64,000 nt of DNA from Candidatus Reidiella endopervernicosa. Lineage in GTDB: Bacteria > Pseudomonadota > Gammaproteobacteria > GCF-013343005. Positions within the stretch are counted from its first letter, which is position 1; the number at the start of each line of letters is the position of its first letter. The stretch lies in contig NZ_CP054491.1 of the NCBI RefSeq assembly GCF_013343005.1, forward strand, positions 2,710,501 through 2,774,500, read 5' to 3'. The position numbers were made by a program, and so were the translations under genes. Positions 1-64,000 of this stretch are shown here, in pieces. The notes below the pieces were generated by a model. That model saw only the letters and a list, made by a program, of their open reading frames with translations. It was not told where the DNA came from and did no database searches.

Positions 1-2
1 AG

Positions 3-1094
3 ATGCTCAGCAGCAAGGTGGCTGAAAACGACACCCTTGCCCGTTTTGGTGATAGCACCTTTACCGTATTGAGCTATAACAAACAGGCTCTGGGCGCAGA
101 GATGCTTGCCGAGGAGCTACGCCACGCCGTTACTGATGTCATTTCGGAAGTTGGAGTTCAATCGATAACCACCACCTGTAGCATCGGTATCAGCACCATC
201 GACAGCAGAAGTGTTGATGCCCACGAGGTGATCTCACAGGCCGATCTTGCCTGTGAGGTGGCTAAGAAGGGTGAAGGTAACAAGACCCATATCCATGACC
301 CTGTCGCCGATCAGGAGGCGGGAGATCAGCGAGATGAAGACTGGGTTGAGCGTATCAAACTGGCACTCAAAGAGAATCGCTTCCGCCTCGTCTTCCAACC
401 GATCGTCAGCCTGCACGGCGACTCCCGAGAGAACTATGAGGTACTGGTTCGTATGATCGACACCCATGGTGATGTCATCATGCCGGGGCAGTTCATCCAG
501 GCGGCCGAGCAGGCCAATCTACTGGCAATTATCGACCGCTGGGTCATCGTGCATGCCATTTCAGTCATTGCGGATCAGCGCCGTAGCGGTCGCAACACCC
601 ACTTCTTTATCAAGATGTCAGGCGCATCGGTCGTTGATGAAGGCACCCTTGGCTGGATCCGCGAGTGTCTACAAAAACATCGTCTGGAAGGAGACGCCAT
701 TACCTTCGAGGTTCATGAGGAGGATGCCACCCACCATTTGAAGACTGCCAAGGTGCTCTTCGAAGGGTTGAAGCAGCTACACTGCAGCGTGGCCCTGGAA
801 CACTTTGGTAAGGGTGCAAAGTCATTCAATATCCTCAAACATCTGCCGGTCGACATGCTCAAGATCGATGGCTCCTTTATTCACCATCTAGGAGGCAATC
901 GAGAGAATCAGGCGATGGTCAAATCGATTACCGATATGGCCAAATCTCTGGAGAAGAAGACCATTGCCGAATTCGTCGAGGACGCTAACAGCCTCTCGGT
1001 ACTCTGGACCTGCGGTGTAAACTACATCCAGGGATACTTCCTGCAGGGCCCCGAAGAGGTACTGGAGTTCGACTTCGTTAACGAGGGCGTCTAA
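3..1094 (+). CDS. FimX-like degenerate GGDEF/EAL protein, 5' partial
   Basis: The gene enters from the left edge, so the first Met seen is not the true start. The visible 363 residues hold the end of a GGDEF domain and a whole EAL domain. Both catalytic signatures are altered: GGDEF reads GDSTF (residues 16-20) and EAL reads EVL (146-148). This double degeneration is what is known for FimX, a c-di-GMP-binding protein that controls type IV pilus function rather than making or cleaving the nucleotide. KIDGSF is kept, while the DFG(T) loop reads EHFGKG. I infer a c-di-GMP effector. It faces the convergent DUF1015 gene across a shared terminator. The family call is fairly sure; FimX orthology is likely but unproven without the N-terminus. 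Confidence 0.85.
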   Translation: MLSSKVAENDTLARFGDSTFTVLSYNKQALGAEMLAEELRHAVTDVISEVGVQSITTTCSIGISTIDSRSVDAHEVISQADLACEVAKKGEGNKTHIHDPVADQEAGDQRDEDWVERIKLALKENRFRLVFQPIVSLHGDSRENYEVLVRMIDTHGDVIMPGQFIQAAEQANLLAIIDRWVIVHAISVIADQRRSGRNTHFFIKMSGASVVDEGTLGWIRECLQKHRLEGDAITFEVHEEDATHHLKTAKVLFEGLKQLHCSVALEHFGKGAKSFNILKHLPVDMLKIDGSFIHHLGGNRENQAMVKSITDMAKSLEKKTIAEFVEDANSLSVLWTCGVNYIQGYFLQGPEEVLEFDFVNEGV

Positions 1095-1115
1095 CCTCCT
1101 CTAGAATCCCAACTA

Positions 1116-1156
1116 ATAAAAAAAGCCGCTGCTACGATCTGTAGCAGCGGCTTTTT
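1116..1156. terminator. Bidirectional intrinsic terminator
   Basis: A long perfect hairpin, GCCGCTGCTAC and GTAGCAGCGGC around a short loop, is flanked by an A-run on the left and a T-run on the right. It therefore can terminate the FimX-like gene from one side and the DUF1015 gene from the other. Confidence 0.93.
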
Positions 1157-1174
1157 TGTTTCACTGGCTCGTGT

Positions 1175-2416
1175 TTAATCGAGTACGTGTGAGACCAGGC
1201 CATCGGCCAGCTTCGGCTCAAACCAGGTCGACTTGGGAGGCATAACCTCATTGGCATCAGCAACAGCCATCAGATCAGCCATACCGGTCGCAAAAAGTGA
1301 GAAGGCCAGTGTCATCTCACCGGAATCGACACGCTTCTCAAGCCCATCCATGCCGCGGATACCACCGACGAAGTCGATACGTTTGTCACGACGTGGATCG
1401 CTGATACCGAGCAGCGGTTCGATCAGATTATTCTGCAGCAGACTCACATCGAGCTGTCCGACCGGATCATTGGCTGGTACCAAATCACTGTTTATCGTCA
1501 GACGATACCACTGCTCCTGCAGATACATACCGAACTCCTGCGGTTTACCCGGTTTCACCTGTCCAGTTTCAGCCGTCACAGTAAACGACTCAGCCGCCTT
1601 GGAGAGGAACGTCTCCCTATCGAGACCATTCATATCTGCAACGACACGATTATAATCGAGAATCTGCATCTCGTTATCGGGGAAGATCACGGTGAGGAAG
1701 TAGTTATAACTCTCCTCACCACTATGATTACTATTGTCCGTCTTACGGCTGGCACAGACGCGCGAAGCAGCAGCCGAGCGGTGGTGACCGTCTGCCACAT
1801 AGATACAGGGCATTGCATCGAAAAGTTCGGTCAGACGTGCCGTCTTCGCCGCATCATCCATCACCCAGAGGGTGTGGCGAATGCCATCATCTGCGGTCAG
1901 ATTATAGAGTGGCTCACCGGCAGTCGCCTCGCGCACCATCGTCTCAACCTCTGCCTGGTATTTGTGCACCAGAAAGACCGGACCGGTCTGTGCGTTAAGT
2001 GCATCGACCTGACGGACACGATCATCCTCCTTCTCAGGACGGGTGAACTCATGTTTACGAATACGGTTCTCGTCATACGCCTCGACCGAAGCAGCCGCGA
2101 CCAGACCCGTCTGTATGTGGCCGTCCATCTCCAACTGGTAGAGGTAATAACAGGGTGAATCATCGCGAATCAAAACACCGTCACTGATCAAGCGCTGCAG
2201 ATTCTCAGCCCCCTTGGCATAGACGCTCGCATCGAAAGGGTCGGTTCCCTCGGGCAGATCGATCTCCGGCTTGGAGATATGCAGAAAGCTCAGCGGTTTA
2301 CCGACAACCCGCTCGCGCGCCTCGGCTGTGTTCAGTACGTCGTAGGGGGGTGCAGCAACATCGGCAGCACGCTCAGGTACGGGACGCAGACCGGTAAAGG
2401 GACGAATCAGGCTCAT
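1175..2416 (-). CDS. DUF1015 family protein
   Basis: This 413-residue protein opens with the family's typical stretch (IRPFTGLRPVP, then AAPPYDVL) and contains the conserved YVADGHHR segment near residue 210, the histidine-rich block seen in DUF1015 proteins. The family is widespread and cytosolic. Some members are described as ParB/SerK-like kinases, but I would not assign a reaction here. The gene stands alone on the minus strand, 85 nt from the start of htpX, and ends at the bidirectional terminator. The start is the only Met before the conserved N-terminus. Confidence 0.88.
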   Translation of the reverse strand: MSLIRPFTGLRPVPERAADVAAPPYDVLNTAEARERVVGKPLSFLHISKPEIDLPEGTDPFDASVYAKGAENLQRLISDGVLIRDDSPCYYLYQLEMDGHIQTGLVAAASVEAYDENRIRKHEFTRPEKEDDRVRQVDALNAQTGPVFLVHKYQAEVETMVREATAGEPLYNLTADDGIRHTLWVMDDAAKTARLTELFDAMPCIYVADGHHRSAAASRVCASRKTDNSNHSGEESYNYFLTVIFPDNEMQILDYNRVVADMNGLDRETFLSKAAESFTVTAETGQVKPGKPQEFGMYLQEQWYRLTINSDLVPANDPVGQLDVSLLQNNLIEPLLGISDPRRDKRIDFVGGIRGMDGLEKRVDSGEMTLAFSLFATGMADLMAVADANEVMPPKSTWFEPKLADGLVSHVLD

Positions 2417-2501
2417 GTGCAGGCTTCCTCGGTGGTTATTAGAAGCCCGCTATTCTACCGTTCTACTCCGCCCCCGACCACAGACAATCAGGGCCTTCCC
2501 G

Positions 2502-3386
2502 TTAACCTGCCGCGCGAAGCGCCGCGATACGCTGATCGAGTGGTGGGTGGCTGCGCAGTAGCTTGGCCAGACCGTGACCAATGCCGCCAGAGATACCGAA
2601 GGCGGCCATCTCACCCGGCAGATCCTTTGGCTGGCTAACACGCTTCAGTGCCTCCAGCGCGGCGATCATGTTCTGTCGACTGGAGAGCCTTGCGCCACCA
2701 CTATCGGCATGAAATTCACGATAACGGGAGAACCACATCGCCACCATCGCCGCCAGAATACCGAGCACCATCTCGGCGAGGATCGAACCGATCCAGTAAC
2801 CAGGGCCGACACCACGTTCGATCTTGAAAATTGCACGATCGATCAAAATACCGATCACTCTCGAGAAGAAGATCACAAAGGTGTTGAGCACACCCTGCAA
2901 TAGTCCCATCGTCACCATATCGCCGTTTGCGACATGACTCACCTCATGACCCAGCACCGCCTCTACCTCACCGCGCTGCATCTGCTGCAGCAGGCCAGTG
3001 CTCACAGCGACCAGTGCATTGTTTCTATTCATACCTGTGGCAAAGGCATTCGGCTGTGGTGAGTTGAAAACACCGACCTCCGGCATGCCGATGCCCGCCT
3101 GCTGTGCCTGACGCCGCACGGTATCGACCAACCATGTCTCAGTGCTGGTGGAGGGTGTAGTGATCAGCTGTACGCCCATCGAGCGTTTCGCCATCCACTT
3201 CGATATAGCCAGCGATATAAATGAGCCGGCAAAACCCATCACCGAGGCCATGATCAGCAAGCCAGTCAGGTTAAAACCTCCACCACTGGCCAGCATCCGG
3301 TCGACACCCAGCACCCGCATAGAGATGCTAAGCACTGCCAGCACACCAAAGTTTGCCAATAAAAACAGCGCAATACGACTAAACAT
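2502..3386 (-). CDS. htpX: HtpX membrane zinc metalloprotease (M48)
   Basis: This 294-residue inner-membrane protease takes part in quality control of membrane proteins. Two hydrophobic segments at the N-terminus (about 3-25 and 38-62) are followed by the zinc motif HEVSH at 147-151, more membrane segments around 160-215, and the third ligand Glu224 in REFHADS. The length and motif order match HtpX of Enterobacteria and Pseudomonas. The active site faces the cytosol in this family. The gene is separated from parC (also minus strand) by about 150 nt with no clear terminator. Confidence 0.96.
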   Translation of the reverse strand: MFSRIALFLLANFGVLAVLSISMRVLGVDRMLASGGGFNLTGLLIMASVMGFAGSFISLAISKWMAKRSMGVQLITTPSTSTETWLVDTVRRQAQQAGIGMPEVGVFNSPQPNAFATGMNRNNALVAVSTGLLQQMQRGEVEAVLGHEVSHVANGDMVTMGLLQGVLNTFVIFFSRVIGILIDRAIFKIERGVGPGYWIGSILAEMVLGILAAMVAMWFSRYREFHADSGGARLSSRQNMIAALEALKRVSQPKDLPGEMAAFGISGGIGHGLAKLLRSHPPLDQRIAALRAAG

Positions 3387-3544
3387 CGGTCTCGATCCTC
3401 GTTAAAAAAGAGAAGTTAATACTGGGCTTTAGATGGGGGTATTGGGAGAAAATTCAATCAGGACGCAAAATCTGTGGACAGCGATTCCCGTCAATGCCGA
3501 CTGACACCAACGGGATCTGCTATTCGTTGCCGCTGGGCGAGTAA

Positions 3545-5800
3545 CTATTTTTCTGTCACCTCAACCGCATCAACCTTCTGCAGGCCGCGAGGCAGTTTAC
3601 TACCACGACGACCACGCTCACCGTAGTAGTGTTCGAGATCACTCGCCTTGATGTTGGTGTGACGTTTTCCTGCAACCACCGTAATCCCTTCACCCTTCGG
3701 CACTACCACGGCGGCCACTACAAACTCCTCGCGACTGACAACACGCGCCGAGGGAATTCCGATAATCTTGTTACCCTTACCGCGTGCCATCTGCGGCAAC
3801 TCCTTGAGTGGGAAGACCAGCATGCGCCCCTCATTGGTTACTGCGGCAAGCAGATCATTCTCATAGTCAGTGACCCGAATGGGTGGCAGAACATTGGAGC
3901 CGTTGGGCAGTTTGAGCGCCGCCTTGCCCGCCTTATTGCGCCCCTGCATATCCTCAAGCTTCGCCACGTAACCGTAGCCTGCATCGGAGGCCATCAGGTA
4001 GAGGTCGGTAGCAGCGCCCATCAACACGGCGCGGAACAGCGCACCATCGGGAGGATTGAGTCGACCAGTGAGAGGCTCGCCGTGACCACGCGCCGATGGC
4101 AGGGTATGTGCCTGCAGCGCATAGGAGCGACCGGTGGAGTCGATAAAGACCGCCAGCTGGTTACTCTTACCCTGTGCGGTTCCAAGATAACTATCACCCG
4201 ACTTGTAGGCGAGCGTAGAGGCATCGACCTCATGTCCTTTGGCAGCGCGCACCCACCCCTTCTCGGAGAGGATCACGGTGACCGGATCACTGCTAATCAG
4301 CGCCGTCTCGTCCATCGCCTGTGCGGCAGAGCGCTCGACAATCGGCGAACGACGATCATCACCATACTCGGCAGCATCCTTGATCAGCTCCTTCTTCACC
4401 AGCGTCTTCAGACGCGCCTCGGAGCCGAGGATCTTCTCCAATCCATCACGCTCGGCTGCCAGCTCCTCCTGCTCGGCACGGATCTTCATCTCCTCAAGGC
4501 GTGCCAGCTGGCGCAGCTTGGTATCGAGGATGTAGTCGGCCTGAACCTCGGTGAGAGAGAAGCGTTCCATCAGTACCGGCTTCGGTTCATCCTCGCTACG
4601 GATAATGCGAATCACCTCATCAATATTGAGGAAGGCGACCAGCAGACCATCGAGCAGATGGAGGCGTTTATTGACCTTGTCGAGACGGTGCTGGAGACGA
4701 CGACGGACCGTCTCGGTGCGGAATCGAAGCCAATCGGCGAGGATGTCGAGCAGGTTCTTCACCTGCGGTCGGCCATCGAGACCGATCATATTCATGTTGA
4801 CGCGATAGGTGCGCTCAAGATCGGTCGAGGCGAAGAGGTGTGACATCAGCCCCTCGATATCGACGCGGTTGGAGCGCGGCACAATCACCAGGCGGGTCGG
4901 ATTCTCGTGATCTGACTCATCACGCAGATCCTCAACCATAGGCAACTTCTTCGTCTGCATCTGCTGGGCGATCTGCTCCAGCACCTTGGCACCTGAGACC
5001 TGATGAGGCAGCGCGGTGATGACCACATCGCCCTCTTCCCGCTCCCACTTGGCGCGCATACGTACCGAACCGTTACCCAGCTCGTAGATACGCTGCAGTT
5101 CAATGGTCGAGCTAATGATCTCCGCATCGGTCGGGAAATCGGGTCCCTTCACATGCTCCAGCAGATCGGTCACTGAGCTACGGGGGGCCTCGAGTAATCT
5201 TATGCAGGCACTCACTACCTCACGCAGGTTATGGGGTGGAATATCGGTCGCCATACCAACCGCGATACCGGTGGTGCCGTTAAGCAGTATGTTTGGCACC
5301 CGTGATGGCAGCACCAGCGGCTCCTCCAGTGTACCGTCGAAGTTTGGCGTCCAGTCCACGGTGCCCTGCCCCACCTCCTGTAGCAGCAGCTCGGAGTATT
5401 TGGCCAGACGCGATTCGGTATAACGCATCGCCGCAAATGACTTCGGATCGTCTGGGGCACCCCAGTTACCCTGACCATCGACCAGCGGGTAGCGATAGGA
5501 GAAAGGCTGCGCCATCAGCACCATCGCCTCATAACAGGCAGAGTCACCGTGGGGATGGAACTTACCGAGCACGTCACCGACGGTACGTGCCGATTTTTTA
5601 TACTTGGAACCCGCCTTCAGCCCCAGTTCACTCATCGCGTAGATAATACGACGCTGTACCGGTTTCAGACCGTCGCCGATATTGGGCAAGGCGCGGTCCA
5701 TGATTACGTACATCGAATAGTTGAGATAGGCCTGTTCGGTAAACTGCTTGATCGGCTGGCGCTCAACGCCTTCGAAATTCATCTCTGGGGTGTCACTCAT
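3545..5800 (-). CDS. parC: DNA topoisomerase IV subunit A
   Basis: The 751-residue ParC cuts and rejoins DNA to decatenate daughter chromosomes, working with ParE (encoded at 13.5-15.4 kb). The breakage-reunion domain includes the active-site Tyr127 in AAMRYTESR. The quinolone-resistance region [16 protein letters not shown] keeps the sensitive-type Ser87 and Glu91. The C-terminal beta-pinwheel region lacks a canonical GyrA box, which with the length of about 750 separates it from GyrA. parC and parE are not adjacent here. A perfect 8-bp stem hairpin lies just upstream. Confidence 0.97.
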
Positions 5801-5848
5801 AGGGCGGGTCTTGGGCTATCTATCTATTAAAATTAGTCGCATATCATA

Positions 5849-5870
5849 CACCGTGGCGGGCACCACGGTG
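5849..5870. other. Perfect hairpin between GGDEF-EAL gene and parC
   Basis: CACCGTGG and CCACGGTG form a perfect 8-bp stem around a 6-nt loop, downstream of the GGDEF-EAL stop and upstream of parC. No convincing T-run follows on the minus strand, so it may be a weak terminator or a structured parC leader. Confidence 0.55.
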
Positions 5871-5904
5871 GGGTAATTATACGGAATAGCGGCTGTGTGC
5901 TGGC

Positions 5905-7539
5905 TTAGGCGACAGACCAGGCTGAATCGGTCAGCAGCTTGGTCAGCTCCGCTCCCGGTACCGGTCGACTGATGTGATAACCCTGCGCCTGATCGCAATC
6001 CATTTCCCCCAGCTTCTGCAGAATCTCACCACTCTCAACCCCCTCAGCAATGACCGACATACCAAGATTGTGGACCAGACCGATGGTCGCCTTGACGATC
6101 ACCGCATCACTGTCGTTCTCCAGCATCGGCATCACGAACGACTGGTCGATCTTGATCTCATCGACCGGTAGACGACGTAGATAGGCGAGCGAGGAGTAAC
6201 CGGTACCGAAATCATCGATTGAGATGCGCGTACCGAGCTCCGCCAGCTTGGTGACATTGGCCAGCGCCCGCTCCTGATCCTCCATGATCGAACTCTCGGT
6301 GATCTCGATAATCAGGTGGTTTGATGCCAGCTGATGTTTTTTAAGTATCTCAACCACCAGCGAGGGTAATTCAGGATCGAGCAGCATCTTGGCCGAGACG
6401 TTCACTGCCACATGGATCTCCAGTCCCGCCTGGTGCCACTCTGCGCACTGGCGGACCGACTCATTGAGCACATGCAGGGTCAATGGTTTGATCAGTCCAG
6501 TTCGTTCGGAGAGTAGAATAAACTCGATCGGTGGCAGCATGCCGCGCTGCGGATGATTCCAGCGCACCAGTGCCTCGACCGCCACGGTACGCCCCTCCTT
6601 GATATTGACCTTGGGCTGGTAGTAGACATCGAGCTCTTCGCGCTCAATTGCCCGACGCAGCTCCCCCAACAGGGAGAGCCGTTCCGGATTCATCTGATCC
6701 TGCTCCGGCGAATAGACCATGGTCGAGTAACCACTGATCTGTTTAGCACTGTAGAGCGCGACATCGAGTTTTTGCAGCAGCCCCACAGCATCACTGATGT
6801 GGTCGGGATAGATAGCAATGCCGATACTGGCAAGCATCTCAATCTCCACCCCACCCAACAGATAAGGTTGTTTGAGCACCTCGACCACCTTGTCAGCGAC
6901 CAGCTTGGCATCCTCACCTGTGTTGAGATGTGGAACGAGCAGTGCAAACTCATCCCCTCCCAGCCGTGCCACCGTATCGGGACTACGCACCACACTCTTC
7001 AGGCGTCCCGCGACCTGTTTGAGCAGCAGATCTCCGCTGAAGTGGCCCAACGCCTCATTGACCGATTTGAAGTTGTCGATGTTGACCGCCAACAGCGCCA
7101 GCTGACCCAGGTCACGATGCGCCGCCTCGATCGCCTGACCAACACGGTCGTGGAACAGCACCCGATTGGGCAGCTCAGTGAGGCGGTCATGGGTGGTGTC
7201 GTGGGCCAGCTGAATCTCCAGCGACTCCGCCTGCATGCGTAGATCACGGGTCTGGTCGAGCACCATCGCCCCCGCTTCGATCGACATGATTGAACCGGCG
7301 TACTGCCCCCATAGCGCAAAGAGAAATGGCATTGCATCGAGCATCCAGAGCGCTGAGTTGATCTGCTGCGCATACATGATGCTATCGAGCGAAAGCTGAT
7401 CGGTGTGCATGTAACCAACCACCGCACTCGCTACGCCCACAGCCGCCAGCGCAACAACCAAACCCTGAATCGCGAAACGGTTAACGCGTGATCGAAGCAG
7501 CAGCGCGGAGCGCGCAAAAACACCCTGTGTCTCGTTCAT
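5905..7539 (-). CDS. Membrane GGDEF-EAL (diguanylate cyclase/phosphodiesterase) protein
   Basis: I start at the ATG preceded by GGAGAAGAG rather than at the first Met 11 codons upstream, giving 544 residues. The N-terminus has two hydrophobic stretches (about 20-45 and 65-90) that should anchor it in the inner membrane. A GGDEF domain with an intact RLGGDEF motif and an EAL domain with intact EALVRW, the DDFGTGYSSL loop and KIDQSF follow. Both halves look able to act, so it could make or hydrolyse c-di-GMP; which dominates cannot be read from sequence. It is the second c-di-GMP protein in the first 8 kb but is not in an operon with the first. Confidence 0.93.
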   Translation of the reverse strand: MNETQGVFARSALLLRSRVNRFAIQGLVVALAAVGVASAVVGYMHTDQLSLDSIMYAQQINSALWMLDAMPFLFALWGQYAGSIMSIEAGAMVLDQTRDLRMQAESLEIQLAHDTTHDRLTELPNRVLFHDRVGQAIEAAHRDLGQLALLAVNIDNFKSVNEALGHFSGDLLLKQVAGRLKSVVRSPDTVARLGGDEFALLVPHLNTGEDAKLVADKVVEVLKQPYLLGGVEIEMLASIGIAIYPDHISDAVGLLQKLDVALYSAKQISGYSTMVYSPEQDQMNPERLSLLGELRRAIEREELDVYYQPKVNIKEGRTVAVEALVRWNHPQRGMLPPIEFILLSERTGLIKPLTLHVLNESVRQCAEWHQAGLEIHVAVNVSAKMLLDPELPSLVVEILKKHQLASNHLIIEITESSIMEDQERALANVTKLAELGTRISIDDFGTGYSSLAYLRRLPVDEIKIDQSFVMPMLENDSDAVIVKATIGLVHNLGMSVIAEGVESGEILQKLGEMDCDQAQGYHISRPVPGAELTKLLTDSAWSVA

Positions 7540-7634
7540 CTCTTCTCCAATGCAAACACCAAATAGCATCACCGCATATCGTTAGAATTTGATGCTAGCA
7601 TGTGGCTTATCACTACAACACTACGGAATCGAAC

Positions 7635-8357
7635 ATGCCGACCGGAACTATGGTTATAGCCCAACCTGACCACTACCGCCCCAGTGAAGAGCAGACAATC
7701 TACGAATCGCTGCTCTCTCTGGAGGATGCCGTCATCGTCGAGCTCGGTTGCGGTGGGGCTCAACACACACGGCAGATTGCAGAGCGACATCCAGACAGTC
7801 AGATTCACGCCTTCGAGGTCGATCAGATCCAACACCAACAGAATCTAACCATCACCGATCTACCCAACGTCACCTTCCAGCTTGCAGGCGCTGAGTCGAT
7901 CCCAATGGCCGATGGCAGCACCGATGTGGTGATGATGTTCAAATCGCTGCACCACGTACCACTTGGGAATATGGATCAGGCTTTCTCAGGTATCGCACGC
8001 ATCCTAAAACCGGGTGGCTATGCCTACATTTCAGAGCCGGTTTTTGCCGGTGACTTCAATGAAATACTACGCATGTTTCACAATGAGGAGTCCGTACGCC
8101 AGGCGGCCTTTGCAGCCACCTCTCGAGCAGTCGCTTCGACGCAGTTTGAGCTGGCAAGCGAGACCTTCTTCGATGCACCCAACGCCTTTGCCAGTTTTTC
8201 CGAGTTCGAGCAGAAGGTCATCGGGGTTACCCACACCGAACACAATATTGCACCCGAACTGCTGGAGCGGGTGCGGGAGATGTTCGAGATCCACAACGGT
8301 CCCACGGGTGCGCTCTTCGAGATGCCGATTCGCGTCGATCTATTGCGTCGAATCTAA
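7635..8357 (+). CDS. Class I SAM-dependent methyltransferase
   Basis: A Rossmann methyltransferase with SAM motif I as VELGCGGAQHT and the acidic ribose-binding residue in AFEVDQ. The later hydrophobic strand with KPGGYAYISEPVF is typical of UbiE/BioC-like enzymes (Methyltransf_11). I prefer the ATG at 7635 over an in-frame GTG at 7602 because the sequence before it is not family-like; this gives 240 residues. The substrate is unknown. It converges on the DUF2784 gene, and their stop codons overlap by 4 nt. Confidence 0.85.
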   Translation: MPTGTMVIAQPDHYRPSEEQTIYESLLSLEDAVIVELGCGGAQHTRQIAERHPDSQIHAFEVDQIQHQQNLTITDLPNVTFQLAGAESIPMADGSTDVVMMFKSLHHVPLGNMDQAFSGIARILKPGGYAYISEPVFAGDFNEILRMFHNEESVRQAAFAATSRAVASTQFELASETFFDAPNAFASFSEFEQKVIGVTHTEHNIAPELLERVREMFEIHNGPTGALFEMPIRVDLLRRI

Positions 8358-8728
8358 CCGTTGCGCCGGCACCAGCGATAGATGCAGGCGTAGGCCAGCA
8401 GGTTCCACAGCAGTACAGCAATACCCAGCGTAACAGCGACCTCCGAGGTGATCTCGCCAGGATAGATCAACGGAATGATGTAATGGTCGATAAAGCCCGC
8501 CTCATACCCCATCTGACCTGCCGCCTCGCGAATCTTAATCTCCAGAGGCGTCAGCGGACAGTGACCACCATTTAACTCAATCAGAGCTGCCCAGCCGACG
8601 GCAGGCAGATGGAACCAGATCAATCCACGCCGGAAGTAGAGCGCCACCGCACCGAAGATCACAAACAGAATAAAACAGAGATGGAGCAACACGATGCCAT
8701 CGGCGAGCAGACGATACGTCACCCCCAC
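8354..8728 (-). CDS. DUF2784 small membrane protein
   Basis: The 124-residue protein has three hydrophobic segments and the DUF2784 hallmarks: an N-terminal ADGIVLLHLCFILFV helix, then a WFHLPAVGW segment and a short NGGHCPLTPLE loop carrying the conserved Cys-Pro-Leu-Thr. The function of the family is not known. The 3' end overlaps that of the convergent methyltransferase, so there is no room for a terminator between them. Confidence 0.87.
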   Translation of the reverse strand: MGVTYRLLADGIVLLHLCFILFVIFGAVALYFRRGLIWFHLPAVGWAALIELNGGHCPLTPLEIKIREAAGQMGYEAGFIDHYIIPLIYPGEITSEVAVTLGIAVLLWNLLAYACIYRWCRRNG

Positions 8729-8753
8729 CTACTCCCAATCACAAATCAGTGAT

Positions 8754-8838
8754 TTAACAACCATCCGTATCACTCTCATTCACAATCGTATCCAGCTCTG
8801 GTTCAGCCCCCGTGGCACGCCCGTCACGAGGCCAATCA
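8754..8838 (-). other. Out-of-frame C-terminal tail of the DUF4389 gene
   Basis: In the frame next to the main DUF4389 frame, this stretch reads YGDWPRDG, then a polar acidic tail ending DTDGC. It restores the family's GDWP-like tail after a one-base correction near 8842-8850. Confidence 0.6.
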
Positions 8839-9096
8839 CCATAAGGGGTAGACATGCTGTTCACTGTTGAAGGTGAGAAAACGAATAATTTGGTAGATAT
8901 AACGCCCAAGCTCAGCACCAAACAGTAGCAGCCGCCGATTCGACTCTGCGCCAAATAGCACAATCAGAAACTGAATCATGACTACGGCTACCAGTACCAG
9001 TTCAGCCACCGAGTAGAAGAGCGCAAACAGCACCATATAGAGCGCCCGTCGCCCGATAGAGCCACGTCCATTCTGAGTCGTCTTTTCGTTGTCCAT
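8836..9096 (-). CDS. DUF4389 membrane protein, C-terminus lost by frameshift
   Basis: The 86-residue frame has the DUF4389 pattern: a hydrophobic helix (LYMVLFALFYSVAELVLVA), a QFLIVLFG segment and the end block FLTFNSE. In this family the protein normally goes on to a DWP-type tail. Here the frame ends as VYPLW and stop, but skipping one base at the CCCCTT run gives YPYGDWPRDG and a further 25 or so residues to about 8754. I therefore read it as a frameshifted gene about 113 residues long. The cause, mutation or assembly error, cannot be told from sequence. Confidence 0.8.
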   Translation of the reverse strand: MDNEKTTQNGRGSIGRRALYMVLFALFYSVAELVLVAVVMIQFLIVLFGAESNRRLLLFGAELGRYIYQIIRFLTFNSEQHVYPLW

Positions 9097-9170
9097 ATCG
9101 AATCACACTCCCAACTATTATCCCCGTCTTTCCTCTACAATAGACCGCCATCACCGTCTGGCAATCTGAT

Positions 9171-9291
9171 ATGACTGACCAACCAACCACAGCAGTTCGA
9201 ACACCATCTCGAGATCGAGAACGACGAGACCACCGCTGTCGACCTACTCTCAGCCGCCAGCGGCCTCTCCAAGCAGCGTATCAAGCAGACC
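9171..9291 (+). other. Out-of-frame N-terminal S4 region of the pseudouridine synthase
   Basis: From 9175 to 9291 the frame of the downstream synthase is open and encodes an S4-like helix-turn segment, but it has no ATG, GTG or TTG start and is closed by TGA at 9172-9174. The ATG at 9171 lies in another frame. A duplicated tetranucleotide at about 9179-9186 accounts for the shift. Confidence 0.6.
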
Positions 9292-10020
9292 ATGAGCAAG
9301 GGTGCCGTGTGGCTCACCCATGACGAGCACACCGCACGCCTACGCCGCGCAAAGCGCAAGCCACTGGCCGGTGACACCCTGCATCTCTACTATGATGAGC
9401 AGGTACTGGCCGAAGAACCCACACCACCCACACTGGTCGCCGACGAGGGTGATTACAGCGTCTGGTACAAGCCCTACGGCATGCGTTCACAGGGTTCAAA
9501 ATATGGTGACCACTGCACCATCAATCGCTGGGTGGAGCAGAACCTTGAGCCGGAGCGCCCCGCCTTTATCGTCCACCGTCTTGATCGTGCGGCGACCGGT
9601 CTGATTATCATCGCGCATAAAAAAAGGGTTGCGGCTGAATTTACTCGCATGTTTCAACAGCGCTCCATCGACAAGCGCTATCGGGTCACCGTACACGGCG
9701 AATTCCCCGACACACCTGAACCGCAATTAATCGAACGAGAAATTGAAGGACGTAGCGCCCGCAGCCTGATCACCAAGCTGGCCTTCAATGGTGAACAGAA
9801 TCGAACTCATCTGGATGTCTCGATCGAGACAGGGCGAAAACACCAGATTCGACGTCATCTGGCAGAGGCAGGATTTCCCGTTGTAGGTGATCGCCTCTAC
9901 GGCCAGAAAGGTGACAGCGAAGATCTCTGCCTCACCGCCTATCAACTCACCTTCGCCTGCCCTGTCACCCACTGGCGAAAGTCATTCAACCTTCCAGACT
10001 CACTCCCTTCAAATAGTTAA
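9292..10020 (+). CDS. RluA-family RNA pseudouridine synthase with broken 5' end
   Basis: The catalytic domain is intact: the HRLDRAATG motif carries the catalytic Asp, YKPYGM precedes it and RKHQIRRHL follows. It isomerises uridines in rRNA or tRNA; the target is unclear. The ATG at 9292 falls inside an S4-like RNA-binding region: the same frame is open back to about 9175 and reads LLSAASGLSKQRIKQT. An ATG at 9171 is out of register only because of a CCAACCAA tandem. With one 4-nt unit removed it reads MTDQPQQFEHHLEIEN straight into the domain. So the true gene probably starts at 9171 and is frameshifted, or translation starts internally. Confidence 0.85.
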   Translation: MSKGAVWLTHDEHTARLRRAKRKPLAGDTLHLYYDEQVLAEEPTPPTLVADEGDYSVWYKPYGMRSQGSKYGDHCTINRWVEQNLEPERPAFIVHRLDRAATGLIIIAHKKRVAAEFTRMFQQRSIDKRYRVTVHGEFPDTPEPQLIEREIEGRSARSLITKLAFNGEQNRTHLDVSIETGRKHQIRRHLAEAGFPVVGDRLYGQKGDSEDLCLTAYQLTFACPVTHWRKSFNLPDSLPSNS

Positions 10021-10066
10021 TCTCTTCAGGGCAAGGTTGTGCCATTAATCATCATTCATCTCGAGT

Positions 10067-10121
10067 TGTAGTGTTTCGTAGCTCGGATGAAACGAAGCAC
10101 AATCCGCGACCTATGGTTGAT
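10067..10121. repeat. Possible degenerate intergenic palindromic (REP-like) unit
   Basis: The stretch GTAGCTCGGATGAAACGAAG followed by CACAATCCG can fold with a CGGAT/ATCCG stem. It resembles the GTAGCCCGGATGAA...ATCC units scattered in many gammaproteobacterial genomes. I found no second good copy in this window, so the call is weak. Confidence 0.3.
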
Positions 10122-10131
10122 ATTTAATCGT

Positions 10132-10671
10132 TCAAACAGCCTCCCAGAAGAGTTTCACCCGTTGCCATAAATCCTGAAAGTAACTTACCGCCTCAGGATC
10201 CTGCTGCCCCTCTGCCCAGACGTGCTCACCCCATCCAACCTGTGCCAACACATAATCGCCAAAGGCGAGCTGCCCGATAGCCGTCTCCCCCGTCGCCAAC
10301 TGACCCAGGCCGAACTCAACCCCCAGCGCTGCCTGTCCAATGGCCCAGTAACCGGTTGAGAGCTGAGCCAGACCAAATAATATTCCCAGACCCAGCTGCC
10401 CTATGGCGACAATACCAAATGAGGCGTGGCCAATCGCCACACCTCCCATCGCCAGTCGTTCTACGGCAATAACACCCTTGGCTACCACACGTCTGCCCGT
10501 TTCGGGCGATATACCGTGGATATAGTGAAGCAGTGGCCAGTTCAATAGCTCTTGATGACTGCGAAACTCAGAGAACCGTGCACCACTCTCGTAGAGATAG
10601 TGGCGCCAGACGCCAAACCCGGTCCGTTCGATTTTGTAATCGATATGTTCGTTTAAGAGATTGCCCACCAC
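10132..10671 (-). CDS. Hypothetical protein with AIGQ/LG repeats
   Basis: I do not recognise a characterised family. After about 70 mixed residues the 179-residue protein becomes a run of short glycine-rich repeats (VAIGHASFG, VAIGQLGLG, WAIGQAALG, TAIGQLAFG) spaced roughly 9 to 18 residues apart, then a hydrophilic tail with WQRVKLFWEAV. Regular small-hydrophobic/Gly repeats like this suggest a solenoid or membrane-associated fold. There is no signal peptide. The codon use and regular structure argue for a real gene. It stands alone next to the YdjM-like gene, 58 nt away. Confidence 0.7.
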   Translation of the reverse strand: MVGNLLNEHIDYKIERTGFGVWRHYLYESGARFSEFRSHQELLNWPLLHYIHGISPETGRRVVAKGVIAVERLAMGGVAIGHASFGIVAIGQLGLGILFGLAQLSTGYWAIGQAALGVEFGLGQLATGETAIGQLAFGDYVLAQVGWGEHVWAEGQQDPEAVSYFQDLWQRVKLFWEAV

Positions 10672-10729
10672 GCCTCCAGCTATCGCATCAATGCTAGTAA
10701 GCGTAGCAGTCTACATAGATGGGAAGAGA

Positions 10730-11389
10730 TTAAGCATCTATCGTCACGCGGCGATGTCTGTCTATCCAGAAACCCCACAGGACCAGCAACCACTGCGCAT
10801 GTCCAACCCAGGCGATCATCTCGACATTGGGTGGTGGTTCACCAAACAGATTGCCCGCATAGATAGTCAGAAGAAAAAGGATCAAGCCCCACAGCGCCCA
10901 TACACCAACTCGATCGATCGCTTCTGTCACTCGCAGATAGAGCCACACACCGAGTGTAAACAGCGACAATTCGATAAGGAGTGTGAGGGGCAAAGAGGAC
11001 CAGGCGTTCAGACCGACCATGAAGTCGCTACCCGGCAGCAGCGGCAGGTCGGGCTGGTGTACCAGCGTGTCGAGTGTCCAGTGACTGACCACCAACAGCA
11101 TCAAGAGCGCTGCTCCGATCCGATCCCTGCGCAGCAGATAATAACCACCCCCGAGCAACACCCCCCAGAGAACAACCGCCAACAGACTATGCGAAACCGG
11201 ATAATCCTCGAATATCAACGGTGTGACGACCGTTGCACCCGGCACGATCTGTACCTGTTCAACACCGAAGAGCAGCAGCGTTGGCCACAATAGGTCGACG
11301 AACTGAGCGGCGATAAAGAGTAATCCCAGCGATAACTTTGGCGCCACCGATTTAGCCGCAAATCCTGCAGCAAAGTGTCCAATAAACAT
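10730..11389 (-). CDS. YdjM-like membrane-bound metal-dependent hydrolase family protein
   Basis: The 219-residue protein has about five hydrophobic segments and polar residues placed as in the LexA-binding/YdjM family (PF04307): FIGHFAAGF at the N-terminus, FVDLLWP near 35, SHSLLAV near 66 and SHWTLDTLVH near 102-111. These His and Asp residues are the putative metal ligands. Biochemical function in the family is poorly known. It sits between the AIGQ-repeat protein and the ceramidase-like gene on the same strand, but gaps of 58 and 76 nt do not prove an operon. Confidence 0.72.
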   Translation of the reverse strand: MFIGHFAAGFAAKSVAPKLSLGLLFIAAQFVDLLWPTLLLFGVEQVQIVPGATVVTPLIFEDYPVSHSLLAVVLWGVLLGGGYYLLRRDRIGAALLMLLVVSHWTLDTLVHQPDLPLLPGSDFMVGLNAWSSLPLTLLIELSLFTLGVWLYLRVTEAIDRVGVWALWGLILFLLTIYAGNLFGEPPPNVEMIAWVGHAQWLLVLWGFWIDRHRRVTIDA

Positions 11390-11465
11390 AGCTACTCCCG
11401 CGGCTGTCTCTAGTCGACAGCAGAGGCTTTAATTATTATTTTTTAAATACGTATAGACAGCCCTA

Positions 11466-12245
11466 CTATTCCGCACCAATGCGACGCTGGTATGAAACCA
11501 TCAACACATAGACACCCAGGGCAGCTGCCACATGTTTTAACGAGTGACCACTAATAAAACCAAGCAGACTATAGACCTCGCCATCAAAGTGCTCGAGCAG
11601 CTTCGCAGCCAGATAGGCCACAAACAGCCACCAATACCCCGAAGCCGTCGTAAACATCGAACGGAAGGTCAGCAGAATAATTGGTATCGCCAACATGGGG
11701 AAAAACTGCACCAGCGCATAGAAACGCAGATCACCCTCTCCTCGCAACTCAGTTACGTGCCAGTAGGCCACCGATGCAACACCGACAATCACCAACGGCA
11801 CAAACAACCGCCTGCCAAGGTCTACAAAGATATATTCACTGATAACAATCGAGAAGAGCGCCATAAAGGCAAAGGTCATCGGCAGTCGATCCCACACCAG
11901 CGTCTCGTTGTTGGGCCAGAGATGATAATAGCCGGAACCTAAGGAGACCAGTGCCGTACCAGCAAACAGCAGTCCGTAAGCGATGCGAAAGTTGATAATG
12001 ATCTTGAGCCGATCTGAGATCGTTACCTTGTAGAACCCGATCGCACCGACGATCAAAAACGGAAGGTTGGAGAGCACGTTCCAGAAGTTGGGCACGCCCA
12101 TAATGGTTCGTTGATCTTTAAAATCGTGATATGCCGTGTCCTGAGGAATGGCACCCTGCGCAAACAGTACAATCACACCAAGCAATCCGGCCACTGCAAT
12201 CAGTACGGCACCTAGTTTCTCTCTACTACCCTTCAAAATAACCAA
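11466..12245 (-). CDS. Ceramidase-like (CREST superfamily) membrane protein
   Basis: The 259-residue protein has around seven hydrophobic segments and the signature order of alkaline ceramidases: YHDFKDQR followed by PNFWNVLSNLPF near the N-terminus, GSGYYHLWPNNETLVWDRLPM (read here in two parts, with the conserved Ser, His and Asp) in the middle, and SGHSLKHVAAA at the end with the His pair. CREST enzymes are zinc amide hydrolases in the membrane. Ceramides are rare in gammaproteobacteria, so the substrate is open. Family assignment is good; reaction is inference. Confidence 0.75.
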   Translation of the reverse strand: MVILKGSREKLGAVLIAVAGLLGVIVLFAQGAIPQDTAYHDFKDQRTIMGVPNFWNVLSNLPFLIVGAIGFYKVTISDRLKIIINFRIAYGLLFAGTALVSLGSGYYHLWPNNETLVWDRLPMTFAFMALFSIVISEYIFVDLGRRLFVPLVIVGVASVAYWHVTELRGEGDLRFYALVQFFPMLAIPIILLTFRSMFTTASGYWWLFVAYLAAKLLEHFDGEVYSLLGFISGHSLKHVAAALGVYVLMVSYQRRIGAE

Positions 12246-12364
12246 TCCAAAATCCTTTTATCACCGCTAAATTGTTATATATGACTAAACCATATTGAAC
12301 ACATTAGAAGTGTAAATGTGTTACACAATGCACTACCGGTCTTGAACTCAATCAGACCTCAGCT

Positions 12365-12793
12365 TTAAAAACGAACCGTCTCTTTTGCCGTGTCCCGTAT
12401 CACAACCGTACCAGCCAGTTCGTCATGCCAGCCCTGCTTTTTCTTGTCGATACCCACCCATATCAGCCCTAACCCCAACGGTAACATTGCTGGTATATAA
12501 GCAAAGTAACGACCAATCGCCTGGAGAGTCGAAAGTTTTTCTCCGCTACGCGCGTTAACGACCTTGAGTTTGAGTGCCATTTTTCCAGGCGTACCGAGAA
12601 ACCGCCGCCAGAACCAGATGGTTGCCACAAATGGGATTACATCCCAAAAACCATGGATGATTTTCTCATCCAACCAGAACTGCTCACCATAGATAAAAGA
12701 AAGCGGTATATAGACAACAATCAGCATGAACACCAGATCAATCATCACCGCGCCAAACCTAATCCAAAAACCTGCGTACTCTGTGTCAGCCAT
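12365..12793 (-). CDS. RDD family membrane protein
   Basis: A 142-residue protein with the RDD pattern: AGFWIRFGAVMIDLVFM at the start (Arg then Asp in the first helix), a FLGTPGKMALKLKVV loop in the middle and a hydrophobic segment YFAYIPAMLPLGLGLIWV. A strong AGGAGAGG ribosome-binding site precedes the ATG. RDD proteins are found in many membranes; some act in ion tolerance, but no role is firm. It is monocistronic, as far as can be seen. Confidence 0.85.
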   Translation of the reverse strand: MADTEYAGFWIRFGAVMIDLVFMLIVVYIPLSFIYGEQFWLDEKIIHGFWDVIPFVATIWFWRRFLGTPGKMALKLKVVNARSGEKLSTLQAIGRYFAYIPAMLPLGLGLIWVGIDKKKQGWHDELAGTVVIRDTAKETVRF

Positions 12794-13497
12794 GCAACCT
12801 CTCCTTATTATTTCTCATTACCATCGACACACTGTCATTCCAAATAAACCTGTTCATTCAGACGACGTATTCAATCTATATAACTCGCTAACCGTTCTTA
12901 ACCCCCTGTTACACTGCAACAGGAACCTCACACTCATTAAACACCCGCTTTCCAATCTAACAGTAAAACTCACGATACGCCTCAAATTGAAATTCATCGA
13001 AGAACTGATCACCCGTCGACAGATCGGGGAAGCTCGGATGCTACAGCACTCCCTCCACAATAGATTGGTGAAAAGACAAAGCTATCACCCGCTCGCATAC
13101 GGTACTTTGGGTTTTCAGAACCGACCTGCTGAACGTTTCTATTTCTGATGTGGTAAGAACGCGAACTATTCTGTCGAATATCAGTCAGCATTTGCTATCT
13201 ACTGAAACTCTCTCTCAACTGCACATCCTCGAGGCTCAACCGATTCGTTACAACCTCCATCTTTATTCGCTCAGAGAGTGCTAAACAGAACGAACAATCA
13301 CAACGGATTAAGAGATATCCAAGGACAATAGACAGACAATCTTCATCGGAAACAAATGAAGATTTATTTGATTGATATTTAATTTTTTACTCGAAAAGGC
13401 ATCCATACCATTCTCTCCATACTATTTGTTCATCGCTTCGCTTTTCAAACGACTACGACCATCTTATGCAAGTAACCAGCCTTGCGCTGGCTACAGA
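12794..13497. other. About 700 nt without a recognisable gene
   Basis: Only short frames with odd composition occur here, none with a ribosome-binding site or recognisable product. The stretch is more AT-rich toward 13,300-13,400 than its neighbours. Apart from the hairpin just after parE, I see nothing definable. Confidence 0.6.
13469..13493 (-). terminator. Hairpin just after parE, possible terminator
   Basis: On the minus strand GTAGCCAGC and GCTGGTTAC form a 9-bp stem (one G-T pair) around GCAAG, starting a few bases past the parE stop. No T-run follows, so it is either a factor-dependent 3' end or a REP-like palindrome. Confidence 0.45.
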
Positions 13498-15384
13498 TCA
13501 AACCTCAGCTAAATCGCCTTTGGCCTCCAGCCATGCCTTCCGATCTGAAGCGCGTTTTTTCGCCAACAGCATATCCATCTGCTGGTTGGTGTCATCACCC
13601 GACTCAAGGGTGAGCTGCACCAGACGACGGGTATCGGGGGCGAGTGTGGTTTCACGCAGCTGTTTGGGATTCATCTCACCCAGCCCTTTGAATCGAGTGA
13701 CACTGATCTTGCCGCGCTTCTTCTCGGCCTCGATTCGATTTAGGACACCCTCTTTCTCGGCATCATCGAGTGCATAGAAGGTCTCTTTGGCCACATCGAT
13801 TCGATAGAGCGGTGGCATTGCCATATAGATGTGGCCCGCCTGTACCAGTGGACGGAAGTGGCGTACGAAGAGTGCGCAAAGCAGGGTGGCGATATGCAGA
13901 CCATCGGAGTCGGCATCGGCAAGAATGCAGACCTTACCGTAACGTAGTCCCTTGAGATTATCGGAGCCCGGATCGACACCGATCGCCACTGAGATATCGT
14001 GCACCTCCTGTGAGGCAAGCACCATGGTGGGATCAACCTCCCAGGTGTTGAGGATCTTGCCACGTAGCGGCATGATCGCCTGGAAATCTTTATCACGTGC
14101 CTGCTTGGCAGAACCGCCCGCCGAGTCTCCCTCTACAAGAAAGAGTTCGGTACGTGCGAGATCCTGCGAGGCACAATCGGCGAGCTTGCCGGGAAGCGCT
14201 GGACCCTGGGTGACCTTTTTACGTGCGACCTTCTTGCCGGCCCGCATACGGCTCTGAGCACTATTGATTGCCAGGTCAGCAATACGTTCTCCCTGCTCGG
14301 TGTGCTGGTTGAGCCAGAGGCTGAAGGCGTCTTTCACCACACCAGAGACAAACGCCGCACACTCACGCGATGAGAGGCGCTCTTTTGTCTGACCGGAGAA
14401 CTGTGGATCGGCCAGTTTGACCGAGAGGATATAACTGACTCGATCCCAGACATCGTCGGGAGCGAGCTTCACACCTCGCGGCAGCAGGTTACGAAATTCA
14501 CAAAACTCTCGCACCGCCTCGGTAAGTCCAGTACGCAGACCATTTACATGGGTACCGCCCTGCGCGGTGGGGACCAGATTGACGTAACTCTCACCGACCG
14601 CCTCTCCGCCCTCGGGCAACCAGACCACGGCCCAATCGACCGCCTCAGTGCTGCCAGCCATGCTGCCGAGAAAGGGTGTCTCTGGAAGCAGCTCAACATT
14701 GTTAAGCTCATCGAGTAGATAGTCTTTGAAACCATCCTCGTAGTACCACTCTTCCTTCTCACCACTTGCCTCATCGGTAAAGCGCACACGCAGTCCGGGG
14801 CAGAGCACCGCCTTGGCGCGTAGTACATGCTTGAGGCGAGGCAGTGAGAACTTGTAGGAGTCGAAAAACTGTTTATCGGGCCAGAAACGGACGGTGGTAC
14901 CACTATTACGTTTACCGACCTCACCAATCTCCTCCAGATTGGAGACCTTGTGGCCATCCTTGAAGGCGATGTTGTACTCCTTGCCCTCGCGCCGCACCCA
15001 AACCTCAAGGTGCTTGGAAAGTGCATTGACCACCGAGACACCCACACCGTGCAGACCACCGGAGAATTGGTAGTTCTTGTTGGAGAACTTACCGCCGGAG
15101 TGCAGCTTGGTGAGGATCACCTCGACGCCGGGCATCCCCTCAACCGGGTGGATATCGACCGGCATACCACGTCCATCGTCACGCACCTCCAGCGATTGAT
15201 CCTTGTAGAGGATCACATCGATCTGCTTGGCGTGACCCGCCACCGCCTCATCGACCGAGTTATCAATCACCTCCTGAGCGAGGTGGTTGGGGCGCTCGGT
15301 CTGGGTATACATTCCAGGGCGTTTGCGCACCGGCTCCAGGCCGGTGAGGACTTCGATAGCGGAGGCGTCGTAGGCGTTGCTCAT
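13498..15384 (-). CDS. parE: DNA topoisomerase IV subunit B
   Basis: The 628-residue ParE supplies the ATPase and TOPRIM parts of topoisomerase IV. The GHKL ATP site is seen in KRPGMYTQTE, the EVIDNSVDEA helix with the catalytic Glu, and GLHGVGVSVVNALS. The TOPRIM region has EGDSAGG and the metal-binding DADSDG. The length of about 630 fits ParE rather than the longer GyrB, and the partner parC is at 3.5 kb. The CNP1-like gene lies 37 nt upstream on the same strand, so the two may be cotranscribed. Confidence 0.97.
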   Translation of the reverse strand: MSNAYDASAIEVLTGLEPVRKRPGMYTQTERPNHLAQEVIDNSVDEAVAGHAKQIDVILYKDQSLEVRDDGRGMPVDIHPVEGMPGVEVILTKLHSGGKFSNKNYQFSGGLHGVGVSVVNALSKHLEVWVRREGKEYNIAFKDGHKVSNLEEIGEVGKRNSGTTVRFWPDKQFFDSYKFSLPRLKHVLRAKAVLCPGLRVRFTDEASGEKEEWYYEDGFKDYLLDELNNVELLPETPFLGSMAGSTEAVDWAVVWLPEGGEAVGESYVNLVPTAQGGTHVNGLRTGLTEAVREFCEFRNLLPRGVKLAPDDVWDRVSYILSVKLADPQFSGQTKERLSSRECAAFVSGVVKDAFSLWLNQHTEQGERIADLAINSAQSRMRAGKKVARKKVTQGPALPGKLADCASQDLARTELFLVEGDSAGGSAKQARDKDFQAIMPLRGKILNTWEVDPTMVLASQEVHDISVAIGVDPGSDNLKGLRYGKVCILADADSDGLHIATLLCALFVRHFRPLVQAGHIYMAMPPLYRIDVAKETFYALDDAEKEGVLNRIEAEKKRGKISVTRFKGLGEMNPKQLRETTLAPDTRRLVQLTLESGDDTNQQMDMLLAKKRASDRKAWLEAKGDLAEV

Positions 15385-15421
15385 AATTTCAATTCAGCTT
15401 TAATTTGGTCGTTATACGGCA

Positions 15422-15970
15422 TCAGCGAATATCGCTGGCGCCACCATTTTTTGGATAGCGGATGTTCTGGATAATCGACTTCTCGTTATCGAAGGTTCTA
15501 CCGCGTTTGCAGAAGTAGAAGTCGTAGAGGTCGCGACGGAAACGGCCACTGCCCTCACGCATAATTGGCTTCCACTTTGGCTGACGCATCCTGCGGAACT
15601 CGCCCTGACTGGTCCCGTAGGCATAGCGCTTGTACTCGAGCGTGGTGCAGTTGAGTCCCTCGTAGAAGACATTACGCCCCCCACTGCGAGTCTCTGCCAC
15701 CAGGGTGTAGCGAATAATACGATCCTCACCAATTGAGAGCGCCTTCTCATCTATCAGGAAACGGTAACTGCGGTTGGCGGTATCGATAGCAACGGGAAGC
15801 AGATTGTCGTCCACTGGATAGGGCGGTAGCACCGCTTCACTCTCCTTCCAGGGATCATCATCGATATAGTGTTCATTCAGCGGTGCCTTACCACCACCAA
15901 GATACTCTTCAAAAGCTGCAACGGGTAACACCGCCACGGCAACCGTAACCATAAGCAATTGTTTTAACAC
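15422..15970 (-). CDS. CNP1-like family exported protein
   Basis: A 182-residue protein with a cleavable-looking signal peptide (LLMVTVAVAVLPVAAF). The body contains the CNP1-like pattern: DDPWKESEAVLPPYP, then RYTLVAETRSGGRNVFYEGLNC and the FYFCKRGRTF segment, with two cysteines that could pair in the periplasm. The family is common next to housekeeping genes in beta- and gammaproteobacteria and has no known function. It may share a transcript with parE. Confidence 0.85.
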   Translation of the reverse strand: MLKQLLMVTVAVAVLPVAAFEEYLGGGKAPLNEHYIDDDPWKESEAVLPPYPVDDNLLPVAIDTANRSYRFLIDEKALSIGEDRIIRYTLVAETRSGGRNVFYEGLNCTTLEYKRYAYGTSQGEFRRMRQPKWKPIMREGSGRFRRDLYDFYFCKRGRTFDNEKSIIQNIRYPKNGGASDIR

Positions 15971-16052
15971 AAGTTCTATTTCCAGCCATCCAATTTGTGA
16001 TGCTGCATTCTACCTGTGATGGTAGAAATTAATAAGCCTCAGCCCCAGACAA

Positions 16053-16087
16053 TAAAAAAGGGCGCAGACCGTTTCGGTCTACGCCCC
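16053..16087 (-). terminator. Intrinsic terminator of the chemoreceptor gene
   Basis: On the minus strand a GGGCG(T)AGACC / GGTCT(G)CGCCC stem with a GAAAC loop is followed by TTTTTTATT. It lies about 30 nt after the chemoreceptor stop. Confidence 0.9.
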
Positions 16088-16115
16088 TCCTCTCGCCCTG
16101 CCCGGACGATTTGGA

Positions 16116-16958
16116 TCAGGTCTTAAACTGTTCAACCAGAGACTTGAGCTCACTGGAGACTGTCACAAGCTCACCGTTCGCCTGCTCAAGTCGAGTAGCC
16201 AGCTCAGCACTGTGATCGGCAACACCATTGATATCGACAATATTGGCGTTGATCTCGTTGGTGACTGAACTCTGCTCCTCTGAGGCACTGGCGATATGCA
16301 GATTCATATCCTTGATGGTTGTGACACCATCAACAATCGACTTCAGTGATGAACCCGCTGCGTTCGCCTGCTCTACACCTCGATTGGCGCTACTGCTGCT
16401 CGTCTCCATGGCCGTGACGGCATTGTGTGCACTCTCCTGCAGCCGCTCGATCATCTGCTGGATCTCCTGGGTGGAGTCCTGGGTACGACTTGCGAGAGTA
16501 CGTACCTCATCGGCGACTACCGCAAATCCACGCCCCTGCTCGCCGGCACGTGCCGCTTCAATTGCCGCATTCAGCGCGAGCAGATTGGTCTGTTCAGCGA
16601 TACCACGAATCACATTCAGGACCGTGCCGATCTCCTGACTCTCAGCCTCTAGCTTATTAATGATGCCTGAGGCACGACTAACCTCATCAGCAAGACTGTT
16701 AATCTCACTAATCGTCTCAGCAACCACCTTGCGACCACCACTAGCAGAGTTATCGGCCTCTGAAGCCGTATCTGCAGCAACTGATGCACTGCGCGCCACC
16801 TCATCGACCGTGGCAGCCATCTCATTCATTGCGGTCGCCACCTGCTCAATCTTCATCTGCTGCTGATTGGCACCCTCTTTAGACTCGGCCACCACATGGG
16901 TCATCTGGTCTGCAACAGAGACTAGCTGACCGGTAGAACTCGATACGCGAGCAACCAC
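16116..16958 (-). CDS. Methyl-accepting chemotaxis protein, C-terminal signalling part (frameshifted)
   Basis: These 280 residues form the cytoplasmic coiled-coil of a chemoreceptor. The hairpin tip [35 protein letters not shown] (shown in parts) is the CheA/CheW contact and is intact: it includes [15 protein letters not shown] and [10 protein letters not shown]. Upstream, the frame reads back to [12 protein letters not shown], which continues the HAMP linker encoded in the neighbouring frame. Adding one A to an A-run near 16,970 joins the two. The fragment has only a weak GTG start of its own and probably is not translated alone. Confidence 0.88.
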
Positions 16959-18154
16959 ATTGTGAATTTTTCTATAAAGAGATTAAACGCGTCAGATAGT
17001 TGGCCCAGCTCCCCCCCAATATTGAGCTGCAGTCTTGAGCTGAGATCACCCTCACCCTTGGCGATATCTTCCATCGCGACCACAGCACTCTGAATAGGAC
17101 GACAGATTGAGCGCGCCATCAGGAAGGCAATCAAAACACCCAATAGCAACCCAACCAGGAGCAGCGTAATCAAGAATGCCTTGGTGCCCTCCACGTCAGC
17201 CAGTAGCTCACTACCAGTGCGCTCATTATCCTCACGAAGACGATTAACCAGTGCGTCAACATTGCCGTCAATTCGCTCCAGCATCTCATTAACTGAGGTG
17301 TTAATCAGATAGGCATCGGTGCGCCAACGCTTGCCACCGTGAATCTTCTCCAGCTGTTTGAGACTGGCCACGACCTGTTCACGCAGTTCGATGAACTGAG
17401 CCAATCCGTCCTCCTGCTCAAAAGTGAGCATATCGGCACACTCCTCCTGCAGGCGTTTGGCAATTGAGCCGGTGGTTTCGAGATAAAGAGTAGCCTCATC
17501 AATAGCACCTTTACTCCTGAAAGCGAGGTAGGCACGTACACCATTAATCACACCGGTCCAGGTATTACGGAGATTGCCAAGCTCAATCAGGAGTGCACGA
17601 CGCTCTTCCGAAACCTCTTCGCCCTCCTCCGAGAGAATCATTTCGCTCAGTAGCGATTGAATTTGTCTGTTGACGGGATTGATAGCCTCTCCGGCAAATG
17701 CAATTCCGGGAAAGTTCTGTGAATCGGTGGTAGCCAAGGTAATCATTCGATCACGCACTGCGGCGAAGGCAGCAACATCCTTATCAATATTGATGAGTAG
17801 TTCACTGAGTTCAGGATCACTGGTGACCAGCTGATTGGTTTTAAGAATTTCCAACTCTTCGGCGAGCTTCTTGAGGCCTTCAAGATAATTCTGCTTATGC
17901 TTCTCTTCTTTACCGAGCAGATAGAAACCAAGCGCAGAGAGGCTTCTCTCAAGACGGTGAGCAAGCTCCTGAGCTGCAGCTGCGGCTGGTTGGCGCTCAA
18001 GCACCATGCTACCTGTCTTCTGCTCAGTGTTTACCAGGCTAGGAAAGACACCCAGACCGACAATTACCAGAATCGCTAATACAAGACCAAATCCAGCCCA
18101 CAATTTGTGTCTGATTTGCAGATTCGAAAAAAAGTTACCCTTGGAAGACGCCAT
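16922..18154 (-). CDS. Methyl-accepting chemotaxis protein, N-terminal sensor part (frameshifted)
   Basis: The chosen ATG follows GGAGAAG; an upstream in-frame start would add 14 residues with no site. The protein has a membrane helix (about 15-40), a periplasmic helical region to about 310, a second membrane helix ([19 protein letters not shown]) and a HAMP domain ([23 protein letters not shown]). After IEKFT it goes out of frame and ends with an unrelated tail. With one base restored the whole gene spans 16,116-18,154 and encodes an ordinary receptor of nearly 680 residues. The long periplasmic helices fit a four-helix-bundle sensor with unknown ligand. Confidence 0.88.
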
Positions 18155-18410
18155 TGTTGCTTCTCCACACAATTTCTGAAAACTTTGCCACCCCAACCGC
18201 AGCTATTCTACTCAATACGATAGGGCTGAAATTCGACAAACCACATCGTCCACCACCCTCCTCTGGTCAGTGCTTACAATGTGGTACCAATGCATAGTGT
18301 CTATATCGACACGGGTATACATTACTTTATAGACAACATTTGCCATCTATTCCGGTTTGCATGATGTAAATCATGGTTATTGCAATTGTTTCGAAAAATT
18401 CACATGCAAT

Positions 18411-18692
18411 CGCTGACCGCCATGGAGAGCGAAGTGAGGGCGGTTAGTCCCCGATAGTCGACGCCGTCTGCCTATTCGTAGTTGAGAGCGCGAGCGAACG
18501 ACGGAGAAGATGCAGCAGCGGCTTTATGTCGGCGTAGAGTCAGTGAGGGAGTTGTGTAGAGCCGCGAAGAGGTGATTACGCAACGAACGCAGGACGTCGG
18601 GCGCCGCAGGCATAAACGGTCGCGTGAAGTTTTTGCTGTTTGCTTGGGCTTGGATGCCCAAAACAAACTTTCGCAAAAATAGCGACTCCCGG
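18411..18692 (-). repeat. Dispersed 280-bp repeat, copy 1
   Basis: Reads on the minus strand in the same sense as the plus-strand copies at 42,569 and 61,676, with only scattered substitutions and single-base indels. The minus-strand left end is CCGGGAGTCGCTATTTTTGC and the right end CCATGGCGGTCAGCG. A long imperfect hairpin centred on TTGGGCATCCAAGCCCAA lies near one end, and an ACCGCC/GGCGGT hairpin near the other. It lies in the intergenic space between the divergent chemoreceptor and xseB genes. Although a frame ending FARALNYE runs through it, indels between copies change its upstream part, so I do not call a protein. Confidence 0.92.
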
Positions 18693-18997
18693 TCAGTAAT
18701 GCCACAGGCAATTATCAATAAGTTGCCGACCAAAAATAATTGGGAAATGCCCTACCATCGCTATAATTGGGTATTACGAAATAGATTTATTCCAAATCCA
18801 ACCTGTTTTCTTCCCTTGTCGATAATCCTGAGTACAGATGATCGCCTCATCACAATGCACTACGGAGAAAATCGTCACCCTGGCACATTGCTCTCTACAT
18901 CAAACATACCTACTAGTATTACCTATCCATCCGATTGACCCCTCCCAGCACGCTACGGTAACGTAGCTCGAAATTTGTGAGCAGCGACGGCAGAGAG

Positions 18998-19240
18998 ATG
19001 ACCCGCAAAAAGAGCAAAACACCCGGTTTCGAGACTGCACTTGAGGAACTTGAGCAGCTGGTAGAGAAGATGGAATCTGGTGAAACGACCCTGGAAGAGT
19101 CACTCAAGGACTTTGAACGCGGCATCGAACTGACCCGAACCTGCCAGACGCAGCTAAAAGAAGCCGAACAGAAAGTCGAGATCCTACTGCAGAGAGAGGG
19201 TGAGACGGAGCTTGAGCCCTTCAGTGAAGATAAGGAGTAG
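18998..19240 (+). CDS. xseB: Exodeoxyribonuclease VII small subunit
   Basis: An 80-residue helical protein with the XseB core FETALEELEQLVEKMESGE and the LEESLKDFERGIELTRTC helix. It pairs with XseA to make exonuclease VII, which degrades single-stranded DNA. I start at the ATG at 18,998, preceded by GGCAGAGAG, not at the GTG 21 nt earlier. It ends 5 nt before ispA, the common gammaproteobacterial order xseB-ispA-dxs. Confidence 0.93.
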   Translation: MTRKKSKTPGFETALEELEQLVEKMESGETTLEESLKDFERGIELTRTCQTQLKEAEQKVEILLQREGETELEPFSEDKE

Positions 19241-19245
19241 ACAGC

Positions 19246-20133
19246 ATGCTTGCAGAGTTCCTCACCGAGGCTCGCCAGCGGGTTGATACCGCCCTCGGCC
19301 AGCTGTTACCTGCTGCGTCGATCCACCCTGCCCAGCTGCATGAGGCGATGCGCTACTCCGTTTTCAACGGCGGTAAGCGCGTGCGTCCAGCGCTGGTCTA
19401 CGCTACCGGGCGCGCACTCAATAACGATAGTGAACGTCTCGATATTGCCGCCTCTGCCGTCGAACTGATCCACGCCTATTCGCTGGTCCATGACGACCTG
19501 CCAGCAATGGACGATGACGATCTGCGCCGCGGCAAACCGACCTGTCATAAGGCGTTCGATGAGGCCACCGCAATTCTGGCCGGTGATGCCCTACAGACCC
19601 TTGCCTTCCACATCATCGCCCACAACCATTCCATTGATGAAGATGGCAGCCGTCGTATTGGCATGATCGAGAGCCTGGCCCTCGCCTCCGGTTCACGCGG
19701 TATGGCTGGCGGCCAGGCCATCGATCTGGCCGCAGTGGGTGAAACCATGGATATCGCCCAACTCGAGGATATGCATATCCACAAGACCGGCGCACTGATT
19801 CGCGCCAGCGTCAAACTCGGTGCACTCTGCAGCGACCAGATCACATCGAATCAGCTGGAGCGACTCGACCACTACGCCAAGTGCATCGGCCTCGCCTTCC
19901 AGATTCGTGACGACATTCTCGATATTGAGGGCGACACCGAAACCATCGGCAAGACACAGGGCGCCGATATCGCACTCAACAAACCGACCTATCCCGCACT
20001 GCTCGGGCTGGACGGTGCCAAGGAACGTGCCGTCGATCTACGCAACGATGCACTGCAAGCACTGGAGCCCTTCGGCGAAGGTGCTGATCTGCTTAGAGAA
20101 CTCGCCAAATATATTGTTGATCGGGTCAGCTAA
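19246..20133 (+). CDS. ispA: Farnesyl diphosphate synthase (polyprenyl synthetase family)
   Basis: The 295-residue enzyme condenses dimethylallyl or geranyl diphosphate with isopentenyl diphosphate to make farnesyl diphosphate, the precursor of quinone tails and undecaprenyl phosphate. The first aspartate-rich motif is HDDLPAMDDDD (from residue 82) and the second RDDILD. GGKRVRPAL is the diphosphate-binding start. The gene lies between xseB and an isochorismatase-like gene, with dxs downstream, so the group couples the first step and an elongation step of isoprenoid synthesis. Confidence 0.95.
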   Translation: MLAEFLTEARQRVDTALGQLLPAASIHPAQLHEAMRYSVFNGGKRVRPALVYATGRALNNDSERLDIAASAVELIHAYSLVHDDLPAMDDDDLRRGKPTCHKAFDEATAILAGDALQTLAFHIIAHNHSIDEDGSRRIGMIESLALASGSRGMAGGQAIDLAAVGETMDIAQLEDMHIHKTGALIRASVKLGALCSDQITSNQLERLDHYAKCIGLAFQIRDDILDIEGDTETIGKTQGADIALNKPTYPALLGLDGAKERAVDLRNDALQALEPFGEGADLLRELAKYIVDRVS

Positions 20134-20156
20134 CCCAGCAACCATTCGGAGTCCCC

Positions 20157-20720
20157 ATGTCCCAGACCCTGTTGTGCGACAGCGGCCAGAGCCTGCTGAC
20201 CATCATCGATATCCAGCCACGTCTCGCCAGTGCAATGCCCGAGGCATCACACCGCCGCGTCATCGACAACAGTCGTCGTCTGCTTGCGGCCGCCACTCTA
20301 CTCGAAGTCCCACAGCTGATCAGTGAACAGTATCCGAAGGGGCTGGGCCATACTGAAGCGGAGCTTCTCGATGGGCTCAGCGGTGAGCGACAGATACTCG
20401 ATAAGAGCTGCTTCTCCTGCGAGGCCTCGGAGACAATCCGCAGCGCTGTGATCGATAGCGGTCGTCGACAGCTAATCCTGGCCGGAATGGAGGCGCATAT
20501 CTGCGTACTGCAGACCGCACTCGCCTTCACCCGCGCTGGGTTACAGGTCTTTGTGGTAGAGGATGCGATCTGCTCACGCGTCGAGAGCAACCACGCCAAT
20601 GCCGCCGCGCGCATGCGCGAAGCGGGCGTGGTGATCACCAACACCGAATCGGTACTGTTTGAGTGGCTGCGTGATGCGCGTCATGAACAGTTCAAGGCGA
20701 TCTCCGCACTGGTCAAGTAG
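20157..20720 (+). CDS. Isochorismatase-family hydrolase
   Basis: A 187-residue alpha/beta hydrolase of the cysteine-hydrolase (isochorismatase-like) family. The catalytic Asp is in TIIDIQPRLA, and the nucleophile Cys is in GMEAHICVLQTAL after the usual cis-peptide region. Family members cleave isochorismate, nicotinamide or similar compounds; no substrate can be given, and the protein resembles the YcaC/hydrolase branch. It sits between ispA and dxs, 23 nt after ispA, which suggests cotranscription but no shared pathway. Confidence 0.88.
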   Translation: MSQTLLCDSGQSLLTIIDIQPRLASAMPEASHRRVIDNSRRLLAAATLLEVPQLISEQYPKGLGHTEAELLDGLSGERQILDKSCFSCEASETIRSAVIDSGRRQLILAGMEAHICVLQTALAFTRAGLQVFVVEDAICSRVESNHANAAARMREAGVVITNTESVLFEWLRDARHEQFKAISALVK

Positions 20721-20825
20721 CCCCCTGATTTGTAGCACTATTTATTACCCAATCAGATAGATTTCCTTGCAACAGAGCGGTGTGCAACCGATAATTGAGC
20801 GCTTTCCCTAAAGAAATGACCTTTC

Positions 20826-22718
20826 ATGAGCGCTGACAGCCGCTACCCCCTACTGGAGACGATCGAGACCCCTGCCGAATTGCGGGCGCTTGATGACGCC
20901 CGTCTACCAGAACTGGCCGAGGAGCTACGCGCCTTTCTGATCGAATCGGTCAGCCAGACCGGGGGACATCTCGCCTCCGGTCTGGGCACGGTCGAGCTCA
21001 CCATCGCCCTCCACTACGTCTTCAACACCCCTGAAGACCGCCTGGTCTGGGATGTTGGCCACCAGAGCTATCCACACAAGATTCTCACCGGCCGCCGTAA
21101 AGCGATGCCGACACTACGCCAGAAAGGTGGCCTGGCTGGCTTCCCCAAACGCGAAGAGAGCCCCTACGACACCTTCGGCGTCGGCCACTCCAGCACCTCA
21201 ATCAGCGCCGCACTCGGCATGGCAATCGCCGCCGCCCAGCAGCAGAGTGAACGCAAGGTTATAGCCGTTATAGGTGACGGTGCGATGACTGCCGGCGAGG
21301 CCTTCGAGGCGCTCAACCATGCAGGTGATCTCGACGCCAATCTGCTGGTGATCCTCAACGACAACGACATGTCGATCTCTCCCAATGTGGGTGGCATGTC
21401 GAACTACCTCGCCCGCCTGCTCTCAGGGCGCTTCTACTCCTCGGTCCGCGAGGGCAGCAAAAAGGTGCTCGAGCACGTGCCACCGGTGTGGGAGATTGCC
21501 CGTCGTGCCGAGGAGCATATGAAGGGAATGGTCGTTCCCGGCACCCTCTTCGAGGAGCTTGGATTCAACTACATCGGCCCGATCGATGGTCACGACATGT
21601 CGACACTGGTCCAGACGCTGAGCAACCTGAGCTCACGCAAGGGGCCGCAGTTCCTACATATCGTCACGCGCAAGGGCAAGGGCTACACCCCTGCCGAGGA
21701 CAACCCCTGCGGCTATCACGGTGTTGGCAAATTTGATCCCGATTGCGACACCATCGACAACACACCAGGCGCCTCTCCCAGCTACACCGAGGTGTTCGGG
21801 CAGTGGCTCTGTGACATGGCTGAAACGAGTAGTGATCTGGTCGGCATTACCCCCGCGATGCGAGAAGGTTCGGGGCTGGTCGAATTCTCCGAACGTTTTC
21901 CAGATCGCTACTTCGATGTCGGCATTGCTGAGCAGCATGCCGTCACCCTCGCCGCAGGCCTCGCCTGCGAGGGGATCAAACCAGTCGTAGCGATCTACTC
22001 CACCTTCCTGCAGCGCGCCTACGATCAGCTGATCCATGACGTGGCACTGCAGAACCTGCCGGTGCTCTTTGCTATCGACCGCGCCGGTCTGGTCGGCCCT
22101 GACGGCCCAACACACGCTGGCAGCTTCGATCTGAGTTACCTGCGCTGTATTCCCAACATGGTGGTGATGGCCCCATCCAACGAGAACGAATGTCGTCAGA
22201 TGCTCTCTACCGGCTACCGCCATAACGGACCCGCCGCAGTTCGCTACCCACGCGGACGCGGTCCCGGCGTTACCATCGACTCCGGGCTTGAGCCTCTGCC
22301 GATCGGCAAGGCCGAGCTGGTACGGGAAGGAAAAGGGGTTGCGATCTTCTGTTTCGGCACCCTGCTTGAACAGGCGTTAGTCGCCGCTGACCAATTCAAC
22401 GCAACCGTTATCAATATGCGCTTTGTGAAACCGCTTGATGAGGAGATGGTGCTACGCGTCTCAGCCAATCATCAGCTGCTGGTTACGGTTGAAGATAATG
22501 CCGTAGCTGGCGGTGCAGGTAGCGCCGTCGCCGAAGCCCTGGCAGCCCACGGCGTTGAACGCCCGCTGCTGCAGCTCGGCCTGCCAGACACCTTTGTCGA
22601 TCACGGCTCTCGTGAGGAGCTTCTGGCCGACTGTGGACTTGATTCAGCCGGAATCGCCCACACTATAGAGGTGCAGCTTTCCGACGCTACTGCTAAAATC
22701 AGCGCCAGCCAGCAATAA
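20826..22718 (+). CDS. dxs: 1-deoxy-D-xylulose-5-phosphate synthase
   Basis: The 630-residue thiamin-diphosphate enzyme joins pyruvate and glyceraldehyde 3-phosphate, the first step of the MEP isoprenoid pathway. Visible signatures include [16 protein letters not shown], the diphosphate-binding [18 protein letters not shown] with the later NDN, the transketolase segment [17 protein letters not shown] and [15 protein letters not shown]. About 100 nt separates it from the isochorismatase, so it could have its own promoter. Length and motifs match Dxs of E. coli. Confidence 0.97.
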
Positions 22719-22741
22719 CCGAGTTATTTTCTAGGATTTCG

Positions 22742-23122
22742 ATGACACCCCGTTACACACTTAAGGTCCTTACGGAGTTCGCTTCAGCACACTCGCTGCG
22801 CGACTATCCGGGTGACTGCCGCCGTCTCCACGGCCACAACTGGAAGGTTGAGGTCGAGGTGGTTGCGCATGCATTGGACAGTGTCGGGATGGGAATCGAT
22901 TTCAAGGTGATCAAGCGTGCCGCCGCTGAAGTCGGCGATCGTCTTGATCACCACTATCTCAACGAGGTCGAACCGTTCGATCGTATCAACCCTACGGCCG
23001 AGAATCTTGCGGCCTACTTCTTTCAGGAATTAGCAACCCTGATCAACGACGATCGCGTCAAGATCAGCGCAGTAACCCTGTGGGAAACTGACCGCGCCAG
23101 TGTGCGCTACACAGAGGATTAG
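22742..23122 (+). CDS. queD: 6-carboxy-tetrahydropterin synthase
   Basis: A 126-residue member of the 6-pyruvoyl-tetrahydropterin synthase family, which converts dihydroneopterin triphosphate into 6-carboxytetrahydropterin for queuosine. Zinc ligands are the His in [11 protein letters not shown] and the HGH in RLHGHNW, with the catalytic Cys in [15 protein letters not shown] follows. Its neighbour FolE2 (3 nt downstream) makes the substrate, so the pair is the entry to 7-deazaguanine synthesis. The family call is sure; the QueD role comes from length and context. Confidence 0.92.
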
Positions 23123-23127
23123 TATTG

Positions 23128-23934
23128 ATGAACCAGAGTGCAAAGCCGATCGCTGACGTACAGAACAGCGCAGATACCCGCCAGATTGCGATCAATAAGG
23201 TCGGCATCAAGGACATTCGCCACCCTATTCGGGTCAAGGACCGCTCTGAAGGCGATCAGCACACCATCGCCAACTTCAACATGTATGTGAACCTGCCCCA
23301 TAACTTCAAGGGCACCCACATGTCACGCTTCGTTGAGATTCTCAACCATCAGGATCGTGAGATCAGCGTGGAGTCGTTCGAGACGATGTTAAGCGAGATG
23401 GTTGAGCTACTAGAGGCGGGTTCTGGTCACATCGAGATGAACTTCCCCTACTTCATCAACAAGACCGCGCCTATCTCCGGTGTACAGAGCCTGCTCGATT
23501 ACGATGTCACCCTGATCGGTGAGATTCACGACGGCAAGATCGACACCAACATCAAGGTTGTTGTGCCGGTCACCAGCCTCTGCCCCTGTTCGAAGAAGAT
23601 CTCTGAGCGCGGCGCCCACAATCAGCGCTCACACGTCACCGTCAATGTGCGTACTAGTCAGTTCATGTGGATCGAAGAGGTGATCGAGCTGGTCGAGCAG
23701 GAGGCCTCCTGCGAGCTGTTTGGTCTACTGAAACGCCCTGATGAGAAGTTTGTTACCGAGCGTGCCTACGACAACCCAAAGTTCGTCGAGGATATGGTCC
23801 GTGATGTGGCGGCCCGTCTGAATGCCGATGAGCGCATCAACTACTATGTGGTCGAGTCGGAGAACTTCGAGTCGATCCACAACCACTCCGCCTACGCACT
23901 GATCGAACGCGATAAGGCTGCAGACCCCGTATAA
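23128..23934 (+). CDS. folE2: GTP cyclohydrolase IB
   Basis: This enzyme turns GTP into dihydroneopterin triphosphate, feeding queuosine and folate synthesis. The FolE2 signature [12 protein letters not shown] holds the catalytic cysteine, and [15 protein letters not shown] follows. FolE2 enzymes are not strictly dependent on zinc and often replace FolE when zinc is scarce; whether that applies here is unknown. The ATG at 23,128 is used, one codon after an in-frame TTG. It follows queD almost directly. Confidence 0.95.
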
Positions 23935-23963
23935 GCAAGACTCCTTAGTCTGCTCAGCGCGAA

Positions 23964-24635
23964 TTAGAAGCGCTTGCGCAGCTTCATCATGCCGTTCTCG
24001 TTTACCACGGTTAGCTGCCCCAGAAACGACATTCCCAACAGTGCCTCCGTAGGAAAGTCCCCCTCAAGCACCATCGCGTCGACATCATTCAACTCGATAG
24101 CCCCTACCTTCACACTACTCAATTTAAGGTGGTAAGCCCGTTCGATGCCTGAAGCGGTACTAACGCGCGCCTCGGTACCGTGCAGCCTGAAATCGATTCC
24201 CAGACGTCGTGCGTCGTTTGCATTCAGCGCCACGGCTGAAGCTCCAGTATCGGCGAGAAAGTCGACCATCTGACCATTAATACTGCCAGTGGTGCGGTAC
24301 ATACCGGCGTTATCGATGGCAATAATCACCTCACTCGGTACGGCCGAGGCATAGTTGGCTCCGACCTCGTTTCCAAGCGGCAAACGGCTCTCTTTTCCAT
24401 CAATCTCGACCACCGCAAACTGACTATCCGCCGAGATCAGGCGCACACCCTCTGGGGACTCACTACCGACAGAGAGCACTCTTCGCTTACCATCGATCTT
24501 CATCACCGCTTTATTCTTGAACAGCCCCATTACCTGCAGCTTCTCGACGGCTATCGCCGGTGCAGTTAGAGAGGCCAGCAAAACAGCTATTCCTATCACT
24601 CTAAACACTCTACATCTCCTTTGTGCCATTGCCAT
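23964..24635 (-). CDS. Exported retropepsin-like aspartic protease family protein
   Basis: A 223-residue protein with a signal peptide (VIGIAVLLASLTAPAIA) after a basic start. The C-terminal half is a single pepsin-like half-domain with the FLADTGASAVALN active-site motif and a later hydrophobic G segment (LLGMSFLGQ), as in clan AA proteins of the TIGR02281 type. Such enzymes act as dimers; substrates are unknown. The protein should be periplasmic or membrane-anchored. It diverges from the yjbQ gene, sharing the 90-nt region between them. Confidence 0.85.
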   Translation of the reverse strand: MAMAQRRCRVFRVIGIAVLLASLTAPAIAVEKLQVMGLFKNKAVMKIDGKRRVLSVGSESPEGVRLISADSQFAVVEIDGKESRLPLGNEVGANYASAVPSEVIIAIDNAGMYRTTGSINGQMVDFLADTGASAVALNANDARRLGIDFRLHGTEARVSTASGIERAYHLKLSSVKVGAIELNDVDAMVLEGDFPTEALLGMSFLGQLTVVNENGMMKLRKRF

Positions 24636-24725
24636 TCATTATGGTGTCATCATCGCTATTGCGCCATCTTGCCGGTCAAACACTCTGACAGGTAGAGTAT
24701 CGAAAAGTTGAATTGGAGTTTAGAT

Positions 24726-25127
24726 ATGACGCACCAGACGATTAGCATCACCACACCCGCCCACCAGTCGATGGTCGAAATCACCCGTGAGGTAAATGCC
24801 AATATATCAAAGCTGGGTGTTGATGATGGCGTGGTACATCTCTTTGTCGAGCACACCACCTGCGGGCTCTTTATCAATGAGAACGCCGACCCGGACGTAG
24901 TCGGTGATCTGCTGCGACGTTTCGAAAAACTGGTGCCCTGGCACGATCCAGCTGACCGTCATGCAGAGGGCAACACCGCCGCACATCTGCGCAGCATCAT
25001 GACGGGTTGCTCGCTCACTATTCCGGTAGCTCAGGGTCGACTGCTATTGGGAACGTGGCAGGGGATCTATCTGGCCGAGTTTGACGGGCCACGCACGCGC
25101 CGAGCGGTCATCTCCACACTCAAATAG
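24726..25127 (+). CDS. YjbQ/UPF0047 family protein
   Basis: A small protein with the UPF0047 signatures: HLFVEHTTCGLFINENAD and the GNTAAHLRS segment, then the LLLGTWQGIYLAEFDGPR end. YjbQ of E. coli has a weak thiamin-phosphate-synthase-like activity, but the real role is unsettled. The ATG at 24,726 (MTHQT, 133 residues) follows GGAG and is preferred to an upstream TTG. A strong terminator follows directly. Confidence 0.92.
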   Translation: MTHQTISITTPAHQSMVEITREVNANISKLGVDDGVVHLFVEHTTCGLFINENADPDVVGDLLRRFEKLVPWHDPADRHAEGNTAAHLRSIMTGCSLTIPVAQGRLLLGTWQGIYLAEFDGPRTRRAVISTLK

Positions 25128-25131
25128 TGCG

Positions 25132-25168
25132 GCAAAAAAAACGCCGGCAGTTGCCAGCGTTTTTTTCA
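25132..25168. terminator. Bidirectional terminator between yjbQ and the 637-residue gene
   Basis: An ACGC...GCGT stem with inner GGCA/TGCC arms is flanked by seven or more As on the left and seven Ts on the right. It serves the yjbQ gene from the left and the minus-strand gene ending at 25,197 from the right. Confidence 0.92.
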
Positions 25169-25196
25169 GGCTGAAATTATTAGCCCTGCTGCTGCA

Positions 25197-27110
25197 TTAG
25201 ATCAGCGAGAGACTGAGAATGCCTTCCATCTTCTCTGCGGTCTCAGACTTACCGGTACGGCTATCACCGACCAGCGCGATGGTAATATTGACCTCCTCAA
25301 CGTTACCACCCAGACGATCTCGTTTCTCTCGACCACACTGCTTGATCAGATGGATCAGATCCTGACCAAGACGCACTGGAGCGACCTGCTCAACATCATC
25401 ACGATCGCCATAGCCACAGCGCGTCAGATCCTCGTCACTGTTGCCACTGTAGACACCCGCCATCAGCTGACTGTGGGCGACACCGACGCGCATCTCGCCA
25501 CGATCGGCCAGCGCCTTCATCTCGCCAATAAACTGCCCCTCATTCTCTTTGTACTTCTCGTAGAGATCGGGATGCAGCACGGTGCCATCGTTATCGACCA
25601 GCAGTGGGAAGGGGTTGGCCCAGTAGCTACTCTCCTTGGCACCGCGATGGGTCTTGGTGCTACCCGCTGCCACACGCTCACCAAGGCGGAAATGTTCAAT
25701 CGCCGTCTCTACCGACATATTAGTATCGACAGTGCACTCACCCTCTTCTATAAGAGCGAAATTATTCATATAGAGCAGCGCATCGAGCACATGCCCCTGC
25801 GCTACCTCAGCCTCATCGGTTACCGGCACAATCTGGCGGGCGTTTGAACCCGTCTCCTTGTTGTAGCCGACCTCCTGTCCAATCATCTTGGTCTTGGCGT
25901 GCTCACTAAAACCATCCAGACAGGCAAAGGCTCCGGTCTCGGTACCAAAGAACATCAAACGGGCCAGGTTATCATCGCCCTTCTCCAGCGCTACTCGGCC
26001 CATGTCGTCGGCCTTAACCACCATTTCAGCAATATAGGGCTCACCCTCGCCATCAAAACGGACCACGTTACGCGTACAACCGCAATGCAGCGGCATCTCG
26101 CCATTACGGATCGCGAGCACATTGTGCAGGGTCAGAATCGGCTTCTTCGAATAGCCAAAATACTTCAGCTCATCGCGATCGGGCACCATGCCGATCAGCA
26201 TCTGGTTCTTCTCATCCCAGAAGTAACCGAGGTCGTTATCACCCGCATTGGGATCACCGAAGATGAAGATACCGTCGGGACGGCGGTTACTCTTGATCTC
26301 ATCAATACTGGCGAAGGGGAAGAGATTAAGCAGACCTGGTTCCATCTCAATCGAGCCACGTGACTTATTGATATAGGCAACGATAAGCGAACGACCTACC
26401 TGCAACGGCACTGATACCCACTCCTTGGCAACAAAATTACTTTCGTTGAAGGGGTTGTAGTCGAGCTCGTAGAAAGGATTGGCACGTTTGTTCGAGGGGG
26501 TTGAGTAGTCGACACCGGTTTTGATATCGGCTGCGATGGTCAGTGGCACATGGGCCAGTGAAGTGTAATCGGCAGGTAGATTGAGATAGTGACCCGAAAT
26601 CTCGCCAGCGGTTACGTTGGGAGTTGCATCCATACCCCAGGTACGACGAACACCAACCTCGAGCCCTACCTTCTGCATCAGCTGACGGCGCGTTTCAAGA
26701 ATCAGGTCGGAGAGTGCCTGGCTCTTCTCGGTGACTTTGTCTTTAACGGTATCGGGTGTTTCAGAACCGCTTGAGACAACGGCGTTCTGCAGACGTACCA
26801 GACGCGAGTAGGCAGTACTGCGGAAGTGGTGATAGGCGCCATCTAGAAAACGTACTAGCGCCCTCGCCTTCTCCAGCTGCTCTGAATCCGTCGGTGCAGG
26901 CTCATCAAGCAGCGCTACGATCTCAGTAATGCCAACATGTTCGATAAAACCAATCTTCTGTTGCGCCTCAGAGCGTTGGCGCTCATCGCGTCCCTGCAGC
27001 TCACGAATGAACTCCATCTTGTAGATGTTGAGGTACTTGGCAAAGGCGAGGCTCTTGAGCAGCTGTGCAGGCGTGCTACAGCCGTCACGGATTTCGAGGA
27101 TCTGTTCCAT
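25197..27110 (-). CDS. Unrecognised 637-residue protein with C-terminal P-loop
   Basis: I cannot place this protein in a characterised family. It begins MEQILEIRDGCSTPAQ, is soluble in composition, and has a conserved-looking middle (FPFASIDEIKSNRRPDGIFIFGDPN, then KKPILTLHNVLAIRNGEMPLHCGC, here in parts). Near the very end is VGDSRTGKSET (about residues 614-624), which closely resembles the phosphate-binding loop GDSGIGKSE of HPr kinase/PEPCK-type proteins. Only 13 residues and a terminator follow, so no Walker-B or nucleotide-binding core comes after it. In the next frame the last codons read SLADLMQQQG, so a small frameshift at the end is possible but not shown. A CsoR-type palindrome lies upstream. 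Confidence 0.7.
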   Translation of the reverse strand: MEQILEIRDGCSTPAQLLKSLAFAKYLNIYKMEFIRELQGRDERQRSEAQQKIGFIEHVGITEIVALLDEPAPTDSEQLEKARALVRFLDGAYHHFRSTAYSRLVRLQNAVVSSGSETPDTVKDKVTEKSQALSDLILETRRQLMQKVGLEVGVRRTWGMDATPNVTAGEISGHYLNLPADYTSLAHVPLTIAADIKTGVDYSTPSNKRANPFYELDYNPFNESNFVAKEWVSVPLQVGRSLIVAYINKSRGSIEMEPGLLNLFPFASIDEIKSNRRPDGIFIFGDPNAGDNDLGYFWDEKNQMLIGMVPDRDELKYFGYSKKPILTLHNVLAIRNGEMPLHCGCTRNVVRFDGEGEPYIAEMVVKADDMGRVALEKGDDNLARLMFFGTETGAFACLDGFSEHAKTKMIGQEVGYNKETGSNARQIVPVTDEAEVAQGHVLDALLYMNNFALIEEGECTVDTNMSVETAIEHFRLGERVAAGSTKTHRGAKESSYWANPFPLLVDNDGTVLHPDLYEKYKENEGQFIGEMKALADRGEMRVGVAHSQLMAGVYSGNSDEDLTRCGYGDRDDVEQVAPVRLGQDLIHLIKQCGREKRDRLGGNVEEVNITIALVGDSRTGKSETAEKMEGILSLSLI

Positions 27111-27214
27111 AACGATTATGTCTTTGTCTTGTTTGAGTTATTCGGGCGCAGCCAATTGGCTGGCATCGATTATTTGGAAAACGCCATTATACCCGTCACA
27201 CTAGGGCGTAACTA

Positions 27215-27229
27215 TACCCCCAGGGGGTA
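27215..27229. promoter_or_regulatory. CsoR/FrmR-type operator-like palindrome
   Basis: TACCCCC-A-GGGGGTA is a perfect 7-bp inverted repeat. This is the TA-C-run/G-run-TA layout described for operators of CsoR-family repressors (copper, persulfide or formaldehyde sensors). It lies in the intergenic region between the divergent 637-residue protein and the 82-residue protein, so it could control either one. The window encodes no CsoR-like regulator. Confidence 0.45.
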
Positions 27230-27308
27230 ATTGGATTGATAGGCCCATAACTGTGAATCATCAGACGTCCTACTGATTTTCTCTATTAATTACAACAAGG
27301 TAAGCAAG

Positions 27309-27557
27309 ATGAGTACTCCTGAAGAAGCCGATAAAAACTTTAGAGATGAGCATCTCGCTGAACACTTCGCCGTCATCTACGCACCGCGCCGCAAACGCGA
27401 TCGTTACCCGGAGAATACCGTCGAACTCTTCCCTAGCGAGTCCACAGCGATGGATAGCGCTGACGCGAACCAAAAACGCTACCCCGCCTGTGTGCGCGGC
27501 CCTTTTCGCTCATCCGAAGGGTTGCGTCTCTTCTATCTGATTCGCTGGCTCGACTAA
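27309..27557 (+). CDS. Small hypothetical protein, 82 residues
   Basis: A hydrophilic protein (MSTPEEADKNFRDEH start) with several arginine-lysine pairs in the middle (APRRKRDR) and ending LFYLIRWLD. A GGTAAG stretch lies close upstream of the ATG. I recognise no domain. It lies 199 nt from the start of the divergent 637-residue gene, with the palindrome in between, so the two may respond to the same regulator. Independent evidence that it is translated is limited. Confidence 0.6.
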   Translation: MSTPEEADKNFRDEHLAEHFAVIYAPRRKRDRYPENTVELFPSESTAMDSADANQKRYPACVRGPFRSSEGLRLFYLIRWLD

Positions 27558-27695
27558 CCAGTTACCACCAGCCCTATCAAAGCTGGGTTTGTGAACCATG
27601 CACACCACAGACGTGACCCATCCCCCATCTTCTGCGGTCTCTTCTCGCTAGAGTCTCTTCTGACAGACTAGATAAGCACTCAAGCGGGAGTCACC

Positions 27696-28643
27696 ATGTT
27701 CAAAACCAATTACAAACTAGCCACCCTTGCTGCCACCTTTTCAATGCTATTACTGACTGGCTGCAATAGCGGTAGTAGTTCAGGTAACAGCGCCGCCGCT
27801 GGCAGTATGACTCTTGGTATTACCGATGCCCCCGTCGATGGCGCAGAGTCGGTCATCATCGAGTTCACCGGTGTGGAGATTCAACCTGAATCGGGGGAAC
27901 TGATCTCGATTACATACGACGCCCCAAGAAGCATCGACCTACTGGCGTTACAGGGTGGCCTTCGTGACCTACTGCTTGATGGAGAGAGCCTGCCTGCTGG
28001 TCAATACAGCTGGATTCGACTGATGATCAACGCCGAGGCCGACAACATCTTCGACTCCTACATCGTGATTGGTGGCAACCAGTATGAACTCGACATACCC
28101 AGCGGGGCGCAGACAGGCCTAAAGCTGAACCGAAGTTTTGAAGTACCTGAGGGAATGTCGGTCGATCTGACCATCGACTTCGATCTGCGAAAATCGATCC
28201 ATATGCCCAGCTCTGGAACCGATTACAAACTAAGGCCTACACTTCGTAGTGTGGCAACGCCCGATTCGGGGATAATCAGCGGCACCATCGATCCAACACT
28301 GATACCGACCGAACGTTGCGCCGAGGATGCCGTCTACGCGATCTACCTCTTCCAGGGGCCCGCTGCCGTTATTGACGATCTCGCTGTCGATGGTGACGAG
28401 GCACCCGATCCAATCATTACCGTTAATGTTGATCTCGATGTCAGCAGCGGTAACTACAGCTTTACCATTCCCTATCTGGAACCCAACAGCTACACCGTTA
28501 CGGCCACCTGCAGTGCGCAGCTCGATGAACCCGACCAAAACGACTCTGAGTTGATGGGTTTCTACGGAACCACCGACGTGGTGGTTACCGCTGGTGAGGC
28601 GGGCACCATCAACTTCACCGAGAGCTCGGTCGCGCCACTCTGA
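27696..28643 (+). CDS. DUF4382 lipoprotein
   Basis: A 315-residue lipoprotein with a lipobox LLTGC after a hydrophobic signal, then a serine/glycine-rich linker. The mature part begins MTLGITDAPVDGAESVIIEFTG, the typical start of DUF4382, with LPAGQYSWIRLMI in the middle, and ends with a second beta-rich region similar to a carboxypeptidase-regulatory-like fold (GNYSFTIPYLEPNSYTVTA). The function is unknown, and it is probably anchored to the inside of the outer membrane. A GGGAG site precedes the ATG. Confidence 0.88.
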   Translation: MFKTNYKLATLAATFSMLLLTGCNSGSSSGNSAAAGSMTLGITDAPVDGAESVIIEFTGVEIQPESGELISITYDAPRSIDLLALQGGLRDLLLDGESLPAGQYSWIRLMINAEADNIFDSYIVIGGNQYELDIPSGAQTGLKLNRSFEVPEGMSVDLTIDFDLRKSIHMPSSGTDYKLRPTLRSVATPDSGIISGTIDPTLIPTERCAEDAVYAIYLFQGPAAVIDDLAVDGDEAPDPIITVNVDLDVSSGNYSFTIPYLEPNSYTVTATCSAQLDEPDQNDSELMGFYGTTDVVVTAGEAGTINFTESSVAPL

Positions 28644-28719
28644 GTAGGTTCGGTATGAACCACATGCCAAATTCAGCCACCGGCCTCATCCACTGAAGCA
28701 GACGTGAGAAAGACATCGG

Positions 28720-29226
28720 CTAGATCAAGTAGTAGGCGGCTAGCTGCAGTAACAACAGACTGAATAGCCCGGCTAGTAGATCATCAAGCATGATGCCTAG
28801 ACCGCCCGCTACCTTTCTGTCGATGGTACGAATCGGCCACGGCTTGAGGATGTCGAAAATTCGGAACAGAACAAAACCGACCACCATCCAGAGCCAACCA
28901 GGCGGTGCTGCAATCATCGTCACCAGATAACCGACGATCTCATCCCAGACGATACCGGGATGATCGTGTACACCAAGATCATCAGCGGTTCGGGTACAGA
29001 TCGGGATTCCAACCAGAAACAGCGCTGCCGTCAGCAACAGGTAGAGGTTTGCATCGAGCTGCAACATCAACAGGTAGATCGGAATTGCCGCCACGGTACC
29101 GAAGGTGCCAGGGGCAACAGGTGCTGCACCACTGCCAAAGCCACAGGCGAGCAGATGGGTCAGGTTTCTAAATGGGGTCACGGGGGTCGCGCCACTACTT
29201 CTGCTCCGGAAAGTGTTGATAGCCAT
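28720..29226 (-). CDS. pgpA: Phosphatidylglycerophosphatase A
   Basis: The 168-residue inner-membrane enzyme removes phosphate from phosphatidylglycerophosphate to give phosphatidylglycerol. PgpA features are GFGSGAAPVAPGTFGT near residue 30-45, the DLGVHDHPGIVWDEIVGY active-site block in the middle (with conserved Asp and Glu), and DILKPWPI later. It overlaps thiL by about 32 nt if the first Met is used, the common thiL-pgpA arrangement with coupled translation. Confidence 0.94.
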   Translation of the reverse strand: MAINTFRSRSSGATPVTPFRNLTHLLACGFGSGAAPVAPGTFGTVAAIPIYLLMLQLDANLYLLLTAALFLVGIPICTRTADDLGVHDHPGIVWDEIVGYLVTMIAAPPGWLWMVVGFVLFRIFDILKPWPIRTIDRKVAGGLGIMLDDLLAGLFSLLLLQLAAYYLI

Positions 29227-30172
29227 CTAGCTGCAATTCAATGGGTTTACCCTGCCAATCTACAACCCGTACACTCTCTGACGCTGTGATTTTACCGATC
29301 TCAGTAATCGAACAATCGCTGCTGAACGCGATCGCTCTGATCTTCTCAATCGCAGAATCCGGTGCGGTGAAGCAGAGTTCGTAGTCATCTCCCACCGTCA
29401 ACGCCAGCTGTCGATGTCGCTCTGCAGAGAGAGATGCGGACTCAATGACATCAAGAGGCAGCTGATCGGCCACGATCTCTGCCCCTACCCCACTCTGCCC
29501 AGCAATGTGTCCTAGATCGGCCATCAACCCATCCGAGATATCGATGGCCGCCGTGGCGATACCACGCAGCGCCTGCCCTACCGCCAATCGCGGTGTGGGA
29601 CGATCGAGTCGAGCACGACAGTGATCCATCTCATCGGGTGAAAGTTCAAACTCGCCCTGAAGCGCCGCTAACGCAATAGCCGCTCCTCCCAGAACTCCAG
29701 TCACAAACACACTATCGCCGGGTCGTGCACCACTGCGCTGAAGCGCAGAACCGCCTGGTAGCTGGCCGTGAGCCTGCAGCGATAGGGTCAGTGGACCACG
29801 GGTAGTATCACCACCGATAATGGCGACGCCGTATTGATCGGCCAGTTCAAATAGTCCCTGACTAAATTTTTCCAGCCACTGTGGATCTGACTCGGGCAGT
29901 GTCAGTGCAAGTGTCATCCAACTCGGCTCAGCCCCCATAGCGGCGAGGTCACTGAGATTGACGGCGAGCAGCTTGTAACCGATATCGGCTGCATCGGTAT
30001 CGAGCGGGAAGTGAACACCGGCAACCAGGGTATCGATCGCCAGTACCAGTTCGCAATCGGGGTGCGGAGTGACCAGCGCCGCATCATCACCAATGCCGAG
30101 CACAACATCGTCACGCCCGGCAGCATGCGCCTGGAAGTAGTGTTGGATTAACTGGAATTCGGAGAGAGGCAT
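29195..30172 (-). CDS. thiL: Thiamin-monophosphate kinase
   Basis: The 325-residue enzyme phosphorylates thiamin monophosphate to thiamin diphosphate, the cofactor used by Dxs encoded in this window. It has the N-terminal segment VLGIGDDAALV and the VTPHPDCELVLAIDTLVAGVHF region (in parts) of the AIR-synthase/ThiL fold, plus the GGDTTRGPLTLS loop. It sits between nusB and pgpA, a classic order nusB-thiL-pgpA in gammaproteobacteria. Confidence 0.95.
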   Translation of the reverse strand: MPLSEFQLIQHYFQAHAAGRDDVVLGIGDDAALVTPHPDCELVLAIDTLVAGVHFPLDTDAADIGYKLLAVNLSDLAAMGAEPSWMTLALTLPESDPQWLEKFSQGLFELADQYGVAIIGGDTTRGPLTLSLQAHGQLPGGSALQRSGARPGDSVFVTGVLGGAAIALAALQGEFELSPDEMDHCRARLDRPTPRLAVGQALRGIATAAIDISDGLMADLGHIAGQSGVGAEIVADQLPLDVIESASLSAERHRQLALTVGDDYELCFTAPDSAIEKIRAIAFSSDCSITEIGKITASESVRVVDWQGKPIELQLDGYQHFPEQK

Positions 30173-30202
30173 TCCGATTGAGGACGAAGAGTGCGGCTGG
30201 AA

Positions 30203-30664
30203 TCAGCCTTTTTTCGCCGCTACCTCGGCAGCACGTAACGTTTTGGCTACCTTATCGAGCACACCATTAATGAACTTATGGCCCTGATCGGCGCCGAACG
30301 TCTTTGCCAGCTCCACCGACTCGTTGATCACAACCTTGTAAGGGATATCAATGCGTTTCAGCAGCTCATAGGTACCAAGACGCAGAATCGCCCGCTCGAC
30401 CGGATCGACCTCTTCGATACCACGATGCAGTGCCGGTGCCAGCTTTTCATCGATCTGATCGAGGGTCGTCGGTACACCGTGCAGCAGATCGGAGAAGTAC
30501 TCCTTATCCACACGACTGAAATCCTGCTCGACAATAAACTGGCTTTCGATCGCGGCAATGTTCTGACCGGTCATATGCCACTGATAGAGCGCCTGCACGG
30601 CAATGCGGCGCGCACGGGCGCGCGCCTTGGTACCGCTGTTCTTGCGGGAGTCGCCCGCGCTCAT
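30203..30664 (-). CDS. nusB: Transcription antitermination factor NusB
   Basis: I start at the ATG at 30,664, giving 153 residues; the longer frame would run through ribH and add an unrelated basic tail. The core [18 protein letters not shown], the later [13 protein letters not shown], and [17 protein letters not shown] are the NusB helices that bind boxA RNA with NusE. It controls rRNA transcription and follows ribH by 4 nt, so the riboflavin operon and nusB are probably cotranscribed. Confidence 0.95.
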
Positions 30665-30668
30665 CGAA

Positions 30669-31145
30669 TCAACTTTCCAGGTTGCGCAGAACGTTGACCA
30701 TCTCAATGGTCGACATCGCAGCTTCGGCACCCTTATTACCCGCCTTGGTGCCGGAGCGCTCGATCGCCTGCTCAATGGTATCGACAGTCAGCACACCGAA
30801 GGCGACCGGAATATCATAGTCGAGAGAGACCACTGAGAGCCCCTTGGTGCACTCACCGGCGACGTAGTCGAAGTGGGGGGTGCCGCCACGAATTACCGCA
30901 CCGAGGGCGATGATGCCGTCGTACTGCTTGCTTGCGGCAAGACGTTTTGCAGCAACCGGCATCTCAAAGGCACCCGGTACACGCACGATATGCAAATCGC
31001 CATCCTCAGCACCGTGGCGCTTGAGGGTATCGATCGCACCCTCGAGCAGATGCTCAACGACAAAGCTGTTAAAGCGTGCCACCAGCAGCGCAAAACGTGC
31101 GTTGCGTACATTGAGGTTGCCCTCGGTTGTCTTGATTGTGCTCAT
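30669..31145 (-). CDS. ribH: 6,7-dimethyl-8-ribityllumazine synthase
   Basis: This penultimate riboflavin enzyme condenses 5-amino-6-ribitylamino-uracil with dihydroxybutanone phosphate. Motifs seen are [32 protein letters not shown] and [18 protein letters not shown] with the catalytic His. The start chosen is the ATG at 31,145 (MSTIKTT, 158 residues). Upstream is ribBX and downstream nusB, the usual order. RibH normally forms a 60-mer or pentamer shell. Confidence 0.96.
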
Positions 31146-31198
31146 CTCTATCTCCCCCAACATCCCATCTCGCGACAGAACCTGTTTATCAAATTCAA

Positions 31199-32317
31199 TT
31201 AATCGTGATCGCCACTGACGTACTCAACCACTTCGAGATCGAAGCCAGAGATACCGTGCATCTTCTTCGGCGCGCTCATTACACGCATCTTGTGTACACC
31301 GAGATCGGCAAGGATCTGTGCTCCGATGCCGTAGGTACGCAGATCGGGATTGGTCTCATGCTGAATCTGCTCACCACCGCGGTCAGCTAGATCATAGTTA
31401 CGCATTCTACGCACCAGATCGCGTGGATCGTCCTTCTTGCTCAGCAGGACAGCGATACCCGCCCCCTCCTTACCGATACGCTCCAGCACATCACTGAGCG
31501 GCCAACCACAATCGGGATGATTGGTACCAGGAATATCGCAGATTGCATCGGCCAGATGCACACGCACCAGAGTCGGTTCATCCTGCTTAACCTCACCCAG
31601 TACCATCGCGTGGTGAAGCTGGTTGTCGATACCATCGGTATACGCGTAGAGACGGAACTTGCCGTTCTCGGTCGGCAGATCGCACTCGGCGACCCGCTCA
31701 ATGGTCTTCTCGTTCTCAATCCGGTAGTGGATCAGGTCGGCAACGGTGCCGATCTTCAGATCGTGCTCCTTGGCAAACACCTCCAGGTCGGGTCGGCGTG
31801 CCATGGTGCCATCCTCGTTGAGGATCTCAACGATTACACCGGAGGGCTCGAGTCCTGCCAGACGCATCAGATCACAACCCGCCTCGGTATGACCGGCGCG
31901 ATTGAGTACACCACCCGGCACCGCCATCAGCGGGAAGATGTGACCCGGCTGTACGATATCGGCCGCCTTGGCATCGGGCGCTACCGCCTTGCGTACCGTC
32001 AGGGCACGATCATAGGCGGAGATACCGGTGGTCACCCCTTCTGCCGCCTCAATCGAGACGGTGAAATTGGTACCGTGTTTATCGTTGGTATCGGAGACCA
32101 TCAACGGCAGGTTGAGCTGCTGGCAGCGTTCACGGGTCAGGGTCAGACAGATCAGACCACGACCGTAGCGAGCCATGAAGTTGATATCCTCGGGGCGTGT
32201 CATTGAGGAGGCCATGATCAGGTCACCCTCATTCTCACGATCCTCGTCATCCATCATGATGACCATCTTGCCCTGGGCGAGATCTTCGAGGATCTCTTCA
32301 ATGCTATTGAGCTTCAT
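31199..32317 (-). CDS. 3,4-dihydroxy-2-butanone-4-phosphate synthase with degenerate GTP-cyclohydrolase-II-like domain (RibBX type)
   Basis: The N-terminal half is Rib[20 protein letters not shown] holds the acidic metal site, and [13 protein letters not shown] the catalytic His and the Cys-Asp. The C-terminal half looks like GTP cyclohydrolase II, but its zinc motif C-x10-C-x-C is lost: the stretch [11 protein letters not shown] then NHPDCG leaves only one of the three cysteines. Such RibB fusions with an inactive second domain are known in gammaproteobacteria as RibBX. So this gene most likely supplies only dihydroxybutanone phosphate, and a separate RibA must exist elsewhere. Confidence 0.9.
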
Positions 32318-32345
32318 CTACTTTTCCAAGTTGTGTTGACGGTAG

Positions 32346-33014
32346 TTAAGCACCGCCACCTAAAAAACCGTGTGCCGCGAGAAAATCGCGCCCTAATCCA
32401 CCACTCTGTTTCTCGGCTGCCTGTTCACCCTGTAGCAGCCGTTCCAGATAGCGTGCAATCACATCCACCTCGAGATTGAGTCGACTACCGCCACGCATCT
32501 CCTGCAGCGTCGTCTCCTGCAGGGTATGCGGCACGATGTTGAGTTCAAACTCACTGCCATCGACGTTATTCACCGTCAGGCTGACCCCGTTAATGGTGAT
32601 CGAACCCTTGGCCGCGATAAACTTAGCCAACGCTGCAGGTGCGCAAATTCTAAAACGCACCGAGCGCCCCTCGTCCCAGCGCGATAACACCTCACCCACA
32701 CCATCGACATGGCCGCTAACCAGATGACCGCCTAGACGCGTGGTCGGAGTCATCGCCTTCTCAAGATTACAGCGTGTGCCGACCTTGAGCTGGTCGTAGT
32801 TGCTGCAGGTAAGGGTCTCAGCCGAGACATCGGCCCAGTAACCATCACCCGGTAGATCGATCACCGTTAGGCAGACACCGTTGGTGGCAACGCTGTCGCC
32901 CAACTTGAGATCCGCCAGATCGAGCGCACCACTATTGATGCGCAGGCGCAGATCATCACCCCTGCGCTCCATTGCGGCCACTTCGCCGATCGCCTCTATG
33001 ATACCTGTAAACAT
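32346..33014 (-). CDS. Riboflavin synthase alpha chain
   Basis: The 222-residue enzyme makes riboflavin from two molecules of dimethylribityllumazine. It is two repeats of the lumazine-binding barrel: MFTGIIEAIGEV and later GVCLTVIDLP in the first, and SHGVD-like LVSGHVDGVGEV with ITINGVSLTVN in the second. It is between ribD and ribBX on the same strand, in one run of riboflavin genes. Confidence 0.95.
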   Translation of the reverse strand: MFTGIIEAIGEVAAMERRGDDLRLRINSGALDLADLKLGDSVATNGVCLTVIDLPGDGYWADVSAETLTCSNYDQLKVGTRCNLEKAMTPTTRLGGHLVSGHVDGVGEVLSRWDEGRSVRFRICAPAALAKFIAAKGSITINGVSLTVNNVDGSEFELNIVPHTLQETTLQEMRGGSRLNLEVDVIARYLERLLQGEQAAEKQSGGLGRDFLAAHGFLGGGA

Positions 33015-33029
33015 ATCTGCTGTTCAGAC

Positions 33030-34139
33030 TCAGTTAACTGTGGGCCGCGCGGTGATACGCCAGTCGTCGCCCACTGCGCGAATATCGTCGATCTTAAGAT
33101 CGATCCGCTGGTCCATCTGCTCAAGCCCCGGCAGGTGGAAAAGACCCCGTGCGCTGTTACCCATCAGATGCGGTGCCACGTAGACAACCATCTCGTCGAT
33201 CAGCCCCGCCTGCAGCATCGCACCACTCAGGGTAGCACCGGTCTCCAGCATCACCTCGTTGATCTCGAGTGCCGCCAGCTGACGCATCAGCTCAGGTAGA
33301 TCGATCGCATCCTCGCGCGCTGGCAGCACCAGCACATCGGCACCTGCCGCGTTGAGTAGTTCGACCTGCTCCTCATCATCACAGGCAGTAACAATCAGCG
33401 TGCGCCCTGGTAACTTCAACATCTTGGCATCGACCGGGGTGCTCAGGCGTGGATCGAGCACCACACGCAGCGGCTGGCGCAGCTCACCCTCATACTCATC
33501 CTCTTCAAGACGAACATTCAACGAGGGGTCATCGGCCAGAACCGTACCGACACCGGTCACAATCGCGCAGCTGGCAGCACGCATGCGGTGCACATCACGA
33601 CGCGCATCGCTACCGGTAATCCAGACACTCTCACCCGAGGCCATCGCGGTACGTCCATCGAGACTCATCGCCAACTTGCTACGTACCAGCGGTCTGCCCT
33701 CACGCATGCGTTTTACAAAACCGGGATTGAGCGCCTCAGCCTCTCCACTCAGTACGCCGCTCTCAACCGTGATACCGGCCTCGCGTAGCTCGTTGAGTCC
33801 ACTGCCTGCCACCTGAGGATTGGGGTCTTCCATAGCGACCACAACACGGGCAACCCCCGCCTTGATCAGAGCCTGACTACAGGGTGGCGTGCGGCCGTGG
33901 TGTGAGCAGGGTTCGAGCGTGACGTAGGCAGTCGCGCCCCCGGCCGCACTACCAGCACTCTTGAGTGCGTTGATCTCGGCATGGTCCTCACCAGCGCGCT
34001 GATGCCAACCCTCACCGACCACCTCACCACTCTGTACAATCACGCAGCCGACACACGGATTGGGTGGAGTGGTGTAACGGCCGCGCGCAGCGAGTTCGAT
34101 CGCGCGCGCCATAAACTGACGATCTTCTACAGATACCAC
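33030..34139 (-). CDS. ribD: Bifunctional riboflavin deaminase/reductase
   Basis: The 369-residue protein deaminates and then reduces the pyrimidine intermediate of riboflavin synthesis. The deaminase zinc site is the HAEINAL and PCSHHGRTPPC pattern in the first 150 residues. The reductase follows with KLAMSLDGRTAMASGESVWITG. Its start overlaps the nrdR stop by 1 nt, so these two are translated together. The group glyA-nrdR-ribD-ribE-ribBX-ribH is the usual gammaproteobacterial order. Confidence 0.96.
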   Translation of the reverse strand: MVSVEDRQFMARAIELAARGRYTTPPNPCVGCVIVQSGEVVGEGWHQRAGEDHAEINALKSAGSAAGGATAYVTLEPCSHHGRTPPCSQALIKAGVARVVVAMEDPNPQVAGSGLNELREAGITVESGVLSGEAEALNPGFVKRMREGRPLVRSKLAMSLDGRTAMASGESVWITGSDARRDVHRMRAASCAIVTGVGTVLADDPSLNVRLEEDEYEGELRQPLRVVLDPRLSTPVDAKMLKLPGRTLIVTACDDEEQVELLNAAGADVLVLPAREDAIDLPELMRQLAALEINEVMLETGATLSGAMLQAGLIDEMVVYVAPHLMGNSARGLFHLPGLEQMDQRIDLKIDDIRAVGDDWRITARPTVN

Positions 34140-34645
34140 TACTTCTTGTTCCCCATCGGCAGGTCGAGCTGGTGTTTTTTCAGTTCCGGTGAAGGGGTCT
34201 GCTCGAGACGATCGATCTCTTCACGGAAGGCGTTCACATCCTCAAAGCTACGGTAGATTGAGGCGAACCGGACATAGGCAACCTGATCAAGTGCACGCAG
34301 CTCCTCCATCACCCAATCGCCAACCTGACGACTACTCACCTCGCGCTCACCACTGCCACGCAGCTGCTGCTCGACATGATGAATCGCATCCTCGACTCGA
34401 TCGGCCTCGACTGGGCGTTTTTCCAGCGCATGCATCATGCCGCGGCGCAGCTTCTGCTCATCGTAGGGTTCACGCACACCGTCGCTCTTGATGATGCGCG
34501 GCAGCAGCAGCTCCGCCTTCTCATAGGTGGTGAAACGTTCGTTACAGGCCTGACAGGCGCGACGACGTCGGATCTGATCACCCTCGCCAGCGAGGCGTGA
34601 ATCAATCACCTTGGTCTCATCTTCACCGCAGAAGGGACAACGCAT
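34139..34645 (-). CDS. nrdR: Transcriptional repressor NrdR
   Basis: The 168-residue NrdR represses ribonucleotide reductase genes in response to ATP/dATP. The N-terminal zinc ribbon is [17 protein letters not shown] with a second CxxC pair in [12 protein letters not shown]; an ATP-cone domain ([20 protein letters not shown]) follows. It lies between glyA and ribD, with a 27-nt gap to glyA, which probably shares its promoter. A zinc-ribbon cysteine pair and cone are all present, so it looks functional. Confidence 0.96.
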
Positions 34646-34672
34646 GGTTTAACGACTTCAGTCCGGAACGGC

Positions 34673-35926
34673 TCAGGCGTAGACCGGCAGACGTTTGCAG
34701 ATCGCCAGCACTTCGTTCTTCACGTGGCCAATCACATCGCCATCACCACGCGCGTCGATCACATCGCACATCCAGCTCGCCAGTTTGTGGCAATCCTCAG
34801 CGCTGAAGCCACGGGTAGTGACCGCCGGGGTACCGATACGGATACCGCTGGTGACGAAGGGCGACTGCGGATCATTCGGTACGGCATTCATGTTGACGGT
34901 GATATTAGCGCTACCGAGCCAGCCATCGACCTCCTTACCGGTGAGGCCAGACTTGATGAAGCTGACCAGGAAGAGGTGGTTGTCGGTGCCGCCGGAGACG
35001 ACATCGTAACCGCGTTCGATGAAGACCTTGGCCATCTCACGGGCATTGACCACCACCTGCTCCTGATAGCTTTTGAACTCCGGCTCCAGTGCCTCCTTGA
35101 AAGCGACCGCCTTGGCGGCGATCACGTGCATCAGCGGACCACCCTGTGTGCCGGGGAAGACCAGTGAGTTGAGTTTCTTCTCAATCTCGGGATTCGACTT
35201 GGCGAGGATAATGCCGCCACGCGGACCGCGCAGGGTCTTGTGGGTGGTGGAGGTGGTGACGTCGGCAATACCGACCGGGCTGGGGTAGACACCTGCCGCG
35301 ATCAGGCCGGCGACGTGGGCCATGTCGACGAAGAGATAGGCACCCACCTCATCGGCGATGTCACGGAAACGCTGCCAGTCGATCACGCGTGAATAGGCCG
35401 AGAAGCCAGCGACGATCATTTTCGGCTGGTGCTCACGCGCCAACGCCACTACCTCGTCGTAATCGATCTCTCCGGTCTCGGGATTCAGTCCATACTGAAT
35501 GGCATTGTAGATCTTGCCGGAGAAGTTGGGCTTAGCGCCGTGGGTGAGGTGACCACCGTGGGCCAGCGACATACCAAGGATGGTATCGCCCGGCTGCACC
35601 AGTGCCATGTAGACCGCCGCATTGGCCTGAGAACCGGAGTGGGGCTGGACGTTGGCGTAGTCGGCATCGAATAGTTTCTTGACGCGATCAATGGCGAGCT
35701 GCTCGGCGATATCGACATACTCACAACCGCCGTAGTAGCGCTTCTCCGGGTAGCCCTCAGCGTACTTATTGGTCAGTGCAGAGCCCTGCGCCTGCATCAC
35801 ACGCGGGCTGGCGTAGTTCTCAGAGGCGATCAGTTCGATATGCTCCTCCTGACGGCACTCCTCACCCTGCATCGCAGACCACAGTTCATCGTCATAGCCG
35901 CTGATCGTCATCTCTTTGCTGAACAT
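34673..35926 (-). CDS. glyA: Serine hydroxymethyltransferase
   Basis: The PLP enzyme moves the serine hydroxymethyl group to tetrahydrofolate. I begin at the ATG after AGGGGT ([12 protein letters not shown], 417 residues) rather than the earlier in-frame Met, since 417 fits the family. The PLP lysine is in [14 protein letters not shown], the substrate site in [13 protein letters not shown]. The long untranslated region upstream contains two inverted repeats and PurR-like sequences. It is likely the first gene of the glyA-nrdR-ribD run. Confidence 0.96.
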
Positions 35927-36076
35927 ATCTACCCCTGTTGGCTCACTCATGGGCTACTGGCCCGAAAATGGATGGGACGATCTCACCTCAAACCGCACCG
36001 GAGATCCGGTTATTGGCACAGGTGGATCGAATCAAGGGCGGAAGGATACCCGATTTGGCGTGCCGATGCATGATCC

Positions 36077-36094
36077 AGCCCCCCTTTTGGGGCT
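36077..36094. promoter_or_regulatory. GC-rich hairpin in the glyA leader
   Basis: AGCCCC and GGGGCT form a 6-bp stem around CCTTTT on the plus strand. It is about 150 nt upstream of glyA on the minus strand and lacks a T-run, so it is more likely part of a leader or protein site than a plain terminator. Confidence 0.4.
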
Positions 36095-36100
36095 ATTCAG

Positions 36101-36133
36101 CAAACGTTGAAATGACCCGCGTTCCAACGTTTG
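36101..36133. promoter_or_regulatory. Inverted CAAACGTTG repeats, PurR-like, upstream of glyA
   Basis: CAAACGTTG and CAACGTTTG are a perfect 9-bp inverted repeat 15 nt apart. Each arm contains CAAACGTT, which matches the core of the E. coli PurR operator (GCAAACGTTTGC-like). E. coli glyA is known to be controlled by PurR, so this is a plausible operator about 190 nt upstream of the glyA start. It could also fold as an RNA hairpin. Confidence 0.45.
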
Positions 36134-36344
36134 AGATGCCCACGCATAGGTCACGAATGACGCCCCTCCCAGAATAGCGGCTGACAGCCGGGACAATGAT
36201 AGATGGGAGGATCTATAACGAAGTCGGGGAGAGGTGCTGGAGTACGCCACTACAGACGACCTGTAATGAGCTGTTACAGACCATACAGCGACTGAAGGGG
36301 CGGTATTGCTAATTGATGCCAAGTTGCTACGAGGGTGGCTACGC

Positions 36345-36545
36345 CTACCTCTCTACACTATTGGCCTCGATCAGGACCACGCAATCAGCTACACCACAGT
36401 ATTCGCCCAGTCTACGACTGCGAGTCACTAGCCGTCGCTGGTTTTCGATGGCACGTGCTCACGGATCACGGTCAGATTCACCCGGTGCTGCCTCAAGGGT
36501 GTCGTAGCTGGCGGCCGTCACCAGCAGGCCATCCGTTTCAACATC
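36345..36545 (-). pseudogene. Possible gene remnant with an internal stop
   Basis: On the minus strand one frame is open for 67 codons apart from a single TGA: it reads DVETDGLLVTAASYDTLEA, then (after the stop) ARAIENQRRLVTRSRRLGEY. No other candidate gene lies here. Protein-like composition on both sides of the stop suggests decay of a small gene, and the TDG...LEA pattern vaguely recalls UTRA/chorismate-lyase-like families. I cannot name it with confidence. Confidence 0.25.
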
Positions 36546-36610
36546 TCATCACCGATAAAACGCTGTTCAACGATTATCTCTGCTCACCACCGGCGACTGT
36601 TCGAGAACGG

Positions 36611-39600
36611 TTACTCCGCCGCCACAGCCTCGTTCAGCCCTGAACGAACCCGTTCTGAGATATCGAGAATCTGGTCGAATGACTCTTTTATGGCATCAAG
36701 TCCATCAGCCCGGACGTCGGTCTCGATCTGCTGACAGAAATTGAACAACTCTCTGGCACCAACATTGCTACTGCTCCCCTTGAGGGTGTGCGCCGCCAGG
36801 ATGAACGAATCTGGATTCGAATCGTTCAGTGCCGAGGTCATCTCATCGATACGTAGTGCCATATCGTCCAGGAAGATGGTTGCCAAACTCCCTAGCGCCT
36901 CATCGCCCATCATATTGCGTAACTCTGCAACAACTGCAGGATCGACCCCCTCCTTGCTCACAGTCTCAACACTCTCAGCCGCCTCCAGCTGCTCGCCCTC
37001 ACCCAACCAATGCTGGAGGAGTTCGCCCAACAGAGCAACCTGAATCGGCTTGGAGATATAGTCATCCATTCCGGCCTCAATACAACGCTCACGCTCGCCC
37101 TCGAGCACGTGTGCCGTCATCGCCACAATAGTCGTATTTGCAGCACTGCCGGCCAGCTTGCGGATCTCACCAGAGGCCTCATAGCCATCCATCTCTGGCA
37201 TCTGGCAATCCATCAAGATCAGGTCGTAACCTCCCTCAGCAGAGGCTTCCACAGCTTTACGACCGTTATCGACCACATCGGCCTGAAAACCGAGTTTGCT
37301 GAGAATCGAAACGGCGACACGTTGATTGACCTGATTATCATCGACCACCAGGATACGATCCTTGCGCACAGACGCCTGGCTATCGACAGCAACTAACTGC
37401 GCGTGTGGATCAGTATCGACATGTATCACCTCATCAACCACATCGGCCAATCGTCTTGGGCCAACCGGTTTAATCAGCGTGGCGCTGTGCGCAAGACGTC
37501 TGCAGTCATCATCCTTAATCTGCCCAGCCCTCGCCAGACAGATGATTGAGGCGGCAATGCTTTTCAGCCCTGGCAGCTCCTCCACCGGCAACTGCTGTGA
37601 GATTGCAGCATCGATAATCGCAATCTCAAACTGCTGCCTACCCTCTGAGTTATCGACTGTTTCAACCAGTGATTCGGCACCCTCTACGATCTCAAAATCT
37701 GCTCCCATCTGATCAAGGTAGGTGGCGATAACAGCGCTGCTGTGTGGGTGGCTATCGGCGATCAGCACCTTCACATCTCTCAGACAGCTATCACAAATTG
37801 AGGGTCTCAGCCCACCGCCCAGTTCGACATCGATGGCAAACCAGAAGTCACTCCCCTCTCCCGGAATTGAATCGACATCGATCTCACCACCCATGGCATC
37901 GACCAGCTGTTTGCTGATACTCAGCCCCAGACCGGTGCCACCATACTTGCGAGAGGTTGACCCATCTGCCTGTGAGAAGGCACCGAAAATCTGACCTCGA
38001 GCCGTTGCATCAACACCGATACCGGTATCGTGCACATCAAACCTCAAGCGCAGACGACTGCCCTCTTTTGACTGCACGGCCACCTTGAATCGAATCTCAC
38101 CTTCACTGGTAAATTTGACGGCATTACCCAATAGATTGGTAATAACCTGGCGCAGACGGGTTGGATCGGCCACCACAAACTCAGGCACCTGTTCATCGAT
38201 ATCGCAGGTGATTTCCAGTCCCTTGTTATAGGCGTTACCGGCGGCCAGATCACACACATCACCACAGAGCTGGAACAGGTCGAACTCAATCGCCTCGAGC
38301 TCAACGCGCCCCGCTTCAAGCTTGGAGAAATCAAGAATATCGTTGAGCAGCGTCAGCAGCGTCTGCGCTGAACCGTTGGCGGTAGAGACGTAGTTACCCT
38401 GCTCATTATTGAGCTCCGTATCTTCGAGCAGACCAAGCATACCGAGCACGCCATTCATCGGTGTGCGAATCTCGTGGCTCATCGCCGCGAGAAATTCCGA
38501 TTTCACTTTCGATGCCTGTACCGCTGTATCTCTGGCAAGCTTGAGTGCATTTTCAGTCTCGATTCGTGCTGCCTGCTCAAGCGCCACTGTCACCATATCG
38601 GCAATGTTATTCACAAAACCCTGCTCATCGGTGTGCCAGTAACGCTCCTCACCACAGTGTTCCGCAAATAGCACACCGACCACATCACCACTTTGTCGGA
38701 TCGTGGCTCCGATAACTGACTGCACATCGTGCGCAGCAAAACAGTCGTTGTAGATCTCAGCAAAGACATGATCGCTCTGCACCGCAGAGGCCACAAAAAG
38801 ATGTCGCTCCTCAAGGGCATTAAAGAAGCTGGGATAGCGGCTTCTCATTAGACTCTCTGCATCACTATCGAGATGTTCATTGCCTGCACAGTAATAGGCC
38901 TTACCGTAGAGGCGACTCTCGCTGCTATCGAAGAACCAGATACTGACGCGGGCAACATTGAGCGTTTTGAGCAGAACCTGCGCCACCCGCTCGATCGAGA
39001 CATCCAGACTGACCTCTTCGTGCGAAATCCCCTTTGTCAGACCCAGCAGTGCCGTCTGGTGTTCGCGTAGACGCTCCTGACGTGCCTGCTGCTGCCACAG
39101 GGTACGTTTGCGTTCAGTGATATCAGTTCTGATCGAGACAAACTGATAGGGGCGACCGCTATCATCCATGAACGGGACAATAGTAGTGTCGACCCAGTAG
39201 TAATTGCCCTCTTTATTTTGATTTCTAATCTCACCACGCCACACTTCTCCACGCGTGATGGTCAGCCACATCTCTTTAAAAAAGGATGAGGAGTGATAAC
39301 CCGAGTTGAGAATCCGGTGATCTTCACCGATCAGCTCGTCACGTGAATATTTACTGATCGCACAGAAGAGGTCATTAGCGTAGGAGATACGCCCTTCACG
39401 ATCAGCAATACCCACAATCGAGTGTTGATCGAGGGCAAACTTCTGCGTCTCTAACTCTGCAATAGAGCGCTTCGCCTGCTCCTCTGCGTCATTTCGAATC
39501 ACCATCTCATTGAGCAGCTGATCATTGGCAGTCTCAAGTTCAGAGGTTCGTTCGATTACTCGCTGCTCGAGTGCCTGCTGCGCATCTTCAAGCGCATGGG

Positions 39601-40786
39601 TGGCGCGCATGCGCTGAATTACACTGGCGAGTGTATTGGAGACTGAGCTGAGCAGATCGATGGTATCGACACTCGCCTCGACACCCGCCATGGTGTAGAG
39701 ATTAATAATTCCAAGCAGATGATCTTCGATCATGATCGGCACACAGAGGTGACCGTGATCGTGAATCCCCTCTGGCCGAATCTCATGCCGCTCATCGACG
39801 TGAGTAACACAGAAGATCTCTCGCCGTTCTGCGGCCTGACCGCAGATACACTTTCCAACCGGCAGCGTTGAACAGAGTCCTCGTATCTCTTCAGAGAGAC
39901 CACGTTGGGCAACCATATGCAGCGTATCCGCCTTCTCATCGGCGAGAAACATACACCCCTTCGCCTCAATATCGAGCCAGGGTACGGTCATTAACAGATC
40001 GAGCGTGCAGCCGAGCAGCTCTTCGAGCTTGGTCGGTTCCAGGGAGATCCTCAATATTGAACTGAGTACCCGCTGCGCGTGGTAGTCATGCTCAATCTTA
40101 ACCTCGGCTCGACGGTGTCCTTCGATCTCCTCTGCCAGCTGAGTTGACTGACTCTTCAGTGACTGCCGCATCACATCGAAGTGATGAATCAGCCCGCCGA
40201 CCTCATCATTTCTCGATCTTGGTAGAAGGCTCTCAAAATTTCCATCTGCAACAGATTGAGCCGCCGTAACCAACCCCTCAACAGGTCTACGCACCAACCA
40301 CTCAAGCAGTAGTAACGAAACGACGGCAAAGAGCAAAAGGATGCTCAATAGAGACCAGAGCAACTCTTCGTAGTGTCGCTCTTCATGGGTGGCCGACAGA
40401 TCCAGAACGGCGAACAGCTGTGGCTGACCAGCATGCCCCCCTTCTACAGCAGTCTGTTGTCGATAGATCAGACTGGAATCAGCCACTGCAGGGCGACTGA
40501 AGTTAGAGGTAACTGTGCGCCCACCACTCCAGCGAACACCCAGCTCTACCCATAGTGAGTGTGCGGCGTGAATATCATCAAGGATCGAGCTGAGCTCTTC
40601 GTCATCCTCTTGATCAACCAGCCCACCGACCATCTTTGCAAACTCAGTCAGTTCTCGCTGCGACTCTTCAACGTTGTGTTTACGCGCCTCCGCCAGGTGG
40701 CCCGCTTTCCAGATGTAGTTAAAGTAGAGCGTAAAGAGAATGCCGAGCAGCAGGATTGGCAATGTTATTTTTATTCTTAGAGACAT
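36611..40786 (-). CDS. Large hybrid sensor histidine kinase (HAMP-GAF-PAS-GAF-HK-REC-REC-Hpt)
   Basis: An integral-membrane kinase of about 1,390 residues. Two membrane helices (about 5-25 and 145-165) flank a periplasmic loop; a HAMP domain, GAF domain (about 250-395), PAS domain (about 455-560 with ITERKR end) and second GAF follow. The phosphorylated His is in [10 protein letters not shown] (about 771). After the ATPase domain comes a degenerate receiver (IIDAAIS in place of the Asp pocket), an intact receiver (LVVDDNQ and [11 protein letters not shown]) and a C-terminal Hpt with [10 protein letters not shown]. It lies next to the REC-PP2C-HATPase regulator and STAS gene in the same direction, which suggests it feeds that switch. 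I start at the ATG at 40,786. Confidence 0.94.
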
Positions 40787-40851
40787 CTTATATCCAGGCA
40801 AAGTGATGGAAGAGCACTTCCATAATATTGTTCAGCTATTGAGAGAGTGGG

Positions 40852-42429
40852 TCACCCCTCCCACTTATAAATCGCTTCAACACAGTTTCCATTTCCATGG
40901 TAGGTCACCGTCTCACAGAGCGATCTAACCAGTTCGACACCCCGGCCGCACAGCGCCAGATTCCCCTCAAGCGCCGCCGGTGCATCATCCACACTAAAAC
41001 CATCCCCACTATCTTCGAGTCGGATGGTCAATCGACCGCCTGTCTCATCAGGTTGATGGGAGATATCGATTTTGATCCACCCCTCCTCCAACGACAGCAG
41101 GGCTGCTTCACGTTTTGTGTAGTACTCAATAAAGCCATTCTCGGTTCGCTTCAACGCCGAATCGAGTTTTAAAAGACCGTGTTCAAGTGCATTGGCATAG
41201 AGCTCAGTCAACACCATATAGAGTCGTTCACGATGCTCCTCAAGCCCCTGAATATCGACCAACATCTGGGTCAACATCGGTTTTGGATCGAGCATGCGTA
41301 GCGCCGATGCGCCCAACTCAACAACAAAGCCCCACTCGGAAGCCTCTGCCGTTGCATGGACAACTGCAGGTTGCTTGGTCCCCGCCAAGGCGTTCTCAAC
41401 CGCATTGCAGTGAATTTCCAACAGCGTCAGGTCATCACTCTGTGGAGCACTCCCCCGGAACTGCTCCAGTGATGCCTGTATCGTCTCAAACCATGAGGAT
41501 GGATCACGGGTAGAAGTAAATGCGGCATCAAAACGTTGCTGACCAAACATCTCACCCGCTTCATTGGTCGATTCAATGATACCGTCCGAGTAGATATAGA
41601 TACGGTTTTCACCCACGACCTCGAATCGATCCATCGCTCGATCAAACTGTCCATCATTTAACACACCAAGCGGAAGATGCTGCGCAGCCACTTTGCGTGT
41701 AATTCCCTTCTCGTCACAGAGCAGCAGATCGGGAATACCACCATTCCATATCGATACCGCCCCTTTCTTGTGATCAAACTCAACCAGACAAGCGGCAAAG
41801 AACATTCCGGTTGGCAGAATCAGCTTGAGTTTGCGATTGATCTCAGCCGCGATATCACTGATATGGAATCCCTTGCGGGTCATGGTGTAGAAGATATCGG
41901 AGACCGGCAACGCACCAATTGCGGCTGAAAGTCCATGACCGGTGAAATCCCCCAACAGATAGTGGTAGTCCGAGGAGGGTTTCTGCCCTACCAGCAGCAT
42001 ATCGCCATTGGCCATCGCCATCGGGGAGAGCATGTGTTTGATATTGGGAACCGAGAAGGCCGTCGGTTTGATTACGTTGGCGAAGACTCGCTCAGCGATT
42101 TCATGTTCGCGTCTCAGACGCTCGTGGTGATAACTGAGTTCATCCTTCTGCGCCTTAACTTCGATATAAAGCTCACGCATGCGCATCAGCGCATCGATCT
42201 TCGCTTTGAGGATGACGTGGTTGTAGGGTTTAGTCAGAAAATCATCGCCCCCGCAACTAACACACTCTGCCAGCGCCTTCTCATCGTTGAGTGCGGTTAG
42301 AAAGATAATCGGTACAAATCGGTCAACCGATATCGCCTTGATCTGGCGCGTCGCTTCGTAACCGTCCATGATCGGCATCATCACATCCATCAACACCAGA
42401 TCGGGTTGCTGCTGTTTAAACAGCGTCAC
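40852..42429 (-). CDS. HsbR-like response regulator with PP2C phosphatase and HATPase domains, N-terminus disrupted
   Basis: Domain order is REC (LMDVMMPIMDG phosphoacceptor, TKPYN), coiled linker, SpoIIE/PP2C phosphatase (LLGDFTGHGLSAAIGALP and later YSDGIIE) and a C-terminal HATPase-type anti-sigma kinase (ELYANALEHGLLK, LCGRGVELVRSL). This is the layout of HsbR of Pseudomonas. The frame stays open to 42,579 and encodes the REC start LKILIVDDDQTN, but the 50 codons before the GTG at 42,429 contain no ATG, GTG or TTG. An in-frame TAG lies inside the neighbouring 280-bp repeat. The natural start codon therefore seems to have been lost when the repeat entered, and any product starting at the GTG would miss the acidic pocket. 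Confidence 0.9.
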   Translation of the reverse strand: MTLFKQQQPDLVLMDVMMPIMDGYEATRQIKAISVDRFVPIIFLTALNDEKALAECVSCGGDDFLTKPYNHVILKAKIDALMRMRELYIEVKAQKDELSYHHERLRREHEIAERVFANVIKPTAFSVPNIKHMLSPMAMANGDMLLVGQKPSSDYHYLLGDFTGHGLSAAIGALPVSDIFYTMTRKGFHISDIAAEINRKLKLILPTGMFFAACLVEFDHKKGAVSIWNGGIPDLLLCDEKGITRKVAAQHLPLGVLNDGQFDRAMDRFEVVGENRIYIYSDGIIESTNEAGEMFGQQRFDAAFTSTRDPSSWFETIQASLEQFRGSAPQSDDLTLLEIHCNAVENALAGTKQPAVVHATAEASEWGFVVELGASALRMLDPKPMLTQMLVDIQGLEEHRERLYMVLTELYANALEHGLLKLDSALKRTENGFIEYYTKREAALLSLEEGWIKIDISHQPDETGGRLTIRLEDSGDGFSVDDAPAALEGNLALCGRGVELVRSLCETVTYHGNGNCVEAIYKWEG

Positions 42430-42568
42430 CGCGCTACTGCCATCATCGGCGGCAAGAATTTGAAAACCGTACTTTTTGAGAATTGCCTCAAGGACCAGAC
42501 GGTTGGTCTGGTCATCATCGACAATCAGAATCTTGAGAGGCGGAGCCTCGTCTGGTGACGAAGCTCCA

Positions 42569-42852
42569 CCGGGGAGTCGCTATTTTGCGAAAGTTTGTTT
42601 TGGGCATCCAAGCCCAAGCAAACAGCAAAAACTTCACGCGACCGTTTATGCCTGCGGCGCCCCGACCGTCCTGCGTTCGTTGCGTAATCACCTCTTCGCG
42701 GCTCTACACAACTCCCTCAGTGACTCTACGCCGACATAAAGCCGCTGCTGCATCTTCTCCGTCGTTCGCTCGCGCTCTCAACTACGAATAGGCAGACGGC
42801 GTCGACTATCGGGGACTAACCGCCCTCACTTCGCTCTCCATGGCGGTCAGCG
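42569..42852 (+). repeat. Dispersed 280-bp repeat, copy 2
   Basis: Plus-strand copy: starts CCGGGGAGTCGCTATTTTGC and ends CCATGGCGGTCAGCG. It differs from the other two by single bases and a few 1-nt indels, for example the run GACCGTCC where the others have GACGTCC. It lies between the STAS gene and the HsbR-like gene, which read on the minus strand, and its left end falls in the fourth codon of the open frame that leads into the regulator. Confidence 0.92.
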
Positions 42853-42867
42853 TTTGTCGAGCCTTCC

Positions 42868-42889
42868 ACAACGGGACTACTCCCGTTGT
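42868..42889. terminator. Perfect hairpin at the end of the STAS gene
   Basis: ACAACGGGA and TCCCGTTGT form a perfect 9-bp stem with a CTAC loop, overlapping the last base of the STAS stop. There is no T-run, so it may be an mRNA-stabilising or attenuating hairpin rather than a true terminator. Confidence 0.5.
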
Positions 42890-43188
42890 TAGCTGACGTT
42901 AAAGAGACGATGGAAATTTGAGATAGTGAGGATCTTGCTGATTTCTGGATTGGCGTTAATGATCTTGATATCGCTGCTATCACCGCCAGCATGTTCTCGT
43001 AGCAGCAAGAGCATACCGAGCGCCGAGCTATCCATATATTCAGTACCCGCCAGATCGATAACGTAGGCCTTTACGTCCTGTTGCTTATAGGCCTCACGGA
43101 AATCTTTGTGCAGATTAAAGTCAAAACGACCGCTGACAGCAATATTAACCGTACTGTTATCAGCCGCCATTGTAGTGGTAATTGGCAT
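42889..43188 (-). CDS. STAS-domain anti-sigma factor antagonist, HsbA-like
   Basis: A 99-residue STAS protein of the SpoIIAA/HsbA type. The regulatory serine pair is in YMDSSALGMLLLLREH (Ser54 or Ser55), and VNIAVSGRFDFNLHKDF starts the fold. Such proteins bind or are released by partner kinases/anti-sigma factors according to serine phosphorylation, which the neighbouring PP2C/HATPase protein would set. In Pseudomonas HsbA is linked to FlgM and c-di-GMP output. The ATG follows AGAGAGG. Confidence 0.9.
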   Translation of the reverse strand: MPITTTMAADNSTVNIAVSGRFDFNLHKDFREAYKQQDVKAYVIDLAGTEYMDSSALGMLLLLREHAGGDSSDIKIINANPEISKILTISNFHRLFNVS

Positions 43189-43442
43189 ATTCCCAACCTC
43201 TCTATATTTCGTTGTTTTTTGTTGTTTTTAAAATCATCAGCTGGTGCATAGCCAAGTTTCACTCGCTTTACACCTTGTTCCAGCCATTCAAAACGGCACT
43301 CAAAAATACCCGAACACGCCGCATAGCTATTCCTTAGTTAAGCTTTTACCTCCGATACCCTGCAGAATCAAGCTGAGTTCACCGCCCATAGCCTCAAAAG
43401 CCGTATATAATTGCCCCTTTCATCACCAGACAATTGAGTACT

Positions 43443-45110
<1,668 letters not shown>

Positions 45111-45127
45111 CACCAGGCACACGCATC

Positions 45128-45161
45128 ATAAAAAAAGCGGGCATTAAGCCCGCTTTTTTTA
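45128..45161. terminator. Bidirectional terminator between ettA and purL
   Basis: GCGGGC and GCCCGC arms around ATTAA are flanked by A and T runs on each side. It terminates the convergent ettA and purL genes. Confidence 0.95.
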
Positions 45162-45187
45162 TGCCTCTAACATTTAACGCTAGCGCA

Positions 45188-48100
45188 CTAGCCCACCCAG
45201 ACCCGCGCATTTCTGAACATACGCATCCAGCTACCATCCTCATCCCAATCCTCAGGGTGCCAGGAGTGCTGGACTGCACGGAACAGACGCTCGGGATGGG
45301 GCATCATGATAGTGAAGCGTCCATCGTCGGAGGTCAGTCCTGTAATGCCAAGCGGTGAACCATTCGGATTGGCCGGATAGATCTCAGTCGGATTGCCGTA
45401 GTTATCGACATAGCGTAGCGCCACACTGTGATTACGCAGTGCATCCTGCGGATTATGACCATCACGGAACTCTGCCCGCCCCTCGCCGTGAGCGATGGCG
45501 ATCGGCATCCGTGACCCCTCCATCCCCTGCAGCAGAACCGAGGGCGACTTAACCACTTCCACCATTGAGAAACGCGCCTCGAACTGTTCTGAGTTATTGC
45601 GTTCAAAACGTGGCCAGTGAGCAGTGCCGGGAATCAGCTCATGTAGATTGGACATCATCTGGCAGCCGTTACAAACGCCAAGCCCGAAGCTGTCATCGCG
45701 TTTGAAAAACGCCTCGAACTGGTCGCGAGCACGAACGTTTAGCAGCACCGATTTGGCCCAACCACCACCGGCACCGAGCACATCACCGTAGGAGAAGCCG
45801 CCACAGGCGACCAGCCCCTTGAAATCGTCGAGCGAAACACGCCCGGCGATCACATCGCTCATATGCACATCGACACTGTCGAAACCGGCCCGATCGAAGG
45901 CAGCTGCCATCTCGATCTGGCCATTAACACCCTGCTCACGCAACACAGCCATGCGCGGACGTACGCCTGATGCAATAAAGGGTGCTGCAACATCCTCATT
46001 GAGGTCATAACTCAGATCGGCATGCAGACCCGGATCTTCGAGATCAAGCAGACGGTCGAACTCCTCCTGCGCACACTCAGGATTATCTCGTAGGCTCTGC
46101 ATGCGGAAACTGGTCTCGGCCCAGGCGCGCTGTAGATCTACACGTGCCTCATCAATCATTGAGTCGTGGTTGTAGTTGATGCGAATGCGATCATCGTCAT
46201 TTAACTCACCGACCACCGCGCTGTGTTTGCCGAGTCCGGCATCGTGCAGCCACGCCAGCACATCATCGGTATCGTTGTGGCGCACCTGAATCACCGCACC
46301 GAGCTCCTCACTAAAGAGCGCAGCGATCGGATCGTCACCAAGTGCATTGAGCTGTACATTGAGACCACTGCGTGCGGCAAAGGCCATCTCAGTCAGGGTG
46401 ACAAACAGTCCACCATCAGAACGGTCGTGATAAGCAAGCAACAACCCCTTCTCATTGAGCTGTTGGACTACCTCGAAAAACGCCATAAAGCTGGCAGCAT
46501 CATCAACATCAGGTGCGTGGTGACCGGTCTGCTTGTAGACCTGTGCCAGACAGGAGCCACCAAGACGGTTACGCCCCTTACCCAGATCGATCGCGATCAG
46601 ATCGCTATCGCCATGCTCGGTTGAGAGCGCTGGTGTCAGGGTGCGGCGTGTATCGGTAACAGGTGCAAAGGCGGTGACGATCAGCGACAGCGGTGCAGTC
46701 ACCGAGCGCGACTCCCCATCCTGCTCCCAGACACTCTTCATCGACATCGAGTCCTTACCAACCGGGATCGCAATACCCAGCGCTGGACAGAGCTCCATAC
46801 CGACCGCCTTGACCGCATCAAACAGTCCCGCATCCTCACCCTCGTGACCAGCGGGTGCCATCCAGTTGGCAGAGAGTTTGATATCTGAAATATTTTTTAT
46901 CGGTGCTGCGGCAATATTGGTCAACGACTCTGCTACCGCCATCCGTGCCGAGGCGGCGTGGTCAACCAGCGCCACCGGTGTGCGCTCACCCAGCGCCATC
47001 GCCTCTCCCGCATAGGTATCGAAACTGGCGGTGGTCACACCGCAGTCAGCGACCGGCTCCTGCCACGGACCAACCATCTGGTCACGCGCGACCATACCGG
47101 TCACGGTACGGTCGCCAATGGTAATCAGGAAGCGCTTGTCTGCGATGGTTGGCAGGCGCATCAGTCGATAGGCGGCATCTTTAGGATCGACCTTAGCCGT
47201 CTCTAAATCGCGTTTATGGAACGGCCGGTGGTGTACATCGCGCAGCATCTTGGGCGGCTTGCCCAGTAGCACCTCAAGCGGCATATCGATCGGTGTGTTA
47301 TCGAAATGAGCATCACCGAGAATCAGCTGACGATCCTCGGTCGCCTCTCCGATTACGGCAAAGGGGCAACGTTCGCGCTCACACAGCTCGGTGAAGAGAT
47401 CGAGCGATTCGGGAGCAATGGCAAGCACATAACGTTCCTGTGCCTCATTACTCCAGATCTCCTTCGGCGACATGCCGGGATCATCATTGGGAATAGTGCG
47501 CAGCTCAAAGCGTGCACCACGTCCTGAATCGTCGACCAGCTCCGGCATTGCATTGGAGAGACCGCCAGCACCGACATCGTGAATCGAGACCACAGGGTTG
47601 TCCTCACCCAGCTGCCAGCAGCGATCAATCACCTCCTGACAGCGGCGTTCCATCTCGGGATTGCTACGCTGTACCGAGGCGAAATCGAGATCTTCGCTGC
47701 TCTGGCCAGAGGCCATACTAGAGGCGGCACCACCACCGAGACCGATCAGCATCGCCGGCCCGCCAAGTACAATCAGCTGCGAACCGGGTGGGATATTATC
47801 CTTTTCGACGTGGTCGGCACGGATGTTACCGAGACCACCCGCCAGCATGATCGGCTTGTGGTAACCACGCACCTCTTCACCCGCCGGTCCCGGCACTAGC
47901 TCCTCAAAGGTTCGGAAGTAACCGTTGATGGCTGGGCGACCAAACTCGTTGTTGAATGAAGCGGCACCGATCGGGCCTTCGAGCATAATATCGAGCGCCG
48001 ATACGATCCGGTCGGGCTTGCCGTAGTCGCTCTCCCACGGCTGTTCAGCACCTGGAAGACGCAGATTGGAAACCGAGAAGCCGGCCAGACCCGCCTTCGG

Positions 48101-49087
48101 CTTGGAACCACGACCGGTGGCACCCTCGTCACGAATCTCACCACCGGAACCGGTTGCCGCACCTGGGTGAGGTGAAATCGCGGTTGGGTGGTTATGGGTC
48201 TCCACCTTCATCAGAATATGGATCGGTGCTTCGTGATAACTGTAGAGCGATGAGCCAGACTGGGGGTGGAAACGCCCAGCAGTGGAGCCTTCAATGACCG
48301 AGGAGTTATCCTTGTAGGCGGAGAGCACGCCTTCAGGGCTGTTGTTATAGGTGTTGCGGATCATGCCAAAGAGCGACTGGGTCTGCGTCTCTCCATCGAT
48401 AATCCAGTCGGCATTGAAGATCTTGTGACGACAGTGCTCCGAGTTGGCCTGAGCAAACATCATCAATTCGACATCAGAGGGATTGCGCCCCATGGCGATA
48501 AAGTTATCGACCAGGTAGTCGATTTCATCATCGGCCAGCGCCAATCCCAACTCACCATTGGCAATCACCAACGCCTCACGCCCACCACCGAGCAGATCAA
48601 CGCTCATCAATGGCTGCGGCTCGGCGTGGATAAAGAGTCCATCGGCCTCCTGCATGGCAGTAAAGACACTCTCGGTCATACGATCATGGATGACTGCCGC
48701 AACGGCGGTCTGCTCCGACTCGCTCAATGGAGTGCCATCAGCCTTGCTCGGGTAGTAGGCAATACCGCGCTCGAGGCGTTGAACCTGCGCCAGACCGCAA
48801 TTGTGAGCGATATCGGTCGCCTTGGTCGACCAGGGAGAGATAGTACCGGGACGCGGCACGACCAGAAGTAACTGCCCATCGGGAGCCGACTCGGGATGAT
48901 CCGGTCCATAGGTGAGCACCCGTTCCAGGGTGGCCATCGCCGCCTCATCGAGTGCCTGTTCGACCTCGGCAAAGTGGATGTACTCAGCGTAGAGCTGGGT
49001 GACGGCGGGTGCACTCTCCTGCAGTTGCTGAAGAATCTTGGTTATTCTGAAGTCGGAGAGGGCTGGCGAGCCACGGAACTGAAGCAT
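45188..49087 (-). CDS. purL: Phosphoribosylformylglycinamidine synthase, single chain
   Basis: A 1,299-residue enzyme that converts FGAR to FGAM with glutamine and ATP in purine synthesis. It is the large gammaproteobacterial form with the synthase and glutamine amidotransferase in one chain. Synthase features include [20 protein letters not shown] (in parts) and [13 protein letters not shown]. The C-terminal amidotransferase holds the Cys nucleophile in GVCNGCQMM and a His in MPHPERLF. It follows the ettA terminator and is on the minus strand alone. Confidence 0.97.
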
Positions 49088-49171
49088 GTCACTTTCCCGA
49101 GTAAAAAAAGGCGTTGAGAAAGGGGAAGAATGATACGTTAAGTTCCGCTGCCCGACCAGCGGAGTGCGGGC

Positions 49172-50044
49172 CTAGCTGCTCTGCAGACGCAACACCAGTA
49201 GACGGTAGTTCTTGTAGCGCTCGAAGGTCTCGCCAGTGCGCTTACCAGAGAAGTATTTACGTCCCAGTTTGGCGAACTTTTTGCCCATCAATCGTTTTGC
49301 CAGCCAGCCGGTCTTGGGGTAACGCCCCTGCAGATACTCACCCAGGGTCAGACCGGCTGGTTTGATGGTATTCATCAAAAAGTCGTTAAGCACATCCATA
49401 TTGGGGCTGACTAGCGAGGTAATATCCTCGTCACGCTCAGTCTCAAAGGGCGCCGCTTCAACCTGTAGATAGAAACGCTCCAGTCGATGCCCTCCCCCAA
49501 TGATCTGATCGGCAGGACCACCGTCACCACTCTTGTCGGTCTTGAAGAAGTCACAAATAGTGATCGAACCACCCGGTTTGAGCAGCTGCTGCGCGTGGGT
49601 TAGTGCTGTTTCGGTGTCGATGTATTGAAAACTCTCACTGAAAAAGATCGCATCGTACTGCCCTGCAACCTCCTCCACGGGCAGATCCTCAAATCGGCAC
49701 TGGAAGAGACGGGTGTCGTTGTCGGGGAAACGCTCTAGACGCTCCCCCACCTGGCGACTCAGCTCGGGGGCCGGACTGACAGCATCGACGCTGTAACCAC
49801 GTTCGAGTAACTGCTCGAGGATATGACCTGTACCGCAGCCGACATCAAGCAGCCTGACACCCTCAGCAACCGCAGGCAGTGTAGCGGCCAACATCTCGGT
49901 ATAACGCTGCTGAGCAATCGGAAGATTGGCAAGCTTTCGCTCGATATCATCTTCCCAGAGACCATAGTGGAGGTCATCGACACCCAGCAGCTGCTGGCCC
50001 AGCACCAGTCCCAGCTCACGGCTGTCCATTTTGCGCTTACTCAC
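49172..50044 (-). CDS. Class I SAM-dependent methyltransferase
   Basis: A 290-residue methyltransferase with motif I LLDVGCGTGHIL (about residues 65-76), the post-I acidic residue in VDAVSPAPEL and a KPGGSITICDFFK motif. A GTG start with AGGAG ten nt upstream fits best; the next Met is five codons in. The C-terminal 70 residues are basic and might bind the substrate. It is close to small-molecule methyltransferases such as UbiE/Cfa-type enzymes, but the substrate cannot be assigned. Confidence 0.85.
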   Translation of the reverse strand: MSKRKMDSRELGLVLGQQLLGVDDLHYGLWEDDIERKLANLPIAQQRYTEMLAATLPAVAEGVRLLDVGCGTGHILEQLLERGYSVDAVSPAPELSRQVGERLERFPDNDTRLFQCRFEDLPVEEVAGQYDAIFFSESFQYIDTETALTHAQQLLKPGGSITICDFFKTDKSGDGGPADQIIGGGHRLERFYLQVEAAPFETERDEDITSLVSPNMDVLNDFLMNTIKPAGLTLGEYLQGRYPKTGWLAKRLMGKKFAKLGRKYFSGKRTGETFERYKNYRLLVLRLQSS

Positions 50045-50104
50045 GCTACGGATACTCCTACAAGAATCGAGGCTAACGAATAGTTATTATGTGGGAACAG
50101 CGAC

Positions 50105-51238
50105 TTAGCGTAGCTGCTTCTCGAGCAGTGTCAGAATACGTAGCGCGGTCTTCGAAACCTCTGACTCGCCCTGCTCATTCTCTACTGTCACACGGGTCTC
50201 ATCGCCCTCACCCTTGAGTGAGATCTGATAACGCCCCTCATGCAGCTCATCATCACGCCAGAAGGTGAGTCCAGAGAACCAGCCCTTCTCCTTCTGCTCA
50301 CGCAGTGGATCGTTATAACGTACGAAGTAGATACCATCAGCGCGATTTCGATCCTCGACGGTGAAACCGACACGGTCCAGCGCGACACCGGTGGTGCGCC
50401 ATGCCCGTGAGAACTCATCCTTCAGTCTGAGTACCGCAACACCATTCTGCTCTTCAACCAGCTCTGCGCGAGCTGCGCGATCCGCCGCCGCGCTTCCTAT
50501 CTGCTTACGGGCCTGCTGCTCCTCGACACCGAAGTGAACCATCAGGCGACGTAACATCTCCGCCTCCAGCTCAGGATCGGCCGGACGCGGCTGCCAAACG
50601 AATTGATCACCCTTGGCTGTCTCTTCAACACCACGATGAGTCAAATAGAGCTCGGTGGTGTTAGGACGCATACCACGCTCAAGACGAACGCGGAATTTAT
50701 CACGGGTTGCAGACGAGTATCCGCCATCAAACACCTTACCAATGACCGAACGGATCGGGCCATCGGGGATATCGGCTCGGTTCTCCGCCCAGTCGGTCTC
50801 CATAACGCCGATGGCCGGATCTTCACGTTTTATCAGGAAACCACTCTCCATCCAAAATTCACGGGCCTTCTCCCACACCAGCTCCGCTTCACCGCTAACT
50901 ACCAGCCAACGTTTGTCACCATCACGCTCAATACGCATGTTGCTCTGGTCCGGTAGAACAGCCTGACGCACGGCGGGGCTACCAACAGCACGCTCACCGC
51001 TATAGTCGGAGTAGGTTGCAGTTGGCTCTGGATTGATCTCGGGCACCACCATCATGTCATCGATATTCGACTTGGTCAGATCGGGTGGTACCTCCAGCTC
51101 TGGGATTGAATCGCTCTTTTTATAGTCGGCCGAGCGATCGGGCAGAACCTTGTCAACCGTGCCGCATGCAGGGAGCAGAGCGGCAAGCATCAGGAGAGAA
51201 ATGGTCTTGGTGTCGAAACGATAACGTGCAATATTCAT
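50105..51238 (-). CDS. bamC: Outer-membrane assembly lipoprotein BamC
   Basis: The 377-residue lipoprotein is part of the BAM complex that inserts beta-barrels into the outer membrane. The signal ends in LLPACGTVDK, a lipobox with Cys after PA. The unstructured N-terminal segment after it (SDSIPELEVPPDLTKSNIDD, in parts) is the BamD-binding peptide, and two helix-grip domains follow. It is directly downstream of dapA in transcription order, as in E. coli. Confidence 0.95.
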   Translation of the reverse strand: MNIARYRFDTKTISLLMLAALLPACGTVDKVLPDRSADYKKSDSIPELEVPPDLTKSNIDDMMVVPEINPEPTATYSDYSGERAVGSPAVRQAVLPDQSNMRIERDGDKRWLVVSGEAELVWEKAREFWMESGFLIKREDPAIGVMETDWAENRADIPDGPIRSVIGKVFDGGYSSATRDKFRVRLERGMRPNTTELYLTHRGVEETAKGDQFVWQPRPADPELEAEMLRRLMVHFGVEEQQARKQIGSAAADRAARAELVEEQNGVAVLRLKDEFSRAWRTTGVALDRVGFTVEDRNRADGIYFVRYNDPLREQKEKGWFSGLTFWRDDELHEGRYQISLKGEGDETRVTVENEQGESEVSKTALRILTLLEKQLR

Positions 51239-51265
51239 TAATGGTTCTACTTGTTGTATTTCTAA

Positions 51266-52141
51266 CTAGTTAACTTCGGCCTGTGCCATCGCTGCACGTA
51301 GCTCTTCGTGGTACTGCGCATCAAACGGGGTCAGCGGCAGTCGGATTCCATCCGGTATCAAACCCATCTGGCTCACCGCCCACTTAACCGGGATCGGATT
51401 TGCCTCAAGGAAGAGCTTGTTATGCAGGCCGTCCAGTTTGTTATTGACCTCGGCGGCGGCCTCTTTGTTCCCTGCCAGGGCCGCAACGCACATCTCGTGC
51501 ATCAGCTTAGGCGCAACATTGTTGGTCACTGAGATCACACCCTTACCACCCCGCAACATGAATTCCATGCCGGTGGGATCATCACCGCTGTAGAAATCGA
51601 GCCGATCGCCACACCGCTCTAACAGTTCAGCCAGGCGATCCAGATCACCGGTCGCCTCTTTCATGCCGACGATGTTGGGGATGTGAGAGAGGCGTTCGAC
51701 CGTCTCAGGCAGCATGTCACAGGCAGTTCGGCCCGGCACGTTATAGAGAATCTGTGGAACAGGTACCGCCTCAGCAACCGCCTTGTGGTGGAGGTAGAGC
51801 CCCTCCTGGGTCGGTTTATTGTAGTAGGGGGTCACCAACAGACAGGCGTCGGCTCCGGCCTGCATCGCACAGCGGGTCAGCTCGATCGCCTCACGGGTCG
51901 AGTTGGCACCGGTACCGGCGATCACCGGAATACGCCCCTTAACCCGCTCAACCACGTGACGAATGACTTCACAGTGCTCACGCTCATCCAGCGTGGCCGA
52001 CTCACCGGTCGTGCCCACCGTTACGATGGCATCTGTGCCCTGCTCAATATGGAATTCAATCAGCCGATCAAGTGCCTCGTAATCGAGACTGCCGTCGTGC
52101 TGCATCGGGGTCACCAGCGCGACCATACTGCCGTGGAACAT
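51266..52141 (-). CDS. dapA: 4-hydroxy-tetrahydrodipicolinate synthase
   Basis: The enzyme condenses pyruvate with aspartate semialdehyde in lysine/diaminopimelate synthesis. I choose the ATG at 52,141 (MFHGSMVALVTPM, 291 residues), supported by GGAG; the longer frame adds an unrelated tail. The Schiff-base lysine is in VGMKEATGDL, the proton-relay tyrosine in VTPYYNKPTQEG, and GTTGESATL is the substrate loop. bamC follows on the same strand at 27 nt. Confidence 0.96.
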   Translation of the reverse strand: MFHGSMVALVTPMQHDGSLDYEALDRLIEFHIEQGTDAIVTVGTTGESATLDEREHCEVIRHVVERVKGRIPVIAGTGANSTREAIELTRCAMQAGADACLLVTPYYNKPTQEGLYLHHKAVAEAVPVPQILYNVPGRTACDMLPETVERLSHIPNIVGMKEATGDLDRLAELLERCGDRLDFYSGDDPTGMEFMLRGGKGVISVTNNVAPKLMHEMCVAALAGNKEAAAEVNNKLDGLHNKLFLEANPIPVKWAVSQMGLIPDGIRLPLTPFDAQYHEELRAAMAQAEVN

Positions 52142-52302
52142 GGAGGCTCTCCACACAAAACAATCCCGCATGGTACTTGTGGACGGTGCCGATGACAAGC
52201 TGCCAGAGGCGTCGTTAACGGGAGTAAAAAGGGCTCTGTGCAGCTCTCTTTGATCGCGGTACACTGCCGAACAACTTGACCAATCGGAGCCCTACCAAGC
52301 CT

Positions 52303-52830
52303 ATGGACCATCTGGTTATCTCAGCACTGGGCGCAGACCGCCCAGGCATCGTCGACAGACTCTCTCAAGCCGTACTGGAAAATGGATGCAACGTCGCTGA
52401 CAGCCGTATGACGGTACTTGGCGGTGAATTTGCCATCATCTTACTCATCAGCGGCAACTGGAACACTATCTCCAAGGTCGAGCAGCAGCTACCCAAACTA
52501 GGGCAAGAGCTGGAACTGACCATCACCCAGAAACGGACCGACCATCAGGGCAATAGCTCACCTTCACTCTCCTATATGGTCGAGGTTATCTCCATCGATC
52601 AACCCGGTATCGTCCACCATCTGGCCAATTTCTTCTCTGCCCGCAGCATCAACATCCAGGAACTCAACACCTCCAGCTACGCAGCAGCGCACACCGGCAC
52701 TCCGATGTTCTCACTACATATGACCGTCAACGTACCGGTGGAGACGCACATCGCCACCCTGCGCGATCAATTCCTGGAGTTCTGCGAAGGGCAGAATCTG
52801 GACGCGGTCATCGAACCGCTGAAGATATAA
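52303..52830 (+). CDS. GcvR-like ACT-domain regulator
   Basis: A protein of 175 residues built of two ACT domains: LVISALGADRPGIVDRLSQAV and VEVISIDQPGIVHHLANFFS. This matches the glycine cleavage system repressor GcvR, which binds GcvA. The start is the Met at 52,303; an earlier TTG adds 9 residues. It is divergent from dapA and followed by bcp on the same strand, a frequent gammaproteobacterial order. The actual target is unproven. Confidence 0.88.
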   Translation: MDHLVISALGADRPGIVDRLSQAVLENGCNVADSRMTVLGGEFAIILLISGNWNTISKVEQQLPKLGQELELTITQKRTDHQGNSSPSLSYMVEVISIDQPGIVHHLANFFSARSINIQELNTSSYAAAHTGTPMFSLHMTVNVPVETHIATLRDQFLEFCEGQNLDAVIEPLKI

Positions 52831-52868
52831 GTCTATAACTACAGATAACAATCGATACTGGAGTCTGC

Positions 52869-53336
52869 ATGAGCAGTGCAACTATTGGAAAAAAGGTACC
52901 CGCATTTAAACTCCCTGCGACCGGTGATCAGGAGATCTCACTCTCCGGACTCAAGGGTAAGGTTGTCGTACTCTACTTCTATCCCAAAGACAGTACCCCC
53001 GGCTGTACCAAGGAGGGTCAGGCATTTCGTGATCTGCACGATCAGTTCACTGCGCTGAACACAGTAATCCTCGGCGTCTCACGTGATGGAGTGAAGGCGC
53101 ACGAGAACTTTAAGGCAAAGCAGTCGTTCCCCTTCGAGCTGCTCTCAGACAAAGAAGAGACGCTATGTAACCTCTTTGACGTGATCAAGGAGAAAAATAT
53201 GTATGGCAAAAAGGTGATGGGTATTGAGCGCAGCACTTTTTTGATCAACGACAAGGGTGTACTCAAGCAGGAGTGGCGCAAGGTGAAGGTAGCTGGCCAC
53301 GTCGAAGAGGTGCTGGAGGCAGTAAAAGCGCTTTAA
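52869..53336 (+). CDS. bcp: Bacterioferritin comigratory protein, thioredoxin-dependent peroxiredoxin
   Basis: A 155-residue peroxiredoxin with the active-site segment YPKDSTPGCTKEGQAFRDL; the peroxidatic Cys is residue 46. The second Cys often found five residues later is absent (Gly-Gln here), so it is likely the 1-Cys-like Bcp or uses the other Cys at the ETLCNLF segment as a resolving residue. It reduces hydrogen and lipid peroxides with thioredoxin. It follows the GcvR-like gene by 38 nt. Confidence 0.93.
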   Translation: MSSATIGKKVPAFKLPATGDQEISLSGLKGKVVVLYFYPKDSTPGCTKEGQAFRDLHDQFTALNTVILGVSRDGVKAHENFKAKQSFPFELLSDKEETLCNLFDVIKEKNMYGKKVMGIERSTFLINDKGVLKQEWRKVKVAGHVEEVLEAVKAL

Positions 53337-53363
53337 CAAAACTCACAACAGGGTGGAACTGGT

Positions 53364-54770
53364 TTGAATAACGATACGGTAGTTGATGGAAAGCAGCTCT
53401 ATATTCTCGACACCAATGTTCTGATGCACGACCCCGCCGCGCTGTTCCGTTTCCAGGAACACGATATCTACCTGCCGATGCTTGTTCTTGAGGAGCTCGA
53501 CAACAATAAAAAGGGCCACTCGGAGGTAGCACGCAACGCCCGCCAGACGAGTCGTTTTATGGATGAGTTGATGAGCTGTAGTGGCGACTGCGACATCAAT
53601 GAGGGGTTATCACTCAGTGCCAGCAATTTCGCCAGCGGAAAGACCGCCCCCACTGGTCGCCTCTTCTTTCAGACCAAAACACTGGAGGCCGATCTACCCG
53701 AATCACTTCCCGGCAACAAACCCGATAACGGCATTCTGCATACCGCCCTGGCGATGGGACAGCACCACAAGGTAACGCTGGTATCGAAAGATACCAATAT
53801 GCGCATCAAGGCGGCAGTGCTTGGTATTCACGCCGAGGACTACCGTAACGACCAGGTACTCGACGACGTCAATCTGCTCTACAGCGGTTTCGAAGAACTG
53901 GCCGAAGACTTCTGGGAGACCCACAGCAAGGATATGGAGTCGTGGCAGGAAGAGGGGCGCACCTTCTACCGCATTAGCGGCCCAGCTACCGCAGACTGGT
54001 ACGCCAATCAGTTCCTCTATTCCAGCAGCGAAGACCATTTCGAGGCGATAGTAAGTCGTGTTGAGGATGATCATGCCATCATCGAAACAGTGCACGACTT
54101 TCGCAGTGAGAAGAAGAGTGTCTGGAGCATCAGTGCACGCAACCGTGAGCAGAACTATGCCCTTAACCTTCTAATGGACCCCGAGATCGACTTCGTCACC
54201 CTACTCGGTCAGGCGGGTACCGGTAAGACTCTTCTGACTCTGGCGGCCGGACTGGCTCAGGTACTCGACGATAATCGCTACGCCGAGATCATCATGACCC
54301 GTGTCACTGTACCGGTCGGTGAGGATATCGGTTTTCTGCCCGGCACCGAGGAGGAGAAGATGACCCCGTGGATGGGTGCGCTGATGGATAACCTAGAGGT
54401 ACTGACCCAGTCGGAACACAACACTGAATGGGAGCGAGCGGCGACTCAGGAGCTGCTCAACAAGCGCATCAAGATTCGCTCCCTCAACTTTATGCGTGGT
54501 CGTACTTTCCTCAACAAATACATCATTCTTGATGAGGCACAAAACCTCACCTCAAAACAGATGAAGACCTTGATCACCCGTGCCGGTCCCGGTACCAAGG
54601 TGGTCTGTTTGGGTAACATTGCTCAGATCGATACCCCCTACCTGACCGAGACCAGTTCAGGCCTGACCTACGTGGTCGATCACTTCAGGGAGTGGGAGCA
54701 TAGCGGCCATATCATTCTGCAGCGCGGCGAGCGCTCGCGGCTGGCCGATTTCGCTTCAGAGGTGCTGTAA
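53364..54770 (+). CDS. PIN-PhoH family ATPase (PhoH2 type)
   Basis: The 468-residue protein begins with a PIN nuclease domain (YILDTNVLMHDP, later PMLVLEELD and the acidic DTNMRIKA) followed by a PhoH ATPase with P-loop GQAGTGKT (282-289) and ILDEAQNLTSKQ. Known PhoH2 proteins unwind and cut RNA. A TTG start is used here, preceded by AGGGTGGA; no ATG lies upstream of the PIN motif. It may be cotranscribed with bcp (27 nt upstream). Confidence 0.93.
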   Translation: MNNDTVVDGKQLYILDTNVLMHDPAALFRFQEHDIYLPMLVLEELDNNKKGHSEVARNARQTSRFMDELMSCSGDCDINEGLSLSASNFASGKTAPTGRLFFQTKTLEADLPESLPGNKPDNGILHTALAMGQHHKVTLVSKDTNMRIKAAVLGIHAEDYRNDQVLDDVNLLYSGFEELAEDFWETHSKDMESWQEEGRTFYRISGPATADWYANQFLYSSSEDHFEAIVSRVEDDHAIIETVHDFRSEKKSVWSISARNREQNYALNLLMDPEIDFVTLLGQAGTGKTLLTLAAGLAQVLDDNRYAEIIMTRVTVPVGEDIGFLPGTEEEKMTPWMGALMDNLEVLTQSEHNTEWERAATQELLNKRIKIRSLNFMRGRTFLNKYIILDEAQNLTSKQMKTLITRAGPGTKVVCLGNIAQIDTPYLTETSSGLTYVVDHFREWEHSGHIILQRGERSRLADFASEVL

Positions 54771-54775
54771 CAAGA

Positions 54776-55858
54776 TTATTCGGGTATCGCAGCAGCCGGT
54801 TCCGGCTGCTTGTGCTCATCTCTGGGCCAGGCACTCAGCACCGCCTGCACCAGGGTTGCCAGCGGGATCGCAAAGAAGACACCCCAGAAACCCCACAACC
54901 CACCAAAGATCAGCACCGCAACGATAATCGCCACTGGGTGAAGATTGACCACCTCGGAGAAGAGCAGCGGCACCAGCACGTTACCATCAAGCGCCTGGAT
55001 CACAGCGTAGGCGAGTAGCAGATAACCGAAGTCAGCCCCGTAACCCCATTGGAAGTAGGCAATGACTGCGACAGGTAGCGTCACCACCGTTGCACCGATG
55101 TAGGGAATAATCACCGATAGGCCGACGACCATTCCGAGCAGAATCGCGAACTGCAGCCCCATAAAGGTAAAGGTCACATAGCTAACAACCCAGACGATCA
55201 TGATCTCGAAGAACTTGCCTCGTACATAGTTACCGATCTGGATATCGACATCGCTCCAGACACGTGCAGCAAGATCGAGGTCATCGGGCATATAGCTACG
55301 GAACCAGCTGCAGAGGCGCACCTTGTCTTTGAGGAAGAAGAAGACCAGTAGCGGCATCAGGACAAGATAGACCAGCAGCGTTATCACACCGACCACCGAG
55401 GCGATCGAATAAGAGAGTATCCCCTGCCCCCAGCTTGCCAACTCAGACCGCAGTGCATCGACCACTTCTACCGCCTGTTGCTCACTGACGATGTTGGGAT
55501 ATCGTTGCGGCAGCTGCATTAGCAGCTCCTGTCCCTGTGCAATCATGTTTGGTAGCTGCTGAATCAACTGCGTTACCTGCCTGGAGAGCAGTGGCAGCAG
55601 ACCAAACAGTACAAATAGCAGGAAGGCCAGAAAGGCGACAAAGACAACTAGTACTGCGGCAAAGCGCGGCACACCGACACGCTGCAGCTGGCGCACTACC
55701 CCCTCAAGCAGATAGGCGATTACAAGACTGGCAATCACCGGTGCCAGCATATTGCCAAAAAAGAGGATGACAGTGAAACCGCCAATCAGCAGGATCGCCA
55801 AAATAACGACCTGCGGATCGGAGAGGTAGCGTTTAAACCAGTCGCTAACGATCTGCAT
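54776..55858 (-). CDS. AI-2E family transporter (PerM-like)
   Basis: A 360-residue protein with about eight membrane helices and the typical PerM layout: a hydrophobic hairpin at the N-terminus, the long polar region about residues 90-150 and a conserved region YIGATVVTLPVAVIAYFQWG with DGNVLVPLLFSEVVNLHPVAI. Members export AI-2 or act as antiporters; the substrate is unknown. It overlaps the stop of its upstream neighbour by 1 nt (TGATG), so the two are translationally coupled. Confidence 0.93.
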   Translation of the reverse strand: MQIVSDWFKRYLSDPQVVILAILLIGGFTVILFFGNMLAPVIASLVIAYLLEGVVRQLQRVGVPRFAAVLVVFVAFLAFLLFVLFGLLPLLSRQVTQLIQQLPNMIAQGQELLMQLPQRYPNIVSEQQAVEVVDALRSELASWGQGILSYSIASVVGVITLLVYLVLMPLLVFFFLKDKVRLCSWFRSYMPDDLDLAARVWSDVDIQIGNYVRGKFFEIMIVWVVSYVTFTFMGLQFAILLGMVVGLSVIIPYIGATVVTLPVAVIAYFQWGYGADFGYLLLAYAVIQALDGNVLVPLLFSEVVNLHPVAIIVAVLIFGGLWGFWGVFFAIPLATLVQAVLSAWPRDEHKQPEPAAAIPE

Positions 55859-56226
55859 CAGTCGTCATCTTCTGTTGCATTGAGAAGTAGCTGGTAGTGC
55901 TCTTCAAAAACCTGTTCGATCTCATCGATCACCTCAACGGCATCTCGGCCCTGCAACATATGCTGCATCACTAGTGATGAGGTTTTATTGAGCATCTCTG
56001 CCTTATCGACCATTGGGTAGGTTGCCGAGAGGCGCTTGATCGCTGCGATCACGCTCTCCTCCTCTGGACGTGGAATCGAGACCGGCTCCATCACCACCTC
56101 AGGTTTAACTTCAACTCCGTGGCGTTGAAACATGTACTCAGCAAATTCAAGCAGTGTGGCAAGATGGTTTTCAGGCAGTGCTTTAACGATCTCGCTCAGG
56201 CGTTTCTCTGCTTTTTTCTTACCCAT
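55858..56226 (-). CDS. Conserved hypothetical protein, 122 residues
   Basis: A soluble, mostly helical, acidic protein starting MGKKKAEKRLSEIVKALPENH and with a long helix LEFAEYMFQRHGVEV. It has no recognised domain. The Met used is at 56,226; an earlier TTG would add 7 residues and overlap the LysR gene. It lies between the LysR regulator and the AI-2E permease in one run, so it may act with the permease, but that is inference. Confidence 0.72.
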   Translation of the reverse strand: MGKKKAEKRLSEIVKALPENHLATLLEFAEYMFQRHGVEVKPEVVMEPVSIPRPEEESVIAAIKRLSATYPMVDKAEMLNKTSSLVMQHMLQGRDAVEVIDEIEQVFEEHYQLLLNATEDDD

Positions 56227-56243
56227 TCCATCTATGCCCGCGT

Positions 56244-57155
56244 TCAAACAGGATCGCTGCGATGCTCTTCGCAGTATTCACGAGCAAACTCCAGCAGCTC
56301 CTCCATCGCACGATGGCGGAACTTCTGTTTCTGACGCACAAATGAGAAGGGGCGCTCTAGTGCCGGCTCAAGTCGAACCGCAACCAGCGTACCCAGCTCA
56401 AGCTCCTTGAGCATGGTAGAGAGTGAGATAATCGAGATACCCATACCCGCTTCAATAGCCCCTTTAACCGCCTCTGGACTACCAAGCTCCATCGAGATAT
56501 TGAGGCAGTTTGAAGGGCGACCCGATGAGCTGATGAAATCAGCGATAACTTCACGGGTGCCTGAACCCTCTTCACGACAGATGTAGGGGTACTCCATCAC
56601 TTGATCGATGGTAACGCTCTCCTCCTCCGCCAGCGGATGTTTGGGGGAGACTGCCAATACCAGCTGATCGTTTCGGCACACCTCGACCACCAGGTTTTTA
56701 TTCGAGACCGGCGCCTCAACCACACCCAGGTCGATAACATTGTTCTCGACCATCGAGACGATGCCTTCACTATTGGCCACCTTGAGATGGATATTGACGT
56801 CGTTGTACTTCTCTTTGAACTTGCCGAGCAGCGCTGGAAGCATATATTCAGCAATGGTGGTACTGGCACCAAGCGTTAACGCGCCGCTGACCTCACCGGT
56901 CACCTCACGGACGGCATTCTCCATCTCGTTGTAGTGCTCGAAGATCTTATCGGCAAACTTAAAGACCCGCTTACCCGCCTCGGTAAGACTGATACGGTTG
57001 TGGGTACGATCAAAAAGACGGGTATTGAAGTGCTCTTCGAGCTGGCGAACCTGGAAGGTAACCGCAGGCTGCGTCATATGCAGCGTTTCGGCCGCCTTAG
57101 TAAAACTGAGCAGCCGCGCCACTGTGTGAAAGACCTGTAATCTACGATCAGCCAT
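56244..57155 (-). CDS. LysR-family transcriptional regulator
   Basis: The 303-residue protein has the LysR HTH in residues 5-65 (VARLLSFTKAAETLHMTQPAVTFQVRQLE, in parts) and a periplasmic-binding-protein-type effector domain. CysB/CbbR-like members share this layout. The effector is unknown. It is the first gene of a run with the 122-residue unknown and the AI-2E permease. A large palindrome lies about 40 nt upstream and might be an operator. Confidence 0.92.
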   Translation of the reverse strand: MADRRLQVFHTVARLLSFTKAAETLHMTQPAVTFQVRQLEEHFNTRLFDRTHNRISLTEAGKRVFKFADKIFEHYNEMENAVREVTGEVSGALTLGASTTIAEYMLPALLGKFKEKYNDVNIHLKVANSEGIVSMVENNVIDLGVVEAPVSNKNLVVEVCRNDQLVLAVSPKHPLAEEESVTIDQVMEYPYICREEGSGTREVIADFISSSGRPSNCLNISMELGSPEAVKGAIEAGMGISIISLSTMLKELELGTLVAVRLEPALERPFSFVRQKQKFRHRAMEELLEFAREYCEEHRSDPV

Positions 57156-57196
57156 AAACCCGCATTACCACCAAGTATTTGTTTCCATTCAGAACC

Positions 57197-57224
57197 CTCC
57201 GGATAGAGGGACTATCTTCCGGAG
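57197..57224. promoter_or_regulatory. Imperfect palindrome upstream of the LysR gene
   Basis: CTCCGGATA and TATCTTCCGGAG form an interrupted palindrome 40 nt before the LysR start. Autoregulation by LysR proteins at such sites is common, but a structured RNA or the end of the RND transcript is also possible. Confidence 0.4.
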
Positions 57225-57302
57225 CACCTCTCCGAACAGGGCGCCAATTTTAATCAATTACTGATAGGAACACAAAAAATATTAATACCCCATCACAGAA
57301 AT

Positions 57303-60300
57303 TTATTGCTGATCCAGACGCTTATACATCAACGCGTAGTACATCACAGGAATAACCAACAACGTCAACAAGGTAGATACAAAGATACCGAAGATCAGAG
57401 AGATCGCCAGACCACTGAAAATGGGATCGTCGAGGATAAAAAACGCCCCCAGCATTGCAGCCAACCCGGTCAGAATGATCGGTTTGGCACGCACACTGGC
57501 AGCAAGGATCACCGCCTGCTGCAGTGAGCTACCACCAGCCACCTGATCATTAACAAAATCCACCAGCAGGATCGAATTGCGAACAATGATACCCGCCAGT
57601 GCAATCATGCCGATCATCGAGGTGGCGGTGAATTGAGCACCTAACAACGCATGCCCTGGCATCACACCAATGATCGTCAGTGGAATTGGCGCCATGATGA
57701 TCAGCGGCACTAGATAGGAGCGGAACTGGGCCACCACCAGAAGGTAGATCAGGATCAACCCAATTGAGTAGGCGATACCCATATCGCGGAAGGTCTCGTA
57801 GGTCACCTGCCACTCGCCATCCCACTTGATACTGTAAGCGTAGGGGTTGGCCGGCTGGTTGATCAGAAACTGTTCAAGGCCTCCCTGGTCAAGCTCAGCT
57901 TTAGCCAGTGAACCCATTGCATCGAACATACCGTAGAGCGGGCTATCGAGATCACCCGCCATATCGGCCGTTACCATCACAACCGGCAACAGATCCTTAT
58001 GGTAGATCGCATTTTCACGCGAAGTACGCTGCACCGAGACGATTTCAGAGAGCGGTAGCATCTCACCATTTTGACGCCTGACCTTTAGACCGAGCAGCGT
58101 TTCAATATCTGCCTTATCGGCCACAGTTGCCTCGACGCGGATCGGTATCGCGTATTTTACGTGAGGGCCATGTAGGTAACCTACATCACTGCCACTGAGC
58201 GCTGTGGTAAGCAGATCAGAAACCGCCTGTTGTGACACACCCAAATGGGCGGCCTTTTGACGATCGACACTAACTACCAACCGCGGCGCCTCTGTCTCAA
58301 CACTATCATCCACATCGACAATATCTGCCGTCGACTCGATCACGCCGCGCACCTGCTTTGCCACCGCAATCTGTCCCTGGTAATCGAGACCGTAGACTTC
58401 TGCTACCAGTGGCGATTGTACTGGTGGTCCTGGTGGAACCTCGACCACCTTCACATTGGCACTATAACGTTGGCCGATTGTTTGTAGCGCTTCACGCACA
58501 CCACGTGCAATTGCATGACTCTTTCGATCACGCTTCGACTTATCGACCAGATTGACCTGGATGTCACCAACGTTAGCGCCACTGCGAAGATAGTACTGCC
58601 TGATCAAACCATTGAAATCGATTGGTGAGGCCGTACCGACGTATACCTGATAGTCACTGACTTCAGGGACCGTGGCGATTTGACGCCCAAGCTCGCCGAG
58701 TACCGCCGCCGTCTCCTCCACTGTCGTACCCTCCGGCATATCGACCACAACCTGGAACTCAGATTTGTTATCAAAAGGCAGCATCTTCAACACCACAAGC
58801 TTCACACCCGCCAGCCCCACCGACCCGGCAATGGCCACCACAATAAGCAACGTCAGTAAGCGCCGTTTACTACGCCCTTGCTCCGCATTAAGAAAAGGCC
58901 CCATTACTCTCTGGAAGAACCGCTGCAGAGCTGCATCACTCTCATCGCCGGAATTACCCACATGGTGATTAGCCAACACCTTATTTGAGAGCCAGGGGGT
59001 GACAACGAAAGCGACGGCAAGTGAGATCACCATGCCGATACTGGCATTGATCGGAATCGGACTCATATAGGGACCCATCAATCCCGAGACGAACGCCATC
59101 GGTAATAACGCCGCGATGACGGTAAAGGTCGCCAAAATAGTTGGACCACCCACCTCATCAACCGCCAGAGGAATCGACTCAAGCAGATTGCGTTTCCCTA
59201 ACTGCATGTGACGATGAATATTCTCTACCACGACGATGGCATCATCGACCAGGATGCCGATGGAGAAGATCAGTGCAAACAGTGAAACTCTATTGAGGGT
59301 AAAGCCCCACGCCCAGGAGGCGAAGAGCGTGATCGCGAGAGTAATAACTACCGCGGTTCCAACAATAAATGCTTCTCTGCGTCCGAGCGCTACCAACACC
59401 AGCAACACAACAAAACCGGTTGCAAAGATCAGTTTTCCGATCAACGTCTGCGCCTTATCATCGGCAGTGGCACCATAGTTTCGGGTGACTGTTGCATTAA
59501 CACCTTCAGGGACAAAAACCCCCTTCAACTGCTCAAAGCGTTCGATGACCTGATCTGCAATATCGACCGCATTGCTACCGGGTTGTTTGGCAATCGCAAC
59601 AGTTACAGCGGGGAACTCACCACGCGCCTCAATCCCCTTTTCATCGGCTGCGGGTCCAGTACCAAACCAGACATAACGTTCAGGTTGATCCGATCCAAAG
59701 CTGATCTCAGCAACATCATTCAGGTAGATCGGCGCACCATCATGCATGGCAACCACCAACGCACCAATCTCTTCTGCACTACTGAGAAAGGTTCCCGCCT
59801 GAACAACAATCTCTTCATTACTGGAAACCATCACACCAGCTGCCTGGGAGCGGTTGCCACTCACCAGTGCCTGCTGTAGATCTTCAACAACCACACCGTA
59901 GCCTGCCAGCTTCTGAACATCGAGCTGTAGATGGACAACTCGGTCGGGGCCACCAACGGTGTAGATATCACGCGTCCCTGGAACGCGTTTCAACTCAGCC
60001 TCAATGGCGTGCGCCACCTGCTGAAGCTCTGCTCCACCTGTCTGTTCACTCTCAGACCAGAGGGTTAGCGAAACGATGGGGACATCATCAATACCCTTGG
60101 GTTTAATGATCGGTTGCCCAACCCCAAGATTGGAGGGTAACCAGTCACTGTTGGAGTAGATCTTGTTATAGAGCCTTACAATCGCCTGGGTACGATCCTC
60201 GCCCACCTTGAACTGGATGGTAAGCACCGCCATGCCCGGACGTGAGACCGAGTAGACATGTTTGATACCTTTAATTTCTGAAAGCACCTGCTCGGCAGGG

Positions 60301-60515
60301 GCGGAGACAAGGTGCTCTACCTCGGCAGCCGTAGCACCTGGGTATGGAATAAAGACATTGGCAAAGGTGACATTGATCTGAGGCTCCTCTTCACGAGGTG
60401 TTATCGCCACTGCAAAAATACCCAGTAGAAGTCCCACCAGCGCGAGTAATGGTGTGATTTCGGAGACCAGGAATTTTTTTGCTATAGAGCCAGAGATACC
60501 GAGTCTTTCACTCAT
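57303..60515 (-). CDS. RND efflux permease
   Basis: A 1,070-residue AcrB-type inner-membrane pump with 12 expected helices and two large periplasmic loops. TM4 has the proton-relay pair in GILVDDAIVVVENIHRH; a long first porter domain starts PREEEPQINVTFANVFIPYPGA. The substrate range cannot be read from sequence; sequences like this are common in non-enteric RND pumps with separate outer-membrane channels. It overlaps the adaptor gene by 4 nt (ATGA), so translation is coupled. Confidence 0.94.
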   Translation of the reverse strand: MSERLGISGSIAKKFLVSEITPLLALVGLLLGIFAVAITPREEEPQINVTFANVFIPYPGATAAEVEHLVSAPAEQVLSEIKGIKHVYSVSRPGMAVLTIQFKVGEDRTQAIVRLYNKIYSNSDWLPSNLGVGQPIIKPKGIDDVPIVSLTLWSESEQTGGAELQQVAHAIEAELKRVPGTRDIYTVGGPDRVVHLQLDVQKLAGYGVVVEDLQQALVSGNRSQAAGVMVSSNEEIVVQAGTFLSSAEEIGALVVAMHDGAPIYLNDVAEISFGSDQPERYVWFGTGPAADEKGIEARGEFPAVTVAIAKQPGSNAVDIADQVIERFEQLKGVFVPEGVNATVTRNYGATADDKAQTLIGKLIFATGFVVLLVLVALGRREAFIVGTAVVITLAITLFASWAWGFTLNRVSLFALIFSIGILVDDAIVVVENIHRHMQLGKRNLLESIPLAVDEVGGPTILATFTVIAALLPMAFVSGLMGPYMSPIPINASIGMVISLAVAFVVTPWLSNKVLANHHVGNSGDESDAALQRFFQRVMGPFLNAEQGRSKRRLLTLLIVVAIAGSVGLAGVKLVVLKMLPFDNKSEFQVVVDMPEGTTVEETAAVLGELGRQIATVPEVSDYQVYVGTASPIDFNGLIRQYYLRSGANVGDIQVNLVDKSKRDRKSHAIARGVREALQTIGQRYSANVKVVEVPPGPPVQSPLVAEVYGLDYQGQIAVAKQVRGVIESTADIVDVDDSVETEAPRLVVSVDRQKAAHLGVSQQAVSDLLTTALSGSDVGYLHGPHVKYAIPIRVEATVADKADIETLLGLKVRRQNGEMLPLSEIVSVQRTSRENAIYHKDLLPVVMVTADMAGDLDSPLYGMFDAMGSLAKAELDQGGLEQFLINQPANPYAYSIKWDGEWQVTYETFRDMGIAYSIGLILIYLLVVAQFRSYLVPLIIMAPIPLTIIGVMPGHALLGAQFTATSMIGMIALAGIIVRNSILLVDFVNDQVAGGSSLQQAVILAASVRAKPIILTGLAAMLGAFFILDDPIFSGLAISLIFGIFVSTLLTLLVIPVMYYALMYKRLDQQ

Positions 60516-61552
60516 TTCCCATCCCTACCCTGCTGCTTCAGCACCACACCCGCACGGACTGGATCTAGCGCGATACTCTCGCCTGAACGCAGACCAGAGA
60601 GCACTTCGACCCTGGCTTCCGACTGCCTTTGTCCAAGTCGAATGTGTCGGAGAGAAACTCGCCCATTGGTATCAACCACATAGACACCCGTAACCTCACT
60701 TCGATAGGCCACACTCTCTAGTGGAATCACAATCTTCTCACTACTGCCAACGGAGACTGACACCTTGATAAACATGCCTGGATAGAGATCATGCTGACCT
60801 TCAGGAAGGGCCAAACGCATCTTGAATGCGTGACTCGTACTATTGGCAATTGGGAAGAGTGTTACGTGCTTCGACTCTAGCAGACGACCATCTGGGAGGA
60901 CCCCCTGCATTTTGGCACCCGAACGAACAGTCGGCATCAGCGACTGTGGCACCTCGACCGTTATTCGTAACGCCTCTAGGGAGAGACCGCTCATCAGATG
61001 CGTGCCAATTGATGCCATCTCACCAATCTCAACATGGCGCTCGGTCACAATTCCACTATAGGGCGCCTTGACCGTAGTTTGAGCTAATGCCTCTTGTGCT
61101 TCCTCAACACCCGCTTTTGCAGCCCCCCTACGAGCTGTTGCCGATTTAAACGCTGCTTCCGCCTGATCTAGCTTAGATTTGGCCACCAGCTTCTTAGCAT
61201 AGATCTCTTTTGTCCGATCATACTCACTATGCGCCCCATCAAGACGCGCCTGAGTCTCTTGAAATACGGCCTCAGCTGAATTCATTGCAGCACGTTGCGT
61301 GGTGTCCCGAATTTTTAATAAAACATCACCACGCTTAACGTAGTCATCAATATCAAAATAGATCGACTCGATTCGTCCACTTGCCTGGGAAGAGACAGTT
61401 GATCGATTCACAGCCTCAACGAGCCCATCTAGCAGCCTCACATCCTCCACCGGCACCTTATCAACCATGATTCGCTGTAGATCAACGGTAGCAGCATGGA
61501 GAGAGCTAAACGCAGACAGACAGAGTACCATTACAAATCGTATAACAATCAT
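60512..61552 (-). CDS. RND periplasmic adaptor (membrane-fusion protein)
   Basis: A 346-residue MFP with a signal peptide (FVMVLCLSAFSSLHA). The barrel-sandwich region starts at SGRIESIYFDIDDYVKRGDVLLKI, a coiled-coil hairpin follows (about 85-150), and the region after it contains KAPYSGIVTERHVEIGEM and the membrane-proximal domain. It connects the RND pump to an outer-membrane channel, which is not encoded in this window. It is the first gene of the adaptor-pump pair. Confidence 0.92.
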   Translation of the reverse strand: MIVIRFVMVLCLSAFSSLHAATVDLQRIMVDKVPVEDVRLLDGLVEAVNRSTVSSQASGRIESIYFDIDDYVKRGDVLLKIRDTTQRAAMNSAEAVFQETQARLDGAHSEYDRTKEIYAKKLVAKSKLDQAEAAFKSATARRGAAKAGVEEAQEALAQTTVKAPYSGIVTERHVEIGEMASIGTHLMSGLSLEALRITVEVPQSLMPTVRSGAKMQGVLPDGRLLESKHVTLFPIANSTSHAFKMRLALPEGQHDLYPGMFIKVSVSVGSSEKIVIPLESVAYRSEVTGVYVVDTNGRVSLRHIRLGQRQSEARVEVLSGLRSGESIALDPVRAGVVLKQQGRDGK

Positions 61553-61664
61553 TATCGACCCTCAATTCATTAGTTACGGCAATAACAAAATGCCCAGCAA
61601 CATTAGTTAGAATTAATATAATGGCGGACCCCTAATAATTAAACCCCCTTATGCTGCCATAAAC

Positions 61665-61972
61665 AAAAAGCCCGTCCGGAGTCGCTATTTTGCGAAAGTT
61701 TGTTTTGGGCATCCAAGCCCAAGCAAACAGCAAAAACTTAACGCGACCGTTTATGCCTGCGGCGCCCCGACGTCCTGCGTACGTTGCGTAATCACCTCTT
61801 CGCGGCTCTACACAACTCCCTCAGTGACTCTACGCCGACATAAAGCCGCTGCTGCATCTTCTCCGTCGTTCGCTCGCGCTCTCAACTACGAATAGGCAGA
61901 CGGCGTCGACTATCGGGACTAACCGCCCTCACTTCGCTCTCCATGGCGGTCAGCGAATGACAGGGCTTTTTA
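61665..61972 (-). terminator. Intrinsic terminator split by repeat copy 3
   Basis: AAAAAGCCC (left) and GGGCTTTTT (right) are a perfect 9-bp inverted repeat that would be an ordinary terminator with a short loop. They are now separated by about 290 nt of repeat. On the minus strand the right arm and A-run come first, then the repeat and the GGGCTTTTT arm. Confidence 0.6.
61676..61955 (+). repeat. Dispersed 280-bp repeat, copy 3, inside a terminator
   Basis: Plus-strand copy, starting CCGGAGTCGCTATTTTGCG and ending CCATGGCGGTCAGCG. Near one end TTTTGC/GCAAAA and GTTTGTTTTGGGC/GCCCAAGCAAAC form a long hairpin (61,688-61,735); near the other CTAACCGCC/GGCGGTCAG pairs (61,919-61,953). The sequence on the two sides, AAAAAGCCCGT and GACAGGGCTTTTT, are the halves of one terminator stem. 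So the element lies in the loop of the terminator of the exported-protein gene at 61,986. Confidence 0.92.
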
Positions 61973-61985
61973 TAGATCTCAACTT

Positions 61986-62915
61986 CTATTTCTTATATTT
62001 ACTCGGATCACCACCACTAACTGTGGCAAAAGCAGCGCCAATCGCATTCGGTGAAGCCATGATATTCATAAAGCTCTTGTCTCCCATCATGCTGAGATCC
62101 GGGAACGCCATGGCAATACGGAAACGACCATGCAGTGCGTAGACATCACCATCTTTGACCAGAATCTCATAGGGAAGCATCGCAGTATGCTTGAGCTTAC
62201 CAAAATCGATAACACCCATGATTGACTTGTCATCTGCATCGGAATTATCGGTGCCCGCCTGCAAACCAACGGCAAATAACGTCTGGCCACTGCCATCGAT
62301 ATCGATTCGACCAATCTTTACAACACCTGCCTTTTTGGCCGCAAGACCCGCTTCAACCGCACGTACCGCCTCTGCTTGTGAACCATAGCTTACAAGCTCG
62401 TAGGGTTCATCAAAATACTCCATACCAAAGGTGTAGTGATACTTCTTCAATTTTCTCTTCTTAAGACCGCGCTTGGAGCCAAACTCCTCTTTCTTACCCA
62501 GCAGCTTTGCCAACTGCTTATAGGTATTTTGAAGGTCATCTGACATCCGGTAGGCATATGCCATGTAGGTAGGATTGAAGAAGGCAACCTGAATCTTGCC
62601 GCCATCTTTGGTAACAGAGACACGTTGCCCAGCCGCATAGGCACCACCCTTCGCCTTTGATGCCGCTTTAATTATGGCCTTATTAGTGATGACAAAAACG
62701 TGGGCATTATCGTATGGCACATACTCACCAACCAGATCAAAACCGCCACCCTTCAGTTTGTTACGTACTTCATTGACCTTGGCAGCCATATCACCACTAG
62801 AAACAGAAGCCAGAACATAGGGTTTATAACGTGGCTTCTTTGCTGCAGTCGCTGGATTAACCAAGCCTAACGCAATTATTCCAACCACAAACAGACGAAA
62901 TATTGTTTTTATCAT
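61986..62915 (-). CDS. Exported protein of unknown function
   Basis: A 309-residue protein with a signal peptide (FRLFVVGIIALGLVNPATA) ending in AKKPRYKPY. I start at the ATG at 62,915, 6 nt after AGGAGG; Mets upstream overlap that site. The mature part has a region KLKGGGFDLVGEYVPYDNAHVFVITN similar in shape to small periplasmic folds and a basic stretch RGLKKRKLKKYHY, and ends with GDPSKYKK. I do not recognise a family. It is transcribed in the same direction as the RND pair, but separated by repeat copy 3. Confidence 0.75.
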   Translation of the reverse strand: MIKTIFRLFVVGIIALGLVNPATAAKKPRYKPYVLASVSSGDMAAKVNEVRNKLKGGGFDLVGEYVPYDNAHVFVITNKAIIKAASKAKGGAYAAGQRVSVTKDGGKIQVAFFNPTYMAYAYRMSDDLQNTYKQLAKLLGKKEEFGSKRGLKKRKLKKYHYTFGMEYFDEPYELVSYGSQAEAVRAVEAGLAAKKAGVVKIGRIDIDGSGQTLFAVGLQAGTDNSDADDKSIMGVIDFGKLKHTAMLPYEILVKDGDVYALHGRFRIAMAFPDLSMMGDKSFMNIMASPNAIGAAFATVSGGDPSKYKK

Positions 62916-62990
62916 TACCATCCTCCTCACAGATACTGCATAAATATTATTGTCATGCTTTTATGTCAGAAACACTCTAGGCATGCAAGC

Positions 62991-63023
62991 AAAAAAAACG
63001 GGAGCCGAAGCTCCCGTCTTTAT
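62991..63023 (-). terminator. Terminator of the FadL-family gene
   Basis: On the minus strand ACGGGAGC and GCTCCCGT arms around a short CGAA-type loop are followed by TTTTTTTT. It begins 20 nt after the stop of the broken outer-membrane protein. Confidence 0.92.
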
Positions 63024-63042
63024 TACAGCTTGTAGCTAGCTC

Positions 63043-64000
63043 TTAGAACTTCGCAGAGTACATGAACTGGAAGTTGTTCTGAGCGTGATCAATTTTGACA
63101 CCACTACCAGAAGTATCGGTCTGCATCAGTGCACGAGCATATGAAACGTTGATCTCAGAGTCGTCCTCAAGTACGTAGCCCAGACCCAGCGTTACATGCT
63201 GCTCAGGGTCGCAGGAAGAGAAAATTAAGGGTGCTGCTAGGGATTGGATTGGTACCACGGTTGTAACCGGCACGCAGAGTAACCGCATCATTAACTGCAA
63301 ATGCACCGCCCAAAGAAACCACGGTCTGGTCTTCCCACTCCATTGGCATCATCATATCGATTCGACCAGTAGCATTTGAGAAGGTCATTTCGAAGTTCTT
63401 CATAGTTTCAGACCAGCGGATACGCTTTACATCCAGCGCCAGCTGAATCTGGTCATTTGGGGTCACAGAGGCCGAGTGCGAAGGTAGATGGCCACTGGAA
63501 ATTCTTCACGGTGATATCACCTGTGTCCATGAGTCCACCGTCGTAATGAGATTTACACCGGCATCAAGATCACTCATGTAGGTCTTGGAGTGGAAGGTTG
63601 CACCAACCGCAAGCACATCGTTGGCCTGATAGTGAATACCGAGCTTACCAGCTAAACCGTAGCCCTTAGCTGCACCAGTGAAGCGGCTATCATCGGAGAA
63701 GTCGAGCTGTACAGCATCAAACGGATCGGCACAACCGAAACCGTAGGTATCCGCAGTCACCATACCACTCATATCTGCACAACCCATCGTCATGCGCATG
63801 TCCATGCCGGCCCATACCAGGTCAGCACTACCCGCAATAGTCAGCTGATCGTTAACATTGAAGGCAACAGGCAGAATCAGACGGCCAACACCAACCACAG
63901 ATCGAACTTCCTGTACGCTTCCACTAACAGCATTAGTTGCCGGCGCACCGCCACCACCCGCAACTGGAGGCTGTGCAGGCCAGGTATCAGTATCGTAGTC
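63043..64000 (-). pseudogene. FadL/OmpP1-family outer-membrane porin, frameshifted and partial
   Basis: The minus-strand frames together form the C-terminal part of a FadL-type long-chain fatty acid or hydrocarbon channel. The first (64,000-63,506) reads through VVGVGRLILPVAFNVNDQ to KLGIHYQANDVLAVGATFHS. The second reads GGLMDTGDITVKNFQWPSTF. The third (63,466-63,203) gives TPNDQIQLALDVKRIRW and RAGYNRGTNPIP. The fourth ends SGVKIDHAQNNFQFMYSAKF. Joins need indels at about 63,545, 63,470 and 63,230, and the last residue is Phe, as in outer-membrane barrels. The gene is cut by the window's right edge. Confidence 0.8.

Follow-up and report, generated by a model that had tools for sequence, protein, structure and literature searches.

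The 64,000-nucleotide stretch of Candidatus Reidiella endopervernicosa DNA analysed here (the window) carries a 637-codon open reading frame (ORF) with an ATG start on the minus strand (25197-27110), present in single copy in this one-contig genome of 3.45 Mb. The ORF is real and untruncated, and it very probably encodes an intact enzyme of the PEP carboxykinase (PEPCK) fold in which the P-loop has been relocated. The wider proposal, that a PEPCK-fold enzyme with its P-loop moved to the C-terminus carries out phosphotransfer in APS-dependent sulfite oxidisers, is one that we consider probable as a whole. The C-terminal end of the protein is ...ITIALVGDSRTGKSETAEKMEGILSLSLI* (also given as ...VGDSRTGKSETAEKMEGILSLSLI), and the gene and its P-loop are placed as follows:

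25197..27110, minus strand: the whole gene, 637 aa, a predicted PEPCK-fold protein with a C-terminal P-loop (from the ORF, its relatives, the fixed end and the fold matches).
25242..25268, minus strand: the P-loop GDSRTGKSE, residues 615-623 (the longest invariant run in 52 sequences).

Relatives of this protein are encoded at 53 genome loci in a scan of species genomes, mostly in Gammaproteobacteria with a few in Burkholderiales or Betaproteobacteria, and the best local segments of these relatives are 50-74% identical to the window protein. In an alignment of 52 full-length sequences (the window protein, 49 of the 53 loci, and the proteins of genomes G141 and G350), GDSRTGKSE exceeds in length all other invariant runs, the next being WANPFP and AEKMEG, and it is kept at all 53 homologous loci. 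Together, the number of relatives and the invariance of this motif place the observation far beyond chance. The stop codon lies 7 residues past AEKMEG at 52 loci and 6 residues past it at the remaining one (L047), and the bases 3' of the stop vary from locus to locus. Synonymous codon variety is equivalent in the tail (1.47 bits) and at other invariant residues (1.50 bits), which shows that selection acts on the protein and not on RNA; an RNA signal behind the conserved end was ruled out on the basis of this normal codon entropy.

The window protein has no match to Pfam or NCBIfam families or in PADLOC, and its sole match in PHROGs is at E 0.04. No DUF4914 (PF16260) profile match was found in the protein or elsewhere in its genome, and viral contigs contain no relative. 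PF01293 (PEPCK_ATP) does not match the window protein above the gathering score, and it weakly matches 9/34 family members, with a best E of 0.07. Searches of solved structures by sequence and profile returned chance-level matches or none, and no solved PEPCK.

The fold was predicted using AlphaFold for both the full protein (32 sequences; mean pLDDT 73.5, pTM 0.72) and the catalytic part, residues 164-637 (47 sequences; pLDDT 79.7, pTM 0.84, with five similarly confident models). PEPCKs rank first in each case: the full-length model matches them with a Foldseek E of 1.6e-9 and a VIA Z of 14.0, and the catalytic-part model with an E of 2.9e-12 and a Z of 16.4 (rmsd 3.9 over 345 residues). For the catalytic part, Foldseek gives 47 matches at E<=0.001, every one of them a PEPCK, and the row that follows has an E of 0.15. 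The TM-scores of these Foldseek matches (0.39-0.46 by query length) are moderate, a level consistent with lobes that would be set differently and with one displaced element. The VIA-aligned range (approximately residues 170-596) ends before the C-terminal tail, which in both models comprises a strand (approximately 606-615), a loop (616-619) and a helix (620-632); in the catalytic-part model, pLDDT is approximately 95 in the tail strand and 67 in the P-loop. An earlier note on this DNA had likened VGDSRTGKSET to the phosphate-binding loop of HPr kinase (HPrK)/PEPCK-type proteins, and the PEPCK fold of the models, as matched by both Foldseek and VIA, bears this out. The note had also held that the loop lies 13 residues from the protein end, which is correct for T624, and that the usual nucleotide core consequently cannot follow it; this core is instead present upstream of the loop, within the range matched to PEPCKs.

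Comparison with reference ATP-PEPCKs taken from related genomes identifies the following active-site positions:

26142..26147, minus strand: K322-K323, on the invariant KK of ATP-PEPCK (alignment; invariant in 52 sequences).
26085..26087, minus strand: H342 (LHC), on the histidine of MHC in PEPCKs (alignment; invariant in 52 sequences).
26004..26009, minus strand: D368-D369 (KADDMG), candidate Walker-B/metal site (invariant in 52 sequences).
25644..25646, minus strand: R489 (THRG), on the arginine of TERG in PEPCKs (alignment; invariant in 52 sequences).

In E. coli PEPCK numbering, we take K322-K323, H342 and R489 to be K212/K213, H232 and R333. To judge from sequence, D368-D369 are likely the Walker-B/metal pair matching PEPCK GDDEHG. 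Their DDMG is common to the Limosilactobacillus homologue described below; one automatic alignment sets the pair opposite the neighbouring SDDG instead. Like ATP-PEPCK (PF01293), the window family has YxGxxKK, (M/L)HC and T-x-RG in the same order within the same predicted fold (approximately 170-596). It differs in three respects: its P-loop is C-terminal and not mid-chain, it has an additional N-terminal region of approximately 165 residues that is mostly helical, and its Pfam similarity to these enzymes is marginal.

The history of the P-loop can be read from one distant homologue, Limosilactobacillus fermentum AYP99509.1 (569 aa, annotated as PEP carboxykinase), which was identified by tblastn and is the only relative in 72,556 plasmid records. 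It is also the only homologue with the canonical order that was found, there being none in 369 genomes of the class and 398 of the phylum. Its gene lies on a 252-kb plasmid (L074, 4947-6656), and phages and viral contigs contain no relative of it. AYP99509.1 is 28% identical to the window protein and is aligned to the family profile by hhalign at 99.9% (E 7.7e-32). In this protein, the P-loop (TVVFFGDSGAGKSESLEALQEI) follows the H strand (IHGSMVRIKF) and precedes IFDDMG, the arrangement seen in ordinary PEPCKs. In the window family, the P-loop between the MHC strand and the DD strand is missing, with a net 23 residues fewer (RNVVRFDGEGEPYIAEMVVKADDMG) at the position of the Limosilactobacillus P-loop, and a C-terminal one is present. 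The latter is part of an extension of approximately 44 residues (about 594-637) that the Limosilactobacillus protein, which also has a different gene context, does not possess. A profile of this extension alone matches the Limosilactobacillus internal P-loop at residues 354-370 (17 residues). The two sites are as follows:

26028..26072, minus strand: residues 347-361 (RNVVRFDGEGEPYIA), where excision appears to have occurred; the site is at the P-loop of the Limosilactobacillus homologue, relative to which a net 23 residues are missing.
25215..25295, minus strand: relocated strand-P-loop-helix unit, residues 606-632 (secondary structure, alignment and tail-profile match).

The change is best read as relocation of a segment and not as circular permutation. 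Homology to AYP99509.1 extends along residues 14-531, and since the N-terminal regions align in place from about residue 13, one unit would have moved while the rest stayed. Nucleotide motifs are also reordered in the YlqF-type circularly permuted GTPases, in which the entire domain has been opened and its original ends joined; in the window family, by contrast, only a single strand-loop-helix has changed position, and the N-terminus remains where it was.

In the mechanism that we propose, the strand-P-loop-helix unit would have left its place between the strand of the metal-binding histidine and the DD strand and come to lie on a newly added C-terminal extension, with the remainder of the chain retaining its original order. 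A long helix (about 570-599) would bring the tail back and the strand at 606-615 would re-enter the central sheet, the tail thus filling the vacated P-loop slot in three dimensions. GDSRTGKS would grip the phosphates, K323, H342 and D368/D369 would hold metals beside R489 and the substrate, and the enzyme would transfer phosphate to or from an acid resembling PEP or oxaloacetate, with a nucleotide (or pyrophosphate) as the other partner. The suggestion in the earlier note that the loop has another use is unsupported: the loop most likely serves its usual purpose, but from a different position in the chain.

It is less likely, but deserves consideration, that the tail works in trans, as a domain-swapped P-loop unit completing the active site of a partner in an obligate oligomer. 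An extension that follows a 30-residue helix could reach another subunit, and the AlphaFold models are of monomers; however, the monomer model itself forms the tail strand with high confidence (pLDDT approximately 95), so a position in the sheet of the same chain seems available. We think it improbable that the ancestral P-loop was lost and that an unrelated one was later added at the C-terminus for regulatory nucleotide binding, leaving the core nucleotide-free. P-loop motifs, being short, occur frequently, and only 17 residues of the tail match the canonical loop, but the motif is of the same type (GDSxxGKSE), the missing and added units are alike in kind, and the added loop is at least as invariant as the core active site.

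The distribution of the relocated P-loop enzyme points to sulfur metabolism. Among 369 genomes of the class, 19 were matched and 17 were counted as carrying the gene (including G043, in which it is split); G212 (a short chance match in an unrelated ORF) and G184 (a 54-residue remnant, counted as gene-less) were left out. In a phylum sample of 398 genomes, the genome of the window is the sole match. AprA is above the cut-off in 16/17 gene-bearing genomes versus 86/352 others (Fisher 6e-9, uncorrected for shared ancestry), and the single carrier in which it was missed, G098, is a genome that is 73% complete. Carriers appear to be mostly bacteria able to oxidise sulfur compounds.

Linkage to sulfur genes is seen at 5/53 loci and in two genomes, with loci that have short flanks covered only to the flank ends. 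In G141 and G350, the gene is divergent beside sat-aprM-aprB-aprA; at L033 it is directly upstream of aprMBA, and at L030, L031, L032 and L034 it is upstream of qmoA/qmoB/hdr-like genes. ATP sulfurylase and AprB among these neighbours were confirmed by Pfam, and the names AprM and Qmo are ones that we presume from position and similarity. No neighbourhood common to all 53 loci was seen, the largest neighbour cluster being present in 12, and the loci other than those linked to sulfur genes have no neighbourhood in common. In the window genome, aprBA and sat are near each other and far from the PEPCK-fold gene. That region (L077, G000:C1:92000-108000) has aprBA, sat and a large oxidoreductase with two subunits close together; we take these last to be a molybdopterin-type oxidoreductase with ferredoxin-like and NrfD-like subunits, and two sulfite-oxidation routes may coexist in this genome.

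In G043 (L073, 257-2232) two separate ORFs of 418 and 231 aa make up the gene, and in G184, which belongs to the same genus, the 54-residue remnant is found at L071 (1387-1689). Both genomes retain AprA and Sat, and this genus may be losing the gene while the pathway stays. Given this apparent loss, and the 86 AprA genomes without an intact gene, APS-dependent sulfite oxidation can proceed without it. The AprA association and the apr/sat/qmo neighbours nevertheless make a role connected with this APS-linked metabolism likely, although not obligatory.

The same linkage to apr/sat/qmo genes would suit an HPrK-type regulatory protein kinase/phosphorylase that modifies a sulfite-oxidation protein, and the GKSE motif is HPrK-like: HPr kinase/phosphorylase has a Walker A of the GxxGxGKSE type, similar to the loop of the window family. 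We find this reading doubtful, as the predicted structure matches PEPCK for the greater part of its length and the KK, H and R of PEPCKs are retained. The window protein has no Pfam or NCBIfam match to an HPrK profile. The matches listed by Foldseek and VIA are mostly PEPCKs and do not include the HPrK fold, an absence that is not evidence either way.

With respect to the reaction of the PEPCK-fold enzyme, the conserved residues suggest that PEP/oxaloacetate phosphotransfer is most likely: phosphate would pass from a nucleotide to an acid resembling PEP or oxaloacetate, or the reverse. A reaction like that of PEPCK itself is a tentative assignment, and one that forms pyrophosphate (PPi) is considerably more doubtful. 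The setting would be a bacterium that oxidises sulfite via APS reductase and ATP sulfurylase. According to PMC3779200, the ATP sulfurylase of sulfur oxidisers makes ATP from APS and PPi and also recycles biosynthetic PPi; a PPi-forming version of the enzyme would feed ATP sulfurylase. Known PPi-PEPCKs are described in PMC8100219 as unrelated to the ATP/GTP enzymes, which speaks against simply equating the window family with them.

The 17 gene-bearing genomes were compared with 17 controls hand-picked from AprA-positive genomes (G184, with its remnant, among them). H+-PPase is present in 15/17 carriers versus 16/17 controls, soluble PPase in 14/17 of each, and Sat in 16/17 versus 17/17; the similar H+-PPase and soluble PPase content of the two groups is evidence neither for nor against a role in PPi supply. 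An ordinary PEPCK is encoded by 2/17 carriers versus 4/17 controls, and replacement of ordinary PEPCK by the window family is unsupported by these counts. Overall, gene content does not discriminate between the candidate reactions. There is a slight chance that transplantation of a Walker A unit without circular permutation has produced an enzyme that links the carbon and sulfur sides of energy metabolism; PEP, CO2 and phosphate, for example, would be converted to PPi and oxaloacetate, with ATP sulfurylase then producing ATP and sulfate from APS.

Neither this protein family nor a PEPCK with a relocated P-loop is described in the titles and abstract openings searched, a literature set that mostly excludes subscription journals. 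The P-loop is often regarded as a founding and fixed element of nucleotide-binding folds; a strongly conserved family that carries this element at the opposite end of its chain would, if confirmed, be a natural experiment on the tolerance of a fold to reordering. It would also provide an uncharacterised enzyme, outside of any Pfam or NCBIfam family, that is tied to APS-dependent sulfite oxidation and whose role is directly testable.

Truncation or frameshifting of a gene that once encoded a longer kinase core after the loop is almost certainly not the explanation, despite the motif being near the stop and a short alternative frame being readable, as 53/53 loci end 6-7 residues past AEKMEG with nothing conserved beyond and the core is upstream. 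The comparison of homologue ends that the earlier note had called for thus refutes its proposed loss of a C-terminal part, the homologues having the same length and the same end, yet a kinase-type fold is present. The single indel that it invoked is unneeded given the shared stop region. Its alternative reading, SLADLMQQQG, can indeed be read across the stop, but the bases after the stop differ between loci and lend this frame no support. The terminator that it placed directly after the gene is probably represented by a strong hairpin:

25134..25167, no strand assigned: hairpin flanked on each side by A/T runs, a likely terminator that the convergent UPF0047 gene would also use (RNA fold).

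This hairpin has an RNA fold z of -5.0 and is absent from the output of a generic terminator scan; it is probably a bidirectional terminator between the PEPCK-fold gene and the UPF0047 gene. A lipoprotein-like ORF with DUF4382 is also found near the PEPCK-fold gene, at window positions 27696-28643.
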